Assembly: GCF_014646875.1 (NCBI RefSeq)
Contig: NZ_BMOC01000003.1
Location: forward strand, 1-64,000
DNA from: Halobellus salinus
Lineage (GTDB): Archaea > Halobacteriota > Halobacteria > Halobacteriales > Haloferacaceae
Direction: 5' to 3'
Length of the DNA stretch: 64,000 nt
In this document: piece by piece, positions 1 through 64,000 of the stretch
Layout of the letters: each line of letters begins with the position of its first letter
How positions within the stretch are numbered: position 1 is the first letter of the stretch
Notes under the pieces: model-generated
Database searches by the model: none
The model's input: only the letters and a program-made list of their open reading frames with translations
Told to the model about the DNA's origin: nothing
Position numbers and translations under genes: made by a program

Positions 1-28
1 ACGCGTCAACAGGAATACCGAGTCCCTC

Positions 29-108
29 ATACTGTCGGCTATAACTACGTGAAGATTTTCGACACCCCGGGGTGTCGAAATACGTCACGCGACTATAGCC
101 GACAGTAT
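29..108. repeat. 80-bp palindromic element, copy 1
   Basis: Outer 15-bp inverted arms (ATACTGTCGGCTATA and its complement) enclose a 24-bp perfect palindrome at 57-80 centred on CCCCGGGG. A further 5-bp pairing (CGTGA 48-52 with TCACG 85-89) lies between them, so one strand could fold into a single long hairpin. It is identical to the reverse complement of the copy at 39740. No transposase or target-site duplication is visible. An apparent reading frame across it is a by-product of the repeat. Confidence 0.95.
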
Positions 109-654
109 CAACGGTCGGGTATTCAGCCGACTGGGTACCGCCAGTCGTGTCTCCGTGAAGAGGACGTGGCGGAGTGGGTCTGGTTTTGGTACCCACCACG
201 GCCACTGGTCGAAGACCAGATGACGGTGAAACCGTCGTGACGTGGGTGGGGAAGACCATCACCATACGGTATGCTTGAAGCCGATTTAAACTCCCGTTTC
301 AAACTCAGATGAACATCGTCAGTGGATTGCGTCATCAATTGTCGGATTCATCCCCGCGCTAAACCACTGTTTCTTACCCACAAATCGAGTTGTTGCCGAG
401 GTCGATTACTTCGGGCAAAATATCGATATCTGCGGGCGTTATACCGTTATGGACCGATTTTGGCGATCTTGGTTACCCGTGTTCAGTAACCCCCGACTGC
501 CGAGATCACCGCCCGACTCACTCCTTACCTCGATCTTCCGATGACAGATTGGGTTCGACAGCGTCTAAAACGTCCGTTTGGGACTCGATTAACTTATGGG
601 TAAGAGACAGCGCTAAACCACGGGGCTTTCTCCTCGATTCTCCGTAACCGTCGG
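109..654. other. Gene-poor stretch, no supported gene
   Basis: About 550 nt with no convincing coding sequence; the frame at 390-647 has no recognisable motif. The only structure seen is near 605-648, where a stretch containing GGCTTTCTCCTCGATTCTCC closely matches a stretch at 19262-19306. That kind of sequence is commonly seen at ends of haloarchaeal IS200/IS605-type elements, so this may be a relic end. Confidence 0.5.
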
Positions 655-1473
655 TCATACCCGCCCGGAACCCTCACCGGGGTCGTGGCGGCCCCGCTGT
701 CCATCCAGGTGGGCGCGGTGAAGCGCCGCCGTGCCGTCGGTCGGGACGGCCAGTCGCTCCTCGCTCGCCTCCGCTCCGATCGACCCATTCTGTCGGTCCG
801 ATCTGGCGATGGCTCGGCTGACGAGACGCCCGCCGACGGCGACGCCGATAGCACCGACGCCGGCTGCCGCCACCGACCCGACGACCGGGATCGCAGTGAG
901 ACCGAACCCGACGATGCCGACCCCGCCGGTCAGCCCGGCGAGTGCGGACGAGAGACGGACCCCCGCGGCGGATCGCCCGAACCGAACGCCCCGGGCGGCG
1001 CTCCAACCGCTTCCGGCTGTGACGGCGGCGACGCCGACAGCCGCGACGTGCCACGTCGCGACCCCAAGCGCCCCGATCGCGACCCCGAGGATCGGACCCG
1101 GCGGGCCTCCGAGAGCGATCGACCCTGCCTCGATTTCGAGTAGCCCCGACCCCGCAAGCGCCGCCGCCACCGGGAGTGCAGCGCCGACGAGGAGCCCGGT
1201 TCCGCGCACGCCGGCCGCACTGACTGCCGTCCAGTCGCCGACCCGAGAACCCGAACGGTCATCATCGCGCGCGGTTGTGATGAAGTGCCCGACGAGTACG
1301 ACGACGAGCACTGGGGCCACCGCAACGGCGAGTATCAAGAGTGTCCCGATCACGAGTGTCCTGCTCAGACTGGCGCTCCCTGTTCGCGCGGAACGGTCTC
1401 CTCCAGCCCCGACGGCGGTCACTACTCTCCGTCCGGCGTCGATTAGGGCGTCGGCTGCGGTCTGTCGCTGCAT
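655..1473 (-). CDS. Multi-pass membrane protein of unknown function
   Basis: A 272-residue protein starting MQRQTAADAL. A longer upstream frame is possible, but this start gives a normal acidic N-terminus. Hydrophobic segments include residues about 38-62 (TLVIGTLLILAVAVAPVLVV), 90-112, 120-150 and 185-220, rich in Gly, Ala and Val. The C-terminal 40 residues are hydrophilic. I do not recognise a family. It is transcribed divergently from aspS, and the 84-nt gap holds the aspS promoter hairpin. Probably an integral membrane protein; function unknown. Confidence 0.7.
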   Translation of the reverse strand: MQRQTAADALIDAGRRVVTAVGAGGDRSARTGSASLSRTLVIGTLLILAVAVAPVLVVVLVGHFITTARDDDRSGSRVGDWTAVSAAGVRGTGLLVGAALPVAAALAGSGLLEIEAGSIALGGPPGPILGVAIGALGVATWHVAAVGVAAVTAGSGWSAARGVRFGRSAAGVRLSSALAGLTGGVGIVGFGLTAIPVVGSVAAAGVGAIGVAVGGRLVSRAIARSDRQNGSIGAEASEERLAVPTDGTAALHRAHLDGQRGRHDPGEGSGRV

Positions 1474-1519
1474 CGCGCCTGAGTGGTTCCATTCCGGTAT
1501 TTGAACCCTCGTGCCCGAA

Positions 1520-1543
1520 CCGCCCGTTTTTAACATCGGGCGG
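1520..1543 (+). promoter_or_regulatory. aspS promoter: TATA-like box inside a hairpin loop
   Basis: Perfect 7-bp inverted arms CCGCCCG (1520-1526) and CGGGCGG (1537-1543) flank TTTTTAACAT, which looks like the TATA element about 25 nt before the aspS start at 1558. The arrangement could let a dyad-binding protein compete with TBP; that is inference. Confidence 0.5.
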
Positions 1544-1557
1544 CTGGAACACCCTGT

Positions 1558-2862
1558 ATGGACGGTAGAACGCACACTGTGGATGTCAACCCCGGTGAGA
1601 CAGTCACCGTCGCCGGATGGGTCCACGAGGTCCGCGACCTCGGCGGCATCGCCTTTCTGATTCTCCGTGACACCACGGGTAAGATCCAGATCGTCTTCAA
1701 AGAAGACGAAATGGACGCCGACCTCGTCGGAACTGGTCTAGGTGTCGCCCGCGAGAGCGTCATCACCGTTACCGGTGACGCGGAGGAGCACTCGAACGCC
1801 CCCGGCGGGGTCGAGGTCACACCTGAGTCCGTCGAGGTGCTCGCCGAGTCTGATACTGAACTCCCGCTCGACCCTTCGGGGAAGGTCGACGCCGACCTCT
1901 CGACGCGGCTCGACAACCGGACGCTTGACCTCCGGAAGGAGGAGGTGAAAGCGATCTTCGAGATCCGTGCGGAGGTCCTTCGGTCGGTCCGCGAGGCGTT
2001 CTACGACCTCGGGAGTACCGAGATCAACACGCCGAAGATCGTCGCCACCGGCACCGAAGGCGGCACCGAACTGTTCCCGATCACGTACTTCGGCGAGGAG
2101 GCGTTCATGAACCAGTCGCCCCAGTTGTTCAAACAGCTGATGGTCGGGTCGGGCCTCGAACGGGTCTTCGAGATCGGCCCGATCTTCCGCGCGGAGGAGC
2201 ACAACACCCCGCGGCACCTCAACGAAGCGACGATGATCGACTTCGAGTCCGCGTTCTTCGACCACACCGAGGCGATGGACGCCTGCGAGCACGTCGTCAG
2301 GAACGCCTACGACGGGGTCGCGGCCAACTGCCAGCGGGAACTCGAACTCCTCGGGCTCGAAGACGCCTTCGAGGTGCCCGACGAGGCGTTCCCCCGGCTG
2401 ACCTACCAGGAGGCGATCGAGCGGATCAACGCGACCGGCGAACTCGACGAGCAGCTCGTGTGGGGCGACGACCTCCCGACCGAGGGCGAGCGCGCGCTGG
2501 GCGACGACGTCGGCTCACACTACTTCATCACCGACTGGCCCAGCGAGATCAAGCCGTTCTACATCAAGGACCACGACGGCGACGCGGATCTCTCGACAGG
2601 ATTCGATATGATGCATCCGGTGATGGAACTCGTCTCCGGCGGCCAGCGTGAACACCGCTACGACCACCTGGTCACGGGATTCGAGCAGCAGGGGCTTGAC
2701 CCCGACCAGTTCGACTACTACACCAAGATGTTCAAATACGGGATGCCGCCGCACGCCGGGTGGGGACTGGGAGTCGAGCGCCTCGTGATGACGATGCTCG
2801 GACTGGAGAACATCCGGGAAGCCGTGTTGTTCCCACGCGACCGGCAGCGCCTGTCGCCGTAA
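1558..2862 (+). CDS. aspS: Aspartyl-tRNA synthetase (archaeal type)
   Basis: Class II aminoacyl-tRNA synthetase of 434 residues, the usual archaeal length. An OB-fold anticodon-binding domain occupies about residues 1-105, followed by the catalytic core. Motif 2 is [11 protein letters not shown] (about 210-220) and motif 3 is [11 protein letters not shown] near residue 400. The short bacterial-type insert is absent. Archaeal enzymes of this type often charge both tRNA-Asp and tRNA-Asn, the latter corrected by an amidotransferase; which applies here cannot be read from sequence alone. The C-terminus [10 protein letters not shown] is the family norm, and its coding sequence is repeated downstream. 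Confidence 0.97.
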
Positions 2863-3034
2863 GGCGACGGCGCGGCCACGAGCGCAGCGAGTCTCTCTTT
2901 GTTCCCGCGAGACCGCCAGCGACTCGGCCCGTAGGGCTGGTCGCTGCGATTCGAGGGGGAACCGGAGCGACAAGCGCAGCGAGTCTCTCTTTGTTCCCGC
3001 GAGATCGACAACGGCTCTCGCTGTAAGGCGAGGT
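2827..3034 (+). repeat. Tandem reiteration of the aspS 3' end
   Basis: The segment coding the last residues plus stop (starting TTGTTCCC at 2827) recurs at 2899 and 2991 in diverged form, each followed by a stop-like GTAGGGC or GTAAGGC. The spacers share AGCGCAGCGAGTCTCTCT (about 2881 and 2973). Periods are 72 and 92 nt. Confidence 0.8.
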
Positions 3035-3200
3035 CGTCGCGACCGGGAGGGGATTCGTTGAACGAACGCACTGAGCCCAACGGCGTTCCCGCGCGGTAGA
3101 CAGTGGCTGAGTCCGGAGTCGGCGACTGGAACGCGCCGAACGGACCCTGGCTGGCCCCGAACCGCACCCGATTTAACTCGGCCGGTACAACCGGCAGTCG
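2863..3200. other. Intergenic region aspS to pantoate kinase
   Basis: A 338-nt gap without a gene. Its first half is the aspS 3'-end reiteration. The second half shows nothing clear until GATTTAACTC (3170-3179), a TATA-like box about 22 nt before the pantoate kinase start. Confidence 0.6.
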
Positions 3201-4085
3201 ATGACAGACGAGGCGAGGGTGTTCGTCCCCGGACACCTCACGGGGTTTTTCAGCGCACACCCGGAGACGAACCCGTCTGCTTCCGGATCTCGCGGAGGCG
3301 GGGTGACGCTATCCCACGGTGTCGACGTGCGTGTCGGCCCCGGCGGCCACAGCGGCGCTGACGCTTCGGTCGTCACGCTGAACGGCGAGTCTGTCGCGGT
3401 CGATGCCGTTGCCGGCGTCCGCGACGCGCTCGGTGCTTCGGACGCAGCGGTGACGGTGGAGACGACGCTGCCACTCGGGGCCGGGTTCGGTGTCTCCGGG
3501 GCGGTCGCACTCGGCACCGCCTACGGGATCAACGCGGTGTACGACCGCCACCGCGGCGAGAACGACCTGGTTTCGATCGCCCACTGCGCCGAGGTCACGG
3601 CGAGGACTGGACTCGGCGACGTCGTCGCCCAGGCCCGCGGCGGGCTTCCGATCCGGCTCGAACCCGGCGGCCCCGACCACGGCCGGCTTGACGGGATTCC
3701 GGCGGCGCCCCGCGTCGAGTACGTGACGTTCGGGTCGGTGTCGACCGAGGCCGTCCTCTCGGGTGACACGACCCGGCTGACCGCTGCCGGAGGGCGGGCG
3801 CTGGCCGACCTCCGCGACGCACCGACGCCGTCCAGACTGGTCGAGCTCTCCCGGCGGTTCGCCCGCGAGGCGGACCTCCTGACCGACCGCGTTGCCGACG
3901 TCATCGAATCCGTCCGCGACGCCGGCGGTGACGCCGCGATGGCGATGCTCGGTGACACCGCCTTCGCGTTCGGGAGCGGCCTCTCGGACGCGGGGTATGA
4001 CCCAGAAGTCTGTGCCGTCCATCCCGGCGGAGCGACGCTCCGCGCGGCGGAACACGCCGAGTCGACGCCGCCCGACGTGGAATGA
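3201..4085 (+). CDS. Pantoate kinase (GHMP superfamily)
   Basis: Archaeal CoA biosynthesis step that phosphorylates pantoate to 4-phosphopantoate, replacing the bacterial order of reactions. The 294-residue protein has the GHMP ATP-binding loop at about residues 93-108 (PLGAGFGVSGAVALGTAYGI). The N-terminus VFVPGHLTGFFSAHPETNP and the mid-protein ARTGLGDVVAQARGG match archaeal pantoate kinases. The next pathway enzyme starts 69 nt downstream on the same strand, which strongly supports the call. Confidence 0.93.
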   Translation: MTDEARVFVPGHLTGFFSAHPETNPSASGSRGGGVTLSHGVDVRVGPGGHSGADASVVTLNGESVAVDAVAGVRDALGASDAAVTVETTLPLGAGFGVSGAVALGTAYGINAVYDRHRGENDLVSIAHCAEVTARTGLGDVVAQARGGLPIRLEPGGPDHGRLDGIPAAPRVEYVTFGSVSTEAVLSGDTTRLTAAGGRALADLRDAPTPSRLVELSRRFAREADLLTDRVADVIESVRDAGGDAAMAMLGDTAFAFGSGLSDAGYDPEVCAVHPGGATLRAAEHAESTPPDVE

Positions 4086-4154
4086 CGCGCGACAGGTGGA
4101 TGCGTCGCCGTCCCGAACCGGCCGGCTTTTGTCTCCACCCGTCGACCAGGGGGT

Positions 4155-4916
4155 ATGAGCGAGATCGATGTTCCGGAGAGCCACCCCCGGTACCAGTCGT
4201 TGCTCACCCGCCATCGGATCGAAGACGGGGTCGATCGGGGCATCACGACCCGACAGGGGCTCATCGCGGAGGGCCGCGGCGAGGCCTTCGACTACCTGCT
4301 CGGGGAGCGCACGATTTCCAGTTCCGACGACGCCGCCCGGGTGGCCGCCGCGCTCCTGTTGCTCGCTGAGCGCCCCGCGATCTCGGTCAACGGCAACGTG
4401 GCCGCCTTGGTCCCCGCGGAGACGGTCGACCTCGCAGCCGCCGTCAACGCCGACGTCGAAGTGAACCTGTTCAACCGGACGGACGACCGGATGCGGTCGA
4501 TCGTCGCTCACCTCAGAGAGCACGGTACCGACGAGGCGGGCGTCGCGGTACGGGGACTCGACGCCGATGCCCGGATCCCAGGGCTCGACCACGAGCGCGC
4601 GACAGTCGACGCCGACGGCATCGGCAACGCGGACGTTGTCGTGGTTCCCCTGGAGGACGGTGACCGGGCGGCGGCGCTGGCCGCGATGGGGAAAGCCGAG
4701 GTCGTGATCGACCTGAACCCGCTGTCGCGGTCGGCGCAGGCTGCGACGGTCCCTATTATCGACAACGTCGTGCGTGCGGTGCCGAACATCACCGGCCACG
4801 CCCGCGACCTCTCTGGGGCGTCGCGCGCGGAGTTGGAGGCGACTGTCCGGGGGTTCGACGCCGACGGGGCGCTTGGGGCCGCCGAGGACGCGATCCGGTC
4901 GGGGGAGTTGGGCTGA
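4155..4916 (+). CDS. 4-phosphopantoate--beta-alanine ligase
   Basis: Archaeal phosphopantothenate synthetase, which joins 4-phosphopantoate and beta-alanine using ATP after pantoate kinase. It has 253 residues, the family size. Conserved blocks seen are ESHPRYQSLLTRHRIEDGVD (4-25), GLIAEGRGEAFDYLLGE, AISVNGNVAAL, EVNLFNRTDDR and the C-terminal VIDLNPLSRSAQ...PIIDNVVRAVPNI. It lies directly downstream of pantoate kinase, probably co-transcribed. Confidence 0.95.
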   Translation: MSEIDVPESHPRYQSLLTRHRIEDGVDRGITTRQGLIAEGRGEAFDYLLGERTISSSDDAARVAAALLLLAERPAISVNGNVAALVPAETVDLAAAVNADVEVNLFNRTDDRMRSIVAHLREHGTDEAGVAVRGLDADARIPGLDHERATVDADGIGNADVVVVPLEDGDRAAALAAMGKAEVVIDLNPLSRSAQAATVPIIDNVVRAVPNITGHARDLSGASRAELEATVRGFDADGALGAAEDAIRSGELG

Positions 4917-5102
4917 GTACGCGACTGCTGGACGGTGCGGCGACGACCAGGTAGGGGAGCGAGCAGTCGGCACCCACAGTCGATCCCACGCCGGTGTGCC
5001 GAACACCCGCTCTCCGGCGCGGGGCTGCCGTCAGCGCATGCGCTCGCTGCTCCCGGGATCGGATATCAACCCTCGGACTGGGGGGAATCGCGAGCGACGC
5101 CG

Positions 5103-5828
5103 TCACTCCTCTCGCAGTTCGGCCTCGGCGAGCGCGTCGTTGAGATCCTCGCGGACGAACTCCCCGGTTTCTCTGTCCATCGCGGTGGTCACCACCCGGT
5201 TCTCCTGGACGCTCGACCCGTCCCGGAGGAGGAGCCGGAGGTTACCGTTGTCGCCGGCGCGGGTCACCTTCGCCCGCAGCCCCGTCTGCGACCCGGTGCC
5301 GCCGGCGTCGATCGGCCCGGGGACGATCTTCTTCACGTGCGGATGGTCGGCGACGACACCGATGGCTCGCCGCCCGTTCCGGCCGCCGATGAGCGTCGAG
5401 TGCGACCCGCCGAGTTTCTCTCTGGGGGCGGTGTCGACGACTTCCAGGGACCGCTCGCCGCGGCGTTCCAACACCCGCTCGACGGGGTCGTCGGCCGCGA
5501 CCCGGTAGAACTCGTGGTGGAGCTGTGCGCGGGTCTCACGCAGTACGGCGCGGTCACCCGCGGCGAAGACGGTCTCGGGCCGCTTCCGGCGGATGTCGTC
5601 TGCGACCCGGCCGGCGAAGTTCCGGAGTTCGACCGTCTCGGCCTCGGGGTCGTCCTCCGGGACTGTCGTCAGCGCGGTCCGGCCGACCACCTTCTCGCCG
5701 TCGAGCATCGTCAGCTCCGCGCGGTCGCGCTCGAAGACGACCACGACGGCGTCGCAGTTTCCGGTGTTACAGACCAGGCAGTAGTCGCCGGGGCGTTCAA
5801 GCGGGGTCCCGCACCGACGACAGTCCAT
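5103..5828 (-). CDS. DUF2103-type predicted metal-binding protein
   Basis: A 241-residue protein beginning MDCRRCGTPLERPGDYCLVC, a four-cysteine zinc-ribbon-like N-terminus (CxxC...CxxC). The middle has GGSHSTLIGGRNGRRAIG and HPHVKKIVPGPIDAGGTGSQ, which I associate with the haloarchaeal DUF2103 family; biochemical role unknown. It is the last gene of a minus-strand group with truD, a histidine kinase and pth2, 43 nt downstream of truD. A nucleic-acid or translation-linked role is only suggested by that company. Confidence 0.8.
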   Translation of the reverse strand: MDCRRCGTPLERPGDYCLVCNTGNCDAVVVVFERDRAELTMLDGEKVVGRTALTTVPEDDPEAETVELRNFAGRVADDIRRKRPETVFAAGDRAVLRETRAQLHHEFYRVAADDPVERVLERRGERSLEVVDTAPREKLGGSHSTLIGGRNGRRAIGVVADHPHVKKIVPGPIDAGGTGSQTGLRAKVTRAGDNGNLRLLLRDGSSVQENRVVTTAMDRETGEFVREDLNDALAEAELREE

Positions 5829-5871
5829 GGCTGACGCAGAGGGCGAACGGACAAAAGCGCGGCTATGCGTT

Positions 5872-7236
5872 CTACAGTTCCGTCGGCGGTACTTTCAGAT
5901 ACTCACGCAGCAGCACCGTCGCGTACGACCCCGACGGCAGCGAGAAAGAGAGGTCGTACGCATCGCCCGCGGGGTCGGTCTCGACGCCGACGCGCGTTCG
6001 GAGCAGCACCGCTCGCCGCGTCCCCGTGGAGTGGAACGCACCCGGCAGGTCAAAGTCCGCGGGCGCGAGTCCGAGGTCGTCGAGCACCGACCGCTCGATC
6101 TCGCCCGGTTCACCCGCCGCGAACTCGGTGTCGACACCGACCAACGGCGCGGTCACGAACGCCCGGCCGCGGTCGCAGTGGCGCGTCATCACGTCAACCC
6201 GCCGGCCGGTTGCGACCTGGGTCCGGTCGGTGTCGGGGCGGGAGAGGTCCGCTGGAGCGTCGCCGTCGGCGAAACACACGACGTCGCCCTCGACCGGCCG
6301 CGCGATCGGAAGCCCGCGCCGAAGCCGCTCGCTCACGATTCGGTTGAACGCGTACGACTGCGCGGCGTTGACGAACAGCCGCTGGAGGTTGGTCGGCACG
6401 GCCTCCAGGGCGTGTCGCCACGCTTCGGGGGTCGCGTCGCCGTCCTCGTTCAGCCGGTGAAGCATCGACCGCTCGAACCGGAGCGCGCCGGGCATCCGTT
6501 CGACCGCGGCCGCCCAGTCGGGGTCGTCGGTTTCGGCCTGTTGGTCGACGAAGGTCCGGGCGTCCCGGGTCGCCTCGGGCTCCGCGTCGGCGGGGGTGCC
6601 GGCGTAGGCCAGCACGGCCTCCCGCCACTCTCCGCGGGTGAGACAGAGCCCGACCTTGTGGGTCACTGGCCGCCGACTTCCGAACCGCTGGTGACCGAAG
6701 TAGTTGGGGACCGCGACGTCAGCGGGGTCGTCGTGGCTCTCGTCTCCAGTACCGACGCGGAGGGCGGCGGTGACTTCGTCGACGGTCTCGGGGGTGGCGT
6801 CACGGACGCGGATCTCGAACGCGTTCCCCGCCAAGTCGCCGAAGTACAGCGCGCGCCCGACCCGGCCTACCAGTTCGATGTCGGCGGCGGCGACCGCGGG
6901 GACATCGTCGGGAGCGACGTTCGCGAGGGTGAAAAGCTGGGTCGTGACCGCGTGTTTGTCTTTGGTCCCCGCCCACGAGACCCGCTCGCGACTGATCCCC
7001 AGCGCGTTCGAGACCCGGTTGGCGAAGTCGTTCGTGTCCCACTTCCGGAGCGTCGCCCGAACGAGCAGGTGTGGGTAGTCGCCGGTGTCAGCGTCGAGTG
7101 GTGCGGGCGAGGTGGTTTCCAGTTCGCGGACCCGGAAGTCCTCCGGGCGTGTTCGCAGCCGTCCGCCGGTGCCGGCGGCGTCGCTCCGGTAGTACTCGAT
7201 CCCGACGCGCCGTTCAGCGGGGTGGGCCTCGCGCAT
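5872..7236 (-). CDS. truD: tRNA pseudouridine(13) synthase
   Basis: Forms pseudouridine at position 13 of tRNA. The chosen start [16 protein letters not shown] gives 454 residues; an upstream in-frame ATG would add 25 low-complexity residues and is less likely. TruD hallmarks are [14 protein letters not shown] near the N-terminus, the catalytic-loop motif [14 protein letters not shown] (about residues 90-103, catalytic Asp in TKD), and [20 protein letters not shown]-terminal TRUD-specific insert domain follows. The 71-nt gap upstream separates it from the histidine kinase. Confidence 0.96.
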
Positions 7237-7307
7237 CTGCTCTGGTTGGCGTACCGGCCGGGGCGTAATACCGTTGGCTATCGGCGCGGGACCCCTCGCG
7301 CCGACCG

Positions 7308-8339
7308 TCACTCCTCCGGGAGCCGCTCAACGCGCTCCATCCCGGTGAGCTCGAACCGTGCGCCGCCGTCGGCGCCCTCGGTGACGCGGACGTCCCACCC
7401 GTGGGCGTCCGCGGCGGCCGCCACGATGTTCAGCCCGAAGCCGGTCCCCGCCGTCGCGGTGGTGTATCCGTACTCGAAAACGCGCTCCCGGGCGTCTGGC
7501 GGGATCCCCGGACCGTCATCCTCAACAGCGATCCCGTCGCCGCCGGACAGCGGGGACACTGTGACCGTCACGCCGTCTCCGACGTGTCTGACCGCGTTCT
7601 CGAAGAGGTTCTCCAGCAACCGGCACAGCCGCTTCGGATCAGCGGCGACGGTTCCGAGGTCGCCGCTCACGACGAGTCCGGCGGTCCCGTCGCGGTCGCC
7701 CGCTACCGCCGCCCAGGTCTCCTCGACCGCCCCGTTCAGATCGATCCGCTCGGGGTCGCCGACGTGTCGGTCTCCGTTGACGAGCGTGCGGACGTCGTCG
7801 ACGATGTCCGCCATCCGGTCGTGGACTCCCTCGAGGCGGTCCAGCCACTCCTCGCCGCCGGTGGCCTCCGACCGGAGGATCTCCACCTGCGCTTCGGCGG
7901 CGTTCAGCGGGCTTCGGAGGTCGTGGGTCAACACCTCCGCAAACCGCTCGAGCTCCCGTTCCCGCTCGGCGCGGTCGGTCACGTCCCGGACGACGGCGAC
8001 AAGGCAGGTCCGACCCTCGACGGTCGTCACCGAGACGCTTGACTCCACCCGGAACGTGCCGCCGTCGCGCCGCCGAGCGGTCCACCGGAACGTCGCCGAC
8101 CCGGTCTCCGAAGCCGCCCGGCGGGCGTCCGCGCGGGCGTCGCGGACGGCGTCGGGAGTCGTGGCGTAGGCGTCGAGGGTGAGGTCCCGGAACGCCGCCG
8201 GCGGGTGGCCGAACAGCCGCTCAACGGCGTCGTTGACCGCGACGACCTCGCCGGTGTCGGCGTCGGTGACGATCACGGCGTCGGCGATGTCGTCAACGGT
8301 CCCCGAGAGCGCGCCGCTCCCGGACGGTGTGTCCCTCAT
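7308..8339 (-). CDS. PAS-domain sensor histidine kinase, soluble
   Basis: Has 343 residues and no membrane segments. A PAS domain spans about 12-125 ([20 protein letters not shown]...[11 protein letters not shown]). The phosphoacceptor H-box THDLRSPLN follows near 138-146. The ATPase domain has an N-box [14 protein letters not shown]1 DDGPGIP and G2 GTGFGLNIV. It should autophosphorylate in response to a cytosolic or diffusible cue and pass phosphate to an unlinked response regulator, since none is adjacent. It sits between pth2 and truD on the same strand. Confidence 0.92.
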
Positions 8340-8484
8340 CTACTACCAGGTGGGGACGGGGTCGTGGTAAGTTGTTTGGCCGTGATGCGTCTGAGCTACT
8401 CACCGCAGAAGTCGTGGGATTCAGTGTGGACTCCCGTTCCGACCCCAGTCGAGTCGGGAGAATCGCACCGACCCGCAACCGCAC

Positions 8485-8823
8485 TCAGTACAGCGACAGA
8501 TCGCCGGTCACGCGGTCAACCTCGTCCTCGTCGCCGGGCCCGACCGCCAGGCAGGTCACCGTCCCCGGTTCCAACTGAGTGTGGCCGGCGTCGCGGACAA
8601 TCGCGTTCGGAAGCCCCCGGCGCTCGGCGGCGTCGGCCAGCCCGAACAGTTCGGACTCGCCGTCGGCCTTCAGCACGATCTTCTTCTGACCCTCTCCTTT
8701 CCACTGCTTCCGGGTCCGGTCGCTCGTGTCCTCGTACGCCGACAGCGACGCGTGGGCGACCTGCGCGGCGAGTTTGCCCCGGCCCATCCCGAGGTCCGTC
8801 CGGGCGACGATGGCCTGTTTCAT
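8485..8823 (-). CDS. pth2: Peptidyl-tRNA hydrolase, Pth2 type
   Basis: Releases peptidyl-tRNA prematurely dropped from ribosomes. The 112-residue protein is the usual Pth2 length. Hallmarks are the N-terminal [20 protein letters not shown] followed by QVAHAS (Lys and His of the active site), [18 protein letters not shown], and the C-terminal CLAVGP...VTGDLSLY. It is divergent from dcd, with 149 nt between the starts. Confidence 0.96.
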
Positions 8824-8860
8824 ACCTCACGGTGGCGCGTGCGATCGTATATGTCCTCCC

Positions 8861-8946
8861 TTCCGACGCCAAAGCCCCGCACATTATCCCTTCCGACGCC
8901 AAAGCCCCGCACATTATCCCTTCCGACGCCAAAGCCCCGCACTTTA
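8861..8946 (+). repeat. 30-bp tandem repeat, 2.9 copies, upstream of dcd
   Basis: The unit TTCCGACGCCAAAGCCCCGC followed by ACATTATCCC occurs perfectly at 8861-8890 and 8891-8920, then 8921-8942, after which the third copy diverges to ACTTTACGTC. ACTTTACG ends about 25 nt before the dcd ATG and is the likely TATA element, so the repeat looks like a multiplied promoter segment. There are no spacers, so it is not a CRISPR. Confidence 0.95.
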
Positions 8947-8972
8947 CGTCGGTGCCGGTCCGTCGGTCGGGT

Positions 8973-9566
8973 ATGATCCTCTCGGACGACGACATCCTGG
9001 CCCGGTTGGAGGCCGGCGACCTCGTCGTCGACCCCCTCGACGACATCGATATGCAGGTCCAGCCCGCGAGCGTCGACCTCCGGCTCGGCGAGGAGTTCCT
9101 GGAGTTCCAACGCGCCAACATCTCGTGCATCCACCCCAATCGCGAGGAGGAGATCTCCGAGTACGTCGAGGAGACCGTGGTCCCGGAGGGCGAGGAGTTC
9201 ATCCTCCACCCCGGGGACTTCGTGCTCGGCACCACCAAGGAGCGCGTCGCGATCCCGGATGACCTGGTTGCCCACGTTGAGGGGCGGTCGTCGCTCGGGC
9301 GGCTCGCGATCGTGGTCCACGCGACCGCGGGGCTGGCCGACCCCGGCTACGAGGGCCAGATCACGCTGGAGCTCTCGAACCTCGGCACCGCGCCCGTGGC
9401 GCTCACCCCGGGGATGCGGATCTCACAGCTCACGTTCACCGAACTCAAGAGCCCGGCTGCGCGGCCCTACGGTGCCGAGCGCGGCTCGAAGTACCAGGGG
9501 CAGTCGGGGCCGCAGGCCTCCCGGATCGGGTCCGATCCGGAGTTCGCGGGCCAGGGCGAGAAATGA
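8973..9566 (+). CDS. dcd: dCTP deaminase family protein
   Basis: Supplies dUMP or dUTP for thymidylate synthesis by deaminating dCTP. The 197-residue protein starts [19 protein letters not shown] at the ATG placed one TATA distance after ACTTTACG. Family motifs are [12 protein letters not shown] (about 27-38), the active-site segment [20 protein letters not shown] and [16 protein letters not shown], then the C-terminal [14 protein letters not shown]. It overlaps the downstream thiR start by ATGA, so the two are translationally coupled. Confidence 0.95.
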
Positions 9567-10477
9567 AGTTCGTCGAGGAGATTGTGGTTGAGGAGTTCCT
9601 CCCCACGTTTCGGTCGATGCTGGCGGAGGCGCTCCGCGACCGGGGGCTGACCCAACACGAGGTGGCCGAAACGTTGGGGATCAGCCAGAGCGCCGTATCG
9701 AAGTACGCCCACGGCGACGTGAGCCGGCGGGCAGAGGTGCTCGACGACGAGCGCGTCCGGCGGCTCGTCGAGGAGGTGGCCGAAGGGCTCGCGACCGGCG
9801 ACACGAGTCGGGTCCGGGCGCTGGTCGAGGCCGAGGTCCTGATCCGGCGGCTGGAGGAGGGCGACCTGCTCGCCCGGCTCCACGAGGACGCGATGCCCGA
9901 GCTGGCGGCCCACGACGGCTACGTCCGGATCCACGACCCCGACAGCGACCTCCGGGCCAGCGAGGCCGTCCGGGCGTCGCTCCGGCGGGCGCTCCGCCGG
10001 CTCACCAACACCAGCGGGTTCGCGGGGCTGATCCCGAACGTCGGCTCGAACCTCGTGGCGTGTCTCCCCGACGCGGCCGCCGTCGACGACGTTGCGGGCG
10101 TCCCCGGTCGGATCTTCGATGTGAAAGGTCGGGCGACGGTTCCCGGTGACCCGGAGTTCGGCGTTAGCGAGCACGTCGCGTCGGTGTTGCTGTCGGCCCG
10201 CGCGGCCGGGGCCGACGCCCGTGCAGTTATCAACGTCCGGTACGATCCCGACCTCCTCGCCGACCTCGAAGCCGCGGGGTACGACGCGGTCGAGTTCGAC
10301 GCCGAGGCGTCCGGCGACCCGATCACCGAGGCGCTCGCGGCTGCCGGCCCGGAGACACTCACCTCGACGTTCGTCGCCTACCAGACAGGGGGGTACGGCA
10401 TCGAGCCCATCACCTACGTGGTCGGGCCCGAAGCCGACGCGGTCGCGGCGGCGGTGGTGGGACTCCTTGGTGCGTGA
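9563..10477 (+). CDS. thiR: Thiamine-responsive regulator ThiR (HTH plus ThiN)
   Basis: Has 304 residues. An N-terminal Xre-like helix-turn-helix lies at about 22-52 ([20 protein letters not shown]). A C-terminal ThiN-like domain follows from about 140 ([57 protein letters not shown]). In archaea this architecture is known as ThiR, a repressor of thiamine genes that senses thiamine phosphates; the ThiN domain alone is a thiamine-phosphate synthase. Coupled to dcd by a 4-nt overlap. No thiamine gene lies in the window. Confidence 0.85.
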
Positions 10478-10497
10478 GAAGACTCCTTCGTGCCTGA
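10461..10497 (+). repeat. Duplicated thiR 3' end
   Basis: GACTCCTTGGTGCGTGA, ending in the thiR stop, is followed 20 nt later by GACTCCTTCGTGCCTGA, 15 of 17 bases identical and again ending in TGA. The second copy runs directly into the 80-bp palindromic element. Confidence 0.75.
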
Positions 10498-10576
10498 TAC
10501 TGTCGGCTATAACTCCGTGAAGATTTTCGACACCCCGGGGTGTCGAAATACGTCACGCGACTATAGCCGACAGTAT
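10497..10576. repeat. 80-bp palindromic element, copy 2
   Basis: Same orientation as copy 1 and differs from it at one base (A to C in the left inner arm, ACTCCGTGA). It sits 19 nt after the thiR stop and 102 nt before the next start. All three copies have flanks of the form TG-ATACT...AGTAT-GA when read in one orientation, so the true element may be slightly longer than 80 bp. Confidence 0.95.
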
Positions 10577-10661
10577 GAGAACCCCGACGGCACGCGCTCG
10601 GGGATGTGCACGTCGCGCATCAACCCGAACGGTTTACCCGCCCGGGAAACCTACTGCGTGT

Positions 10662-10682
10662 ATGACAAGTGATCTGCGATGA
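10662..10682 (+). CDS. Possible six-codon upstream frame
   Basis: ATG at 10662 opens MTSDLR and stops at TGA 10680-10682, which overlaps the ATG at 10679 of the following gene. A TATA-like GGTTTACCC at 10631-10639 is at the right distance to make this the leaderless start. It could couple translation into the main gene. Chance is quite possible. Confidence 0.25.
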   Translation: MTSDLR

Positions 10683-11674
10683 ACATGCTCGTCGACGGCG
10701 AGTGGCGGACCGACGCGTACCAGACCACGAACGACGACGGCGAGTTCGACCGACAGGAGACGTCCTTCCGGGATCGGATTCAGGACGACCCCGACGCGGA
10801 GTTCCCCGCCGAATCCGGCCGGTATCACGTCTACATCTCCCGGGCATGTCCGTGGGCCCACCGGGTGGCGATGACCCGCCAACTCACCGGGCTGACCGAC
10901 GACATCTCGCTGTCGCTGGTCGACGCCGAGCGCTACGAGGGCGGGTGGCGGTTCTCCGGGACGAACCCCGACCCCCTGTACGATGAAAACTACCTCCGCG
11001 AGCTCTACACCCGCGCGGATCCGGGGTTCACCGGGCGCGTGACGGTGCCGGTGCTGTGGGACACGGAGACGGAGACCATCGTCAACAACGAGTCCCGGGA
11101 GATTATGCGGATGCTGAACACGGCGTTCGACGGCGACACCGACGTGGACCTCTGGCCCGAGGGGTATCGGGACGAGGTCGACGAGATCCTGGATTCGATC
11201 TACGAGCCGATCAACAACGGCGTCTACCGCACCGGGTTTGCGGACGCCCAGGACGCCCACGAACGCGCCGCCGAGGAACTCTTCGAGGCGCTCGACCACT
11301 GGGAGTCGGTGCTCGACGACCAGCGGTTCCTCGCGGGCGACGTCTTCACCGAGGCCGACATCGCGATGTTCGCGACCCTGGTCCGGTTCGATCACGTCTA
11401 CCACACCCACTTCAAGTGCAACCGGCGGGCGATCCACGAGTACGACACCCTCTGGAACTACACGAAGGAGGTCTATCAGCTCCCCGGCGTTGCGGAGACG
11501 GTGAACATGGACCACATCACCCGGCACTACTACAAGACCCACGGCGACGTGAACCCCAAGCGGCTGGTCCCGGTCGGCCCCGACATCGACTTCACCGAAC
11601 CGCACGATCGCGACCGGCTGCCGGCGGACCTCCCCGCCGCGCTCCGCGGTGAGGCCCCGGTCGCCGACGACTGA
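10679..11674 (+). CDS. Glutathionyl-hydroquinone reductase-like (GST superfamily)
   Basis: Has 331 residues with an N-terminal thioredoxin-like domain and a C-terminal all-helical GST domain. The catalytic motif is SRACPWAHR near residues 54-62, the CPWA motif typical of the YqjG/ECM4 class. Other family blocks are WRFSGTNPDPLY, VPVLWDTETETIVNNESREI and FLAGDVFTEADIAMFATLVRFD. That class reduces glutathionyl-hydroquinones; haloarchaea use gamma-glutamylcysteine instead, so the natural thiol is probably different. ATG 10685 two codons in is an alternative start. Confidence 0.9.
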   Translation: MNMLVDGEWRTDAYQTTNDDGEFDRQETSFRDRIQDDPDAEFPAESGRYHVYISRACPWAHRVAMTRQLTGLTDDISLSLVDAERYEGGWRFSGTNPDPLYDENYLRELYTRADPGFTGRVTVPVLWDTETETIVNNESREIMRMLNTAFDGDTDVDLWPEGYRDEVDEILDSIYEPINNGVYRTGFADAQDAHERAAEELFEALDHWESVLDDQRFLAGDVFTEADIAMFATLVRFDHVYHTHFKCNRRAIHEYDTLWNYTKEVYQLPGVAETVNMDHITRHYYKTHGDVNPKRLVPVGPDIDFTEPHDRDRLPADLPAALRGEAPVADD

Positions 11675-11734
11675 GCACCGCTCCGGCGCGCCGCACCCGC
11701 CGCCTTCTTGTCCGGCCGCGTCTTTCTCAAGCGT

Positions 11735-12466
11735 ATGACCGACACCAACGAGTCCGCCACATCCGCTGGCGCGTCCGCCCCCGATGAGCGGACGCCGGCT
11801 GAAACGCGGCGCAACACCCCCGGTGGCGGGGTCCGCCCCGCCGCGGACGCCATCGAGCCATCGGCCCCCGACGAGTTCGGGCTGGTCCAGGCGTGGTGGG
11901 GCGACGGCAAGGGCAAGACCACCGCGTCGCTGGGGATGGCGTTCCGCGCCGTCGGTCACGGCTACCGGGTGCATCTGCTCCAGTTTATGAAAGGCGGTGC
12001 CGACTCCGTCGAAGACGTCCGCGGGGAGTACAACACCATCGCGGCGGTCCCCGGAATCTCCTACGAGAACACCGGCCACTACGGGTGGCACGGGATGCGT
12101 GATGGAAGCGACGAGGACGACCACCGCGCGAAGGCCCGTGGCGCGATGGCGCGCGCCGAGGAACTGCTCGCGGCCGCGGCCGACGCCGATCTGACCGAGC
12201 CGCTCCCGCTCGACGCTGATCCAGAAGCGGGCGTGCACCTCCTCGTGCTCGACGAGGTGCTCTACGCCGTCGACCAAGGCCTGATTGACGAGAACGACGT
12301 CTTGGGGCTCGTCGAGTCGAAGCCCGGCAACCTGGAACTGGTGTTGACCGGGAGCCACACCGAGCCGACCTACCTGCTCAACGCCGCCGACCTCGTGACT
12401 GAGGTTCGGAAGGTCAAACACCCCTTCGATGCGGGGATCCGCGCGCGGAAGGGAACCGAGTATTGA
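11735..12466 (+). CDS. cobA: Corrinoid adenosyltransferase (CobA/BtuR type)
   Basis: Transfers the adenosyl group of ATP to cob(I)yrinate diamide or cobalamin. The start [10 protein letters not shown] gives 243 residues; an ATG nine codons upstream is less likely. A disordered acidic 50-residue N-terminus precedes the core. The P-loop is [19 protein letters not shown], followed by [15 protein letters not shown] and [16 protein letters not shown]. cbiP follows after 4 nt, so the two form a cobalamin pair. Confidence 0.94.
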
Positions 12467-12470
12467 GGCC

Positions 12471-14174
12471 GTGACCGGGCCGACCCCACTCGACGACGCC
12501 GGATTCGACCCCGACGACGACGGGGCCGAAACGGTCCTCGTCGCGGGCACCGCCAGCCACGTGGGCAAGAGCACCGTCGCCGCAGGGCTGTGTCGCCGAC
12601 TCGTCAACGCCGGGGTCGACGTCGCGCCGTTCAAAGCCCAGAACATGAGCAACGAGGCGCGGGCGGTCGTGCGGCCGACTGCAGTCCGGGGCGAGGCAGT
12701 CTCGGAACTGGGGCCACACGGCGACGCCGGCGACACCGGCCGATCCGCCGCCGCCGTGTTCGGCGAAGTCGGCGTCTCCCAGTACGTCCAGGCCCACGCC
12801 GCCGGCGTGCGGCCGACCACCGACCACAATCCGGTGCTTCTGAAACCCCGCGGCGGCGGGGAGTCACAACTCGTGATCGACGGGGTCGCGGTCGGCCACC
12901 ACGCCGCGGCCGACTACTACGCCGACTGCTGGGACGACGCCCGCACAGCGGCCGAGGCGGCTCACGACCGTCTCGCCGCCGCTCACGACGTGGTCGTCGC
13001 GGAGGGGGCGGGGTCGATCGCGGAGATCAACTTCCACGACCGCGACCTGGCGAACGTCGAGGCCGCCCGCTTTGCGGACGCGTCGATCCTGCTGGTCGCC
13101 GACATCGAGCGCGGCGGCGTCTTCGCGTCGATCGTGGGGACGCTGGAACTCCTCCCCGACGACGTCCGCGAGCGGGTCGCCGGCGTGGTCATCTCGAAGT
13201 TCCGCGGCGACCGCTCGCTGCTCGACCCCGGGATCGAGGAGGTCGAATCCCGGACCGGCGTGCCGGTGCTCGACGTGCTGCCGTACGACGACCCCGGGCT
13301 CCCGGAGGAAGACAGCGTCTCGCTCCCCGATCCGGGCGAACGGGCGGTCCGCGGCGGCGACGACGGGGTCGCGGAAGATCGCACCGTCACGGTCGCCGTC
13401 CCGCGGCTCCCCCGCGCGTCGAACACCGCCGACCTCGACCCGCTTGCCGCCACGCCGGGCGTCCGGGTCGAGTTCCGGCCGCTCGACGCCCGGGTCGGGG
13501 ACACCGACGCGGTCGTGCTCACGGGGACGAAAAACACCGTCGACGACCTTCGCGCGCTCCGTGAGGCGGGGCTCTACAACCGGCTGTGTGGCTTCGACGG
13601 CCCGATTGTGGGGCTCTGTGGCGGCTACCAGCTCCTGGGTGAACGGCTCGTCGACGCCGACGTCGAGGGGGTCGACAACGAGCAGACCCTCCGCGGCGTG
13701 GGGCTGCTCCCGATCGAAACCGGGTTCTCCCCGCGGAAGCGCGTCGCGCCAGCGATCTGGGACCTCGACGGCACGGGGCCGCTGGCCGGTGCGTCGGGGC
13801 CCGTGGAGGGCTACGAGATCCACGGCGGCGAGACGCGGGTGTCGTCGTCGGGGGCGGTCGACGGCCGCGGTGGTGCGGGTCCCGACACCGCGGCGTCCGA
13901 GCCGGTGTCGTTCCCGTTCGCCGCGCCGAACCGCGAGGGCGTGACCCTCGGCGCCGCGGCCGGGAACGTGCTCGGCACGTACCTCCACGGCCTCTTCGAG
14001 AACGACGACGCCCGGGAGGCGTTCGTCGACGCCGTCTTCGGGCACGCAGGGGTGTCGCGGCCCGAAGGCGGTGGCGGAGCCAGCGACGGCGGCCGCGCCG
14101 ACGCCGATCCCTACGACCGGGCCGCCGACCTCGTGGGAGCGGTCCCGCTGGACCGCGTCCTCACCCCGGAGTGA
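12471..14174 (+). CDS. cbiP: Cobyric acid synthase
   Basis: Glutamine-dependent amidation of adenosylcobyrinate diamide at four positions. The GTG at 12471, 4 nt after cobA, gives 567 residues; an ATG at 12429 would overlap cobA by 38 nt. The N-terminal synthetase domain has P-loop [10 protein letters not shown] and [13 protein letters not shown], then [20 protein letters not shown] without the first Q (read as [15 protein letters not shown]). The C-terminal type 1 amidotransferase has the nucleophile Cys in [10 protein letters not shown], the [11 protein letters not shown] block and His in [12 protein letters not shown]. The C-terminal tail is Gly/Asp-rich. Confidence 0.93.
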
Positions 14175-14269
14175 CGCTCGTCGACAGCCGACGTCGTCCC
14201 CGCCGCGGCCGGGATCAGTGCCGAACATCGGACTCGAAGATTTTTGACCCGCCGCCGTCTCGCCCCAGT

Positions 14270-15043
14270 ATGGTCGAGGCGTTCGCCGTCGCGAGCGGGA
14301 AGGGCGGCACCGGCAAGACGACGAGTACGCTGGCGCTCGGCATGGCGCTCGCCGACGAGTACGACGTGACCGTCATCGATGCCGACACCGGGATGGCGAA
14401 CCTCCTGTTTCACGCGGGGCTCGACGACGCCGACGTGACGCTTCACGACCTCCTGGTGGAGAGCAGCGGTGTCGACGTCGACGAGGCCGTCTACGACCGC
14501 TTCGGGATGTCCGTCGTCCCCTGCGGCACCAGCCTCGACGGGTTTGCGGCCGCCGACCCCGGACGGCTTCGCGACGTCGTGGCCGATCTCGCGGCCGACA
14601 CCGACGTGCTCTTGCTCGACTCCCCTGCGGCGCTGGGTTCGAAGAGCGCGGTGCTCCCGGTCGTGCTCGCGGATCGGATCGTGGTCGTCCTCCAGCCCAC
14701 CGTCCCGTCGCTGTCGGACGGGCTGAAGGTCCAGGAGTACGCCCGGTCGTACGGAACCAGTACCGCGGGAGTGCTGTTCAACCGCGTCCGACCCGACGAG
14801 GATGTCGACGCCGTCGCCGACCGTGCCGCGCGGTACTTCGGCGGGACCACCCTCGGGAGCGTCCCCGAGAGCGACGCGGTCCGCGCGGCCAGACGCGCCG
14901 GGGAACCGCTCTTGGCACACGCCCCGGAGGACCCGGCCGCGGACGCCTTCCACGAGGCTGCCGCAACGCTCGACGTCCGTTCGGGTGACGCCGCGGGCGT
15001 GGCCGACCGGTTCCGGAGCGCCGTCGTCCCGGACCGCCCCTGA
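14270..15043 (+). CDS. MinD/ParA-family ATPase
   Basis: A 257-residue ATPase starting MVEAFAVASGKGGTGKTTST with the deviant Walker A lysine pair (KGGTGKTT). Walker B-like VTVIDADTGMANLL and LLLDSPAALG follow. Haloarchaea carry several MinD paralogues; some position archaella and chemosensory arrays, others have unknown tasks, and I cannot place this one. There is no obvious C-terminal amphipathic membrane-targeting helix. A 1-nt gap to the next gene suggests they act together. Confidence 0.85.
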   Translation: MVEAFAVASGKGGTGKTTSTLALGMALADEYDVTVIDADTGMANLLFHAGLDDADVTLHDLLVESSGVDVDEAVYDRFGMSVVPCGTSLDGFAAADPGRLRDVVADLAADTDVLLLDSPAALGSKSAVLPVVLADRIVVVLQPTVPSLSDGLKVQEYARSYGTSTAGVLFNRVRPDEDVDAVADRAARYFGGTTLGSVPESDAVRAARRAGEPLLAHAPEDPAADAFHEAAATLDVRSGDAAGVADRFRSAVVPDRP

Positions 15044-15044
15044 G

Positions 15045-15596
15045 ATGGTCGTCGACGGCCACATCCCCGAAGGGCGGCTGTGTCGCTCCCGGACCGACGC
15101 CGACGTCGGCGAGACGCTCGCGGGCGTACTCGACCGGGGACTCACGGGGTACGTCGTGTTCGAGCCGCAGGGGTCGATCCTCCGCGGCGGCGACGAGCGC
15201 GCGGTCCTAACGTTCGAGGAAGGGGTTCCGGTGTTGGCGTACCACGCGCCGACCGACGCGGGCGGCACGGACGCGCTCGGGGCGCTCTCGGGCGGGTTGT
15301 TCCACGCCGAGTCCTACGAGCTCCCGGCCGACGCCCTCGCCGATGCCCACCGGGTCGACGCTTTCGAGATCCCGCCGACCGCGCCGGCCGACCGGCTGGC
15401 CGACGACGACACCCTGGTCAAGCGGACCCGCGAGGCCGCGCCCGACGACCGGGTCGACGACGGGGCGGACGCCGGCGCAGTCGCGGAGTTCCTCTCGGAT
15501 CCCGACCGGATCGAAGCCATCAGGCAGGAAGCCCGCGCGGAGGCCGAAGAGCGCGCCGCGGAGTGGGGGCTGACCGACCAACTCGACGACGGGTGA
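15045..15596 (+). CDS. Haloarchaeal protein of unknown function, MinD partner
   Basis: A 183-residue acidic protein starting MVVDGHIPEGRLCRSRTDAD one base after the MinD-like gene. The first 100 residues look globular (GYVVFEPQGSILRGGDERAV, GVPVLAYHAPTDAGGTDALG, LFHAESYELP). The C-terminal part has a charged helical stretch ending QEARAEAEERAAEWGLTDQL. I do not recognise a family. The tight spacing makes a regulator or cargo adaptor of the ATPase plausible, as inference only. Confidence 0.7.
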   Translation: MVVDGHIPEGRLCRSRTDADVGETLAGVLDRGLTGYVVFEPQGSILRGGDERAVLTFEEGVPVLAYHAPTDAGGTDALGALSGGLFHAESYELPADALADAHRVDAFEIPPTAPADRLADDDTLVKRTREAAPDDRVDDGADAGAVAEFLSDPDRIEAIRQEARAEAEERAAEWGLTDQLDDG

Positions 15597-15610
15597 CCGG
15601 CTCCGAGGGG

Positions 15611-15619
15611 TTTTATACC
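15611..15619 (+). promoter_or_regulatory. TATA box of dtdA
   Basis: TTTTATACC lies about 22 nt before the GTG start at 15641, the spacing expected for a leaderless haloarchaeal transcript, and supports that start. Confidence 0.6.
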
Positions 15620-15640
15620 GGGCAGCGGCCACGTCGGCGT

Positions 15641-17116
15641 GTGATCGGACTCGTGGTCAGCCGCGCCGACGACGCATCGGTCGCCATCGGGGAGGCACTG
15701 GTGTCGCTCGTGGAGTGGGACGAACGCGACGACCCGGGACGGAGCGACGCCGACGGTGGCGGGACCTACCGCCGCCACGGCGACTTCGAGCTCCGGGCGT
15801 TCGACGAGTGGCACCTCGAACTCGACGGCGTCGCCGACGCGTTCTCGGAACCCCCAGCGTTCGTGGTGTTCCTCTCGCGGCACGCGGGCGAAACCGGGCC
15901 GCTGCTGTCAGCGCATTTCACGGGGAACTTCGGGCCCGCGGAGTACGGCGGCGACCCGGGGGAACTCGCCAGGGCGTGCCCGAACGTCCAGCGGGCCGTT
16001 ATCGACGGGTTCGACCGGTACGCTCCCGAGCGCTACGAGGTGGGCCTCGAGTGCACCCACCACGGCCCCACCGACGTTGGCGCACCCTCGCTGTTCGTCG
16101 AACTCGGAAGCAGCGACGCCGAGTGGACCGACCCCGAGGGCGCCCGGGCGGTCGCCCGCTCGGTGCTGGAGTTGTCGGGCGTCCGGCCGGACGCGGTGCC
16201 GGCAGATGGTGTGAAAACGGGCGCAGTCGGGACGTCCGGTGGCGACGGCGACGGCAACGGCGACGGCGACGGCGACGGCGACGGCAACGGCAACGGCAAC
16301 GGCGACGGCAACGGTACCCTCGATCGGACCCGTCACGTCGTCGGGTTCGGCGGAGGCCACTACGTCCCGCAGTTCGAGCGGATCCTCAGGGAGACCGACT
16401 GGCGGGTCGGCCACGTCGCCGCCGACTGGGGGTTGTCGTCGATGGGCGCCCCCGACGCCAACGCCGACCTCGTGGCGGCGGCGTTCGAGGAGTCGGCGGC
16501 GACCCGGGCGGTCGTCGTCGACGACGACCCCGAACTAGCGGCCGTCGTCGAGGGCCTCGGCTACCGGGTCGTCGGCGAGACGTGGCTCCGTGAGACCACC
16601 GGGGTCGATCTCGGCTTGGTGGCGGCGCTCGAATCGGCGCTCGAGCCGATCGGCGACGGTCTCCGGTTCGGCGCTCCCGCGGCAGCCCCGGACGCCCCCG
16701 GTCCAGAGGGGTTCGAGGTTGTCTCGCTTCCGGACGACCTCCTGGCGGAAGCGTCGGGGATCAACCGGGAGGCGGTCGCCGACGCGCTCGTCGAGCACGC
16801 GGTGGCGTTCGAGACGGTGGAGGGCGGGACCAAACCCCGCGGCCGGGCGGCCGTCGCGGACGCCGCGGTCGTCGACGGGATCGCCGAGGCGGTGGCGGCG
16901 GTCCTTCGGGAGAAATACGACACGGTCGCCCGGACCGACGGCCGAGTTGTCGCGACCCGGCGGACGTTCGATCCCGCGGCGGCGGCCGCCGCCGGGGTCC
17001 CGGAGGGGCCGGCGTTCGGTCGGCTGTCCGCAGGTGACGCCGTGGAGGTCGACGGCCGGACGGTAGACCCGGCGGAGGTCCACACCGACGAGACGGTGTC
17101 GTTCCGGGTGGAGTGA
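15641..17116 (+). CDS. dtdA: D-aminoacyl-tRNA deacylase, archaeal DTD2/GEK1 type
   Basis: Hydrolyses D-amino acids from tRNA. Start GTG gives VIGLVVSRADDASVAIGEAL. Core motifs are AFVVFLSRHAGETGPLLSAHFTGNFGPA with first His near 85, YEVGLECTHHGPTDVGAPSL (about 128-147) and VVGFGGGHYVPQFERI. Between the last two lies a low-complexity insert of alternating Gly-Asp/Gly-Asn (about residues 200-225). A C-terminal extension from about 330 is haloarchaea-typical. Total 491 residues. Followed 108 nt later by ftsZ1. Confidence 0.92.
   Translation: MIGLVVSRADDASVAIGEALVSLVEWDERDDPGRSDADGGGTYRRHGDFELRAFDEWHLELDGVADAFSEPPAFVVFLSRHAGETGPLLSAHFTGNFGPAEYGGDPGELARACPNVQRAVIDGFDRYAPERYEVGLECTHHGPTDVGAPSLFVELGSSDAEWTDPEGARAVARSVLELSGVRPDAVPADGVKTGAVGTSGGDGDGNGDGDGDGDGNGNGNGDGNGTLDRTRHVVGFGGGHYVPQFERILRETDWRVGHVAADWGLSSMGAPDANADLVAAAFEESAATRAVVVDDDPELAAVVEGLGYRVVGETWLRETTGVDLGLVAALESALEPIGDGLRFGAPAAAPDAPGPEGFEVVSLPDDLLAEASGINREAVADALVEHAVAFETVEGGTKPRGRAAVADAAVVDGIAEAVAAVLREKYDTVARTDGRVVATRRTFDPAAAAAAGVPEGPAFGRLSAGDAVEVDGRTVDPAEVHTDETVSFRVE
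16240..16316 (+). repeat. GGCGAC/GGCAAC hexanucleotide repeat in dtdA
   Basis: About 13 near-tandem units of GGCGAC or GGCAAC code a Gly-Asp/Gly-Asn linker inside dtdA. In-frame slippage here would change linker length without breaking the gene. Confidence 0.85.
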
Positions 17117-17224
17117 GCGCCGGGATCGGCGTGAGACCCCGTATTCGGCCCCGTCAGCGTCAGACACACGTCAGACAGAAGGGGGAACAGTAATGTGGCT
17201 GTGTTTGATACGGAACACCATACA

Positions 17225-18394
17225 ATGGACTCCATCGTCGACGACGCGATTGATGAGGCCGAGGAGACGGGGGCCGGAGAGGCCGTCGACGCGCCAACGG
17301 GCGGCGGGTCTGGAGGAACCGAGCCGACCACCGACGAGGAACTCCAGGACATGCTGGTGGACCTCCAGACCGACATCACCGTCGTGGGGTGCGGCGGCGC
17401 CGGCGGCAATACGGTCGACCGGATGTACGAGGAGGGCATCGAGGGGGCGACACTGGTCGCCGCCAACACCGACGCCCAGCACCTCTACGAGATCGACTAC
17501 GACCGGATGATCCTGCTCGGCAAGGAGAAGACCCGGGGCCGCGGTGCGGGGTCGCTTCCACAGGTCGGCGAGGAGGCCGCCGTGGAGTCGCAAGACCAGA
17601 TCTACGACGCCGTCGAGGGGTCGGATATGGTCTTCGTCACCGCCGGACTGGGCGGCGGCACCGGAACGGGGTCGGCCCCAATCGTGGCGAAAGCCGCAAA
17701 GGAGTCCGGCGCGCTCACCATCGCCATCGCGACGACACCGTTCACCGCGGAGGGGGAGGTCCGGCGTACCAACGCCGAAGCCGGCTTGGAGCGCCTCCGC
17801 GACGTGGCCGACACCGTGATCGTGGTCCCGAACGACCGGCTGCTCGACGCGGTCGGGAAGCTCCCGATCCGACAAGCGTTCAAAATCTCCGATGAGGTGC
17901 TCATGCGGTCGGTGAAGGGAATCACCGAACTCATCACCAAGCCGGGCCTCGTTAACCTCGATTTCGCCGACGTGAAGACCGTTATGGAACGCGGCGGCGT
18001 CGCTATGATCGGCCTCGGGGATTCCGACTCCGAACACAAAGCCGAAGACTCCGTGAAGGACGCCCTCCGGTCGCCGCTGCTTGACGTCGACATCTCGGGG
18101 GCCAACTCCGCGTTAGTGAACGTCACCGGCGGCGAGGACATGAGCATCGAGGAGGCCGAGGGCGTTGTCGAGGAGATCTACGACCGGATCGACCCCGACG
18201 CCCGGATCATCTGGGGCACCTCCGTCGACGAGGACTTGGAGGGCGAGATGCGGACGATGGTGGTCGTCACCGGGGTCGAATCGCCGCAGATCTACGGCCG
18301 CAACGAGGACGACAGCGCCCAGCCCGAGCCGGAACCCGAACCCGAGCCGGCGACCCGAGAGCAGGGCGGCACCGAGATCGACTACGTCGATTGA
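17225..18394 (+). CDS. ftsZ1: Cell division GTPase FtsZ1
   Basis: Tubulin-superfamily GTPase that forms the division ring with FtsZ2. The start [14 protein letters not shown] is the usual FtsZ1 N-terminus; the ATG 30 nt upstream is not favoured. A 50-residue acidic tail precedes the core [15 protein letters not shown]. The tubulin signature [12 protein letters not shown] lies near 145-156, followed by [19 protein letters not shown] and [10 protein letters not shown]. The C-terminus is acidic with Pro-Glu repeats. Its usual neighbours secE and spt5 follow, but displaced by the pilin gene. The stop lies in the TTGAC of an IS-like end. Confidence 0.95.
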
Positions 18395-18425
18395 CATCCA
18401 CCTACGACTGAAGTCGTGGGATTCC
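18391..18425 (-). mobile_element. IS200/IS605-type end with hairpin, at the ftsZ1 stop
   Basis: Starting TTGACATCC at the ftsZ1 stop, followed by the hairpin ACGACT-GA-AGTCGT and GGGATTCC. This is the pattern I associate with the reverse complement of the right end (TnpB guide-RNA end) of haloarchaeal IS1341-type elements. No tnpA or tnpB remains between here and 19310. The assignment rests on recall of the pattern. Confidence 0.5.
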
Positions 18426-18630
18426 TCTCGTGGGAGTCGCAGTCGTCTGAGTCCGCGGGAGCGATATTCCCGCGTGTAACGGTACTCTGATTCAGGCAGA
18501 TCCCGTATTTTGGATTTTTGTCCAGACACACGGAATATTATTATCAGGAACTGTTGTGTAACACGCTCCAGTATCTCGATGATATACTTATACCCAGGTA
18601 TCAATATAATTATAAGCAGGTGGTTAATCA

Positions 18631-19224
18631 ATGAGTTTCCGCCTGAACACACGAGGTGTGACATCGGTTATCGGGACTATACTCATCGTGGGTATCACAA
18701 TAATTCTCGTCGCAGTAGTTGGAGCAGCAACACTTACTCTTGTCGACGAAGTACAGAATCCTCCTCCTACGGTGACAGTCGAAACCGACCAGCAACGTGG
18801 GGTTGTCGTCGAGAACAAATTCAACGGTTCCAAACAGGGCGCGCAAGAGAACGTTTCAATAACGTTCACTCACACCTCGGGTGCAGCAGTTGACCCCGAC
18901 CGACTGTCGGTGACGGTCAACGGGTACCCAGCGTACGATGTGTACGACGCTAATGACCCGGGGTACGCGACATTAGCTCGACCACCGGTTCAGTCTACGT
19001 TCAGTGCTGGTTCACGTCTCCGTATCGTCGTCTACGGGTTTGTTAACAATACCAAGGATCCAGGCACACTATTCAATAATCCTAGCACATTAAAAAAAGA
19101 CGTAACGGATCAACGGCAGCCAGAGCGTGCAAACGAACTCCGTCCGGGTGATACCGTTCGCCTCATCTGGACCTCTCCGTCGAGACTAAACAGCCACACC
19201 CTGACAGAGTATACTATACAGTGA
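18631..19224 (+). CDS. Type IV pilin-like protein
   Basis: A 197-residue protein with a class III signal: MSFRLNTRG then VTSVIGTILIVGITIILV and VGAATLTLVDEV. This matches haloarchaeal PilA-type pilins (DUF1628), with cleavage by the prepilin peptidase expected after Gly9 and the hydrophobic helix forming the filament core. The globular domain (40-197) is beta-rich with N-glycosylation-like NxT/S sites. Its DNA is clearly A+T-richer by eye than the neighbours. It separates ftsZ1 from secE, which are normally adjacent, so it looks inserted. No pilus assembly ATPase is nearby. Confidence 0.85.
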   Translation: MSFRLNTRGVTSVIGTILIVGITIILVAVVGAATLTLVDEVQNPPPTVTVETDQQRGVVVENKFNGSKQGAQENVSITFTHTSGAAVDPDRLSVTVNGYPAYDVYDANDPGYATLARPPVQSTFSAGSRLRIVVYGFVNNTKDPGTLFNNPSTLKKDVTDQRQPERANELRPGDTVRLIWTSPSRLNSHTLTEYTIQ

Positions 19225-19310
19225 ACCGCCTCGGGGTCAAGCCCCGTGGCATTCGCCTCGAACAGCCTGTAAAGTCGTAGGCTTTCTCCTTGATTTTCTG
19301 TAATAGCGCC
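19225..19310 (-). mobile_element. IS200/IS605-like end sequence downstream of the pilin
   Basis: CGGGG-TCAAG-CCCCG (19233-19247) forms a hairpin, followed by CCTGTAAAGTCGTAGGCTTT and CTCCTTGATTTTCTGTAA. The latter part closely matches 605-648. Such sequences are common at haloarchaeal IS200/IS605-type ends. Together with 18391-18425 it brackets the pilin gene. Confidence 0.45.
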
Positions 19311-19421
19311 GAGCATCCGTTGTACCGGCTTTCTCGCCGCTCTCGCACCGTCTTTCCCGACTCCGTCCCCGCAGCGGGCATCGATAGACAAAAAAAGCTC
19401 GGCCGTCTACGGCCGGTAACG

Positions 19422-19595
19422 ATGGATGTCAAGTACGACCTGACCAGCTACGTGCGGGTGCTGAAGCTGGCCAGCACTCCTGGGTGGGAGGAGTTCTCGC
19501 AGATCAGTCTCATCGCCGGCGCTGGTATCGTGCTCGTCGGCTTTCTCGGCTTTCTGATCTTCGCGGTGATGAGTTTCCTCCCCGGGGGTGTCTGA
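19422..19595 (+). CDS. secE: Preprotein translocase subunit SecE
   Basis: A 57-residue SecE/Sec61-gamma subunit of the Sec channel. It starts [20 protein letters not shown]; an amphipathic N-terminal helix is followed by a single membrane segment [20 protein letters not shown] and the short tail VMSFLPGGV. The longer frame upstream runs into the IS-like end and is not used. It overlaps spt5 by 8 nt, the conserved archaeal secE-spt5 arrangement. Confidence 0.93.
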
Positions 19596-20049
19596 CGTGC
19601 CGATCTTCGCGGTCAAGACCACCGCCAGCCAGGAGCGGACCGTGGCCGACATGATTGCCAACCGCGAGGCCGACGACATCCACGCGGTGTTGGCGCCGGA
19701 CTCGCTCACCAGCTACGTGATGGTCGAAGCCGACAGCGACGGCGCGATCACCCGCGCCTTAGAGGAGATCCCCCACGCCCGCGGGCTCGTTGAGAGCGGC
19801 GGCCAGGCCGGGAGTTCCTCGATGGCGGAAGTCGAACATTTCCTGTCGCCGACCCCGGACGTCGAGGGGATCGCCGAGGGCGACATCGTCGAACTGATCG
19901 CCGGGCCGTTCAAGGGCGAGAAAGCCCGCGTCCAGCGGATCGACGAGACGAAAGACCAGGTCACCGTCGAACTCTACGAGGCGACTGTTCCGATCCCGGT
20001 CACCGTTCGCGGGGACCAGATCCGGGTGCTCGACAGCGACGAGCGGTGA
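19588..20049 (+). CDS. spt5: Transcription elongation factor Spt5
   Basis: Archaeal NusG homologue that binds the RNA polymerase clamp with Spt4. The GTG at 19588 gives 153 residues; GTG 19597, just after the secE stop, is a close alternative. The NGN domain spans about 5-85 ([38 protein letters not shown]). The KOW domain is in 97-150 ([20 protein letters not shown]). Translationally coupled to secE. Confidence 0.95.
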
Positions 20050-20073
20050 CCGCACGGGGTTCTTCGACGCCGG

Positions 20074-20376
20074 CTACAGCGCGTCGCGCTGTTTGAGTTC
20101 CGCAACGACCGCGTGGAGATCCGCCTCGGCTTCGACCGCCTGCTTGACGTCCTCGCGGGTTCGGACCGCCGAGGAGTCGGCGTCGTACGCCCGGACGTAC
20201 TCCGCTCTGGAGTGTTCCTCGAAGGCGTGGCGGATCGCGAAGTACCCGTCGGGGACGATGTTTCCGCAGACCGTACACTGGTGTCGCTCGTGCTTGACCG
20301 TCTGGTGGATGATCGCCGCCTCGGCGTCCTCGAACCGCTCCTCGCACCCGCCGATGCCGCACGTCCACAGGGACAT
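20074..20376 (-). CDS. Small C2H2/CxxC zinc-finger-like protein
   Basis: A 100-residue protein starting MSLWTCGIGGCEERFEDAEA. Two zinc-finger-like units are visible: C6-x4-C11 with HQTVKHERH, then CTVCGNIVPDGYFAIRHAFEEH. The C-terminal half is helical and charged (VKQAVEAEADLHAVVAELKQ). Its length and twin fingers resemble widespread haloarchaeal small zinc-finger proteins of unknown function. It is convergent with spt5, 24 nt apart, and divergent from the PHP gene. Confidence 0.75.
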   Translation of the reverse strand: MSLWTCGIGGCEERFEDAEAAIIHQTVKHERHQCTVCGNIVPDGYFAIRHAFEEHSRAEYVRAYDADSSAVRTREDVKQAVEAEADLHAVVAELKQRDAL

Positions 20377-20457
20377 ACCGGGAGCCACGGAGAGGGGTGA
20401 CAAAACCGTTCGGGGTCGCGGGAAATAGCAACCACTAACAGAACCCCGTCCGGACCG

Positions 20458-21294
20458 GTGAGCGTGACCGGGACCGAGGGGGGCAACGCCGGACGGAGAG
20501 AGGACACGGCGACGGGGACAGCCTCGCGTGGCGCCCCCGAGAACGGGACGCTCGTCGACCCCCACGTGAAGGTGCTGAACGAGCGGGTTGTCGACCGCGC
20601 GAGGGCCCGGGGGCTTGATGCCCTGGTGTACGCCCCGCATTTCACCCGACTGCCCGACATCCGTGCCCGAGCGGCGCGATTCTCCGACGACGACCTGCTC
20701 GTGGTGCCCGCCCGCGAGGTGTTCACTGGAACGTGGCGGAACCGACAGCACGTCCTGGGTGTGGGGTTGTCGGAACCCGTTCCGGACTTCATTTCGCTTC
20801 CGGGCGCTCTCGCGGCGTTCGAGCGCCAGAATGCGGCGGTACTCGTGCCACATCCCGAGTTTCTCAACGTCAGCCTCGACCGGGAGGCCATCACCCGACA
20901 CGCCGACGCGATCGACGCGGTTGAGACGCACAATTTCAAGACGCTTCCGCGTGGGAACCGCCGGGCGCGGGGACTCGTTCGGGAGACGGGACTTCCGGCG
21001 TTCGGTTCGTCGTACGCCCACCTCGCCGGGAGCGTCGGCGAGGTGTGGACCGCCTTCGAGCGCGAGCTCGACTCGGAGTCCGACCTCGTCGCGGCGTTGC
21101 GGACGGGTGCGCCGCGGCGGGTGCTCCGACGCGACACCCTCGGTCACACCCTCAGAGGGGCCGCGGAGTTCGCGCACCTGGGTTATGAGAACTCCTGGGG
21201 GAAGGTCGACCGGCTGTTTCTTTCCGGGACGGAGCCGACACACCCCAGTCACGTGGCCTACGAGGGTCGGTTCGACGACGTGCGGGAGTATTGA
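20458..21294 (+). CDS. PHP-domain metal-dependent phosphoesterase-like protein
   Basis: A 278-residue protein. The GTG at 20458 adds an unconserved 30-residue N-terminus; the fold starts near LVDPHVKVLNERVVDRARAR. PHP-type histidines are seen in DPHVKV, YAPHFTRLP and LVPHPEFLN, with acid/His residues in AREVF and DAVETHNFK. The first motif is DPH rather than the common DxH. Substrate unknown. The body matches what I know of haloarchaeal PHP proteins. Confidence 0.8.
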   Translation: MSVTGTEGGNAGRREDTATGTASRGAPENGTLVDPHVKVLNERVVDRARARGLDALVYAPHFTRLPDIRARAARFSDDDLLVVPAREVFTGTWRNRQHVLGVGLSEPVPDFISLPGALAAFERQNAAVLVPHPEFLNVSLDREAITRHADAIDAVETHNFKTLPRGNRRARGLVRETGLPAFGSSYAHLAGSVGEVWTAFERELDSESDLVAALRTGAPRRVLRRDTLGHTLRGAAEFAHLGYENSWGKVDRLFLSGTEPTHPSHVAYEGRFDDVREY

Positions 21295-21297
21295 CCG

Positions 21298-21852
21298 CTA
21301 GATCCCGATGGCGGTCGTCGCGTCCGCGAGGGACGTGTCAAGCGCGAACGCGTAGTAGTGGATGGCACCGAGCACCGTGAGTTCGACCGCGGTGATCAGC
21401 AGTGTCACCCGCGTGGCCCACGCGCTGGAGGTCGCCACGCCGGTCGGGAGGTTGTACTCGGTGTCGGAGAGGGGATGAAACAGCGCGATCCCCCGCTTGG
21501 AGCCAACCACGTCCAGGAAGTAGTGGGTCGCCACGCCGATCCAGACGTACTGGAGATTCCCGAAGAGCAGCGGGAACGCGAGGAATATTCCGAGCACCGG
21601 GAGGCTGTGTAACGTCTTCCGGTGGCGGCCGAACGCGGTGTCGACGTCCGGGAAGAGCGCGCCCAGGATGACAGGCAGTGAGAGTTTTGCGACCGACACC
21701 CCGACGTCGCCGGCGACCGCTGCGGTCGATTCGGCGGTGACGGTTCCGTCGGGCCCGGTGAGGATCGGTCCCGCCGTCGGGTCGACCGCGAGGATCGCGC
21801 CCAACCCCATCGCGAGAAGTGCACCGTTCAGCACGTGTCCGCTTTTGTTCAT
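21298..21852 (-). CDS. YdjM-type membrane-bound metal-dependent hydrolase
   Basis: A 184-residue protein with the family signature GHVLNGALLAMG, then LFPDVDTAFGRHRKTLHSLP (metal ligands D, D, H, H) and THYFLDVVGSKRGIALFHPLS. Four hydrophobic segments are apparent (about 8-25, 50-70, 85-115, 148-168). It belongs to the LexA-binding/YdjM (DUF457) family, whose activity is not established. It converges on the PHP gene with 3 nt between stops. Confidence 0.85.
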   Translation of the reverse strand: MNKSGHVLNGALLAMGLGAILAVDPTAGPILTGPDGTVTAESTAAVAGDVGVSVAKLSLPVILGALFPDVDTAFGRHRKTLHSLPVLGIFLAFPLLFGNLQYVWIGVATHYFLDVVGSKRGIALFHPLSDTEYNLPTGVATSSAWATRVTLLITAVELTVLGAIHYYAFALDTSLADATTAIGI

Positions 21853-21958
21853 CGAACCCGGGTTTCGGTCGGGCGGTTACAAGCGTTGTGTCTGGGTGGT
21901 GCCGCTCGGACGCGGACGGAGCCAGCGAACCTGACACGCACGGAGTCCGAAGCCGCAC

Positions 21959-22768
21959 TCAGTCCTGTATCGTGTACGTCTCTTCTTGAAGTGTCACAAA
22001 ACTACCGTTGTCGTCAGCATATCCTCCGGTAAAATTGCTTCCGTCAGGCAAATCACCGTTGTCGTCAATCGGGTCTCCAGTGTACAGATCTCTGTCCATC
22101 GCTTCGAGTGTGACATCGTACGTTCCTGTACTGCTAGGGCCATAGATGAAAGTGCCACCCAGCGTCTCAACGGCACCGCTGGACTGATCGGTGGGAGACG
22201 AACTACTGTACCCGAATGTTATCCGCAACGCCAACAGGTCGTCGTCACCATCGGCATCCGACACTGCATATTCGATATTTGCCGGTTGTCCTTGTTGGAC
22301 GGGCATACCGTTGTCGTCAACGAATTTGAACGTGTCAACGGTGAACCGGTCGACGGGGTCCGGTAACGCGACTGTTACTGTCTTTGTTTGCGTATTGGTA
22401 TTCCCGTCAGTGTCGGTGACTGTGGCGGTCACGTCCACGTCGCCCTCGGACTGGAAGGCGTGCGTGAGCGTCGAAGAGTCGCTTCCGACGACTGTGCCGT
22501 CGATCTGCCACTCGTAGCTCAGTTGCGGGTCTGCGTCTTCGGCGTCGTTAGCGACAGCGCTGAATTCGTATGTCGCCCCCGACTGGTCGGTGACATCAAT
22601 ACGCAGGAGTTTTGGGGGGTTTCCGATAATGCCACCGCCGTTACCGTCGTTCTCACCGTAGAGCTCAGAGTTGAGCTCTGCGAGCGTCTCGTTGATCTGC
22701 TCTCGTAGTTCCGGCGGCGGCTCGAAGTCGAGGTTCGATGCGTTGAGGAAGTCCTCGAACGTCGTCAT
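21959..22768 (-). CDS. PKD-domain protein with unusual N-terminal module
   Basis: A 269-residue acidic protein starting MTTFEDFLNASNLDF; an in-frame ATG 31 codons upstream is not favoured. Residues 1-45 form a predicted helical module (ELREQINETLAELNSEL) ending in GNGGG. That module resembles the N-terminus of the beta-helix protein at 23452-24561. A PKD domain spans about 55-140 (FSAVANDAEDADPQLSYEWQ, THAFQSEGDVDVTATVTD), followed by a second beta-sandwich-like region. There is no Sec or Tat signal, so export, if any, is unconventional. Confidence 0.75.
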   Translation of the reverse strand: MTTFEDFLNASNLDFEPPPELREQINETLAELNSELYGENDGNGGGIIGNPPKLLRIDVTDQSGATYEFSAVANDAEDADPQLSYEWQIDGTVVGSDSSTLTHAFQSEGDVDVTATVTDTDGNTNTQTKTVTVALPDPVDRFTVDTFKFVDDNGMPVQQGQPANIEYAVSDADGDDDLLALRITFGYSSSSPTDQSSGAVETLGGTFIYGPSSTGTYDVTLEAMDRDLYTGDPIDDNGDLPDGSNFTGGYADDNGSFVTLQEETYTIQD

Positions 22769-23003
22769 CGAAGCCCTCCGGGAACGCTCGTCGTAGCCAG
22801 GCCTCCAGTGGTGGACTCTGCGGTCGTGGCGGGGCAGCGGTCGGTCATACTGATCCCACACACAGGTGAGAACGGGGTGAATGATAGTTATGAGATCGTT
22901 GATGTGGCTTGAGCGGTGCTTGATGTCTTTTATCTGTCAATACCGCGATGGCTGGTAGTGATGGCGGCAGAGGAGCAGGCGGCGACAGTGAACACCCCTG
23001 GAT

Positions 23004-23081
23004 CAACGGCATCTGTATACGGATTGCGACCGCACGTTCAACGGCAAAGCCGGCAGTATGTCGATGCAGACGCGCACGTGA
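23004..23081 (+). pseudogene. Relic of an IS transposase zinc ribbon
   Basis: The frame reads HLYTDCDRTFNGKAGSM before a stop. CDRTFN-K-G is the hallmark end of the zinc ribbon in IS1595-type and related haloarchaeal transposases (commonly CxDCDRTFNDKTGT). Neither the upstream CxxC nor the downstream catalytic domain is recognisable, so only a fragment remains. Confidence 0.4.
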
Positions 23082-23087
23082 ACACGT

Positions 23088-23127
23088 GCGAGAGCCACCG
23101 TCGCGCCGGCGCGACGGTGGCTCTCGC
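23088..23127. repeat. 40-bp perfect palindrome
   Basis: Starts GCGAGAGCCACCGTCGCGCC and is followed by its exact complement, with no loop. It lies 6 nt after the transposase relic stop. It may be a joined inverted-repeat end of a deleted element, or a strong hairpin. Confidence 0.95.
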
Positions 23128-23327
23128 CGCATTGAGACGTCTCAAAGGACAAGCTCACGGCAGATCGCAGACCGTTCCAGCTTCAGCGACAAATCTCCCG
23201 TAACCCGGCTCAAGAAACGCTGGAACAGATTGTCCGAGAGGTTCTCTGACTCACCAACAATGTACTTCACAAGAGCGATCCTCTACACAAGAGCGTTGTG
23301 TGTATGTCTTTTGCCCTCGCGGGCAGG

Positions 23328-23352
23328 CCTACCGACGGAATCGAACCGCCGT
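23328..23352 (-). repeat. T-arm-like hairpin repeat, copy A
   Basis: On the minus strand ACGGCGGTTCGATTCCGTCG continues GTAGG. The G-TTCGATT-C loop fits tRNA T-arm consensus. It is 23 of 25 identical to copy B at 25129-25153, and both are followed by a second short GC hairpin. Confidence 0.6.
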
Positions 23353-23451
23353 CAGCGTCGGTGGGTTGAGTCGGTTGCGGGTGCGCTCGGCGCCGATTGG
23401 AAAATTGCGGTCAGTTAGCGAGCGGTCACGGTGAGGTGGTGGGCCAGTGGC

Positions 23452-24561
23452 TTATGACGGTGCGATGTCGAACAGGTCTTTACCGTCGAAGTCGATTGGA
23501 CCGACCTGCGTGGAGCCTGGACTGAAGTTATTATTCGCTTCAATGGCATCCCGGTCAAGTCCAACAGTGCTGCCGTCTCCACCTCGCCGGTCAGAGACGA
23601 ATGCAACCACATCACCATTTGCAGTCTGAGTAAATGTGTTAGATTCGATTGTGATGTCAGTAGTAGCGCCGGTCAGATGTCTTATTTGTACGCGGCCGTC
23701 TTCAAATGTATTCCCCGAAATCTCGACTTCGCCGTTGTAGTTACCGGCCAGGGACACTCCGACATCGTTTTCCACGAACTCGTTGTCCGTGATTGTGTAT
23801 TCGGGGGATGGTGTGTCGAGGCCGGACGGCACGACGCCGAAGTCGGTTTTAATTGTGTTACCATTGACCACGATTGTAGTGTTCTCAAGCTGGACCGCTT
23901 GGACGAGGCCACGAACACTATCATCACCAGTCTGGGTCAGCAAGTTATCCTGAATCCGAATTTCTCCGTCAATGTGCTCGATGAGGATGGTCCCCAGATT
24001 CCTCGATGCATTTGAAGTCGCTGTGATGACGTTGTTTTTGATGACCGGGTTGTTCGCTCCGGGATTGGACGTCGAGCCGATTTGGACGACACCTTCGGCC
24101 TCTCCAACGGTCCGTTCAATTGCGAGGCCGTCAATAACAACGTCACTCGGGTTTCCATCAACGAACACACCGCCGGTAATCGTCGCTTCGTCGCCACGCC
24201 CGCTGCTGTTACCATCGATGCCTGCGTTCGGGCCTTCGAGCGTCAGGTTGTTTATGTCAATACTGACTGACTCACTGTATGAGGCGGGTTCAACAAAGAT
24301 TGTGTCGCCCTGACCGGCACCGGACGCCCCGTTCTGTGGATTGTTCCCATCGATCGCGTCTTGGATGCTGGTGAATCCGGCGCGACCGTCGAGGCTCTTG
24401 CTGACGAGAATCGCGTCGTTGTTGACCGGGGCACCTCCACCACCCGGACCGCCCGTCAGATCGCCGAGCTTGTCGTTGATCCGCTCACGCTCGTCGGACG
24501 GGATATCCTCGGTTGAAACACCATCCACCTGTTCGATGAAGTCGGTAATCGTAAGTGGCAT
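23452..24561 (-). CDS. Right-handed parallel beta-helix repeat protein
   Basis: A 369-residue acidic protein. Residues 1-42 (MPLTITDFIEQVDGV, then DERERINDKLGDLTG and GGPGGGG) form a helical leader-like module resembling that of the PKD protein. From about 50 the protein is a beta-helix: ITDNEFVENDVGV, EISGNTFEDGRV and TIESNTFTQTANGD are typical coil repeats, with a preceding IQDAIDGNNPQNG and DTIFVEPASYSES. Such folds bind or cleave polysaccharides, but no catalytic residues are evident. No signal peptide. It starts directly at the base after the preceding exported gene ends. Confidence 0.85.
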   Translation of the reverse strand: MPLTITDFIEQVDGVSTEDIPSDERERINDKLGDLTGGPGGGGAPVNNDAILVSKSLDGRAGFTSIQDAIDGNNPQNGASGAGQGDTIFVEPASYSESVSIDINNLTLEGPNAGIDGNSSGRGDEATITGGVFVDGNPSDVVIDGLAIERTVGEAEGVVQIGSTSNPGANNPVIKNNVITATSNASRNLGTILIEHIDGEIRIQDNLLTQTGDDSVRGLVQAVQLENTTIVVNGNTIKTDFGVVPSGLDTPSPEYTITDNEFVENDVGVSLAGNYNGEVEISGNTFEDGRVQIRHLTGATTDITIESNTFTQTANGDVVAFVSDRRGGDGSTVGLDRDAIEANNNFSPGSTQVGPIDFDGKDLFDIAPS

Positions 24562-25101
24562 CTACGGAGCCTCCCCGCTGACGGTGATCGTCTCGCTCAG
24601 GCTGGTACTCGTCGTCGCGTCGTCGGTCGCCGTGACGAGCACATCGTACGTCTCGGCATTCCCGGGGCTGACCGTAACGTTCGGGAAACCCGACTGTGGC
24701 ACAACGAGAACGATCAGCGTCGTGTTGCCGCCGCTCGATTCGATGAACGACAGCGGCGTCACCTGTACGTCGACGTCCTGTGTCCCCTGATTCCGGACTT
24801 CGAAGAGATCCGCGAAGACGGTTATGGCGTCGGCGTTGACACCTCCGCCGCCGCCAGTCGTCGAGTTCCCGCTGGTAAAGTCGAGTCCGAACTCACTGTT
24901 CGACGACCCGTTATTTTCGGTGACGTACTCCGCGTTTGCGTTTCCGGTGTCGTCGATAGCCAAGTACCCAGTGGCGTCGGTTGCCACCTGGACCGCAACG
25001 TCTCTGTCTGCCGATGCACTCGTGAACGCACCGGTTCCTGATACGACAGCTCCACCGCCGCTGAGCAGGCCGAGCGCGGCCAACATCTTGCGCCGATTCA
25101 T
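24562..25101 (-). CDS. DUF1102-like exported protein, paralogue 4
   Basis: A 179-residue protein starting MNRRKMLAALGLLSGGGAVV, a twin-arginine-type signal, then GTGAFTSASADRDVAVQVA. The mature protein is beta-rich and acidic with the shared motif LFEVRNQGTQDVDVQVTPLS (about 100-119). Haloarchaeal DUF1102 proteins share this layout and resemble SipW-processed camelysin/TasA-like matrix proteins; that link is inference. Its stop abuts the beta-helix ATG with no spacer, so the two are likely co-translated. Confidence 0.85.
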   Translation of the reverse strand: MNRRKMLAALGLLSGGGAVVSGTGAFTSASADRDVAVQVATDATGYLAIDDTGNANAEYVTENNGSSNSEFGLDFTSGNSTTGGGGGVNADAITVFADLFEVRNQGTQDVDVQVTPLSFIESSGGNTTLIVLVVPQSGFPNVTVSPGNAETYDVLVTATDDATTSTSLSETITVSGEAP

Positions 25102-25128
25102 ATTTACTGGTCCCCTGTGTCGGGGAAA

Positions 25129-25153
25129 CCCACCGGCGGAATCGAACCGCCGT
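25129..25153 (-). repeat. T-arm-like hairpin repeat, copy B
   Basis: On the minus strand ACGGCGGTTCGATTCCGCCG continues GTGGG, followed by a CCCC-GACACA-GGGG hairpin. It lies between two genes of the exported-protein series, 28 nt before the start at 25101. Confidence 0.6.
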
Positions 25154-25211
25154 GTCGCGATGGAACCGCGAGCGAAACCATCCGTGGGTAGGGGAACTTC
25201 GGAGCGTGCGG

Positions 25212-25685
25212 TTACGGACCGATTCCTGGACTGTTGGAGTCGATTGCGTTCGAGCCGCTTGGTTGCTCTTCGTCTGCCTCAGGGGTCGTCGTCTGTGAGC
25301 CGCTGTTCACGCTGTTGCTGTCCACACTGCTGTGGCCGAACGTCGTCATGAACATCCCGATTCCCTGATCCTCTCCGGTCGAGAGTTCCAAGACGTTCTG
25401 CGGTGATCCGGACCCACCACTGATCGGTCCCGGTCCCTGCCCGTTTTCGACCGGAGTCGGGTTGCCGTTATCAGTAACAAAGAACTTGACATCGATGTCG
25501 TCGCCGTCGGCACCGCTGTCGATCGGAATTCCGGTGGTCGGCGCGAGGCTGACGAACACGTCCTGGGTGCCCTGATTCTCGACGGTGAACACGTTGTTGA
25601 ACTGGCACTCCGAGAACTGGCCGACGCCCAAAGCGGCACTGCCTGCGGCGTTCCCGACCGTTGCGAGGAGTGTTCGTCGATTCAT
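25212..25685 (-). CDS. DUF1102-like exported protein, internally shortened paralogue 3
   Basis: A 157-residue protein starting MNRRTLLATVGNAAGSAALG, then passing straight to VFTVENQGTQDVFVSLAPTT at about 32-51. In the three sibling genes that block comes only after residue about 85-100. The GAFTSVxADR segment and first beta domain are therefore missing, although the frame is open. The C-terminal 40 residues are Ser/Asn/Gly-rich. It may be a deletion derivative that is still expressed, or decaying. The gap to the upstream paralogue is 3 nt. Confidence 0.75.
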   Translation of the reverse strand: MNRRTLLATVGNAAGSAALGVGQFSECQFNNVFTVENQGTQDVFVSLAPTTGIPIDSGADGDDIDVKFFVTDNGNPTPVENGQGPGPISGGSGSPQNVLELSTGEDQGIGMFMTTFGHSSVDSNSVNSGSQTTTPEADEEQPSGSNAIDSNSPGIGP

Positions 25686-25688
25686 CGA

Positions 25689-26390
25689 TCAGAGGGTGTC
25701 GCTCGGTGTGCCTGGGTCAACGTTCGTGGCGCCACCGTCGTCGGCAGCGTCCGCGGTAATCGTTGTCGTCGTCCCTGGAGGGGCGTTCACGGTGCCAGTC
25801 GGATTGTTTACACCGTCGTAGTTGCTCCCGTCAACCGTCTCAATCAGTATACCGATGGCTCGGGAGGTACCGACAGGCACCGTCAACTCGTTGTTGACTC
25901 CATCGATCACGTCCGCGCCCGAAAACGACGGGCCGGTCGCGTTCGTGTCTGCGCCTTGGGAAGCGAAGAAATCAATCCGAACTTCGCCGCCAGTATTACC
26001 AGGGCCTGCCGGGTCAGTGTCGACGACCAGCGAATCAACCTGGACGAACACGTCCTGCGTACCCTCGTTGCGGACCCGAAACACGTCGTCGAAGACGTAC
26101 TGCGAGTCGACGCCGACACCAACACCACCGGTAGCAGTCCCGCTTGCGTCGTTGATATCGATCGAGAGTTGATTACCCGGGACACCGTTGCTGAGGGCGA
26201 ACGTTCCGTTCGGCTGATCGAGGCTCCCCCTGTCGCTTGGGTAAATCTGTAAGAACCCGTTCACATCGTCGCTGACCTGCACGTTCGCCTGCCGGTCGGC
26301 GTCGACGCTCGTGAACGCGCTGGTGCCGGTGATGACGCCACCGCCACCGACGAGTCCGCCCAGACCGACCAGCAGTTGTCTTCGGTTCAT
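25689..26390 (-). CDS. DUF1102-like exported protein, paralogue 2
   Basis: A 233-residue protein with signal MNRRQLLVGLGGLVGGGGVI, then GTSAFTSVDADRQANVQVSD. The shared motif VFRVRNEGTQDVFVQVDSLV lies at about 106-125, and the C-terminal half is Gly/Asp/Asn-rich (GPGNTGGEVRIDFFASQGAD). Twin arginines favour Tat export. It is the second gene of the minus-strand series, 15 nt after paralogue 1. Confidence 0.85.
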   Translation of the reverse strand: MNRRQLLVGLGGLVGGGGVITGTSAFTSVDADRQANVQVSDDVNGFLQIYPSDRGSLDQPNGTFALSNGVPGNQLSIDINDASGTATGGVGVGVDSQYVFDDVFRVRNEGTQDVFVQVDSLVVDTDPAGPGNTGGEVRIDFFASQGADTNATGPSFSGADVIDGVNNELTVPVGTSRAIGILIETVDGSNYDGVNNPTGTVNAPPGTTTTITADAADDGGATNVDPGTPSDTL

Positions 26391-26405
26391 CCTAGCTCAC
26401 GCTCG

Positions 26406-27053
26406 TTAGAGGCTGCCGGATTGGTCAGCGATGAAGGTGATCGTCCCTGACGTGCTCACGTTCGCGTTGTCGAACGTCGTCGTGTCGACTGTCAGGTCGA
26501 GGTGAACGGATTCACCTTGAGTGAGCTCGTACGCGCCGTTCACGGTCGGGTCGGCAATCACACCAACGTCGGGATTGGGGGTGGTGCTACTGTCGAACGC
26601 GATATTGTCGTTCAGGTTACTACCAGTGGTTTCGTCTGCCACGACGGCCAGTCCGACACCGGCCTGGTTGCCGGAGCCGTCTGACAGATCCAGATTGGCC
26701 GTGTCCACGCTGAGGTACGCGCTCTGGGTGCCCTGATTCTGTACTTCGAGCAGATCGTCAACCTCGGTCACAGCGTTTGGATTGAATCCGTTACCGCTGA
26801 CCGAGGCGTTACTCGAGGTGAAGTCGAGCGAAATCTCGGCGCCACTGTCGTCCACGTACGCGTCCGAGTTCGCCCCGGGGTCAGCGTTGGGGCCTGCCGC
26901 CTTCCGCAGTGCGAGGTACGCACTCGAGTCGCCGGCGACCTCGACGTCGACGGTCCGATCCGCTTCCACACTCGTGAACGCTCCCGTTCCCATCGCAGCT
27001 GCGCTACCTGTTGTCAATGCACCTAGTCCGGCCACGAATTTGCGTCGTTGCAT
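26406..27053 (-). CDS. DUF1102-like exported protein, paralogue 1
   Basis: A 215-residue protein with signal MQRRKFVAGLGALTTGSAAA, then GTGAFTSVEADRTVDVEVAG and DSSAYLALRKA, the clearest version of the family start. The shared motif LLEVQNQGTQSAYLSVDTAN lies at about 103-122. It ends in a beta-strand TITFIADQSGSL. It is the first gene of the minus-strand series, so its promoter lies in the 432-nt divergent region with the HTH gene. Probably a cell-surface or matrix protein. Confidence 0.87.
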   Translation of the reverse strand: MQRRKFVAGLGALTTGSAAAMGTGAFTSVEADRTVDVEVAGDSSAYLALRKAAGPNADPGANSDAYVDDSGAEISLDFTSSNASVSGNGFNPNAVTEVDDLLEVQNQGTQSAYLSVDTANLDLSDGSGNQAGVGLAVVADETTGSNLNDNIAFDSSTTPNPDVGVIADPTVNGAYELTQGESVHLDLTVDTTTFDNANVSTSGTITFIADQSGSL

Positions 27054-27485
27054 AGTCTATCTCACCTGTCGTCTGGCACCCCGACCGACCGTTCGGACCG
27101 GGAATGCTCGGGTGAGACATACGGGGGGACATACTTCGTTATGAAGTCCTCGTGGCAAGTTCGGGGGCGAGTCGATGGATCACAACCTCGGGTTGATACG
27201 AAGCAAGCACACCTCATCGCCCGTTTCAAGCAGGGCCTGACTCGGATCGGGGTCGGATTGTGGCGTGTAGTCCGTCGTTTTGGATGGGTCAAGCCCTGAT
27301 TGAAACGCCGGGGGAAAACGCCTTGACACGGTAACCACTCCTTGTGTGTCGGACAAGGACAGCCTGAGCGCATCCCGCTCCACTCGCGAGCAGATAAAAT
27401 ATACTGTCCATTTATTGTATGCTGGTTCACACCTTGAGCCCACCTCCGGCGGCCCAGGGTCGGGGGACGGTAGGGGAACCACGTA
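27054..27485. promoter_or_regulatory. Divergent regulatory region with long inverted repeat
   Basis: A 432-nt gap between the exported-protein series and the HTH gene. Near-perfect 20-nt arms CGTTTCAAGCAGGGCCTGAC (27222-27241) and GTCAAGCCCTGATTGAAACG (27288-27307) pair at 18 of 20 positions with a 46-nt spacer. An A+T-rich block AAAATATACTGTCCATTTAT (27401-27420) may be the HTH gene promoter. TCTCACC (27059-27065) and GGTGAGA (27110-27116) make a smaller inverted pair next to paralogue 1. Confidence 0.55.
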
Positions 27486-28073
27486 ATGTCATTCATTACC
27501 ACAGCGACCGATGAATCGGACACCAACGGGAGTGAACTCTCCGACGGTGAGATCTACGACATCCTGTCGAACCGTCGACGCCGGTTCGTGATACACGCGC
27601 TGAAACGTACAGACGGGCCAGTCGACATCTCCGACATCTCGGCGCACGTCACCGCTTGGGAGCTTAAAAAGGATCCCGACGAGGTGTGTTACGACGACCG
27701 CCGGAGCGTCTACACCACCCTCCGGCGTACGCACCTCCCGAAGCTAGAGCAGAAGGGTGTCGTGACCGTCGACACCGACGAGAACGCGGTTCGTGCCACG
27801 TCGACGTTGCAAGACCTCGACATTTACATCGAAGCGCTCGGTCGGAACGAGATCCCGTGGAGCCTCTACTACGTCGGGCTCGCGGGTGTCGCGGTCGTAC
27901 TCCTGCTTGCGGTCGTAGTTGACGCGCTGATGTTCGCCGCACTTGACCCGTTGGACGTCGGGTTGTTCACCGTGACGTCCTTCGGGGTCTCGTCAGTCGT
28001 TCACCACGTCACCAGCCATAACACGCACCTCGGCAACACGGAAAAACCGCCCGAACTCCACCGACAGGAATGA
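27486..28073 (+). CDS. Membrane-anchored HTH regulator (DUF7344-like)
   Basis: A 195-residue protein. The N-terminal winged-helix domain (about 20-110) has LSDGEIYDILSNRRRRFVIH and SVYTTLRRTHLPKLEQKGVV, a pattern widespread in haloarchaeal regulators. Two membrane segments follow near 124-145 (LYYVGLAGVAVVLLLAVVVD) and 152-172. It could sense the envelope and bind the adjacent inverted repeat. Its stop overlaps the next start (ATGA), so it is coupled to a small exported paralogue. Confidence 0.82.
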   Translation: MSFITTATDESDTNGSELSDGEIYDILSNRRRRFVIHALKRTDGPVDISDISAHVTAWELKKDPDEVCYDDRRSVYTTLRRTHLPKLEQKGVVTVDTDENAVRATSTLQDLDIYIEALGRNEIPWSLYYVGLAGVAVVLLLAVVVDALMFAALDPLDVGLFTVTSFGVSSVVHHVTSHNTHLGNTEKPPELHRQE

Positions 28074-28564
28074 GACCAACTGCTCGGGCGCTGTCGACTC
28101 GTGGTGGGACACCCAAAGCCATTGGCCTCCTTCTCGCGTGTGTCGCGGCCGCGGGACTCGTCCTCGGGACGGCCGGGTTCGCCGCGGTCGACGCCGACCG
28201 CGGAGTCGAAGTCAACGTGACCGGAGACGACGACGCGTACCTCGGCTACGAACCGACCGTCAATGGGATCCCGGAGATCCCCGCGAACGAATCCACACCG
28301 ATCGTTTCGTATCGGAACCGCTTCGGTGTCGACCTGGATAGCGTGACGGTGGACGTGTCGCGCGCGAATCCGGGAGCCGCCGTTGCGGTCGAAAGCTCCG
28401 ATGCCCCCGACCGACTCGGTCGCGGGGCCGCCGGTCCCGTCCACGTCACTCTGAGCTGTTCCACCGAGCGAACGGTTTCGCTCGAGTTCGCGGCGACCGG
28501 CACCGGGCCAGGGGTGCGCGTCTCGTTGGACCGCACCCTTACGGTCCGGTGTCTCCCGGACTGA
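28070..28564 (+). CDS. Small exported protein related to the DUF1102-like set
   Basis: A 164-residue protein, 4-nt overlap with the HTH gene. After a 35-residue N-terminus with a hydrophobic core (AIGLLLACVAAAGLVLGTAG) comes FAAVDADRGVEVNVTGDDDA and YLGY, which matches the GAFTSVxADRxVxVxV...AYLAL start of the four tandem paralogues. The rest is a beta-sandwich-like domain with VTLSCSTERTVSLEF. It lacks the GTQ motif. Likely a membrane-tethered or secreted partner of the locus. Confidence 0.75.
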   Translation: MRPTARALSTRGGTPKAIGLLLACVAAAGLVLGTAGFAAVDADRGVEVNVTGDDDAYLGYEPTVNGIPEIPANESTPIVSYRNRFGVDLDSVTVDVSRANPGAAVAVESSDAPDRLGRGAAGPVHVTLSCSTERTVSLEFAATGTGPGVRVSLDRTLTVRCLPD

Positions 28565-28761
28565 TAGGGGCAGGGTCGGTGGGCGGCCGGTCACACAGGG
28601 GGTGCTGCGCCGTCTCTCGTAGCGTGTGTAAGTCCGTCCTCACTTGGTCGCACGCAGTCGTGCGGCCCGATGAGCAATCAGTTGCAAACGCTACCGTGGC
28701 TCCCCGACGGATGGCCCCACACCGGCCGGTGGCCGTCCGAGCTACGACCGCGATACCGACG

Positions 28762-29286
28762 CTACCCGTCGTGTTCCGACTCGACCGCGTCGAGAAGCGT
28801 CTCCAGCGCCCGCCGTGCGATCCGCTCTTTGATCTCGACTCTGTCGCCGTCGAAGACGTAGCGGTCGACGGTGGTGTATGACTCGCCACTCCCCCACTCG
28901 CCGCGGGACGCGAGGCCGATGTACACCGTGCCGACCGGCTTCTCGGGGGTACCGCCGTCGGGGCCGGCAATCCCGGTGGTCGCGACCCCCCAGTCGACGC
29001 CTGCGGTGTCGCGGACGCCGGCGGCCATCTCGCCCGCAACCGGCTCCGAGACCGCGCCGTGATCGTCGAGCGACTCCCGGGAGACGCCCAGTGCCGCCAG
29101 TTTCGCGTCATACGAATAGGTGACGACAGACCGGTCGAAATACGCCGATGACCCGGGCACGTCTGTGAGAAGCGATCCGATCAACCCGCCGGTACAGGAC
29201 TCCGCAACCGCGACCGACGCGCCCGCCTCACAGAGGGCGTCGCCGACGCGGGCCTCGACAGGCGGCTCCGTTGCGAACTCGCGCAT
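28762..29286 (-). CDS. Nicotinamide-nucleotide amidohydrolase (CinA C-terminal type)
   Basis: A 174-residue stand-alone CinA/PncC domain that deamidates NMN to nicotinate mononucleotide. The start MREFATEPPVEARVGDALCE is the first with family similarity; upstream frame is non-conserved. Motifs are VAVAESCTGGLIGSLLTDVP with catalytic Ser near 32, YFDRSVVTYSYDAKLAALGV, and GVATTGIAGPDGGTPEKPVG. No molybdopterin-type N-terminal domain is present. Confidence 0.93.
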   Translation of the reverse strand: MREFATEPPVEARVGDALCEAGASVAVAESCTGGLIGSLLTDVPGSSAYFDRSVVTYSYDAKLAALGVSRESLDDHGAVSEPVAGEMAAGVRDTAGVDWGVATTGIAGPDGGTPEKPVGTVYIGLASRGEWGSGESYTTVDRYVFDGDRVEIKERIARRALETLLDAVESEHDG

Positions 29287-29501
29287 ACGCGGCGTCGGGG
29301 GCGTGGCAACAAAAACCCGTCCGGCCGTCGGGGGGTTCGACCCGCACTCGCCGGGCGGCATTCCCCGGGGGCACCGCTCCAGTCCCTGTGGAAGAACACC
29401 TAGAATCACGTCGATATAGGCGTTCTCACACCCGATTTCAGGGTTTCCTGCCGATTCCGTGACACGGGGATTCAAGTAGGGGGGTGGAGTAGTACTCGGT
29501 T

Positions 29502-30551
29502 ATGAGTGAACGATCGAACCTGAGTGCGGGCGACGGCGTCGCGGAGTCGGAGGCGGTCCGGGTCGGGCTCAACGGGTTCGGCCGGATCGGGCGGAACGTC
29601 TTCCGGGCGGCCCTCAACGATCCCCGGATCGAACTCGTCGGCATCAACGACGTCGTGGACGTTGCCGATATGGCGTATCTGGCGAAGCACGACACCGTGA
29701 TGGGACGGCTCGACAGCGTGACCCGCGTCGAGGACTCTCTGGTCGTCGGCGACACCTCGGTCCCGCTGTACAACGTCCAGAACCCCGCTGAACTCCCGTG
29801 GGACGACCACGCGGTCGACGTAGCGCTCGAATGCACCGGGATCTTCCGTACAAAAGAGGACGCGTCGGCGCACCTCGACGCCGGCGCCGACACGGTGGTG
29901 ATCTCCGCGCCGCCGAAAGGCGACGAATACGTCCGACAGATCGTCTACGGCGTGAACCACGACGAGTATGAGGGCGAAGACGTCGTCTCGAACGCGTCGT
30001 GTACCACAAACTCCATCAGCCCCGTTGCGATGCTTTTGGACGACGAATACGGCATCGACCACGGGATGTTGACCACCGTCCACGCCTACACCGGGAGCCA
30101 GACCCTGATCGACAGCCCGAAAACGAAGACGCGTCGGGGCCGGGCGGCGGCGGAGAACATCGTCCCGACCTCAACGGGCGCGGCGGACGCGACGACCACG
30201 ATCCTCCCCCGACTCAAGGGGAAACTCGACGGGATGGCGGTGCGGGTGCCGGTCCCCAACGGGTCGATCACGGAGCTCGTGGTGTCGCTGTCGGCGTCAC
30301 CCTCGGTCGAGGACCTCAACGACACGTTCCGGGACGCCGCCGACGCCGGCCCGCTCGCGGGCGTGTTGGGGTACACCGACGAGGAAGTGGTCTCCTCGGA
30401 CATCCTGGGGCTGCCGTTCTCCTCGACGGTCGATCTGCAATCGACGAACCAGGTGGGCGACGGCGGGCTCTACAAGATCCTGACGTGGTACGACAACGAG
30501 TTCGGGTTCTCCAACCGGATGCTCGACGTCGCAGCGTACATCGCCGAGTAG
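29502..30551 (+). CDS. Type I (bacterial-type) glyceraldehyde-3-phosphate dehydrogenase
   Basis: A 349-residue phosphorylating GAPDH. An acidic 18-residue extension precedes VRVGLNGFGRIGRNVFRAAL. The catalytic Cys is in SNASCTTNSISPV (about 165), and the catalytic His in TTVHAYTGSQTL. LLPRLKGKLDGMAVRVPVP (read ILPRLKG...) and the C-terminal YDNEFGFSNRM are typical. In Haloferax one bacterial-type and one archaeal-type enzyme divide glycolysis and gluconeogenesis. pgk follows 100 nt downstream. Confidence 0.95.
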   Translation: MSERSNLSAGDGVAESEAVRVGLNGFGRIGRNVFRAALNDPRIELVGINDVVDVADMAYLAKHDTVMGRLDSVTRVEDSLVVGDTSVPLYNVQNPAELPWDDHAVDVALECTGIFRTKEDASAHLDAGADTVVISAPPKGDEYVRQIVYGVNHDEYEGEDVVSNASCTTNSISPVAMLLDDEYGIDHGMLTTVHAYTGSQTLIDSPKTKTRRGRAAAENIVPTSTGAADATTTILPRLKGKLDGMAVRVPVPNGSITELVVSLSASPSVEDLNDTFRDAADAGPLAGVLGYTDEEVVSSDILGLPFSSTVDLQSTNQVGDGGLYKILTWYDNEFGFSNRMLDVAAYIAE

Positions 30552-30651
30552 CCGCGCCCGAGCGACCGCCCACGCCGCCGCTCTCCGAGCGCCGGCTCCC
30601 GGAACCGAATCGACCACCTACTTGTGCGCGGGCGACTCACACCCACCCACG

Positions 30652-31893
30652 ATGTCCACACACGGCTTCGACACCCTCGACGACCTCGCGCCCGACCAGC
30701 GCGTGCTGGTCCGCCTCGATCTCAACTCGCCGGTCGAGGACGGGAAACCGCAGGACAACCGCCGGTTCGATCGCCACGCCGAGACGGTGCGGGAACTCGC
30801 CGACGCGGGCCACCGTGTGGTCCTTCTGGCCCACCAGGGCCGGCCCGGTCGGGACGACTTCGTCTCCCTGTCGGGCCACGCGGAAATCCTCGCCGACCGC
30901 GTCGGTCGCGATGTCGAATTCGTCGCCGACACGCACGGCGACGACGCGGTCGACGCCATCGACGCGCTCGAACCCGGGGAGATCCTGCTGCTCGAAAACA
31001 CCCGGATGTGCGACGACGAACTCCCCGAGGCCGACCCCACGACCAAGGCCGACTCCGAGTTCGTGCGGACACTCGCCGCGCACGTCGACGCGTACGTGAA
31101 CGACGCCTACTCCGCGGCCCACCGGTCGCACGCCTCGCTCGTGGGCTTTCCCGAAGTGCTGCCGTCGTACGCCGGTCGGGTGATGGCGACCGAGTACGCC
31201 GCCAACACCGCGATCGCGAACCGGGAGTTTGACGGCCGAGTCACGATGGTGGTCGGCGGCACGAAAGCCACCGACGTAATCGAGGTGATGGACGCGCTGG
31301 GTGAGTCGGTCGATGACTTCCTGCTCGGCGGGATCGCGGGCGAACTGTTCCTCCGCGCTGCCGGCCACCCGGTCGGGTTCGATCTTGACCCCGAGGCCGA
31401 CCGGTACGACTCCCAATGGGAGCGGAACCACGACCTGATTGAACGGGTGCTCGACGGACGTGGTGGGGCGGTCACGCTCGCGACCGACCTCGCGTACGCC
31501 GCGGGCGAAGGCGACTGCGACGGCGAGCGCGCCGAAGTCGCTGTCGACGATATCGACGAAAAGGACGTCTCGTTCCTGGACATCGGAACCGACACCGCGG
31601 AATCGTACGCCGACGTGATCCGCGACTCCGAGGCCGTGTTCGTGAAGGGCGCCCTCGGCGTCTTCGAGGAGGAACCGTTCTCGGTGGGGACCGTCACCGT
31701 CCTGGAGGCGATCGCCGAGACCGACTGCTTCTCGGTCGTCGGCGGCGGCGACACCTCGCGTGCGATCGGGATGTACGGGCTCAGCGAGGCTGATTTCGAC
31801 CACGTGTCGATCGCGGGCGGGGCGTACATCCGGGCGCTGACCGGCCAGTCGCTCGCGGGCGTGGAGGCGCTGCAGCGGGCGGCGGGTCGATAG
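30652..31893 (+). CDS. pgk: Phosphoglycerate kinase
   Basis: Interconverts 1,3-bisphosphoglycerate and 3-phosphoglycerate with ATP. The start MSTHGFDTLDDLAPDQRVLV gives 413 residues; ten codons upstream are not conserved. Motifs are VRLDLNSPVEDG, HQGRPGR, NDAYSAAHRSHASLVGFP, MVVGGTKATDVIEVM and the C-terminal SVVGGGDTSRAI with SIAGGAYIRALTG. It sits between type I GAPDH and, further on, the archaeal-type GAPDH. Confidence 0.96.
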   Translation: MSTHGFDTLDDLAPDQRVLVRLDLNSPVEDGKPQDNRRFDRHAETVRELADAGHRVVLLAHQGRPGRDDFVSLSGHAEILADRVGRDVEFVADTHGDDAVDAIDALEPGEILLLENTRMCDDELPEADPTTKADSEFVRTLAAHVDAYVNDAYSAAHRSHASLVGFPEVLPSYAGRVMATEYAANTAIANREFDGRVTMVVGGTKATDVIEVMDALGESVDDFLLGGIAGELFLRAAGHPVGFDLDPEADRYDSQWERNHDLIERVLDGRGGAVTLATDLAYAAGEGDCDGERAEVAVDDIDEKDVSFLDIGTDTAESYADVIRDSEAVFVKGALGVFEEEPFSVGTVTVLEAIAETDCFSVVGGGDTSRAIGMYGLSEADFDHVSIAGGAYIRALTGQSLAGVEALQRAAGR

Positions 31894-31991
31894 CGGTCCA
31901 ACCAGAACCGACGCGACGACTCGTCCCGCGTCTGTGACCCGGCGTCGGAGCGACCCAGCACTGAAGCGACCCCGGTTCGAACCACCGCCCG

Positions 31992-32486
31992 ATGCTGCTT
32001 GGCCTCTGTTCGGACACCCACGACAACCTCGGGCTGGCCCGCGGCGCGGTCGACACGTTCGAGACGGTGGGCGTCGACGCCATCGTCCACTGCGGCGACG
32101 TCGTCGCGCCGTTCACCGCCGCGGAGTTCGACGTCGGGATCGACTTCCACGCGGTCTACGGGAACAACGACGGCGAACCCGCACTCGCCGACGCGGTCGG
32201 GGAGTTCGGGATCCACCACGGCGAGAGCGCCCACCTCACGTTCGACGGCGTCGACCTTGCGGTCTACCACGGCACGAGCGAGCAGCTCGTCGACGCCCTG
32301 ATCGACTGCGGCGAGTACGACTACGTCGTCCGTGGCCACACACACGAACGGACCCACGAGGAGCGCAACGGCACCGTCCACGTGAACCCCGGCGGTCTGC
32401 CGTTCCCCGGCGTCGACGACACCTACCACGTGGCGACGCTCGACACGGAGTCGGGCGAGGTGCGCTTCCACGCGGTCGACCCGTAG
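31992..32486 (+). CDS. YfcE/MJ0936-type metallophosphodiesterase
   Basis: A 164-residue calcineurin-like phosphoesterase. All metal-ligand blocks are visible: GLCSDTHDN (D8, H10), VHCGDVV, VYGNNDGE, YHGTSEQ and VRGHTHERTHEERNG, with VNPGGLPFP near the C-terminus. The family hydrolyses phosphodiesters of unknown physiological identity. Likely co-oriented with but 98 nt from pgk. Confidence 0.93.
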   Translation: MLLGLCSDTHDNLGLARGAVDTFETVGVDAIVHCGDVVAPFTAAEFDVGIDFHAVYGNNDGEPALADAVGEFGIHHGESAHLTFDGVDLAVYHGTSEQLVDALIDCGEYDYVVRGHTHERTHEERNGTVHVNPGGLPFPGVDDTYHVATLDTESGEVRFHAVDP

Positions 32487-32585
32487 CGTCCGCCCGCAGC
32501 AGGCGGCGGGCGGGTCTCGGATCCGCGATCGAGCCGTCGCCGACACGTGAACGGGGCGGGCGTCTGGGAGCTTGCCCCTGACGGT

Positions 32586-33266
32586 TCACGACCCCGGGAG
32601 GATGTCGCCCAGCGCGGCGCCGACGCTCATCGGGACGAACGCGGCGACGACGGTCGCGAGCGCCAACACCGGGTCCGACCACTCGACGCGGCCCCACGCG
32701 GTCATCACGACCAGGGCGGTCACGACCGACGCCCCGAGCACGCCGACCAGCCGGCGGGGGACGACGCCCAGGATGGGCTTGTAGACCCACATGTCCTGGA
32801 TGTCCGCGACGTAGAGGATACCGACGACGAGCCCCACCGCGCCGACGAGGGTTCCGACCAGCGAGACCGGGTGCGACGCCAGGAACGCGCCGACCTCGTT
32901 GGTGCCGCCCTCGACGAACATCGGGATCCCGAAGAGCAGGCTTCCGACGAACGCCTCTGCGAGGTCCGCGCGGTCGTACCCCGTGATGACCTGCCCGAAG
33001 AGTTCGTCGTCCTGGGCAGCAACGACCGCGGCGTTGCGGGCGGCGCGCACCCGCTCGTGCTCCTCGGGGGAGTCGACCGTCTCCGCGAGCGCGTCGAACT
33101 CCGCGAGCAGTCGGCGGAGCTCCTCGTCCCCGTCGTCGGGAGGGCGCTTGTCGTCGTCGGGAGGGCGCTCGTCGTCGCCGGAAGCAGCCGGGGCGTTGTC
33201 GCCGCTGTGTCCGCCGTCGTCGCCCGGATCGCTGTCGCGGCGGTCGTCGTTCACAGCCGCGACCAC
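32586..33266 (-). CDS. DUF2391-type integral membrane protein
   Basis: A 226-residue protein. The first 60 residues are acidic and low-complexity, including a tandem RPPDDDKRPPDDGD. A GTG four codons in is an alternative start. A helical stretch (ELRRLLAEFDALAETVDSPE) precedes about four membrane segments: SLLFGIPMFVEGGTNEVGAF, LVGTLVGAVGLVVGILYVAD, VLGASVVTALVVMTAWGRVE and ALATVVAAFVPMSVGAALGD. I associate the layout with DUF2391; function unknown. Confidence 0.78.
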   Translation of the reverse strand: MVAAVNDDRRDSDPGDDGGHSGDNAPAASGDDERPPDDDKRPPDDGDEELRRLLAEFDALAETVDSPEEHERVRAARNAAVVAAQDDELFGQVITGYDRADLAEAFVGSLLFGIPMFVEGGTNEVGAFLASHPVSLVGTLVGAVGLVVGILYVADIQDMWVYKPILGVVPRRLVGVLGASVVTALVVMTAWGRVEWSDPVLALATVVAAFVPMSVGAALGDILPGS

Positions 33267-33323
33267 TCGGGTCGGAGGCAGAAACGTGTGCGGTGGCGCG
33301 AGGGCTGACGGCAGCGGTCCGGT

Positions 33324-34388
33324 TCAGTCGTCGGCCTCGACCGGCTCGGCGCTGTCGAACCCCGTCGGGTCGCCCGCGAGCCCGACGCCGAGGGTTCGAT
33401 TCGTGCGCTCGATGCTCTCGGCGGCGTCGGCGGCGTCGGTTATGGCCCGAATCGCGTCGACGTTCTCGGGGATGACGTCGGACTCCTGGTGGATGGCCTC
33501 GAAGAGGTACAGATCCCGTCCCTCGACCGCGATCGACTCGCCCCACACGCAGTTCTCCCAGATATCGCCGCGGGGGCGGCCGGCGTCGAGCGCGAAGTCC
33601 TTCAGCGTCCCCGCGCCGTCGAGCCCGAAGCCCTCGGGGATGACGTACACCCGGGACTGGTTTTCGAGGAGCTGCCGGACGTGTGCGGCCGTCACATCGG
33701 ATTCGAGAGTGACGTTGAGCGCGTGGACGTGCATCAGCGTCGCCGGAACCTTCAGCCCCATCGTCTCGATCGACAGGTCGGGGAAGATGGTCTGTACGTC
33801 TGGTCCGTGGTGGGAGGGGATCGAGATCGGGTCCGGGAGGATGTCGTTGATCGGGCCGCGGGAGTCCTGCGTCGGGTCGCCGCCGCGGCGAACCAGGGTC
33901 GCGCGGACCGTCTCGACGCCGTACGCCTCCGACAGCGGCGCGACCAGCCGGGAGAGCCCCGTGGTGTTACACGAGACCACCCGGACGGTGTCGGCGCCGC
34001 GGGCGTCGTCGTAGTTCGCTCGGGCGTTGAAACTCGTCTCGGCGACGGTGGCGTCCTCCCCACCCTGGAAGGTCGCGGGGGTGTCGTAGGAGGCGTACAT
34101 CGTCTTGTTCTCCGCGCCGATACCCGAGGGCGTACAGTCGACCATCACGTCGGCGTCGGCGACGAGTTCGTCCACGGCGCCGGCGGTTTCGATCCCGGCC
34201 TCCGCGAACAGCGGCGCGCGCTCGGGGATCGCGGCGTACATCGGGTAGCCGAGGTCGACCGCAGTGTGGGCCTCGAAGTTGGGTTGGGTCTTCGCGACGC
34301 CGGCGACCTCCATGTCCGGCTGGGCCGCGACGGCGTCGGCGACCCGCTTGCCGATCGTTCCGTACCCGTTGACGCCCACTCGTATCAT
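33324..34388 (-). CDS. Type II (archaeal-type) glyceraldehyde-3-phosphate dehydrogenase
   Basis: A 354-residue archaeal GAPDH starting [20 protein letters not shown]; the eight-codon upstream extension is not conserved. The catalytic Cys lies in [14 protein letters not shown] (about 140). Other blocks are [28 protein letters not shown] and the dual [12 protein letters not shown]. It is not closely related to the type I enzyme encoded 4 kb upstream, so the window encodes both forms. Confidence 0.94.
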
Positions 34389-34569
34389 TACCGTACGGTG
34401 GGCGGGGGACACGCATAGTTATTTCGAAGCCTATTTGCCGGAAATTAACTCCGCGGCGAGTAACGCGGGCGATTGTTTCGGAGCCGAGTACCGGGGGGAG
34501 CGTGGTCGACGAGTCCGCTCGACCGTCCCGATGGAAACGTCTAATTCCGCGGAGGGCCCAGGTCGTGGT

Positions 34570-35529
34570 ATGTCGACTGATGGACTCGGAACCGCCGCGA
34601 CGACGGCGGTCGAGCAGTGTCTGGCACTCGGCGCCGACGAGTCGTGCATCGTGATCACCGACGACAAACGGCGGCCGATCGGCGAGGCGCTGTACAACGC
34701 CGCCACGGCCGTGGCTGATGACACCGTTGTCCTCCAGTATCCGCCGGGCGACCAGCACGGCGAGGAGCCGCCGGGGGCGGTGGCTGCCGCGATGGCCGAC
34801 GCCGACGCGTTCCTCGCGCCGACGACAAAGAGCCTCAGTCACACCCGGGCCCGCGGCGACGCCTGCGACGCGGGTGCCCGCGGCGCCACACTCCCCGGGA
34901 TCACCGAGGAGGTGTTCGTGACGGGGCTCGACGCCGACTACGACGCCATCGCCGCCCACTGTGCGGACGTACTCGACCAGGTCGCCGACGCCGACGAGAT
35001 CCGGGTCACCACCCCGGCGGGCACCGATATCGTCGTCGAGCCCGGTACTCGGCCGTGGCACGACGACACGGGGATCGTCCGCGACGACGGCGACTTCTCG
35101 AACCTCCCCGCGGGGGAGGTGTTCGTGGCGCCCGAGACCGCGAACGGCACCTACGTCGTCGACGGCACGATGCGCCCCCACGGGCTGCTCGACGACGGGC
35201 AGCAACTCCGGTTCGAGGTCGAGAACGGCTACGTGACGGAGATCTCCGACGACGAGATCCGCGGCCAGGTCGAGGCCGCCGCCGACGAGGTCGGCCGCGA
35301 CGCCTACACCCTCGCGGAGCTGGGGATCGGAACGAACGTGGGAGTGACCGACCTCGTGGGATCGGTGCTGCTCGACGAGAAGGCCGCCGGAACGGTCCAC
35401 ATCGCCATCGGCGACAACGCCGGGATCGGCGGCGACACCGACGCGCCGCTGCATCTCGACGGGATCGTGCGGGAGCCGACAGTGTACGCAGATGGGGAGG
35501 TCGTCGACCTCCCGGAAGTCGAGCGGTAG
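34570..35529 (+). CDS. Aminopeptidase, M29-like (leucyl aminopeptidase T type)
   Basis: A 319-residue protein; start chosen at MSTDGLGTAATTAVEQCLAL. Metal-ligand-like blocks lie in the C-terminal third: LAELGIGTNVGVTDLVGSVL, LLDEKAAGTVHIAIGDN and PLHLDGIVREPTVY (E, E, H, H-x-D pattern of M29 enzymes). The N-terminal half resembles other haloarchaeal members. Likely removes N-terminal amino acids from cytosolic peptides. The 3' end is reiterated downstream. Confidence 0.85.
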   Translation: MSTDGLGTAATTAVEQCLALGADESCIVITDDKRRPIGEALYNAATAVADDTVVLQYPPGDQHGEEPPGAVAAAMADADAFLAPTTKSLSHTRARGDACDAGARGATLPGITEEVFVTGLDADYDAIAAHCADVLDQVADADEIRVTTPAGTDIVVEPGTRPWHDDTGIVRDDGDFSNLPAGEVFVAPETANGTYVVDGTMRPHGLLDDGQQLRFEVENGYVTEISDDEIRGQVEAAADEVGRDAYTLAELGIGTNVGVTDLVGSVLLDEKAAGTVHIAIGDNAGIGGDTDAPLHLDGIVREPTVYADGEVVDLPEVER

Positions 35530-35620
35530 CGCCGCGAGCAGGCGAGGCAGTGGAACTTCCTCGATAGCGAACGGCGGAGCCGCGAGCAGGCGAGGTCGTC
35601 GACCGCCCGACAGTCGGACG
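35497..35620 (+). repeat. Reiteration of the aminopeptidase 3' end
   Basis: GAGGTCGTCGACCTCCCGG at 35497, in the last codons, recurs as GAGGTCGTCGACCGCCCGA at 35592, and GCCGCGAGCAGGCGAGG occurs at 35531-35547 and 35579-35595. The arrangement resembles that after aspS. Confidence 0.7.
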
Positions 35621-35667
35621 GGAGCACCAGAAGACCGCGGGGACGTAGCCGCTCTCGACCGACCCGG

Positions 35668-36903
35668 TCACTCCGCCTCGATCGAATACCCCCGGATCCC
35701 GTTCCCGCCGAGGATCAGTACGTCGTCGGAAACCGCGATATCGGAGCCGTTCACCGGCTTTGTCGACCGGTGTAACCGCGTTCCGTCGGCACGGTCGTAC
35801 GCTGTGACTCCCGTCTCCTCGTCGGCGACCCACACGCGGAGCCCTGACGTATCGATCGCGCCGACGGAGCCGTCGATTCGGATATTCCACACCGATTCGC
35901 CGGTCGAGCGGTCGAACGCGTACACGCGTCCGGCCTCCGTCCCGACCGTGACCAGGGAGTTGTCGACCACCGGGCCGGCCGTGGCGGTTCCGTCGAACGT
36001 CTCCGACCACTCGCGGCCGTTCGTTCCGAGCGGATACGCATTGAGGCTGGATCCGTCTTCGGGGCCGCTCCGCTGGACGCTAAAGAGTGTATCCCCGTGT
36101 ATCTGCCCGCGGCTCGCTGCGAACGACCGACTCACAGGCCACGACTCCTCGACGCGAGCCAGCGAGCCGGTGTCGGGGTCGAGAACCCGAACCCCTTGGT
36201 ACCCCAGCCCCACGTACACCGCTCCCGCGTATTCGCCGACGTACGTGACGAACCCGGCCGGCAGGGTCGGCGTTTCGGTTCGCCACTGTTCTTCGCCACT
36301 CTCGGCGTCGAGTCCGACAACGAGCGGTTCCTGCTCACGTCTCGCTCCGTAACTGCTCGCGGCGACGACGACGGTCCCGTCAACGGTTGTGGCCCCCGCC
36401 GCAGTGTTGTGTTTCCCGTCCGCGGGAGCACCGAACGCCCACAGCTTCTCGCCGGTCGCCTCGTCGAAGGTGTGGAAGTGGCTCCCGAGCGTGTCGCTAT
36501 CCTCGGGATCCGGCCGATAGCCGAAGGTGACGTACTGTTCGTCGACCGCGAACGCGTCCGCCCCAAGGTTGGACTCGAACCCGTCGTACGTCGTCTCCTG
36601 TTCCCATTTGACGCCGCTGCCGTGACTCGCCCTCCCCGCCCCATTGAAGTCGTTGAAGTAGATCGAGCCGCCCGCCGTCCAGGCGAAGTCAACGCCCGGA
36701 TCCCCGACCCAGTTTTCCGTCAGCGTCACCGCACCCGCCGACCCCTCGCCCGCCGTCGTCCCCGTCGACTGGCGCTCCGTTGTTGTCGCCGTCTCGGGGG
36801 CCGATGTCGTCTCGTTGCCCTCGTCCGTGAGTCGCAGACACCCACTCGTTCCCCCGAGTCCGACTCCGGCCCCGACTGTCGCCAGCAACTGGCGGCGGTT
36901 CAT
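35668..36903 (-). CDS. PQQ-type beta-propeller lipoprotein, Tat-exported
   Basis: A 411-residue protein starting MNRRQLLATVGAGVGLGGTS with lipobox Cys22 in SGCLRL. A Thr/Glu-rich linker runs to about 60. Propeller repeats follow: GEKLWAF, VVGLDAESGEEQWRT, VYAFDRSTGESVWNI, VTAYDRADGTRLHR (the PQQ enzyme-like YxxDxxTGxxxW pattern). No catalytic residues for a quinoprotein dehydrogenase are evident, so a binding or scaffold role is likely. Divergent from a related gene with 84 nt between them. Confidence 0.88.
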   Translation of the reverse strand: MNRRQLLATVGAGVGLGGTSGCLRLTDEGNETTSAPETATTTERQSTGTTAGEGSAGAVTLTENWVGDPGVDFAWTAGGSIYFNDFNGAGRASHGSGVKWEQETTYDGFESNLGADAFAVDEQYVTFGYRPDPEDSDTLGSHFHTFDEATGEKLWAFGAPADGKHNTAAGATTVDGTVVVAASSYGARREQEPLVVGLDAESGEEQWRTETPTLPAGFVTYVGEYAGAVYVGLGYQGVRVLDPDTGSLARVEESWPVSRSFAASRGQIHGDTLFSVQRSGPEDGSSLNAYPLGTNGREWSETFDGTATAGPVVDNSLVTVGTEAGRVYAFDRSTGESVWNIRIDGSVGAIDTSGLRVWVADEETGVTAYDRADGTRLHRSTKPVNGSDIAVSDDVLILGGNGIRGYSIEAE

Positions 36904-36987
36904 ACAGGAGCACGTCAGGTGCGTATAATAAAAACTCCCACACGGCGTGATCAGTATTTAAGAAGGGACGCGCCAAGACGGGGACAG
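36904..36987. promoter_or_regulatory. Divergent promoters of two PQQ lipoproteins
   Basis: TATAATAAAA (36924-36933, reading TTTTATTATA on the minus strand) serves the left gene, and GTATTTAAG (36954-36962) about 26 nt before 36988 serves the right gene. The closeness suggests shared control. Confidence 0.65.
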
Positions 36988-38226
36988 ATGACGAGAGAAC
37001 CAACCTGGTCCCGCCGGAGCCTACTGCGCGGGAGTGCTGGCGTCGGAGTTGTCGCGACCGCGGGGTGTCTCCGACTCACCGACGGGTCGACGGGGACACC
37101 GACGGACGGACAGGGCGGCACGGAGGCGGGCGGACAGGCCGGGTCGGCGACGACTGGTTCGACAGAAGCGGCGCCGACGGACGCCCCCGGCGGATCCACG
37201 ACAGCCGGATCCGCCTCCGAGATCGAACTCGTCCCGGCCTGGTCGGGGTCGAGCAGCGCGGTGGCGGCCGCCGCCGGCAATTTCTTTTTCCGGCCGTCGT
37301 TCACCCGCCTCAGGCGAGTCCGCCCCGACGGAACGGCCGTCTTCGAGGCCGAGGTTGCGGACGGGTACCTCCTCTCGATCAGGACGTTCCGGAACGGCTT
37401 GTACGCCGACGACACGGGCGTGTACGTCGGTTCGAGGGCCCGAGACGAGGTCGATACCGGTGGGAGAGTGTACGCACTCGATCCCGAGACCGGCGAGGAA
37501 CGCTGGATGCACGAGGAGCCGGGGGACGGACTGCACAACGAGACCTTGGCGGTGACGGTGACCGACGGGACCGTGATCTTCGCGAGTCAGAGCAGCGGCA
37601 GCGGCGACGAACAGGAGCCGATCGTCCGCGGCGTCGACACCGAGAGCGGCGAGGAGCGGTGGCGGATCCAGTTCTCGGAGGGGTTCATCAACGGGATCGT
37701 CGCCCGCGGTGACCGACTGTTCGTCCAGCAGACGTTCGGGCTGTCGATATACCGGCTCTCGACGCGGGAACTGCTCGAAGAACGACGATTGACGGCGGGG
37801 TTCAGCCAGTTCGCCGCCGCCGACGGGACGCTCTTCGTTCCCGGCGAGACGGTTCGCGCGTTGACGCTCCCCGCCGGCGACGAGCGCTGGTCGGTCTCCA
37901 CGGGTCGGTCGGTGAACACGGGCGTCGGCGTCGGCGAAACCGGCGTGTTCGTCGGCACGGAGAGCGGATTCGTGCTGGGGTACGGTCGGGAGACCGGCGA
38001 CGCGTTGTGGGAGAGCCGCGTCGACGGCGTCGTCGAACACCCGCCGGTCGTCGCGGACGGCGTCGTCTGGATCGCGAGCGAGCGCGGCGACCTCTCGGCG
38101 TTCGCCGAGGCGACCGGCGAACTGCTCTACGAGGAGGAGATCGCCCCGGGGTTCGAGTTCACGGTCCTGGATGGGATCCTCAACGACGACGAGCGCGACA
38201 CCGCCTACGAGATCCGCCGAGGCTGA
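36988..38226 (+). CDS. PQQ-type beta-propeller lipoprotein, Tat-exported
   Basis: A 412-residue protein with Tat motif SRRSLLRGSAGVG and lipobox Cys in TAGCLRLTDG, the same CLRLTD start as its divergent neighbour. A long Gly/Thr/Ser linker runs to about 75. Propeller repeats are VYALDPETGEERWMH, VRGVDTESGEERWRI, VLGYGRETGDALWES and LSAFAEATGELLYEE. The pair most likely arose by duplication; both would be anchored outside the membrane. Its last codons begin a 22-bp tandem repeat. Confidence 0.88.
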   Translation: MTREPTWSRRSLLRGSAGVGVVATAGCLRLTDGSTGTPTDGQGGTEAGGQAGSATTGSTEAAPTDAPGGSTTAGSASEIELVPAWSGSSSAVAAAAGNFFFRPSFTRLRRVRPDGTAVFEAEVADGYLLSIRTFRNGLYADDTGVYVGSRARDEVDTGGRVYALDPETGEERWMHEEPGDGLHNETLAVTVTDGTVIFASQSSGSGDEQEPIVRGVDTESGEERWRIQFSEGFINGIVARGDRLFVQQTFGLSIYRLSTRELLEERRLTAGFSQFAAADGTLFVPGETVRALTLPAGDERWSVSTGRSVNTGVGVGETGVFVGTESGFVLGYGRETGDALWESRVDGVVEHPPVVADGVVWIASERGDLSAFAEATGELLYEEEIAPGFEFTVLDGILNDDERDTAYEIRRG

Positions 38227-38285
38227 GCAGAGCATCCGCCGAGGCTGAGCAGAGCATCCGCCGAGGCTGAGCAGAGCATCCGCCG
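38212..38285 (+). repeat. 22-bp tandem repeat spanning a stop codon
   Basis: ATCCGCCGAGGCTGAGCAGA plus GC occurs at 38212, 38234 and 38256 without mismatch, followed by a partial fourth copy at 38278. The first copy contains the last codons and TGA stop of the PQQ gene. A slip would restore the same C-terminus. Confidence 0.97.
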
Positions 38286-38377
38286 CCGATAGCGTCGGAT
38301 CATCGGCGCACGCCAGCGCCTACCACGCCGACGAGCGGAAGAGCGGACTTTTACCGCGTGACAGGCTACGAGAACGT

Positions 38378-39037
38378 ATGAGTACGCCACAGGACCGCCT
38401 CGCGGTCGACTGTCCGTCCTGTTCGTCCGCCGAACCGACCGTCCACGAGGTACTGAAGCAGGGGAGCGGCCGCAACACCGTCCGGTGTACCGAGTGCGGC
38501 CACGTCCACAAGGTCCGGATCGAATCCGAATCCCGGATCGAGCGCGACGTCGTGGTCTCCCAGGACGACGAATCGTTCTCCACCCGCACGGAGATACCGC
38601 CCGCCGAGACCCTCTCGGTCGGCGACGACTTCATCGTCGACAGCGCGGAGGCGCTTGTCCAGGTCCGGGTCACGGGACTGGAACTCGGCCCCGAAGAGCG
38701 CGCCGAAGACGCCCGCGCCGAGGACGTTTCGACCATTTGGACCCGCGAGATTGACAACGTCACCGTGAAGACGACGCTCAACCCCAAGGAGGGCACCGGC
38801 GACCGGGAGTCCACGCGGAGCTTCGACCTCCAGGTCCCGGGCGACTACGAGTTCGCGGTCGGCGAGGCCGAGTCGTTCGGCGACGAGGAGTTCGCGGTGA
38901 AGGCGATCCAGGTGCGCGACGACGCGCCCGAGTACCGCCACGGGAAGCTGGACCACGAGGGGGACATGGTCTACGCGCGGGACATCAAACGGCTCTACGG
39001 CACCGACAGGACGACCTCAGCGTGGTCGGCCTGGTAG
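38378..39037 (+). CDS. HVO_0476-family zinc-finger protein
   Basis: A 219-residue protein starting MSTPQDRLAVDCPSCSSAEP with CPSC and RCTECGHVHKVRIE forming a zinc ribbon (about 12-45). The rest is a conserved acidic domain (SVGDDFIVDSAEALVQVRVT, TIWTREIDNVTVKTTLN, GDMVYARDIKRLYG). It matches the haloarchaeal family named for HVO_0476; role unknown, and a nucleic-acid or ribosome link is suggested only by the ribbon. A TTTTAC box lies about 30 nt upstream. pcm follows after 49 nt. Confidence 0.85.
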   Translation: MSTPQDRLAVDCPSCSSAEPTVHEVLKQGSGRNTVRCTECGHVHKVRIESESRIERDVVVSQDDESFSTRTEIPPAETLSVGDDFIVDSAEALVQVRVTGLELGPEERAEDARAEDVSTIWTREIDNVTVKTTLNPKEGTGDRESTRSFDLQVPGDYEFAVGEAESFGDEEFAVKAIQVRDDAPEYRHGKLDHEGDMVYARDIKRLYGTDRTTSAWSAW

Positions 39038-39086
39038 GCCGTCCGCGGCGTCGAGCTTCTGTTCGACAGCTGAAAGATTCGATTCG

Positions 39087-39740
39087 GTGGCGGACGAAGC
39101 CCAACTCGTGAGCGACGGCCGTGCGGCGGAACGCGACGCGCTCGTCGAGCGGCTCCGGGAGCGGGGCCACCTCAGTAGCGACCGCGCCGCCGACGCGCTG
39201 GGAGCCGTCCCGCGCCACGAGTTCCTGCCCAGCGGGGTTCGCGGCCGGGCGTACGACGACCGGCCGCTCTCGATCGGGAACGGCCAGACCGTGAGCGCGC
39301 CGCATATGGTGGGAGTGATGTGCGACCTCCTCCCGGCCGACGCCGCCGACGTCCTGGAGGTCGGCACCGGGTGTGGCTACCACGCGGCGGTGACCGCAGA
39401 ATGCGTCGCGGGACACGTCTACTCCGTCGAGTACGACGCCGACCTCGCGGCGACGGCCCGCGACACCTTCGCGCGGGTGGGCTACGACGACCGGATCTCC
39501 GTCCGGATCGGCGACGGCCGGGAGGGGTGGGCCGAACACGCCCCCTTCGACTGTGTCTACTCCACCTGCGCCGTTCCCGGAGTTCCGGATGCCCTCCGAG
39601 AGCAACTGCGCGAGGGGGGCCGCGTGATCGCGCCCGTCGGAACCGCCCACCAGACGCTCGTCACGCTCGACAAGCGCGAGGCAGGGTCGTTCGAGCGGAG
39701 CGAGCACGGCGGCGTGCGGTTCGTGCGGATCCGGGGGTGA
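39087..39740 (+). CDS. pcm: Protein-L-isoaspartate O-methyltransferase
   Basis: Repairs isoaspartyl damage with S-adenosylmethionine. GTG start; 217 residues, the family length. Motifs are AVPRHEFLP, RPLSIGNGQTVSAPHMVGVM, the SAM loop VLEVGTGCGYHAAV, VYSVEYDADLAA and the C-terminal GGRVIAPVGT. Its stop codon is the first base of the palindromic element copy 3, which separates it from a diverged paralogue. Confidence 0.95.
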   Translation: MADEAQLVSDGRAAERDALVERLRERGHLSSDRAADALGAVPRHEFLPSGVRGRAYDDRPLSIGNGQTVSAPHMVGVMCDLLPADAADVLEVGTGCGYHAAVTAECVAGHVYSVEYDADLAATARDTFARVGYDDRISVRIGDGREGWAEHAPFDCVYSTCAVPGVPDALREQLREGGRVIAPVGTAHQTLVTLDKREAGSFERSEHGGVRFVRIRG

Positions 39741-39819
39741 TACTGTCGGCTATAGTCGCGTGACGTATTTCGACACCCCGGGGTGTCGAAAATCTTCACG
39801 TAGTTATAGCCGACAGTAT
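39740..39819. repeat. 80-bp palindromic element, copy 3
   Basis: Exact reverse complement of copy 1. It begins at the last base of the pcm stop codon and ends 92 nt before the next start. Inner palindrome centred on CCCCGGGG, outer arms ATACTGTCGGCTATA. Confidence 0.95.
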
Positions 39820-39911
39820 GAGACCACGCGGGGGTTCGTCGACCCCGAGCCCCGGACACAGTCCCACGGCCGGAGCGTGCAGTTGATTAGGCCGCACTCC
39901 TGAATCCGGGT

Positions 39912-40715
39912 ATGGATCCCGGGGACCTGCGCGACGAGATGGTCGACGGACTTGAGGCGCGCCTCTCGATCGACGCTGCGGTCTCGCTCGCCATGCGGAC
40001 GGTCCCGCGCAGAACGTTCGTCGACGACGCGCCCTACCGCGGCCAGGGCGAAGACGTTGCGGGCACCACGGTGCTTGCCCCCGGGACCGTGGCGCGGCTC
40101 TTGACCGCGCTCGACGTCACCCCGCGAGCGGCAGGGACACCGGACGCCGGCGCGGCCGACACCGACCCCACCGGCGACGTGCTCGTCGTCGGCGCGGGCG
40201 TGGGCTACACCGCCGCACTCCTGGCCGAACTGGTTGGCGAGGCCCGCGTCCACGCGGTCGACATCGACCGGCAGCTGGTCTACATCGCGCGGTCGAACCT
40301 CGACTCCGCGGGGTACCCCGGTGTGCTCGTCGACGCCCGCGACGGCGCCGACGGCCTCCCGGAGTACGCGCCGTTCGATCGCGTCTTGGTCGAGGCCGCC
40401 GCAGTCGCCCCGCCCGAGCGCCTGATCGACCAGCTCGCTCCCGACGGCCGGCTCGTGCTCCCGCTGGGTGGGCCCGACCAGAGCCTGGGTGTCGTTGACG
40501 CCGCGGGCGAGGTCCGCGAGCGCGCCGGTCCGGTCGCGTTCGACCCGCTGCTCGTCGACGGCGAGCAGGGCAGCGCGCCCGTGCGGAACCGGACCGTCCG
40601 GGAGGACAGAGAGCGCAGCGAGACCCAGGGCTACTTCGCCGAAACCGGGTGGGAACAGGGGTGGATCGACTGGGACGACCAGCGGAACCATACTCGGCGG
40701 CGGGGCCGCCGCTGA
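39912..40715 (+). CDS. Pcm-like methyltransferase, diverged paralogue
   Basis: A 267-residue protein. It shares the Pcm layout (AVSLAMRTVPRRTFVDDAPY, VLVVGAGVGYTAALLAELVG, VHAVDIDRQLVYIARSNLDS, GRLVLPLGGPDQSLGV). The first motif lacks the SxPHM block; GTTVLAPGTVARLL takes its place, so substrate may differ from isoaspartate. A C-terminal 45-residue extension ends in WIDWDDQRNHTRRRGRR, unusually basic for this organism. Confidence 0.85.
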   Translation: MDPGDLRDEMVDGLEARLSIDAAVSLAMRTVPRRTFVDDAPYRGQGEDVAGTTVLAPGTVARLLTALDVTPRAAGTPDAGAADTDPTGDVLVVGAGVGYTAALLAELVGEARVHAVDIDRQLVYIARSNLDSAGYPGVLVDARDGADGLPEYAPFDRVLVEAAAVAPPERLIDQLAPDGRLVLPLGGPDQSLGVVDAAGEVRERAGPVAFDPLLVDGEQGSAPVRNRTVREDRERSETQGYFAETGWEQGWIDWDDQRNHTRRRGRR

Positions 40716-40727
40716 CCCGGCCGTCGG

Positions 40728-41855
40728 TCAGGATTTCAACCCGCTGCCGGTGAGCGGCACCACCACGTCGGCGCCGGGCGAGAGCGTCCCCCGCTCGCGG
40801 TAGACGTCGAGTGCAGCCGGCGCGGCCGCGCAGGTCGGCTCGGTGTAGAACCCCCGCCGGTGGAGCGCGTCGAGCGCCTCGGCGACCGCCGACTCCGACA
40901 GCGCGATCGCGTCGCCGTCGGTCGCGTCGATCGCGTTGAGGATCTGTGTCTTCCGCACGGGTTCGCGGATCTGGATCCCGTCGGCGGCGTCGTTGTCCCC
41001 GGCTGCCGCGTCCTGACCGTAGATGTCGGCGACGATCGGAGCGTAGCCCGCGGCCTGCGCGCCCAACAGCCGGGGGACCTCGTCGATCCACCCGAGCGCT
41101 TCGAGCGCGCGGAACCCGCGGTACGCGCCCAAAAAGAGCGTGCCGTGGCCCACCGGGAGCACGACCGCGTCGGGCGCAGTCCACCCTCGCTGGGCGCAGA
41201 CCTCGTAGGCGAACGTCGCGGTGCCGGCGAAGAAGGCGGGGTTCCACGCATGAGAGGCGTACCACGCGTCGCCCGACTCAACGGCGTCGACACAGGCACG
41301 GGTAACGGCCTCTCGGCTCCCCTCGATCGGGACCGCGGTCGCGCCCGCTCGCTCGATCGCCCGGCGCTTGGCGGGTTTGACCGACGCCGGCACGTAGATG
41401 TCGGCGTCGATGCCGGCCCGGGCCGCGTAGGTCGCGATCGCGGCGCCCGCGTTCCCGGAGGAGTCTTCGACCACGCGGTCGACGCCCAGCGCCGCCGCGA
41501 CCGACAGGGTCGCCGTCGCGCCGCGGTCCTTGAACGACCCCGTCGGCGAGACGTATTCGAGTTTGAACTCCGCGTCCCACGCGGGGGCGTCGACAAGCGG
41601 GGTGAGCCCCTCGCCCAGTGAGACGCGTTGGGTGACGGGGAGAAACGCCTCGAACGACCACAGCCCTGCCGCGGTGTCGGTCCACGATTCGGGCGGGTCG
41701 GCGTCGACGTCGGCACCGAACGCGGTGTCGCCGTCCCACGGGTTCGTCGCGAACTCAAGCGGGGCGCCACAGGCACACTGCCACTGCCACGACTCGCGGT
41801 CGTACGTGCGGTCGCAGACAGAACACGCGAGGTCAAGCGGGTGGGTCCCGGACAT
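40728..41855 (-). CDS. thrC: Threonine synthase
   Basis: PLP enzyme making threonine from phosphohomoserine. The 375-residue protein starts MSGTHPLDLACSVCDRTYDR, with a zinc ribbon (CxxC ... CACGA) typical of archaeal ThrC. The PLP lysine is in PTGSFKDRGATAT, the phosphate loop in EDSSGNAGAAIATYAARAG, and the last block is VVPLTGSGLKS. It lies 5 nt downstream of a desuccinylase-like gene, likely co-transcribed. A threonine deaminase gene is 5 kb away. Confidence 0.92.
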   Translation of the reverse strand: MSGTHPLDLACSVCDRTYDRESWQWQCACGAPLEFATNPWDGDTAFGADVDADPPESWTDTAAGLWSFEAFLPVTQRVSLGEGLTPLVDAPAWDAEFKLEYVSPTGSFKDRGATATLSVAAALGVDRVVEDSSGNAGAAIATYAARAGIDADIYVPASVKPAKRRAIERAGATAVPIEGSREAVTRACVDAVESGDAWYASHAWNPAFFAGTATFAYEVCAQRGWTAPDAVVLPVGHGTLFLGAYRGFRALEALGWIDEVPRLLGAQAAGYAPIVADIYGQDAAAGDNDAADGIQIREPVRKTQILNAIDATDGDAIALSESAVAEALDALHRRGFYTEPTCAAAPAALDVYRERGTLSPGADVVVPLTGSGLKS

Positions 41856-41860
41856 CGGTC

Positions 41861-42817
41861 TCAGTAGGTGTCGATGTTGGTGCCGACAGAGCAGACGTAC
41901 TCGCCGGTCGCGACCTGCGGCAGCCGGCGGGTGCGCCAGAAGACGCCGTCGTTGTTCGCGGTCACGCGGGCTTTGGTCTCCCCGAAGACGCTCGTGACCT
42001 CGAACAGCAGGTCGCCCGCCGAGACCCGGTCGCCGAGCGCGGCCCGGAACCGGACCAATCCTCCAGCGGGGGAGCCGAACTGGTCGAACCCCTTCGCGCG
42101 GGTCTGTCTGCTCACCGTCGCGTCGTCAGCCAGGAAGCCGTACTCCCGGAGCACGTTGAACACGCCCTCGACACCGAGGTCAATGCTCTCTTGATCCCAC
42201 CCGACGCACCCGCCGAGTTCGGGGTCGATCGTCGGGACGCCCTCATCCGGGGCGGCACGGGCGAGTTGGCCGCCGGGGCCTTTCTGGTCGAGGACGTATC
42301 CGCACCCGAACGCCTTCGCCAGCGCCAGACACTCGTCGTGGAGCCGGTGGCGGCGACCGCACCGAACTCGGACCTCGTCGATCATGCGCGACGTGGAGCC
42401 TTGGTGGAGGTCCAACGCGAGGTCGGCGCGGGTCGCGGCGTCGAACGTCGCGGCCGCGATCCGCTCGGAGGAGGTGCCGTTGTCGTCGCCGGGGTACGCG
42501 CGGTTCATCTTGGTGTCGTCGATCGGGTTCCGGTGCTCGGCGGTCTGGAACGCGTGGTAGTTGACGATCCCGACCACCAGGATCGTCCCCGAGAGAGCCG
42601 CGGGATCGAGCCGGGGCACCACCCGGTTGATCACACCGACTCCGTTGAGTTCGTCGCCGTCCGACGCCGCCTGGAGGTAGAGGGTTCGTCCGTCGGACGC
42701 GCCGTTGATGACCGCGCAGGGGAGCCCCACTGCCGTCCCGTCGCGGGTCTCGCCCACCGCGAGACGGCCCGTGTCGACCTCGCCGGGGGGTGCACTCGCT
42801 GTGCCGAGCGTCGTCAT
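41861..42817 (-). CDS. Succinylglutamate desuccinylase/aspartoacylase-family protein
   Basis: A 318-residue M14-like zinc hydrolase. The first metal motif reads QAASDGDELNGVGV, where this family commonly has HGDE, so Asp stands in for the usual His ligand. The second ligand block ADLALDLHQGS is intact, as is ILVVGIVNYHAFQTAEHRNP. A C-terminal barrel (RVSAGDLLFEVTSVFGE) follows. It may act on an N-acyl amino acid; substrate not deducible. Operon with thrC. Confidence 0.85.
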   Translation of the reverse strand: MTTLGTASAPPGEVDTGRLAVGETRDGTAVGLPCAVINGASDGRTLYLQAASDGDELNGVGVINRVVPRLDPAALSGTILVVGIVNYHAFQTAEHRNPIDDTKMNRAYPGDDNGTSSERIAAATFDAATRADLALDLHQGSTSRMIDEVRVRCGRRHRLHDECLALAKAFGCGYVLDQKGPGGQLARAAPDEGVPTIDPELGGCVGWDQESIDLGVEGVFNVLREYGFLADDATVSRQTRAKGFDQFGSPAGGLVRFRAALGDRVSAGDLLFEVTSVFGETKARVTANNDGVFWRTRRLPQVATGEYVCSVGTNIDTY

Positions 42818-43044
42818 TACCCGATTCTCGAAGCCTTCAACCTTTAGGGGTTCGGTCTCGGGGTGAGACTGTCCGGATACGGGTGTCGTCCGCGCGGGTG
42901 GCGGTGGAACGAACTCGAAAGGCCCCCGGCTGTGGATCCTCGGTCGGCCATCGCGTACCCAACTGCCGCCGGTCAGCGTCGAAGCTTCCGGGTGCCGCGG
43001 CCGCGGACCGGTGAGGATTTGTCGCCGCCGCCCGAACGCCGGAC

Positions 43045-43335
43045 GTGAGCGACGAGGTACCCGAACGGCCCCCGGGATCGGGGCTGGTCCAAGCGCTTCG
43101 CGTCCCGCGCAACGGCGCCGTTGGTGTCGCGGTCGGCGTCGCCATCGCGGTTTCCGCCTACCTGGCGCGCGTCTTCGAGTTGCTCGGCCCGTTCGCGGGG
43201 ACGCGAGAGTACCCCGGAGTCGGACCCGAAGGGTGGTTCCTGATCCTGGCGTTCGTGCTCGCGACGTCGACGGCGCTTCTGGTGACGTCGGTTTTGACCG
43301 TCATCGAGGCGGCCCGGCTGGCGCGGCGGCTCTGA
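43045..43335 (+). CDS. Small two-helix membrane protein
   Basis: A 96-residue protein with GTG start. Membrane segments lie near 22-44 (GAVGVAVGVAIAVSAYLARV) and 66-88 (WFLILAFVLATSTALLVTSV). It is a haloarchaeal hypothetical; I do not assign a function. It converges on the PhoU-TrkA gene with 25 nt between stops. Confidence 0.7.
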   Translation: MSDEVPERPPGSGLVQALRVPRNGAVGVAVGVAIAVSAYLARVFELLGPFAGTREYPGVGPEGWFLILAFVLATSTALLVTSVLTVIEAARLARRL

Positions 43336-43360
43336 CACGCCCGAACGGGACCGCCGTCGA

Positions 43361-44581
43361 TCACGCCTCGAACCGCTGTTCGTCGCCGACGAGTTCGCCC
43401 AGTCGCTCGGCGCCAGCGCGGGTCCCCTTTGCGATGATGATGTCGCCGCCGCGGAGTTCGGTGGTTGACCCCGGCTGGACGACCCACTCGGCGTCGCCGC
43501 GGCGGACCGCAATCACGCGCATCCCAGTTTGGGTCTTCACCGCCTCGTCACCGAGTGTCGTGCCCGCGAGCGCGGTGCCGTCCGCGACCGACAGCCGGAC
43601 GATCACCTCGTCGGATTCCTCGATTGCGGCCGCGACAACGGGGTGGGCGTCGATCCCGCGAAGCACCCCCTCGCTGATCTCCAAGGCGGCGTCAGAGATG
43701 ACCTCTGTCGCCGACGCGAGGTGGACGAGTCCCCGGAGTCGGACCGGGTCCTCGACCCGGCCTGCCGCCCGCAGCGTCCACGCCTCGAACCGGGATTTCA
43801 GCGCGTCGACCTCCGCTTCTAGCTCCCGGACCTCCTCGGCGACGCCCTCGCTATCGAACAGCACCGACCCGTACGCCAGGTCGACAGCGAGTTCGCTCAT
43901 GTCTTTCATGAGGATAATCGAGTCGACCGCACGTCCGAGGTCGTCGATCGGCGGGTCGACGGGGACCGGCGGGTCGTAGGGGCCACCGGTCGCTGCCGGG
44001 TACACCGACTCGATCCCGCCGCTCGGACCCCGGAGTAGTAGCGAATCTCCCGCCTGGAGTGCGTCGTCGGCGCCGGGGCTAAGCACCCACCGGCGCTTGC
44101 CCGTGGCCGACGCCCGGCGGATCGCGATCACCCGAGCGCCGGCTTCGGTCTCCATATTTATCTCCCGGAGGGTCCGACCGACGTACTCGGAGTCGGGCGC
44201 GACGGTCGCGCGGACCAGCGCCTCCGCGGCCTCGGGGATGGCGGTCCGGAGCGCGTCCGGGGTCCCGATGTCGTCGAGGACGATCTTGGCGATGTCGCCG
44301 GCGGCGTTAGAGATCTTCTCGGCGGCGCCCATCACGCCCAGAACGGGCGCGAGCTGTTCGGCGTCCTCGGTGCTCCGGGCCGCCATGAGCAGGCTCATCC
44401 GGCCTTGAAGCTGGAGGAGATCGACTCGGTCTTCGAGGGCAAGCACTTCCCGGGCGATCTCGTTGCTCCCGCTGAGGACGGCGGAGTACGAGAGGTCAAT
44501 CAAAAGCTCCGCGGTGTCTTTCATCTCCGCGAGCACCTCCTTGACACTGACCGGTTCGTACGCCGCGTCCCCTGGGACCAT
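43361..44581 (-). CDS. PhoU/TrkA-C double-domain regulator of ion channels
   Basis: A 406-residue protein with an internal duplication. Each half has a PhoU-like helical domain (KEVLAEMKDTAELLIDLSYS; DSIILMKDMSELAVDLAYGS) and a TrkA-C (RCK_C) domain (GRTLREINMETEAGARVIAI; GTTLGDEAVKTQTGMRVIAV). The start MVPGDAAYEP is chosen because an ATTATG box at about 44605 is 25 nt upstream; the ATG at 44608 would sit in the box. The family senses nucleotides or ions to gate potassium transport. Divergent from citrate synthase. Confidence 0.87.
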   Translation of the reverse strand: MVPGDAAYEPVSVKEVLAEMKDTAELLIDLSYSAVLSGSNEIAREVLALEDRVDLLQLQGRMSLLMAARSTEDAEQLAPVLGVMGAAEKISNAAGDIAKIVLDDIGTPDALRTAIPEAAEALVRATVAPDSEYVGRTLREINMETEAGARVIAIRRASATGKRRWVLSPGADDALQAGDSLLLRGPSGGIESVYPAATGGPYDPPVPVDPPIDDLGRAVDSIILMKDMSELAVDLAYGSVLFDSEGVAEEVRELEAEVDALKSRFEAWTLRAAGRVEDPVRLRGLVHLASATEVISDAALEISEGVLRGIDAHPVVAAAIEESDEVIVRLSVADGTALAGTTLGDEAVKTQTGMRVIAVRRGDAEWVVQPGSTTELRGGDIIIAKGTRAGAERLGELVGDEQRFEA

Positions 44582-44682
44582 ACGCCGGTGTTCGCGGCCG
44601 ATACGCATAATCCTTCGCGGGCGTGAGCACCGACACCCGGAAACGGTAACGCTTTTTTCACGCGGCCGGAAAGCCGATAGGT

Positions 44683-45822
44683 ATGTCAGACGACGTCCAA
44701 CGCGGGCTGGAAGGCGTCCTCGTCGCCGAATCGGATCTGAGTTACATCGACGGCGACGCCGGGAAGCTGGGGTACCTGGGGTACTCCATCGAGGATCTGG
44801 CCCGCGAGGCGTCCTACGAGGAGGTCGTCTACCTACTGTGGCACGGGAGACTCCCCGACGCCCAGGAACTCGACGACTTCTCGACGTGGATGGCCGGCGC
44901 CAGGCCGCTCGACGACGAGGTGGTGACCGAGATCCGGCAGTTGGCGGCGGCCGATGAGGTCCCGATGGCGGCGCTGCGCACCATCGTCTCGGCGCTGTCG
45001 GCGTACGACGACGACGCCACTCACGACGACGTGACCGACCTCGACGCCAACCTCCGGAAGGCCTGCCGGATCACCGCCAAGATCCCCACCGCCCTCGCGG
45101 CCTTCGAGCGGTTCCGGAACGGCAAGGAGGCGGTCGACCCCCGCGAGGACCTCAACCACGCCGCCAACTTCCTGTACATGCTCAACGGCGAGGTGCCCGA
45201 CGAGGTGCTGGCGGAGACGTTCGATATGGCCTTGGTGCTCCACGCTGACCACGGGTTGAACGCGTCGACGTTCTCCGCGATGGTGACCGCCTCGACGCTG
45301 TCGGACCTCCACAGCGCCGTCACCGCCGCGATCGGGACGCTGGCGGGGTCGCTCCACGGCGGCGCGAACGCCAACGTCATGCGGATGCTGAAGGAGGTCG
45401 ACGAGAGCGACGCCGACCCCCGAACGTGGGTCGAGACGGCCTTGGCGGATGGGCGCCGCGTCCCGGGGTTCGGCCACCGCGTCTACGACGTGAAGGACCC
45501 GCGAGCGGAGATCCTCGGCGCGAAATCCAAGGAACTCGCCGAGGCTGCGGGCGAGTCAAAGTGGTACGACTACTCCACCACAATCGAGGCGTACATCGCC
45601 GATCATAAAGCGCTCGCGCCCAACGTCGACTTCTACTCCGCATCGACATACTACCAGATGGGGATTCCGATCGACGCGTACACCCCGATCTTCGCGATGT
45701 CCCGGGTCGCAGGCTGGATCGCCCACGTTCTCGAGCAGTACGAGGACAACCGGCTGATCCGGCCTCGGGCGCGGTACGTCGGCGAAGCGGACCTTCCGTT
45801 CCCGGCGGTCGGCGAGCGGTAA
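44683..45822 (+). CDS. citZ: Citrate synthase
   Basis: Condenses acetyl-CoA with oxaloacetate. The 379-residue protein starts MSDDVQRGLEGVLVAESDLS. Catalytic His blocks are LVLHADHGLNASTF and LAGSLHGGANANVMRML, then VPGFGHRVYDVKDPRA and the C-terminal RPRARYVGEADLPF with catalytic-site arginines. Divergent from the PhoU/TrkA gene. Confidence 0.95.
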   Translation: MSDDVQRGLEGVLVAESDLSYIDGDAGKLGYLGYSIEDLAREASYEEVVYLLWHGRLPDAQELDDFSTWMAGARPLDDEVVTEIRQLAAADEVPMAALRTIVSALSAYDDDATHDDVTDLDANLRKACRITAKIPTALAAFERFRNGKEAVDPREDLNHAANFLYMLNGEVPDEVLAETFDMALVLHADHGLNASTFSAMVTASTLSDLHSAVTAAIGTLAGSLHGGANANVMRMLKEVDESDADPRTWVETALADGRRVPGFGHRVYDVKDPRAEILGAKSKELAEAAGESKWYDYSTTIEAYIADHKALAPNVDFYSASTYYQMGIPIDAYTPIFAMSRVAGWIAHVLEQYEDNRLIRPRARYVGEADLPFPAVGER

Positions 45823-46230
45823 CCCCCGTCGGGCGTCGCTGCGCTCCCGGCAGTCGTCTTCGATCGACAGGCTCCCGGAGCACCCCCGCCGCCACACCCT
45901 CCGGAGTCGGCCGAAATCCATTCGTCCGCACTGACCGACGACGACGTCTTGGGGCCGGTGCCCTCCGACGCTCCGCAGTCGGAGTCGGATGGAGGTTCGC
46001 GGCGTGACGTGCGGCGGACAACCGTCAGACGATGGCGCCGAGGGCGTTGCAGTACTGCGGTTTTTACTTTCACTCCGCGTGGCGGATGTTTATGTTCCTC
46101 CCCGGCAAACGCACAAGTGCACGTCACACGCGTGCATTCCCCCTTTGGATCGAGTACCCGTGACAGTTGAGCAGCATCGCCGGCCTGCCAGGCCGACAGA
46201 ATTAGCACCGGTGGCGGGGAATCCGGGCGT
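45823..46230. other. Intergenic region citZ to threonine deaminase
   Basis: A 408-nt gap. No coding frame is convincing. A TTTATG at 46089-46094 and a weak inverted pair TGCACG/CGTGCA (46118-46136) are visible; AATTAG (46200-46205) about 25 nt before 46231 is the probable promoter of the next gene. Confidence 0.5.
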
Positions 46231-47439
46231 ATGATATCGCTCTCCGATGTCGAAGCGGCGCGCGACCGGATCGACGACGTGGTCCGTCGGACGCCGCTGG
46301 AGTACTCCGGTGCGTTCTCGGATATCACCGGCGCCGACGTCCGACTGAAACTGGAGAACTTCCAGCGCACCGGCGCGTTCAAACTTCGTGGGGCGACAAA
46401 CCGGATCGCGACGCTCTCGGCGGCGGAACGCGAGGCGGGGGTCGTCACCGCGAGCGCGGGCAACCACGCCCAAGGGGTCGCGCTGGCGGCCACCCGGTCG
46501 GGCGTGGACGCGACGATCGTGATGCCGGAACACGCCCCCATCTCGAAGGTGAAAGCCACAGAACGCTACGGCGGGCGGGCGGTACTCCACGGCGCAGACT
46601 ACGACGAGGCGCAGGCGAAGGCCCACGAGATCGAGCGCGAGGAGAACCGCACCTACGTTCACGCGTTCGACGACGACGCGGTGATGGCCGGGCAGGGCAC
46701 GCTCGGGCTAGAGATCGTCGACGAGTGTCCCGAAGTCGATGCTGTGGTCGTCCCGGTCGGCGGCGGTGGGCTGATTTCGGGGGTCGCAACCGCGGTCACG
46801 GCCGAGACCGACGCGCGAGTGATCGGCGTTCAAGCCGAGGGTGCGGCGTCGCTACCGGAGTCGTTGCGCTCCGGGGAGATCCACGAGCGCGACGCCGTCA
46901 ACACCATCGCCGACGGGATCGCGACCCGGAAGGTCGGCGATCGGCCCTTCGCGGTGATCGAAACCCGCGTTGACGAGGTGGTGACCGTCTCCGACGAGGA
47001 GATCGCGGTGGCCATGACCTACCTGCTGGAGCGCTCGAAGACCCTCGTCGAAGGCGCGGGCGCGGCGCCGATGGCAGCACTGCTGTTCGAGGCGTTCGAC
47101 TACGACGCGGGCGAGACGATTGTCCCCGCGCTCTGCGGCGGCAACATCGACACCAACCAGCTAACCACAGTACTCGTCCGGGGGTTGGTCGAGACCGGCC
47201 GGTATCTGAAGATCCGGACCGTACTCAGGGACCGTCCCGGGGCGTTGGAGAAGTTGGTCGAGATCATCGCCGCGGCGCGGGCGAACATCTACGCGGTCCA
47301 GCACGATCGGACCTCACGCGACGTCGCCGTGAACGAGGCCGACATCGAGATCGACATCGAAACCCGCGGCCACGACCACATCGACGCGGTGCTCGACGCG
47401 CTGGAGCGTGCGGGCTACCAGGTGGAGGTGTTGGCCTGA
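46231..47439 (+). CDS. ilvA: Threonine ammonia-lyase with ACT domain
   Basis: A 402-residue PLP-dependent enzyme deaminating threonine to 2-oxobutanoate. The PLP lysine is in RTGAFKLRGATNRI, the substrate loop is SAGNHAQGVALAA, and the phosphate loop is VPVGGGGLISGVA. A C-terminal ACT-like domain (about 330-402, LRDRPGALEKLVEIIAAARA) suggests allosteric control. A biosynthetic (isoleucine) or catabolic role cannot be told apart from sequence. Its stop overlaps the next start. Confidence 0.92.
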   Translation: MISLSDVEAARDRIDDVVRRTPLEYSGAFSDITGADVRLKLENFQRTGAFKLRGATNRIATLSAAEREAGVVTASAGNHAQGVALAATRSGVDATIVMPEHAPISKVKATERYGGRAVLHGADYDEAQAKAHEIEREENRTYVHAFDDDAVMAGQGTLGLEIVDECPEVDAVVVPVGGGGLISGVATAVTAETDARVIGVQAEGAASLPESLRSGEIHERDAVNTIADGIATRKVGDRPFAVIETRVDEVVTVSDEEIAVAMTYLLERSKTLVEGAGAAPMAALLFEAFDYDAGETIVPALCGGNIDTNQLTTVLVRGLVETGRYLKIRTVLRDRPGALEKLVEIIAAARANIYAVQHDRTSRDVAVNEADIEIDIETRGHDHIDAVLDALERAGYQVEVLA

Positions 47440-47639
47440 TGGGGTTGCGGTCGGCGGCGGTGTGGGGGGTCATCAGCGTGCTGTCGTTTCTGGTGCTACT
47501 GCAGGGGTTCCGGCTGTTCGTGGGTCCGATCGGCATCGGGCTCGTCCCGACCGTCGGCATCGCGTTCGCGCTCGGCGGGTTCGTGACGGTGTTGTCGTTC
47601 GTGCTCGAACCCCGGCTGACGGCGAAAGGAAGGTCTTAA
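47439..47639 (+). CDS. Small two-helix membrane protein coupled to ilvA
   Basis: A 66-residue protein whose ATG overlaps the ilvA stop (TGATG). Membrane segments are near 7-29 (VWGVISVLSFLVLLQGFRLF) and 35-58 (LVPTVGIAFALGGFVTVLSF). Haloarchaeal hypothetical; no function assigned. Confidence 0.75.
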   Translation: MGLRSAAVWGVISVLSFLVLLQGFRLFVGPIGIGLVPTVGIAFALGGFVTVLSFVLEPRLTAKGRS

Positions 47640-47666
47640 GCGACTCAGTCGAGTAGCTGGAACCGA

Positions 47667-47747
47667 GCCGGGATGGCCGAGTGGTAAGGCGCACGCCTGG
47701 AAAGCGTGTTCCCTCTGGGATCCGGGGTTCAAATCCCCGTCCCGGCG
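47667..47747 (+). tRNA. tRNA-Ser (GGA)
   Basis: The acceptor GCCGGGA pairs with TCCCGGC, and the discriminator is G. The anticodon stem CACGC/GCGTG encloses CTGGAAA, anticodon GGA. A long variable arm (TTCCCTCTGGGATCC) and T arm GGGGTTCAAATCCCC confirm serine. CCA is not encoded. No intron. Confidence 0.97.
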
Positions 47748-47940
47748 CTCGTCTCTGCGAACGAACTGAGCAGTGACGACCCTACGGGATTTGCATCACG
47801 CGAGACGAACGGAGCGAACGACGCGGCGGATGTTCGCCGGAGAGCGAGCCGGGCAGCAACCCGGGTTCGATACCGACCTCGTCACGCCCGATCCAGGGAC
47901 AACAAATGATTTTTTATCATCTACTCCCTCCAGACGGACG

Positions 47941-48441
47941 ATGAGCGGGACACACATCTTGGAAGTCGGCGACACCGCCCCGGGGTTCGAGTTACGCGGG
48001 ACACACGATGATGACTCCGATACCTACCGCCTCAGCGACTACACCGACGCCGGCCAGTGGGTGTTCCTGATGTTCTACACGCTCGATTTCAACCCGATCT
48101 GTACCGCGGGTATGTGTGCGGTCCGGGACGCGGAGTTTTTCGACCTCTACGAGGACCTCGTGCCGCTCGGAGTCTCCGGTGACGGGGTCCACTCCCACAA
48201 ACAGTTCGCGACGCAGTACAGCATTAACTACCCGCTGTTGTCCGATACTGGCAAAGATGTCGCCGAGCAGTACGGCGTGGTCCGCGAGGAGTACGAGGGA
48301 ATGCGCCGGGTCCACCAGCGGGCCGTGTTCGTCGTCGACGACACGCAAACCGTCCGATTCGCAACCGTGGTCGACGCCGATTCCGCTGGAGATATCGACC
48401 TCGGTCCGATCAACGACACACTGCAGGACCTTCTGGGGTGA
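47941..48441 (+). CDS. Peroxiredoxin (AhpC/TSA, Bcp/PrxQ-like)
   Basis: A 166-residue thiol peroxidase. The start MSGTHILEVGDTAPGFELRG follows a TTTTTTATC box (47910-47918) by about 22 nt. The active-site segment is TLDFNPICTAGMCAVRDAEF with Cys at the peroxidatic site and a second Cys five residues on, and VSGDGVHSHKQFATQYSINY follows. The usual xPxT/VCT start is altered to PICTAGMC. Detoxifies peroxides with a thiol donor. Confidence 0.9.
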   Translation: MSGTHILEVGDTAPGFELRGTHDDDSDTYRLSDYTDAGQWVFLMFYTLDFNPICTAGMCAVRDAEFFDLYEDLVPLGVSGDGVHSHKQFATQYSINYPLLSDTGKDVAEQYGVVREEYEGMRRVHQRAVFVVDDTQTVRFATVVDADSAGDIDLGPINDTLQDLLG

Positions 48442-48546
48442 ACCGGTACACAGGTGTCCGGCTCGGGCGCTCGAGGTCACCAGTTCCGTAGTGCCCCCGA
48501 GACGCCGGAACGTTCATTATCGTGGGTTGTGTTGTCACGGGTGACA

Positions 48547-48720
48547 ATGCCAGACACGAAAAACGGCCGCGAACGGAAGGGGCGGAACAAGCGGACACAG
48601 CGCCGAGAGGAACTCTACGAGGCTGAAGTCGACGCGCTGGACGATGACGAAGACCTCCCGCCGTTCGAGCCCACCCGGGATCGACCCTTCCTCGCGGACG
48701 AACTCCCCGACGCCGAGTGA
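48547..48720 (+). CDS. Small charged protein of unknown function
   Basis: A 57-residue protein MPDTKNGRERKGRNKRTQRR followed by an acidic half EVDALDDDEDLPPFEPTRDR. The basic head and acidic tail suggest a nucleic-acid or chaperone-associated peptide, as inference only. The upstream in-frame extension is ignored as unlike halophilic protein. Confidence 0.55.
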   Translation: MPDTKNGRERKGRNKRTQRREELYEAEVDALDDDEDLPPFEPTRDRPFLADELPDAE

Positions 48721-49056
48721 CCGCACTCCGGCGTCGACGCAGTTGGACTGAGATTCATCCAACCGGACAGCCGCCGCTGTGAAATCGTTGACGCTCGGGT
48801 TGTGGCCGCGGCTCTGATCGGTCCGGACTGTCAGCTTCACCCCGCACAAAGCCCCGGGTGTTCCCCCTGCATTTTATAAATAGCCGTCGGCACCGCGTGA
48901 TTCGACGTCGTTTCTTGCTACCACTTCTCACACCGATCCCGGCGAAAACAGGAGACGTGGCCGAAATGCGCGGGTGTCTCACACACTCCCGAGCGTGGTC
49001 GACGCCGCTTCGCAGCAAAGGATTTATATAGAATCACAAACAATCATCGGTCGACT
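48721..49056. other. Intergenic region upstream of the thermosome gene
   Basis: A 336-nt gap with two TATA-like boxes: ATTTTATAAAT (48871-48881) and TTTATATA (49023-49030). Only the second is correctly placed for the thermosome start. No gene is supported; a 44-codon GTG frame between the boxes is probably chance. Confidence 0.55.
49023..49030 (+). promoter_or_regulatory. TATA box of the thermosome gene
   Basis: TTTATATA lies 26 nt before ATG 49057. A strong TATA with short leader fits the high and heat-inducible expression usual for haloarchaeal thermosome genes; induction itself is not visible. Confidence 0.7.
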
Positions 49057-50727
49057 ATGTCTCAGCGAATGCAACAGGGTCAGCCGATGATCATTATGGG
49101 CGACGACGCCCAGCGGGTGAAGGATCGCGACGCGCAGGAGTACAACATTCAGGCGGCTCGGGCCGTCGCGGAGTCCGTCCGCTCGACACTCGGACCAAAA
49201 GGGATGGACAAGATGCTCGTTGACTCGATGGGTGACGTTACCATCACAAACGACGGGGTCACCATCCTGACCGAGATGGACATCGACAACCCTACCGCGG
49301 AGATGATCGTTGAAGTCGCCGAGACCCAAGAGGACGAGGCCGGCGACGGGACGACGACCGCGGTCGCCATCGCGGGCGAGCTCCTGAAAAACGCCGAGGA
49401 ACTCCTCAATCAGGAGATCCACCCCACCGCGGTCATCAACGGCTTCCACCTCGCGAGCCAGGAAGCCCGGTCTGCGGTCGACGAGGTTTCGGAGTCGGTC
49501 ACGCCCGATGACACCGAGCTGCTGCAGAAGGTCGCCGAGACCTCTATGACAGGCAAGAGCTCCGAGCTCGACAAGGAGCTGCTTGCGCGGCTCGTGGTCG
49601 AGACTGTAGAGGCTGTCACGGTCGAGGCCGACGACGGCTCCTACGTTGTCGACCTCCAGAACGCCAACATCGAGACCCAGACCGGCCGCGGTACCGGCGA
49701 ATCCGAGCTGCTTCACGGCGCGGTCGTCGACAAGGACCCCGTCCACGACAACATGCCCTCGGAGTTCGAGCACGCCGACATCCTGCTGCTCGACGAGGCC
49801 ATCGAAATCGAGGAGACCGACGTCGACACGACGGTCAACGTCGACTCTCCCGGCCAGCTCCAGCAGTTCCTCGATCAAGAGGAAAAAGAACTCCGCGAGA
49901 AGGTCCAGCACATCGTCGACTCCGGCGCTGACGTCGTCTTCTGCCAGAAGGGCATCGACGATATGGCTCAGCATTACCTCGCGAAGGAGGGCGTCCTCGC
50001 GGTCCGCCGGACGAAAAAGTCCGACATCGGCTTCCTCCGCGACGTGGTCGGCGGCGCGGTTGTCTCCGACGTCACGAGCGTCACCGAGGCCGACCTCGGC
50101 CACGGCTCGGTTCAACGCGACGGCGACGACGAGCTGTTCTACGTTGAAGGCCACGGCGACGAGGCACACGGCGTGACGCTGCTGTTGCGCGGTGCCACCG
50201 ACCACGTCGTCGACGAGATCGAGCGCGGCGTTGAGGACGCCCTCGACGTTGTCTCGACCACCGTCTCCGACGGCCGGGTTGTTTCCGGCGGCGGCGCCAT
50301 CGAGGTTGAGGTCGCCCGGAAGCTCCGGAGCTACGCCAGCACCGTCAGCGGCCGCGAGCAGCTCGCAATCGAGGCGTTCGCCGACGCGGTCGAACTCGTT
50401 CCCCGCGTTCTCGCCGGCAACGCCGGTCTTGACTCCATCGACACGCTTGTGAACATCCGCGAAGCCCACGAGGACGGTGACGTCCACGCCGGGCTGAACG
50501 TGTTCTCCGGCGACGTTGAGGACACCTTCGACGCCGGCGTGGTCGAACCCGCCCACTCGAAGGAGCAGGCGCTGTCGTCGGCCACCGAGGCTGCGAACCT
50601 CGTGCTCAAGATCGACGACATCATCGCCGCCGACGAGCTGAGCACCAGCGGTGACGGCGACGAGGGCGGCGCGCCCGGCGGCGCCGGTGGGATGGGCGGT
50701 ATGGGTGGTATGGGCGGCGCTATGTGA
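49057..50727 (+). CDS. Thermosome subunit (group II chaperonin)
   Basis: ATP-dependent folding chamber subunit of 556 residues. Motifs are [20 protein letters not shown], the ATP motif [18 protein letters not shown] (about 88-105), [17 protein letters not shown] and the Gly/Met-rich tail [13 protein letters not shown]. Codon use is highly biased. Haloarchaea carry two or three such subunits; which one this is cannot be read here. A short hairpin follows at 50756. Confidence 0.96.
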
Positions 50728-50755
50728 AAGCGCTCGGAGACTGCGTTCCGTAGGC

Positions 50756-50774
50756 CGTCAGGCGTCACCTGACG
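50756..50774 (+). terminator. Hairpin downstream of the thermosome gene
   Basis: CGTCAGG (50756-50762) and CCTGACG (50768-50774) form a perfect 7-bp stem with a 5-nt loop. A wider pairing CTGCG/CGCAG (50741-50745, 50773-50777) competes. No strong T run follows, so a terminator role is tentative. Confidence 0.45.
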
Positions 50775-50945
50775 CAGCCGATCTAAGGCCGGCCACGGCC
50801 ACGCCCTTTCGTTCCGTCGCGAGGCGGTACCCGACGGCGGGTGGGGTTCACACTCGACACCCTCTGGCACGCGTTCGACGCTCGAGCACCCCGAACAGCG
50901 CACCCTCACCTACGAATTAAGTAGTCGACCGCCGACTGTTCCGGT

Positions 50946-51935
50946 ATGGAGACGCTGCTACTGAGCGGTGACGATGTCCGGATGAGCGCGCCGCTGTCCG
51001 AGGTCGTCACCGCGGTGGAGGCGTCGTTCGCGGCGTTCGCCCGCGGCGACGCGCAGATGCCCGCGAAGTCCTACATCGACCTGCCGGCGTACAACGGCGA
51101 CTTCCGGTCGATGCCGGCGTCCCTCTCGACGCCGGAGTGGGACGCTGCGGGGCTCAAGTGGATCAACGTGCACCCCGACAACCCTGAGCGGTTCGACCTC
51201 CCAACGGTGGTGGGGACGATGATCTACTCCGACCCCGAGACCGGGTTCCCGCTTGCGATCCTCGATGGAAAGGAACTCACGCGGCTCCGAACCGGGGCGG
51301 CGGCGGCGGTCGCAACCGACCACCTCGCGGTCGTTGACGCCGACTCGTTTGGAGTCGTCGGCGCGGGCGTGCAGTCGTACACCCAACTCCGTGCAATCTC
51401 GCAGGTCCGCGACATCGACGAAGTCGTGGTCGCCGACCACGACGCAGAGCGGGTCGCGGCGTTCGTCGCGGCCTTCGAAGACGAGTTCGACGCTGCCGGC
51501 GGGTCAATCGCGGAGGCGGCGTCGTGCGACGTGGTCTCGACTGTTACGCCCGTTGAGTCCCCGATTGTGCCCCGCGACGCGGTCGGCCCCCGCACCCACA
51601 TCAACGCGATCGGCGCCGACGCTGCGGGGAAACACGAACTCGACGACGACATTCTGCTGGATTCGAGGCTCGTCATCGACGACTACGAGCAGACCACCCA
51701 CTCCGGGGAGATCAACGTTCCCTGGAGCCAGGGACTGCTCGACAACGACGACATCTACGGCTCCGTCGGCGAGGTCGTGACCGGGGAGAAACCGGGCCGC
51801 ACCGACGGGGACGGGATTACCGTCTTCGACTCCACCGGACTCGCGGTCCAAGACGTCGCTGCCGCGCACGTGGCCTACGAACACGCTACGGAGGCGGACG
51901 TCGGGTACGCCTTCGATTTCCTCGGGGTGGCGTGA
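50946..51935 (+). CDS. Ornithine cyclodeaminase/mu-crystallin family protein
   Basis: A 329-residue NAD(P)-dependent enzyme. Blocks are GLKWINVHPDNPERFDLPTV, LDGKELTRLRTGAAAAVATD, the dinucleotide fold FGVVGAGVQSYTQLRAI, and THINAIGADAAGKHELDDDI. Family members include ornithine cyclodeaminase, archaeal alanine dehydrogenase and imine reductases; which activity applies cannot be decided. It precedes the SDR/IclR block but is convergent with the first SDR. Confidence 0.85.
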   Translation: METLLLSGDDVRMSAPLSEVVTAVEASFAAFARGDAQMPAKSYIDLPAYNGDFRSMPASLSTPEWDAAGLKWINVHPDNPERFDLPTVVGTMIYSDPETGFPLAILDGKELTRLRTGAAAAVATDHLAVVDADSFGVVGAGVQSYTQLRAISQVRDIDEVVVADHDAERVAAFVAAFEDEFDAAGGSIAEAASCDVVSTVTPVESPIVPRDAVGPRTHINAIGADAAGKHELDDDILLDSRLVIDDYEQTTHSGEINVPWSQGLLDNDDIYGSVGEVVTGEKPGRTDGDGITVFDSTGLAVQDVAAAHVAYEHATEADVGYAFDFLGVA

Positions 51936-51989
51936 CGGGGTCGGTCCGGAGGACGCGTCGGTCCCGCCCGGCGTCGATGCGACGGTGGT

Positions 51990-52140
51990 TGTGGCGCCGA
52001 ATAAAAATAAGAAATACTACACAAAGCGAGAACTATAATTTGAAAGTTATTTCTTCGATTTGGTTTCAGGTCTTCTACAGACTGTAAAAGGCTACTAGTG
52101 ATGAGATGGTATATTATCCTATATATCATCAAAGTCTAGT
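51990..52140. other. A+T-rich convergent intergenic island
   Basis: About 150 nt (from GCGCCGAATAAAAATAAG to GGTATATTATCC and TATATATCATC) markedly A+T-rich by eye against its surroundings, between two convergent stops. Multiple short T/A runs could serve as terminators. No gene. Confidence 0.6.
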
Positions 52141-52150
52141 ATTGGCTGAA

Positions 52151-52921
52151 CTAAACCGACCAGCCGCCGTCGACCGGGAGCACCTGCGCGGTTATGAACC
52201 GGGCGGCGTCGCTACTCAGGAAGGTGATGGCCGCAGCCACATCGGCCGGGTCGCCGATGTACGGCAGGAGAGTCCGATCCGTTGCGCTGACGAGCCGGCC
52301 CTGGTCGCCGAGTTCCGCCGCGGTCTTGCCGGCGAACTCCGACTTCGTCTTCCCGGGTCGGATGATCCCCGGCGCGACCGCGTTGACGCGAACACCGTCG
52401 GCGGAGTAATCACCCGCGAGTTGCCGGGTCAGACTGACGAGCGCGCCTTTGGCCGAGGCGTAATCAACGGACTCCTCGTACGGGACCAAAGCGCCGACCG
52501 AGGAGACGTTCACGATCCGTCCATCCCCACGTTCTACCATCGCCGGGAGCGCGCGCCGGCACACCTGGTAGGCGCCCTCAACGTGGACCCGGTACATCTC
52601 CCGCCAAGCGTCGAGTCCGACGTCGGAGATCGACCCACGGCTTCCGATCCCGGCGTTGTTGACCGCGATCGAGGGCTCGGCGTACTCGCGTGCAACCGCG
52701 AACAGTTCGTCGACGCGTTCGGGATCAGAGACGTCTCCGACAACGAGTTCGCCGCGCTCAACAACGTCCCCAAACCTCGGACCGCTGTCGTGCGGTTCGG
52801 CGTCAATATCCAACCCAACGACGGTCGCCCCGTGGTCGGAGAACAGACTCGCTGTCGCCCGTCCGATCCCCGCGGCCGCACCGGTCACCACTGCTGTGTG
52901 GTCGCTCAGGTCTGTCCGCAT
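52151..52921 (-). CDS. Short-chain dehydrogenase/reductase
   Basis: A 256-residue SDR starting MRTDLSDHTAVVTGAAAGIG, with TGxxxGIG cofactor loop, NNAGIGS, catalytic Ser in IVNVSSVGAL and YASAK (Tyr, Lys). The C-terminus VLPVDGGWSV is typical. Asp in VGLDIDAEP suggests NAD+ preference. A TATAAATA box at 52945-52952 gives a 24-nt spacing. Divergent from the IclR gene, so probably regulated by it. Confidence 0.9.
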   Translation of the reverse strand: MRTDLSDHTAVVTGAAAGIGRATASLFSDHGATVVGLDIDAEPHDSGPRFGDVVERGELVVGDVSDPERVDELFAVAREYAEPSIAVNNAGIGSRGSISDVGLDAWREMYRVHVEGAYQVCRRALPAMVERGDGRIVNVSSVGALVPYEESVDYASAKGALVSLTRQLAGDYSADGVRVNAVAPGIIRPGKTKSEFAGKTAAELGDQGRLVSATDRTLLPYIGDPADVAAAITFLSSDAARFITAQVLPVDGGWSV

Positions 52922-53281
52922 ACGTCTGACTCCGCACCCCCGAATATAAATACTGAGGTCGAACCACCGACGCCGACGCTGACCTCCGTGCCGCCTACCC
53001 CCGGCCTCGTTTTCTCGTAGCCGAAAGACGGTGACAGCCACCGCCGGTGGGTTAGCGGCGAGTATCCGGTCGGTTCTCAGTCGCACTCGGGGTGGTATAA
53101 CAAGCGTACGAGTGTCATATCATCTGGACGAATCGGGAGGGAACTCCCAGCAATCGGTCGCTGTTCGGGTTCACCACACGTGTTCGTCTCGGATCGGCTT
53201 TTTTCTATGCCGAAAGAGGGGCTGCTTGAATGCGAACGGTTAAGCGACAGTGCGTGTTTCGGTCGGAGTAGAAACCGACGA
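52922..53281. promoter_or_regulatory. Divergent region between SDR and IclR genes
   Basis: A 360-nt gap. TATAAATA (52945-52952, TATTTATA on the minus strand) is the SDR promoter. GGTATAACAAG (53094-53104) and GGTTAAGCG (53239-53247) are candidate boxes for the IclR gene. Two GCCGAAAGA words occur (53022, 53208). No coding frame is supported. Confidence 0.5.
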
Positions 53282-54046
53282 ATGCCACGAAACGACGAAC
53301 CCGGGATCAAGTCGGCCGGTCGATCTTTCGGCATCCTCGAAACCCTCATCGAGGCCGAACGGTGTACGGTCTCGGAGCTGACAGCCCAGACACCCTACAC
53401 CGTCAGTACCGTCTACGAGCACCTGGCGACGCTCCGGGAGCTCGGGTACGTCCTGAAAGAAGACGACAAGACCTACCGGCCGAGCGCGACGCTCCTCCGG
53501 CTGGGAGCCCAGACCAGGCGGGCCAGAGTCCCAGAGCGTCCAGTGCGGTCAACGGTGTCGAACCTGGCGGAACGGACGAAACAGGTGGTGTGGTTCACGG
53601 TCGCCGAACGCACGATTGCCGTGAATCTGTACAAGTCCGTGGGCACCGAGGGGATCCAGACGTTCGGCCGCGAGGGCAAGGAGGTCCACCTCCACTGTTC
53701 GGCCGCCGGAAAAGCCATGCTGGCGGTGCTCCCGGACGACCGCATTGACGCGGTTGTCGCCGAACGTGGGCTACCCGCCTACACCGACCACACGACCACG
53801 GATGCGGAGGCGCTCCGGGCCGAACTCGACACCGTCCGCGAGCGGGGGTTCGCCCGGTGTGACTGCGAAACCGTCGAGAACGTCCGTGCGGTGGGGGCTG
53901 CGGTGGCTATCGACGACGACACCGTGGGGGCGATCACCGTTGGGGGACCCCAGAGCAGGCTTCAGGGCGACTACTACGAGTCGGAGCTTCCGCAGTTGGT
54001 TGTCGAACACGCGAACGAACTGGAACTCCGGCTCAAATACCAGTGA
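53282..54046 (+). CDS. IclR-family transcriptional regulator
   Basis: A 254-residue regulator starting MPRNDEPGIKSAGRSFGILE. The N-terminal winged helix (about 10-75) contains CTVSELTAQTPYTVSTVYEH and LATLRELGYVLKED. The C-terminal effector-binding domain (about 85-250) has VHLHCSAAGKAMLAVLPDDR and RGFARCDCETVENVRAVGAA. It probably controls the flanking SDR genes; such regulators usually respond to a catabolic substrate. Confidence 0.92.
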   Translation: MPRNDEPGIKSAGRSFGILETLIEAERCTVSELTAQTPYTVSTVYEHLATLRELGYVLKEDDKTYRPSATLLRLGAQTRRARVPERPVRSTVSNLAERTKQVVWFTVAERTIAVNLYKSVGTEGIQTFGREGKEVHLHCSAAGKAMLAVLPDDRIDAVVAERGLPAYTDHTTTDAEALRAELDTVRERGFARCDCETVENVRAVGAAVAIDDDTVGAITVGGPQSRLQGDYYESELPQLVVEHANELELRLKYQ

Positions 54047-54101
54047 GCCCGCCCGGTGGGGCCCGATCCGACCGCCACCGCGGGACCCCGTTACCCGCTG
54101 A

Positions 54102-54109
54102 TTATATAT
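54102..54109 (+). promoter_or_regulatory. TATA box of the second SDR gene
   Basis: TTATATAT lies 34 nt before ATG 54144, giving a leader of only a few nucleotides. Confidence 0.55.
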
Positions 54110-54143
54110 CCGGGTCCGACGATGACCTCAACACCACACACCC

Positions 54144-54914
54144 ATGACGCAGGATACCGTGCTCGTGACGGGCGCAGCGGGCGGAATCGGGCGGGCAATC
54201 GCCGAACGCTTCGACGACGACGACACATACGACACCGTGGCGTGTCTCGACGTCGACAACGCGGTGTTGGACCTGGCGGCCGAACTTGATGCCGGTCTCG
54301 GATACGTCGTCGACGTGAGCGATCACGACGCGGTCGCCGACTGCGTTGGCACCATCGAGGCGGACCACACCATCGACTGCGCGGTCAACAACGCCGGGGT
54401 CTCGCGGTCGGTCTGGATCGGTGAGCTCGGCCCCGAGGAGTGGGAGCGGGTTCTCGGGGTGAATCTGACCGGGCAGTACAACGTCGCCCACGCTGTGACG
54501 CCCGGGATGTACGAGCGCGAGCGGGGGCGAGTGATCAACGTCTCCAGCGGCGCGGGCCTGCGGGGGAGTGTCAGCGGTGGCGTCCACTACTCGGCGTCCA
54601 AGGCGGGCGTTCTGGGACTCACCAAGGGGCTCGCAAAGCAGCTAAGCCCCCACGTTGCGGTGAATGCGGTCGTCCCGGGTCGGGTCGAGACTGACATCGG
54701 TGACGGCGACGAGGACCTCTGGACCGACCGCGGTCGCGAGCGGATGGACGAGTACGTCCCCCTCGGGCGGAGCGGCCGCCCCGACGAAGTTGCGGGCGTG
54801 GTCGCGTTCCTCGCGGGCCCCGACGCGTCGTACGTCACCGGCAGCGTCTACACCGTCGACGGCGGCGCCGGGCTGGGGCTCCGCCGGGAGTTCCTGACGC
54901 GCGAACCGGAGTAA
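54144..54914 (+). CDS. Short-chain dehydrogenase/reductase, second gene
   Basis: A 256-residue SDR starting [47 protein letters not shown] and [20 protein letters not shown] give the Ser-Tyr-Lys site; [12 protein letters not shown] closes the fold. It lies 97 nt after the IclR gene. It is the same length as the first SDR but clearly different in sequence, so the two may oxidise and reduce successive intermediates. Confidence 0.9.
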
Positions 54915-54922
54915 CGATATCG

Positions 54923-54930
54923 TTTATATA
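54923..54930 (+). promoter_or_regulatory. TATA box of the M28-like gene
   Basis: TTTATATA ends 24 nt before ATG 54955. It shows the peptidase gene has its own promoter despite only 40 nt after the SDR stop. Confidence 0.6.
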
Positions 54931-54954
54931 ATCGCGCCCGCAATCTCCGAGCGA

Positions 54955-56691
54955 ATGCTAGACGTCACCGACCGGCAGACGGAACGAACGCTCCGTGAGC
55001 GCGTTGACCCCGCCGAGCTCAACCGCCACGTCGACGCCCTTGAAGGGCTAACGCGGGTCTCGGGATCCGCCGACGAGCGGCGGGCCGCGACGTACGTCGT
55101 CGACACGCTCCGGGAGTACGGCGTCGACGCGACTTTGCACGAGTACGAGACGCTGGTGAGCGTCCCCGAGAGCGCGTCGGTGACGGTGACGGCGCCGGAC
55201 CGTCGACCGGTTGACGCCATCACGGTCTCTTTCGGGGCGAGCACCCCTGACTCGGGCGTCAGTGGCCCGGTGGTCACGCGCGACCGGCTCAACGACGCCG
55301 ACGGCGGTCAAGCGCCGGCCGAGGGGAAGATCCTGCTCGCGGAGGGCCTTCCGCGCCCCACAGTCGTCCAGGAGGCGGCGGCGGCGGGGGCGGAAGCCCT
55401 GGTGTGTCAGTCCCCCTCGGAGCACCTGTATCAGGGGATCGTCACCCCGGTTTGGGGGACGCCGAGCCGAGCGACCGCCGACCGGCTTCCGAACCTTCCG
55501 GTGGTTGAGGTCACCGCGACCGACGGTGCGTGGCTCCGCGAGCAGGTGGCGGCGGGCCCGGTCGAACTCACGGTCGCAACCGACGTTCGGACCGAGTTGG
55601 CGACGCTGCCGTGTCCCGTCGGCCGGATCCACGGCCGGGAGAGCGACCGGTTCCTGTTGATCGGCAACCACATCGACTCGTGGTTCGAGGGAATGACCGA
55701 CAACGCGACCGCGGTAGCGGCAACGCTTGAGGTGGCTCGGGTGCTGTCGACCCGGGACCGCCCCCTCCGGCGGGGCGTGCGGTTCGGGTTCTGGCCGGCC
55801 CACTCCACCGGCCGGTACGCGGGCAGCGCCCGGTACGCCGACGACAACTGGCTCGACCTCCGCGACAACGGGCTGGCGTACCTCCACCTCGACCTGCTCG
55901 GGTTGCAGGGGGCGGACACGCTCTGGTACCAGCACATGGCAGAGCTCGGCGACGAACACCTCGACGCGATGGCGGCGGCGACAGATCTCGGCGTCGGCGA
56001 CGGTGCGGAGAGTTACCTTGGCGGGGATCGTCCCGCCCGGAACTCCGATCAGTCCTTCTGGGGGACCGGGTTGAGCTCGCTTCTCTCGGGCGCCCGACTC
56101 CCTCCGGAGACCGACCACGGCGGGCCGATCGGCGGAGGGTGGTGGTGGCACACCTCAGAGGACACCCGCGACAAGGTCGATATCGACGTGTTAGCCGCTG
56201 AGACGCGGCTGTATCTCACGCTGGCGGCCCGGATCTGTGAGTCGCCTGTTCCACCACACGACTTCCGGGCGGCGGTTGCGGACGTCCGGGCGGTGCTCGA
56301 CGAAATCGGGTCGACGGCCGGAGACGCGGTCACATTTGCCGACGAGTACGACTCCTTGGAGGCGCTCCGGACGGCGCTCGACGACGCGACCCGACTCATC
56401 GAGGCTCGTGTCGGGGACCAGGCCGTCGCAGCCGACGCGGAGGACCTCCAGGTTCGGCTCTCGAACCTGCTCACACCCGCGCTGTACACCGACGACGAAC
56501 CGTACGAGCAGGAGCCCGCAGCCCCACACGACCGGCTCCCGTCGCTCCGGGTGGCCGAGGACATCCCGGACCTGACCGGGCGCGAGCGCCGGTTCGCGGA
56601 GGCGTCGTTGCGGCGGGGCCGCAACCGGCTGTTGCACGCGCTCGACCGCGCGACACGGGTGGTCGAATCGTTCGTGTCCCGCCACGAGTGA
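54955..56691 (+). CDS. M28-family metallopeptidase-like protein with PA domain
   Basis: A 578-residue protein. An N-terminal peptidase half (RVSGSADERRAATYVVDTLR) is interrupted by a PA-like domain (about 90-190). The metal blocks GNHIDSWFEGMTDNATA (H, D) and WWWHTSEDTRDKVD (final His) are present. The usual catalytic Glu-Glu is replaced by PAHSTGRYAGSARYAD, a variant I recall in some M28 relatives. A helical C-terminal region follows. No signal peptide, so cytosolic. It may hydrolyse an imported peptide or amide. Confidence 0.83.
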   Translation: MLDVTDRQTERTLRERVDPAELNRHVDALEGLTRVSGSADERRAATYVVDTLREYGVDATLHEYETLVSVPESASVTVTAPDRRPVDAITVSFGASTPDSGVSGPVVTRDRLNDADGGQAPAEGKILLAEGLPRPTVVQEAAAAGAEALVCQSPSEHLYQGIVTPVWGTPSRATADRLPNLPVVEVTATDGAWLREQVAAGPVELTVATDVRTELATLPCPVGRIHGRESDRFLLIGNHIDSWFEGMTDNATAVAATLEVARVLSTRDRPLRRGVRFGFWPAHSTGRYAGSARYADDNWLDLRDNGLAYLHLDLLGLQGADTLWYQHMAELGDEHLDAMAAATDLGVGDGAESYLGGDRPARNSDQSFWGTGLSSLLSGARLPPETDHGGPIGGGWWWHTSEDTRDKVDIDVLAAETRLYLTLAARICESPVPPHDFRAAVADVRAVLDEIGSTAGDAVTFADEYDSLEALRTALDDATRLIEARVGDQAVAADAEDLQVRLSNLLTPALYTDDEPYEQEPAAPHDRLPSLRVAEDIPDLTGRERRFAEASLRRGRNRLLHALDRATRVVESFVSRHE

Positions 56692-56743
56692 GGCGACTCG
56701 GTGCGTCGGTTCCGGCAGCCCTCGCCGGCGTCGACGCTCCGCA

Positions 56744-58363
56744 CTACGCGTTCGGCGCGGCTGATTCGGCGAGGTACTCCGCGACGCCGTGCTGGATGAC
56801 CTCGATGGGGCCGACGACGCAGTCCCGGCGGAGTTCGGGAAATTCGTCGTCCAGTACCGCCGTGAGCTCCGCCTCCAGGGATCCGACGTCGTCGACCCGA
56901 CGACCCTGGAGGTACTCCGAGAGCAGGCTCGCCACCGCGGTGCTCACCGCACAGCTCTCGCTTTTGTACTCCACCCCGTCGATCCGGCCGGCGGCGTCGA
57001 CGGAGACGGCGAACTCCCCGTCGTCGCCGCAGCTCGTCTCGTCGGCGGCGACGACGAACGAATGCGACCCCGGAACGCCGCCGTCGCGCGGGCGCTCGAA
57101 GTGGTCGACGATGCGGTCGTGGTAGTTTTCCCGGACGTGTGCGTCCCGTTTCGGCTCCGCGTCCTCGATGGCGTCGAGCAGCCGGTCGATCTCCGCGGTG
57201 GTGTTGTAAACGTAGAACGAGGCCCGGACCGACCCCGGCACGTCGAGCACGTCGTGCAGCGGCTGGGTGCAGTGATCCCCGGCGCGGACCGCGATCCCGC
57301 GGTCGTTCAGAATCGACGAGAGGTCGTGGCCGTGGACGTCTCCCACGTTGAACGACACGAGCCCCGCCCGGTCGACGCCCGGCGGTGGGCCGTACGTCTC
57401 GACGTTCGGGCGGGCTTCGAGCCGTTCGAGGGCGTACTGTGCGAGTTCGTTCTCGTGGGCCTGGATCGTTTCCATCCCGATCTCTTCGAGGTAGTCGACT
57501 GCCGCCGCGAGCGCGATCCCCTCGGCGATCGGCGGGGTCCCCGCCTCGAACTTCCACGGCAGTTCGTTCCACGACGACTCCGAGAGGGTAACGTTCTGTA
57601 TCATCTCCCCGCCGAAGAGAAACGGTGGCAACTCCTCGAGGAGGTGTGCGCTGCCGTACAGCACTCCGATCCCGGTCGGGCCGGCCATCTTGTGGCCGGA
57701 GAACGCGAGGAAGTCGGCGTCGAGCGCCGAGACGTCCACCGGGCGGTTGGGAACCGACTGGGCGCCGTCGACGAGCACGGAGGCGTCGTGGTCGTGAGCG
57801 AGCGCCGCCAGTTCCGCAACGGGGTTGACCGTCCCCAGCACGTTCGAGACGTGAACGACCGACAGCAGCGCCGTGCTGTCGTCGATGACCGCTCGGGCGT
57901 GGTCCATGTCCAAGTGGCCGTTGTCGGTGACACGGATGAACTCGATCCCGGCACCGGTCCGCTCGGCGATCTGTTGCCACGTGACCAGCGAGGCGTGGTG
58001 CTCCATCTCGGTTGTGACGATTGTAGCGTCCTCGTCGAGCACGGTCTCTCCCAGTGAGTGTGCGACGATGTTGATCGCCTCCGTGGTGTTCTTGGTGAAC
58101 ACGATCTCCTCGCGACCGGCGGCACCGACGAACGCCGCGACCCGGTCGTGGGCCCGCTCGTACGCCATCGACGCCTCGTGGCTCAGCGTGTGGATCCCGC
58201 GGTGAACGTTGGCGTTGTACCGCCGGTAGAACTCGTCGTGTGCCTCTCGCACCTGTGCGGGCGTCTGCGTTGTTGCCGCGTTGTCCAGATAGACCAACGG
58301 GTGGCCGTCGACGTCCCGACCCAGAACCGGGTAGTCGCCTCTCGGCGCTGCTGGGGAATCCAT
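56744..58363 (-). CDS. Cysteine desulfurase fused to a SufU/IscU-like scaffold
   Basis: A 539-residue fusion. Residues about 1-405 are SufS: YLDNAATTQTPAQVREAHDE, TEMEHHASLVTWQQIAERTG, PLP-lysine block FSGHKMAGPTGIGVLY, and persulfide Cys in RAGDHCTQPLHDVL. Residues about 410-539 are SufU-like: YHDRIVDHFERPRDGG, Cys in TSCGDDGEF, YKSESCAVSTAVASLLSEYL and RRDCVVGPI, the three zinc-ligand cysteines. It would mobilise cysteine sulfur and pass it within one chain. Divergent from the transporter. Confidence 0.9.
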   Translation of the reverse strand: MDSPAAPRGDYPVLGRDVDGHPLVYLDNAATTQTPAQVREAHDEFYRRYNANVHRGIHTLSHEASMAYERAHDRVAAFVGAAGREEIVFTKNTTEAINIVAHSLGETVLDEDATIVTTEMEHHASLVTWQQIAERTGAGIEFIRVTDNGHLDMDHARAVIDDSTALLSVVHVSNVLGTVNPVAELAALAHDHDASVLVDGAQSVPNRPVDVSALDADFLAFSGHKMAGPTGIGVLYGSAHLLEELPPFLFGGEMIQNVTLSESSWNELPWKFEAGTPPIAEGIALAAAVDYLEEIGMETIQAHENELAQYALERLEARPNVETYGPPPGVDRAGLVSFNVGDVHGHDLSSILNDRGIAVRAGDHCTQPLHDVLDVPGSVRASFYVYNTTAEIDRLLDAIEDAEPKRDAHVRENYHDRIVDHFERPRDGGVPGSHSFVVAADETSCGDDGEFAVSVDAAGRIDGVEYKSESCAVSTAVASLLSEYLQGRRVDDVGSLEAELTAVLDDEFPELRRDCVVGPIEVIQHGVAEYLAESAAPNA

Positions 58364-58384
58364 ACCCGCTGGTCGGAGTACCAG

Positions 58385-58444
58385 TAAATAAACTTACGCC
58401 CGGAGGCACCGGTCTACGGTACCGCTTAGCGAGGTTTTATATAT
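58385..58444. promoter_or_regulatory. Divergent promoters: desulfurase fusion and ABC transporter
   Basis: TAAATAAA (58385-58392, TTTATTTA on the minus strand) is 22 nt before the desulfurase start. TTTTATATAT (58435-58444) is 27 nt before the binding-protein ATG 58472. Their closeness would allow joint control. Confidence 0.65.
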
Positions 58445-58471
58445 GTGTTAGTTCTCTGTGATGCCGTACCA

Positions 58472-60199
58472 ATGGATACTTCACGGCGACGGTTCCTGCG
58501 CCGGACTGCCGGCCTGAGCGCGATCGGGCTGTCGGGGTTGGCGGGTTGTACAGGGGGCGACGGTGGCGGGTCGACTGGGACTTCTTCGGGGTCGACCGGG
58601 GGGAGTACCGATACGCCGGAGAAACAGACGGCCTCGGACGAGCGCGTTGTCACGGGCTCGGAACTGGACGAGTTCGAGCGGGTGGAAATCGAGATCCAGA
58701 GCTACACCCGGAGCCTCCTGCCGCAGCGCTACGAGTGGACGTTCCTCTTCCGGGACCAGTGGGTCGAGAAGCTGGGGGTCGACGCGAACGTGACAATCGG
58801 CGAGGTCAACAAGATCTTCGGCAACTGGGTCGACGTCAACTACGACGTGAACATGGCCGGGTGGTCGGGGAAGCCCTCGCGGATCGACCCGACGACGTTC
58901 CTGAACGCGTTCACCACGGACGGCGGGCTGTATACGCCGAACTACACCAACCCCGATTACGACGACCTCGTCGGCGAGTTCCAGCGTGAGACCGACCGCG
59001 ACCGCCGGCAGGAACTCGCCTACGAGGCACAGCAGATCCTCGCGGAGGATCAGCCGGTGGTGTTCCTGTTCGCCGCCGACGCCCTGACCGCGACCAACAC
59101 CGACAACTGGTCGAACTACACCAACCAGATCGGCGACCAGAACTTCACGCAGGTCTGGAATCTACAGAGCATGACGCCCACCGGGGACGTCCAGGCGGCG
59201 GTGAAAGCCGGTAACCTGTTCCCCGCCACCCTTAATCCGATGGCGCCGACGAAAAGCGGCGACCTGATGGGGCTGAAGATGGTGTACGACCGACTGATCC
59301 GGCTCGGCCCGAAGGGACAGCCACAGCCGTGGGCTGCCACCGACTGGGACGCGGTCGACCCCCAGACGGTCGACGTCACCCTCCGCGAGGGGATGACCTG
59401 GCACGACGGCGAGGCCGTCACCCCCGAGGACGTCAAGTTCACCATCGAATACCTCCAGGAGTGGAAGGTCCCGTACATGCAGTCGTTCTACACCGACATC
59501 GAGTCGGTGGAGGTCACCGGCTCGAACGGCGTCCGGTTCACCCTCTCACAGCCGCGAGCGTCGTTCATTGGCGTCGACCTCTCGCTGTTGTTTATCATGC
59601 CCCAACACATCTGGGACGGACTGCCCGAGCGGGAGGGGCTCGAACACCCCCGCGAGTACCAGGACACCGAGTACATCGGCAGCGGGCCGTTCACCGTCCA
59701 GGACTTCAGCCAGTCGGACCGCGTCGTGTGGCAGGTCTACGACGACCACTTCGCGGATTTCGACATCAACGCGTTCATCTGGAGCAAGTATGGCGGCAAA
59801 GCCGCCGCGCTGGGCGACGTCGAGTCCGGCGACGCGTCGTTCGTCGAGTCGCTGCAGGCCTCCCAGTACAACCGCGTGAAAGGCCAAAGCGGGATCGGCG
59901 CCGAAAACGTCAGCCAGCACGGCTGGAAAGCCATCTACATGAACAACGACCGGCGGCCGTTCAGCGACAAGCAGTTCCGGATCGCGGCGTCGCACGCCAC
60001 CGACCGCGAACGCGCCGCGGAGATCGTCTACGACGGACTGGCCGACATCCAGAACGGACCGATCGCCCCGGCCAACGAGTTCTGGCACAACCCCGACCTT
60101 CCGACCTACGACGGCGGCGCCGGAGAGGCCCGCGATATCCTCTTTGCGGCCGGCTACCGCTGGGACGAGGACGGGAACCTCCTGATGCCCAAAGAGTGA
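58472..60199 (+). CDS. Peptide-type ABC solute-binding lipoprotein, apparently permuted
   Basis: A 575-residue Tat lipoprotein: SRRRFLRRTAGLS and lipobox Cys26 in GLAGC, then a Gly/Ser/Thr linker. The fold order is odd. Residues about 75-215 (SRIDPTTFLNAFTT, NPDYDDLVGEFQRETDRDRR) read as the usual C-terminal lobe of DppA-type proteins. Residues 250-575 (FPATLNPMAPTKSGD, VTLREGMTWHDGEAVTPEDV, YIGSGPFTVQDF) read as the usual N-terminal lobe and middle, ending in GYRWDEDGNLL. First gene of the transporter operon. Confidence 0.88.
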   Translation: MDTSRRRFLRRTAGLSAIGLSGLAGCTGGDGGGSTGTSSGSTGGSTDTPEKQTASDERVVTGSELDEFERVEIEIQSYTRSLLPQRYEWTFLFRDQWVEKLGVDANVTIGEVNKIFGNWVDVNYDVNMAGWSGKPSRIDPTTFLNAFTTDGGLYTPNYTNPDYDDLVGEFQRETDRDRRQELAYEAQQILAEDQPVVFLFAADALTATNTDNWSNYTNQIGDQNFTQVWNLQSMTPTGDVQAAVKAGNLFPATLNPMAPTKSGDLMGLKMVYDRLIRLGPKGQPQPWAATDWDAVDPQTVDVTLREGMTWHDGEAVTPEDVKFTIEYLQEWKVPYMQSFYTDIESVEVTGSNGVRFTLSQPRASFIGVDLSLLFIMPQHIWDGLPEREGLEHPREYQDTEYIGSGPFTVQDFSQSDRVVWQVYDDHFADFDINAFIWSKYGGKAAALGDVESGDASFVESLQASQYNRVKGQSGIGAENVSQHGWKAIYMNNDRRPFSDKQFRIAASHATDRERAAEIVYDGLADIQNGPIAPANEFWHNPDLPTYDGGAGEARDILFAAGYRWDEDGNLLMPKE

Positions 60200-60211
60200 G
60201 TCCGGGGATCT

Positions 60212-61198
60212 ATGAATCAGGAGCGCCTCCGCTACTTGCTCAAGCGGGCTGGCCTCTCGCTGTTTTCGCTGTGGGTAGTCGCGACCGCGCTGTTTTTCGC
60301 GTTCCGGTTGCTTCCGGGGGATCCGACCACGTCGGTCATCGCCCCCCAGATGTCGGCGTCGGCGCGGGCGGAACTGGCGTCGCAGTACGGGCTGAACGAA
60401 CCGCTTTCCGTCCAGTACCTGCTGTACATGGAGAACCTGCTCACCGGGAACCTCGGCGTCTCGTTCCAGTTCAACCAGCCGGTGTCGTCGCTGATTGTCC
60501 CGAAACTGGTCAACACCCTCGCACTGACCGCGACGGCGGTCATCCTGGCGTACCTCATCGGGAGTCTCGTCGGCGCGTATCTGGCGTCCCGCCGGGACAC
60601 GAGCGTCGACATCTACGGCACCGCCGTGGTGTTGATGATGTACGCCGCGCCGGTGTTCTGGACCGGGCTGCTGGCGATCATGGTGTTTTCGTTCCGGCTG
60701 GACTGGGTGCCGTCCGGCGGGATCCACAGCGTGACGTTCGTCGCCGACTCCTTTTGGGGCGGGTACTTGTCGGTCGACTTCCTGCACCACTTGGTGTTGC
60801 CTCTAGTGGTCACCACGCTGTACTTCCTGAGTGTGCCCGCGCTCACGATGCGGAACAATATGATCGACACGCTCGACGAGGACTTCATCCAACTGTCGCG
60901 GGCCGCCGGGCTGTCAGATTTCTCGATCCTCTACCGCCACGCCGCTCGCAACGCCTTGCTCCCGGTGCTCCACTACGCCGCGGTGTCGCTCGGGTTCGCC
61001 TTCGGCGGCTCCGTGGTCATCGAGACGGTGTTCTCGTGGCCGGGGCTGGGCCAGATGATGTTCAACGCGACCTTGGCGCAGGACTTTCCGCTCGCACAGA
61101 GCACGTTCTTCCTGCTCGCAGCCATCATCATCTTTATGAATTTCCTCGCCGACGCGCTGTCGGTGTACGTCGACCCACGCACGAGCGCAACGGAGTGA
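60212..61198 (+). CDS. Peptide-type ABC transporter permease (DppB-like)
   Basis: A 328-residue membrane permease, 12 nt after the binding protein. Starts MNQERLRYLLKRAGLSLFSL; the DppB N-terminal helix is followed by FRLLPGDPTTSVIAP. About six membrane segments are present, and the EAA-like loop LSRAAGLSDFSILYRHAARN contacts the ATPase. It forms the channel with the next permease. Confidence 0.93.
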   Translation: MNQERLRYLLKRAGLSLFSLWVVATALFFAFRLLPGDPTTSVIAPQMSASARAELASQYGLNEPLSVQYLLYMENLLTGNLGVSFQFNQPVSSLIVPKLVNTLALTATAVILAYLIGSLVGAYLASRRDTSVDIYGTAVVLMMYAAPVFWTGLLAIMVFSFRLDWVPSGGIHSVTFVADSFWGGYLSVDFLHHLVLPLVVTTLYFLSVPALTMRNNMIDTLDEDFIQLSRAAGLSDFSILYRHAARNALLPVLHYAAVSLGFAFGGSVVIETVFSWPGLGQMMFNATLAQDFPLAQSTFFLLAAIIIFMNFLADALSVYVDPRTSATE

Positions 61199-61202
61199 AT
61201 AT

Positions 61203-62129
61203 ATGAGCTCAAACACACTACCGATCGAACTCTCGCAGACCCGGCGTGCGACCCTCCGGCGGTACCGACGGGTGGCTACCACCCTCCTTGATGAGTTCCG
61301 CGCTCAACGGTCCGCGGTGCTCGCCGCGGGCGTGCTCGGGTTCTTCGTCTTTTTGGGGGTGTTTGCCCCACTGATCGCGCCGTACGATCCGACGCGGGAG
61401 TTCGTGATCAACGGCCAGGCACAGCGGCTGCTCGAACCGTCGCTAAAACACCCCTTCGGCACCACGGCACTGTCCCGCGACGTCTTCAGCCAGTGGGTGT
61501 ACGGGTCCCGCGTCTCCCTGATCGTCGGCCTCGTTTCGGGGCTCGCAGTGATGGCCATCGGGACGAGCGTCGGTGTGGTCGCAGGCTACTACAAGGGGAA
61601 CGTCGATCTGGTGTTGATGCGGGTCGTCGACACGCTGTATGGGGTGCCAGCGACGCCGTTCATCCTGCTTTTGGTGCTGTTTTTCGGCACCTCGCTCACG
61701 AACATCGTCCTCGCGATGGTGTTCATCCTCTGGCGGACGATGGCGCGGGTGGTGCGTTCGGAGACGCTGTCGCTGGCCGAGCGGCCGTTCGTGAAGGCCG
61801 CGCGCGCGACCGGTGCGAGCGATTTCCGGATCATCACGGTCCACATCCTGCCGAACCTGCTTCCGCTCATCATGATCGAAACCACCATCATCATCGCGTT
61901 CTCGATCACGCTGGAGGCCGGGATCTCGTTCCTGGGACTCGGAGCCACCGACGTGACGAGCTGGGGGACGATGCTCGAACTGACCTTCTCCTCGGGCGCC
62001 ATCCGGTCGGCGTGGTGGTGGGTGCTGCCGCCCGGGATCAGCATCACGCTGTTGGTGCTTTCGTTTTTCTACCTCTCGCGGGTGGTTGAGGGGATCACGA
62101 GCCCCGACAGCGGGAGGTTCGAGCTGTGA
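61203..62129 (+). CDS. Peptide-type ABC transporter permease (DppC-like)
   Basis: A 308-residue permease with N-terminal helix AAGVLGFFVFLGVFAPLIAP and the DppC block HPFGTTALSRDVFSQWVYGS. The EAA loop is FVKAARATGASDFRIITVHI. Its end overlaps the next start by GTGA (62126-62129), so it is coupled to the ATPase. Confidence 0.94.
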   Translation: MSSNTLPIELSQTRRATLRRYRRVATTLLDEFRAQRSAVLAAGVLGFFVFLGVFAPLIAPYDPTREFVINGQAQRLLEPSLKHPFGTTALSRDVFSQWVYGSRVSLIVGLVSGLAVMAIGTSVGVVAGYYKGNVDLVLMRVVDTLYGVPATPFILLLVLFFGTSLTNIVLAMVFILWRTMARVVRSETLSLAERPFVKAARATGASDFRIITVHILPNLLPLIMIETTIIIAFSITLEAGISFLGLGATDVTSWGTMLELTFSSGAIRSAWWWVLPPGISITLLVLSFFYLSRVVEGITSPDSGRFEL

Positions 62130-63139
62130 GCCTGCTCGAACTCCGTGACGTCTCGACCGAATACGAGACCGACGACGGGCCGCTTCGGGCGGTCGAGTCG
62201 GTCGACATGGAGCTCGAAGCCGGGGAGATCCTGGGAATCGTCGGCGAGAGCGGGTGCGGGAAGACGACCCTCATGAAGACCATCCTGAACCTGCTCCCCG
62301 GGAACGGACGAGTGGTCGGCGGCGAGATCGAGTTCGACGGGCGCGACCTCACGCAGCTGTCGAAGTCGGAGTGGCAGTCGGTTCGGTGGGCGGAGATATC
62401 CTACATCATCCAGAACGCTATGAACGCCCTGGATCCGGTGTACACGGTCGGCGCGCAGTTCGTGGAGATCATCCGCGCCCACACCGACGACTCGAAGGCC
62501 GAAGCCCGGACCAGGGCGGGCGACATGCTCGAGAAGGTCGGGATCGGCCGGGGTCGCCTCAACGACTACCCACACGAGCTGTCGGGCGGGCAGCGCCAGC
62601 GGGTTGTGGTCGCGCTGGCGCTGGCGCTCGAGCCGCCGCTGATCGTGGCCGACGAGCCCACCACTGGGCTGGACGTCGTGACCCAAGAGGAGATCCTCAC
62701 GCTCATCCAGGACATGCAGTCGGAGTTGGGGAGTGCGATGATCATCATCACCCACGACATCAGCGTGGTCGCCGAGGTGGCGGACCGCACCGGCGTGATG
62801 TACGGCGGACAGTTGGTCGAGGTCGGCGACACGGTCGACGTGTTCAACAACAGCGCCCACCCCTACACGATGGGGCTGACCAACGCGTTCCCCTCACTCG
62901 CCGACAACCCGGAGCGACTGGTCAGCATCCCCGGGACGCCGCCGGACCTCGTCACCCCGCCGGAGGGGTGCCGGTTCGCCGAACGGTGTCCCTTCGAGAC
63001 CGAAGCGTGTGCCCGGGAGCCGCCGGTCGAAGGGGTCGGGGACCGCCACACGGCCCGGTGTCACTACACCGACCAGGCGGCGAGGTTCCGCGAGGAGAGC
63101 AGTCGCGAGGACACTTGGACCGAGGGGGCCGACCGATGA
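62126..63139 (+). CDS. Peptide-type ABC transporter ATPase (DppD-like)
   Basis: A 337-residue ATPase, GTG start overlapping dppC. Walker A GESGCGKTTLMKTIL, signature LSGGQRQRVVVALALAL, Walker B VADEPTTGLDV. The C-terminal oligopeptide motif GCRFAERCPFETEACAREPP with clustered cysteines is typical of Dpp/Opp ATPases and may hold an iron-sulfur cluster in relatives. Overlaps the next gene by ATGA. Confidence 0.94.
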   Translation: MSLLELRDVSTEYETDDGPLRAVESVDMELEAGEILGIVGESGCGKTTLMKTILNLLPGNGRVVGGEIEFDGRDLTQLSKSEWQSVRWAEISYIIQNAMNALDPVYTVGAQFVEIIRAHTDDSKAEARTRAGDMLEKVGIGRGRLNDYPHELSGGQRQRVVVALALALEPPLIVADEPTTGLDVVTQEEILTLIQDMQSELGSAMIIITHDISVVAEVADRTGVMYGGQLVEVGDTVDVFNNSAHPYTMGLTNAFPSLADNPERLVSIPGTPPDLVTPPEGCRFAERCPFETEACAREPPVEGVGDRHTARCHYTDQAARFREESSREDTWTEGADR

Positions 63140-64000
63140 GCGCCGAGCCGCTGTTCCGGGTCCGAGACCTCCGGAAGTACTACCCGGTGCGGGACGACGA
63201 TGGCCTGTTCAACCTGAACTTCCTGGGGGAGCCGAAGTCTCTCAAGGCCGTGGACGACGTCTCCTTCGAGATCAACCGCGGGGAGATCGTGGGCGTGGCG
63301 GGCCAGTCGGGGTGCGGGAAGTCCACGCTCGGAGAGCTGCTCGTGTTGCTCCAGCAAGCCACCGGCGGCGACATCCAGTTCCGGGGCACGAGCGTCAGCG
63401 ACTACTCCAAGGCCGAACGGAAGGCGTTCCGCCGGGAGTGTCAGATCGTGTTCCAGGACCCGTACGAGTCGCTGAACCCTCGGTTTACCGTGTCGCAGAC
63501 GGTCAAAGAGCCGCTCGTCGTGCACGGAATCGGCGACGCAGTCAAACGCGACGAGCGGGTCCGGGAGGCGCTCTCGGACGCGGGGCTCTCGCCGCCGGAG
63601 GCGTACCTCGACAAACTCCCGGCGGAGCTCTCCGGCGGGGAGCGCCAGCGAGTCAGCATCGCACGGGCGCTGGTGGTCGACCCGCTGTTTCTGGTGGCTG
63701 ACGAGCCGGTGTCGATGCTGGACGTCAGCATCCGTACGGAGATCCTCCACCTGTTCGAAGACCTCCAGAAGAAGCGGGACCTGACGATGATGTACATCTC
63801 TCACGACCTCTCGACGATCAACTACCTCGCCGACCGGACGATGATCATGTACCTCGGCGACGTGGTGGAGTTGGGGCCAACCCGGTCGGTGATCCGGGAT
63901 CCGGCCCACCCCTACACCGAGGCGTTGCTCGAGTCGGTGCCGATGGCCGACCCCGAGCAGGGCCGGGTGGGGACCGAGCGGACCGCGAGCGACATCCGGG
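63136..64000 (+). CDS. Peptide-type ABC transporter ATPase (DppF-like), runs off the window
   Basis: Partial; 288 residues read to the end without a stop. MSAEPLFRVRDLRKYYPVRD, Walker A GQSGCGKSTLGELL, signature LSGGERQRVSIARALVV, Walker B VADEPVSMLDVS, then DPAHPYTEALLESVPMADPE, the Dpp-type tail start. It completes a five-gene importer with the two permeases, DppD-like ATPase and binding protein. The amino-terminal insert GLFNLNFLGEPKSLKAV is typical of this subfamily. Confidence 0.93.
   Translation, partial: MSAEPLFRVRDLRKYYPVRDDDGLFNLNFLGEPKSLKAVDDVSFEINRGEIVGVAGQSGCGKSTLGELLVLLQQATGGDIQFRGTSVSDYSKAERKAFRRECQIVFQDPYESLNPRFTVSQTVKEPLVVHGIGDAVKRDERVREALSDAGLSPPEAYLDKLPAELSGGERQRVSIARALVVDPLFLVADEPVSMLDVSIRTEILHLFEDLQKKRDLTMMYISHDLSTINYLADRTMIMYLGDVVELGPTRSVIRDPAHPYTEALLESVPMADPEQGRVGTERTASDIR

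Follow-up and report, generated by a model that had tools for sequence, protein, structure and literature searches.

The 22-bp Array at the End of the PQQ-Repeat Gene

The window, a 64,000-nucleotide stretch of contig C3 from the draft genome of Halobellus salinus (3.07 Mb, 54 contigs; G000), contains a gene for a PQQ-repeat protein whose 3′ end is overlapped by a short tandem array. The features of this locus are as follows:

37261..38226, plus strand, PQQ_2/β-propeller gene, its end overlapped by the array (Pfam PQQ_2, 5e-23; ORF; own gene call)
38212..38285, plus strand, tandem array of 3.36 exact copies of ATCCGCCGAGGCTGAGCAGAGC (TRF; sequence)
38212..38219, plus strand, ATCCGCCG, the left 8-bp seed copy (sequence; ortholog in G007)
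38224..38226, plus strand, TGA stop of the PQQ-repeat gene, inside copy 1 of the unit (sequence; ORF)
38378..39037, plus strand, next gene, encoding a CPxCG-related zinc finger protein (Pfam PF19769)

The first-pass annotation had described an exact 22-bp tandem repeat that starts within the coding end of the PQQ-repeat gene, and this description is borne out by two routes. Direct reading of the sequence gives 3.36 exact copies of the unit over 74 bp, and TRF returns the same interval (period 22, 3.4 copies, 100% matches, score 148). Copy 1 holds the stop codon at offset 12, and the trailing partial copy of the array, at 38278–38285, is a second ATCCGCCG. The zinc finger gene begins 151 bases past the PQQ stop; at the other end, the PQQ reading frame is open from 36097 and its true start is uncertain.

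At lags of 10–60, exact self-matches in the window reach 56 bases, compared with 10–14 bases in 30 first-order Markov simulations, which rules out a chance origin of the array. The 22-bp unit has no other occurrence in the whole 3.07-Mb genome with up to three mismatches allowed, and the PQQ protein matched no relative in a scan of genome contigs. A known RNA family is likewise excluded, as Rfam at the gathering score matches nothing in the window except a tRNA.

Relatives and Origin of the Array

Clear orthologs of the PQQ-repeat gene were found in two of 40 relatives, G007 (82% protein identity) and G011 (77%). The gene end in G007 reads ATCCGCCGAGGCTGAGCACAGC, followed by ATCCGCCG once and then by unrelated sequence, which amounts to 1.36 copies, a single unit flanked on both sides by the 8-bp direct repeat. 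In G011, the coding end is alike up to the last codons and no repeat is present past the stop. The window therefore has the G007 arrangement plus two extra units, and copy number differs between lineages (3.36, 1.36, and no repeat), a difference at the species level that is based on two orthologs. No diverged, stop-bearing spare ends accompany the PQQ-repeat gene; the copies in the window are identical, and there are none in G007 or G011.

These observations are best explained by an ordinary minisatellite that has recently expanded by slippage and persists because it is neutral to the protein, a reading to which we assign a probability of about 85%. Minisatellites are made of head-to-tail units of at least 10 bp with high identity, and the array consists of 3.36 such units of 22 bp at 100% identity. 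A duplication born of slippage should show, before expansion, a short direct repeat on each side of its unit; this is the configuration seen in G007, where bracketing by ATCCGCCG provides the standard setting for slippage and makes it a plausible originating event. The identity of the copies points to recent expansion. The direction of change was probably a gain in the window rather than a loss in the relative, although with a clear ortholog in only two of the 40 relatives it is unproved, and a contraction in G007 is possible.

The proposed sequence of events begins with two chance 8-bp direct repeats, ATCCGCCG, 22 bases apart, that would have bracketed the end of the PQQ-repeat gene. Replication slippage, or an equivalent misalignment at short homology, between the two copies would have produced a duplication, after which growth to 3.36 copies would have been easy. 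The array would then persist by protein neutrality, since the unit opens in the final codons and includes the stop, so that copy 1 always terminates the protein and copy number cannot alter the product. Translation of the gene end with one, two, three, or four units gives the same C terminus in each case, ...EIRRG*.

Another array over a stop, with a 47-bp unit (L066), is missing from all six relatives examined, which argues that stop arrays come and go. The 64-bp stop array of L010 is a counter-case: it is absent in five relatives, but G004 retains it in the form of diverged copies, so it is not short-lived. This array (L010, 19426–19706; also L264) has 4.4 copies, and the stretches that flank the stop in it look complementary.

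Placement of Tandem Arrays Relative to Stop Codons

The first-pass annotation had further suggested testing whether tandem repeats are enriched over stop codons. We surveyed 864 kb of the same genome, made up of the window and 40 other stretches, and 1.6 Mb from four relatives, each represented by 20 stretches of 20 kb, for a total of 2.464 Mb from five genomes of the genus. In this DNA, 2274 genes were predicted by a home-made codon-usage caller; its calls give a coding fraction of 0.80–0.87, and genes missed by it inflate the intergenic null. Only arrays of non-triplet period with a TRF score of at least 70 were counted. Among the 62 arrays, 25 have a stop codon in the first copy and one has it elsewhere, 30 are intergenic, five are coding, and one overlaps a start; the stop is thus located in copy 1 in 25 of 26 stop arrays. 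In the window's own genome alone, seven of 18 arrays lie over stops, all seven with the stop in copy 1.

For the null, each array was reduced to a single unit and its remainder and then reassigned randomly to any of the tolerated positions, a procedure that supersedes an earlier tolerance null with final array lengths (7 vs. 2.3 expected). Against this null, the 25 stop arrays compare with 7.0 expected, and the enrichment relative to random placement is real. The null is too generous, however, because positions more than 120 bases from called genes are nearly free of arrays (four vs. 22.3 expected) and probably include missed genes. With these positions and the 20 bases before starts left out, stops hold 25 of 51 arrays (12.5 expected, P = 1.3e-4), an excess of about 2-fold. 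Compared with the first 60 bases downstream alone, the excess is marginal (25 of 38, expected share 0.48, P = 0.021), and with triplet units added, 32 of 56 arrays are at stops (P = 0.15). In alignments of each gene end with its own 175 downstream bases, scores of at least 32 are reached at 26 stops out of 2249, at one start out of 2156, and at six coding sites out of 1269, and in 0.06% of cross-gene pairs.

The enrichment thus stands against random placement, but most of it is a consequence of protein neutrality: arrays are rare in coding DNA (5/62) and at starts (1/62), and a unit that holds the stop is invisible to the protein. The genus-wide excess would then mainly reflect neutrality as a filter on arrays that form in non-coding DNA at large. 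There is a residual excess of up to 2-fold that tolerance alone may not explain.

One source of such a residual could be a process specific to the 3′ ends of genes, acting perhaps at end hairpins or where transcription complexes terminate, that creates tandem duplications over stops. In addition to the 25 arrays at stops against 7.0 expected, array density drops with distance downstream (observed vs. expected: 8 vs. 3.4 at 0–20 bases, 5 vs. 4.2 at 20–60, and 1 vs. 3.6 at 60–120), starts are nearly without arrays, and reiteration recurs at the aspS and M29 aminopeptidase ends described below. Yet per-site lag repeats are about as frequent at intergenic sites (6/484, 1.24%, and 10/656, 1.52%) as at stops (32/2274, 1.41%), being rarer at starts (3/2274) and coding sites (7/1642). 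Positions 20–60 bases 5′ of genes show no depletion (nine arrays vs. 5.6 expected), and the periods overlap (median 26.5 over stops, n = 32; 24 intergenic, n = 59), so that stop and intergenic arrays look like one population. Given also the marginal result against the 3′ flank, a null weakened by missed genes, and the lack of any stop array in G013 at score 70, we regard a process of this kind as a minority possibility, with perhaps one chance in a few.

Silent Ends Downstream of aspS

The second gene end in the window to which reiteration had been attributed is that of aspS, which is followed by two silent, stop-bearing copies of itself:

2839..2862, plus strand, aspS coding end, DRQRLSP* (sequence comparison)
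2911..2934, plus strand, first silent aspS-like end, DRQRLGP* (sequence comparison)
3003..3026, plus strand, second silent aspS-like end, DRQRLSL* (sequence comparison)

The two silent ends lie in non-coding DNA and differ from the coding end mainly by synonymous changes. We compared 109 aspS loci, comprising the best 80 of 133 named loci and 29 from relatives (30 loci were returned from 40 genomes, one of which was the window's own). At least one DRQRLSP*-like end occurs within 800 bases downstream in 55 of them, with 84 copies in all, and antisense copies number zero across the 109 loci. After removal of 11 loci identical to named ones, 50 of 98 distinct haloarchaeal loci carry 78 copies, 63 of which encode DRQRLSP* exactly. 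The 84 copies differ from their own coding ends at 90, 55, and 295 first, second, and third codon positions, respectively. This bias fits the notion that the copies are former coding ends, but it is weaker than the evidence for exchange given below, as a search for DRQRLSP-like ends itself favors third-position differences.

In the 864 kb sampled from the window's own genome, no intact copy of the aspS end motif lies outside aspS; three other matches occur at three mismatches. This locus specificity, in a sample of the genome, speaks against a REP-like family of dispersed palindromes, and GAGC..GCGAG palindromes are not concentrated in non-coding DNA (density ratio 1.2). Units of less than 100 bp without a gene argue against integron attC sites or remnants of integrase attachment sites at aspS. 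In one locus (L143), a composite 155-bp unit made of two different silent ends is duplicated without visible change 0–320 bases past the aspS stop.

Evidence that ends have been exchanged comes from a tree of the aspS body built for 99 loci. The last serine codon switches between the AGY and TCN classes 30 times on this tree (shuffled labels: mean 33.2, minimum 25), compared with 0–10 class switches for eight other conserved serine codons. Third-position changes in the last 12 codons (36, 25, 2, 17, 31, 31, 45, 24, 45, 28, 42, and 17; body median 16) are raised across most of this stretch. Two Haloarchaeobius species (L150 and L142) have aspS bodies of 97.2% identity, but their last ten codons are only 77% identical and the serine class is switched; several other close pairs, such as L175/L114 and L161/L156, keep identical ends. 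By 51-base comparison, 71 of 78 silent copies are nearer to the coding end of another species than to their own, a result partly expected by numbers, as there are 97 candidates against one.

Sister species differ by whole units, and two pairs of loci display the gain or loss directly. In Natronorubrum bangense (L151), the coding end together with about 110 bases of downstream sequence corresponds to the first silent unit of N. sulfidifaciens (L153) plus the sequence behind it, so that one unit was lost or gained. Similarly, the coding end and downstream flank of Natrialba sp. SSL1 (L108) match the last of three silent ends in N. chahannaoensis (L113), so that three units were lost or gained. 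Loci whose bodies have diverged also share near-identical units, with no more than four differences in 51 bases (9 of 13,794 pairs), which may reflect transfer between species. From these patterns we infer a recombination step between units, which is plausible in view of the very efficient gene conversion described for Haloferax volcanii (PMC8223754).

The arms on either side of the aspS stop can pair, and they match their own partners. In a duplex-energy test that covered 94 of the 109 loci, those on the minus strand being missed, coding ends pair with their own partner at −17.28 kcal/mol, compared with −14.57 kcal/mol for permuted partners (z = −8.6; 89 distinct ends), and downstream copies do so as well (z = −8.5; n = 73). 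The corresponding values are z = −1.5 both for aspS ends without copies (n = 43) and for ordinary gene ends (n = 150). An earlier test with fixed, ungapped 8-base arms was insensitive (coding ends 5.71 vs. 5.56 permuted; downstream copies 5.72 vs. 5.43). This pairing is no proof of RNA function, because relatedness among the sequences, or template switching at a palindrome, can increase the match too.

The M29 Aminopeptidase and Other Reiterated Ends

A comparable arrangement is found at the end of the M29 aminopeptidase gene (34570–35529):

35497..35529, plus strand, M29 aminopeptidase coding end, type A (Pfam; locus comparison)
35544..35567, plus strand, silent type-B end with stop, GAGGCAGTGGAACTTCCTCGATAG (locus comparison)

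A degenerate type-A end follows at 35592, and the reiteration as a whole spans 35497–35621. In 11 of 16 loci of the genus, window included, the coding end belongs to a pair of related palindromic types, type A (..GEVVDLP.VER*; four loci) or type B (..GEEVELPR* and close variants; seven loci). Eight of the 16 have one or two extra ends of these types downstream, mostly alternating, with the order A-B-A in the window and G007 and B-A-B in G004 and G011. Ends of either type are missing at the five other loci (L285, L291, L292, L296, and L298), and 12 M29 loci from other genera have none except two weak coding-end matches (L293 and L295).

Several further repeats were observed in the course of this work. 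The last codons of an Eco57I-type methylase gene (L005, 12037; AIVEEAVDGDEE*) recur 150 bases downstream, and farther past the same gene there is an array of 3.4 copies of a 151-bp unit (12906–13414). In the window, a near-perfect array of three 30-bp copies (8857–8946) occupies the short gap between a dCTP deaminase-like gene and its neighbor; as this gap separates divergent genes, the array possibly lies in promoter DNA. Consecutive small genes on the minus strand of the window (24562–27053) encode proteins with similar N termini (MNRRKMLAALG.., MNRRTLLATVG.., MNRRQLLVGLG.., and MQRRKFVAGLG..) and are probably a local family of secreted proteins.

The remaining end, that of thiR (9563–10477; ThiN and HTH domains), contains two similar pieces 20 bases apart near position 10477, with an alignment score of 20. 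Own pairs attain this score in 10.7% of cases and cross-gene pairs in 7.9%, and we therefore reject thiR as a reiterated gene end, as it is indistinguishable from background; the M29 end does stand above background.

One Class of Gene Ends or Several

The first-pass annotation had listed four gene ends with tandem reiteration that includes the stop and had raised the possibility of one mechanism common to them. The list holds for the exact PQQ array and for the aspS and M29 ends, the latter two being diverged and of another kind, but not for thiR; the common mechanism is not supported, as the PQQ array arose recently by slippage, thiR does not differ from background, and aspS and M29 are old, exchangeable ends.

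Three other readings of the PQQ array were weighed. It might be a functional element of the mRNA 3′ end, acting in termination or stability, with its copies under selection. There is precedent in Haloferax volcanii, for which a published study describes hairpins upstream of some termination sites, one tested hairpin terminating 59% of transcripts (PMC7237163). The predicted fold of 38191–38300, from the native sequence alone, is nevertheless long and many-looped, with no compact hairpin per unit, and the array is missing in relatives, so we think this improbable. Slightly less credible still is that all four ends, PQQ included, form one class of exchangeable silent ends like those of aspS. In PQQ, aspS, and M29 alike, the unit includes the stop, and contraction or expansion leaves the protein end intact. 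However, the PQQ copies are identical, 22 bp long, and lineage-specific, and the aspS copies are mostly 50–93 bp apart, diverged mainly at third positions, and paired across the stop; thiR, as noted, is background. An assembly artefact, conceivable in a draft genome of 54 contigs, is the least credible of all for a 74-bp array that sits well within its contig and has both flanks supported by orthologs.

The minisatellite reading of the PQQ array is therefore retained, and aspS and M29 apparently represent a distinct system of exchangeable spare ends. We lean toward the view, held with clearly less assurance than that of the array, that certain haloarchaeal genes, foremost among them aspS, with M29 as another case, keep silent spare 3′ ends downstream and that recombination repeatedly swaps the working end. 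Each spare end would consist of the last codons, the stop, and the hairpin, set in a row directly downstream. The aspS protein would stay constant as the DNA for its final ten codons is exchanged across the class, and what is kept may be the stop-spanning hairpin rather than the codons. On this view, the PQQ array would be a counterpart, young and without structure, that occupies the same protein-neutral niche.

Implications and Comparison with Known Systems

Whatever its period, an array leaves no trace in the protein when its unit begins in the coding end and the stop sits within that unit, and gene ends are for this reason a niche for minisatellites. In this sense, the gene-end effect proposed at the outset is partly right. 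At aspS, the 3′ end of a gene has been exchangeable as a unit many times with the protein constant, a warning that terminal codons are unsafe for synonymous-rate or phylogenetic work. It also raises the question of what maintains, across much of an archaeal class, a stop-spanning hairpin and its spares where a tRNA synthetase gene ends.

A search of open-licence papers, which is weak evidence of absence, found no paper on haloarchaeal spare gene ends or on haloarchaeal arrays that overlap stops. Two other prokaryotic repeat systems bear comparison. The tandem repeats of Borg elements are A-rich and extrachromosomal (PMC9879509), whereas the PQQ array is on a GC-rich haloarchaeal contig. Some sets of the TAACTGA repeats of Beggiatoaceae run over the stop codon of the gene before them, as the arrays here do, and stops arise in three frames; a single 7-mer recurs genome-wide, mostly before starts, whereas here each array has its own unit (PMC4679880).

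The PQQ array alone is a minor VNTR of a known kind, and the novel part lies in the reiterated, exchangeable gene ends, those of aspS in particular. Prokaryotic minisatellites, or VNTRs, serve as MLVA typing loci. Like them, the PQQ array has identical short units placed head to tail, a non-triplet unit outside coding DNA, and a copy number that varies with lineage; unlike them, its unit holds a stop codon in the first copy, and the copy-number difference is known here between species only. For aspS and M29, the comparison is with the silent-cassette systems that, together with gene conversion, underlie antigenic variation. Unlike in those systems, the aspS protein is unchanged, and just about ten codons and the stop are swapped, to no known purpose; the likeness lies in silent partial copies that match the expressed ends of relatives.

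Follow-up and report, generated by a model that had tools for sequence, protein, structure and literature searches.

Introduction

DppA, OppA, NikA and AppA are substrate-binding proteins (SBPs) of cluster C (family 5; Pfam PF00496), whose systems share an operon plan with two permeases and two ATPases. Both natural termini of cluster C proteins lie in lobe 1, within domain I (PMC11192437). In AliD, domain I comprises residues 29-63, 191-296 and 583-617, and lobe 2 corresponds to domain III, residues 297-582 (PMC11192437). The dipeptide in DppA is clamped through R383 and D436 (PMC12136057). Among the binding proteins of ABC importers, a naturally occurring circular permutation has been described for TpMglB-2 of Treponema pallidum, a glucose-binding protein for which the class 'Type Ic / Cluster Bc' was proposed (PMC4990184). 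This protein has a type I, cluster B fold, in which N-lobe strands have been moved and a fourth cross-over added, and its authors remark that binding proteins are tethered in most of the organisms that have homologs (PMC4990184). A literature search covering few subscription journals found no paper on permuted binding proteins of cluster C. OpuAC of Lactococcus was considered as a further rearranged SBP and dropped, since its paper does not speak of it in such terms. As a rule, circular permutants found in nature go back to a single ancient event and are seen between distant relatives.

Here, we analyse an SBP gene in a 64,000-nucleotide stretch of the Halobellus salinus genome (contig NZ_BMOC01000003.1, positions 1 to 64,000; the window), for which a circularly permuted peptide-binding protein had been proposed from the DNA letters. 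Its product shares both segments with DppA, OppA, NikA and AppA, and its operon follows the same plan, but the order of the segments is rotated and the new termini lie in domain III. Permuted binding proteins are already known from cluster B; here, close relatives repeatedly carry one gene in both the rotated and the unrotated form. TpMglB-2 represents one protein and its homologs (PMC4990184), unlike the haloarchaeal SBPs with their repeated independent events in orthologous operons.

Results

Gene and segment layout

The SBP gene is an intact open reading frame at 58472-60199 on the forward strand, encoding 575 residues from an ATG at 58472 to a stop at 60197-60199; an in-frame GTG lies 27 bases 5' of the ATG. 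After the tether, the chain consists of two swapped segments homologous to family 5 (cluster C) and nothing else (Table 1). The junction that joins them has a median length of 25 residues in permuted relatives. The original prediction placed the normally first blocks from residue 250 and ended the chain at GYRWDEDGNLL. Its order of blocks holds, but the N-lobe block begins at residue 251 and the chain ends in ...GYRWDEDGNLLMPKE.

Table 1. Features of the SBP locus, with positions in the window
Feature	Position	Strand	Basis or remark
IclR-type regulator	53249..54046	+	recurrent neighbour of such operons
M28 family metallopeptidase	54955..56691	+	possible functional partner of the SBP
Twin-arginine signal peptide with lipobox end (SRRRFL ... 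LAGC, Cys26)	58472..58549	+	read from sequence
Flexible Gly/Ser/Thr-rich tether, residues 27-70	58550..58681	+	read from sequence; weakly conserved
C-lobe (second half of domain III) and canonical C-terminal segment, residues 71-231, now first	58682..59164	+	HMM (residues 80-231 = canonical columns 360-510); NCBIfam and PDB matches
Junction from old C-terminus to old N-terminus, residues 232-250	59165..59221	+	unmatched stretch between the two HMM matches
N-lobe and first half of domain III, residues 251-568	59222..60175	+	canonical columns 37-348 (HMM, Pfam, PDB)
Final seven residues and stop; new C-terminus in domain III loop	60176..60199	+	sequence, HMM, DppA alignment
Permease, DppB/OppB type	60212..61198	+	BPD_transp_1
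Permease, DppC/OppC type	61203..62129	+	BPD_transp_1, OppC_N
ATPase, DppD/OppD type	62126..63139	+	ABC_tran, oligo_HPY
Second ATPase, DppF/OppF type, continuing past the window end	63136..64000	+	open frame with ATPase motifs; start estimated

Evidence for the rotation

Two family profiles matched the protein in the reverse of their usual order. Pfam SBP_bac_5 (PF00496) aligned residues 283-569 with profile positions 1-285 of 368 (177.5 bits against a cut-off of 32.4), and NCBIfam OppA aligned residues 97-200 with positions 408-509 of 543. The PDB search matched the same chains twice, with the order swapped; in AppA (1xoc), chain residues 81-353 corresponded to query residues 299-572 and chain residues 382-490 to query residues 96-203. 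The best solved structures match in this rotated sense only, and the protein departs from the canonical N-to-C segment order of the PF00496 family.

As a reference profile, we used a 512-column HMM from 28 normal-order haloarchaeal SBPs. On the native chain, columns 360-510 fell at residues 80-231 and were followed by columns 37-348 at residues 251-568 (258.4 bits in total), so both lobes are covered. Rotating the chain in silico at residue 222-250 gave a single domain spanning columns 37-510 with 267-270 bits (269.6 with the first segment moved to the end) against the native 258.4, whereas control rotations at other positions still gave two pieces and scored below the correct rotation. The rotated chain is fully collinear with the profile, and no core segment has been lost or gained. 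A profile of 17 permuted relatives matched more than 100 solved cluster C chains, the best ones in two stretches; for AppA (1xoc), profile positions 175-509 lay at chain residues 17-351 and positions 8-167 at chain residues 359-512. The rotation is thus complete and leaves a gap of ~7 residues at the break. On E. coli DppA, the break maps after ...KALLKEAGLE and before FSIDLWA (precursor residues ~369-373), within domain III. An AlphaFold2 model built from three sequences only, those of the window protein and two Halorussus orthologs, had a pLDDT of 33, too low to be informative.

The rotation of the segments and the position of the breakpoint are established. The earlier reading of rotation rather than loss is borne out by the swapped PDB and HMM matches and by the single full-length match after rotation. 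As its refuting case it had named an N-terminal region that forms a domain of its own, with a normal C-lobe after it. Only seven residues remain beyond residue 568, which leaves no room for a normal C-lobe at the chain end, and the sequence excludes a separate domain preceding a normal SBP. Fusion or a chance order of motifs as the source of the swapped segments is ruled out by the PDB, HMM and permuted-profile matches.

Distribution of the permuted family

The original prediction had called for a search for haloarchaeal proteins of the same order. The permuted family comprises at least 108 relatives with a common breakpoint, spread across Halobacteria and alphaproteobacterial plasmids. Full-length homologs, mostly of 28-40% identity, were found in many genera and in most haloarchaeal families among the 391 Halobacteria genomes searched; as they are collinear with the window protein over their full length, they are equally permuted. 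The breakpoint is common to the 85 members checked (HMM column 345-355 / 341-380), with 108 members in the enlarged clade, and the rotation is conserved among relatives. Orthologs at 67-71% identity occur in Halorussus litoreus and H. halobius. Halobellus salinus itself carries a second permuted SBP on contig C16; of the five family 5 SBPs in this genome, two thus have the permuted order. Among the matches listed from Halobacteriota outside Halobacteria, query coverage was of the N-lobe segment only, that is, the normal order, and the five SBPs retrieved from this group (L335-L339) are all of normal order. Viral contigs scanned for further relatives of the permuted SBP yielded none.

Permuted homologs with operons are also present on alphaproteobacterial plasmids (Nitratireductor, Ketogulonicigenium, Maritalea, Roseomonas, Neorhizobium and Microvirga). 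They branch at several places within the haloarchaeal permuted clade, and these scattered placements suggest that the permuted SBP was transferred from Archaea to Bacteria more than once. Their signal peptides, read from sequence, are of the ordinary non-lipid kind. On annotated plasmids, the permuted SBPs are labelled plainly as 'ABC transporter substrate-binding protein', and the Pfam SBP_bac_5 model covers only part of permuted SBPs (profile 1-286 of 368).

Independent origins of the permuted order

For the trees, permuted chains were rotated to normal order and then aligned to the profile. The window protein's family, lineage A, forms one clade (FastTree support 0.998, and 0.907 in a larger tree), whose sister group consists of L149 and the non-haloarchaeal L335-L339, all of which have the normal chain order, unlike lineage A. 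In two further haloarchaeal groups, lineage B (L207 and L274 types) and lineage C (L216 type), permuted and normal proteins are intermixed. The permuted order has independent origins: a 74-row tree needs three order changes (bootstrap 5-95% range 3-3), and a single clade of all permuted rows, hence one origin for all permuted SBPs, is rejected (AU p = 2e-54). Seven changes are needed in a 261-row tree, and six in a tree of lineages B and C alone, four of them forced by well supported branches. Within lineage B a single permuted clade is rejected (AU p = 3e-5); within lineage C it is not (AU p = 0.07). Trees built from each segment alone agree that the two forms interleave: the N-part tree requires 8 order changes and the C-part tree 6, of which 4 and 3 are forced by supported branches, and in both of them permuted L267 pairs with normal L280. 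In most of lineage C, the break lies about 20 residues upstream of the A and B breaks, and the helix before the loop is N-terminal, whereas it is C-terminal in A and B.

L216, L284-L287 and L299-L301 make up a separate subfamily with the break about 20 residues upstream, in which the helix AEELIQQG is kept at the new N-terminus. Another permuted SBP of lineage C, L298 (G163:C5:148975-162586), is encoded by two open reading frames in different frames (query 1-205 and 219-546), either through a frameshift or as a real split at the lobe junction.

Operon partners and close pairs

The SBP gene is the first of a Dpp/Opp-type operon with two permeases and two ATPases, and the second ATPase gene is present in nearly all related operons. 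Permuted and normal SBPs of lineages B and C both lead the same five-gene operon (SBP-B-C-ATP-ATP), with DppB-type permeases up to 86% (lineage B) and 70% (lineage C) identical between permuted and normal operons; the partners are orthologous in the two forms. In the closest comparison, permuted L274 and normal L280 share 72.7% identity in both SBP halves, 81% in the signal peptide, 86% in DppB and 89% in DppC, and they overlap by five residues at the break; junctions in lineage B pairs are near-seamless. The DppB-type permease of L274 is nearest to those of normal operons. Conservation of the partners implies that the rotated SBP would work with the same transporter as the normal form. In L303, L304 and L305, the permuted SBP operon adjoins a second SBP operon in divergent, back-to-back arrangement; this second SBP is of normal order where the order is clear.

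Tether and substrate

The original prediction also held that the lipid anchor shifts relative to the lobes. This follows by homology: since the canonical termini are in lobe 1 and the break is in domain III, that is, lobe 2, the lipid tether would be attached to lobe 2 instead of lobe 1. The position of the tether is not the whole reason for the permutation, as alphaproteobacterial permuted SBPs have no lipid signal. Two adjacent divergent lipoproteins with PQQ-propeller-like sequence lie elsewhere in the window, at 35668-36903 (-) and 37000-38226 (+).

From its family and partners, the protein would capture a small substrate and deliver it to Dpp/Opp-type permeases. A peptide substrate, as first proposed, is suggested by family membership only. 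Against the NCBIfam DppA equivalog the protein scores 49.8 bits, below the 1005 required, and of the DppA clamp sites only R383 aligns with an Arg. The Asp of DppA that grips the peptide amine, D436, aligns with a Lys; what the protein binds may therefore be something other than a free peptide amine.

M28 genes also neighbour the permuted SBP in Halorussus and certain other haloarchaea, as well as in several alphaproteobacteria, where hydantoinase/oxoprolinase and IclR genes join them. Candidate substrates of the permuted SBP are peptide-like compounds and cyclic amides; with M28 genes in 12 of 91 long loci, this lead fits a subset only. The shared loci suggest that a catabolic module with M28 was transferred between Archaea and Alphaproteobacteria. 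M28 genes stand beside permuted SBP operons in the window and in L012, L013, L076, L090, L095, L119, L218, L220, L221 and L224. Between the M28 gene and the SBP operon of the window, a 539-residue open reading frame on the reverse strand (56744-58363) encodes a class V aminotransferase (cysteine desulfurase, SufS-like) fused to a NifU_N/SufU-like scaffold domain.

Discussion

We consider it very probable that the protein is a genuine and working lipoprotein: a cluster C SBP of a Dpp/Opp-type ABC importer that became circularly permuted in nature. A short linker would have connected its former N- and C-termini, which are adjacent in domain I of lobe 1, and the chain would have been reopened in domain III (lobe 2), at a surface loop that separates the helix AxxLLxxAGY from the first strand of the domain's second half. 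The Venus-flytrap fold would form as before, with the two lobes closed by ligand; docking on DppB/C-type permeases would be as usual, and the lipid tether would pull on lobe 2. For a single draft genome, the default suspicion is an artefact: a misassembly, two broken SBP genes fused by a frameshift, or motifs that stand in this order by chance. Such an artefact can be practically dismissed: the same breakpoint recurs in about 100 loci of many genomes, some of these loci lying on complete plasmids with RefSeq proteins, the Halorussus orthologs are 67-71% identical, and the gene is one open frame with a conserved signal peptide. The many independent genomes refute misassembly.

Circular permutations arise through duplication or through fission and fusion. 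The permuted order arose repeatedly in Halobacteria through in-place rotation of the gene, probably by a tandem duplication from which the outer parts were then lost. Lineage A has also spread into alphaproteobacteria. A short overlap at the break, as in L274/L280, is the residue expected from tandem duplication and trimming; since no tandem-duplicated intermediate was seen among the SBP loci examined, we infer this route. It would be possible in principle for halves to be exchanged, and a few permutations followed by homologous exchange of halves with normal genes could have scrambled the trees of lineages B and C. The uneven supports within both lineages and the AU result for lineage C agree with such exchange, which could also inflate the event counts within lineage B. 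We nevertheless regard it as an unlikely account of the whole, because the N-part and C-part trees agree on L267 and L280 and each force several changes, because A, B and C are deeply different and most of lineage C breaks elsewhere, and because the permease of L274 is closest to those of normal operons. On balance, we lean towards a labile chain order in the family 5 SBPs of Halobacteria, with at least five switches, each located near a single surface region of domain III, in operons that are orthologous and kept the same permeases, by recurrent in-place permutation that possibly ran in both directions.

Why recurrent permutation should occur is evenly poised between neutrality and all other readings. 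Adjacent termini and a tolerant loop would make rotation harmless, and haloarchaeal genome fluidity would make it frequent, with function unchanged; the similarity of partners and operons in both forms and the alphaproteobacterial form without a lipid anchor speak for this. Lineage A has kept its order over very long times, and, among the matches listed, archaea of the phylum outside Halobacteria showed the normal form and not the permuted one; both facts seem to count against neutrality but are compatible with it. Adaptation, in which moving the tether from lobe 1 to lobe 2 alters seating on the S-layer-covered membrane or on the permeases, appears rather doubtful. It would account for recurrence at nearly one site and for the retention of tether and lipobox in those haloarchaeal members that were inspected, but structural tolerance also predicts one-site recurrence, and bacterial members without lipidation exist.

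Conclusions

In ABC importers of the Dpp/Opp class, the order of the segments is not fixed, and neither, by homology, is the position of the tether. One gene occurs repeatedly in permuted and unpermuted versions, at 73% identity and with near-identical partners, so that the route of permutation, the tolerance to it and its consequence can be tested directly. Several separate swaps at nearly the same spot indicate that chain order in this large protein family is evolutionarily flexible.
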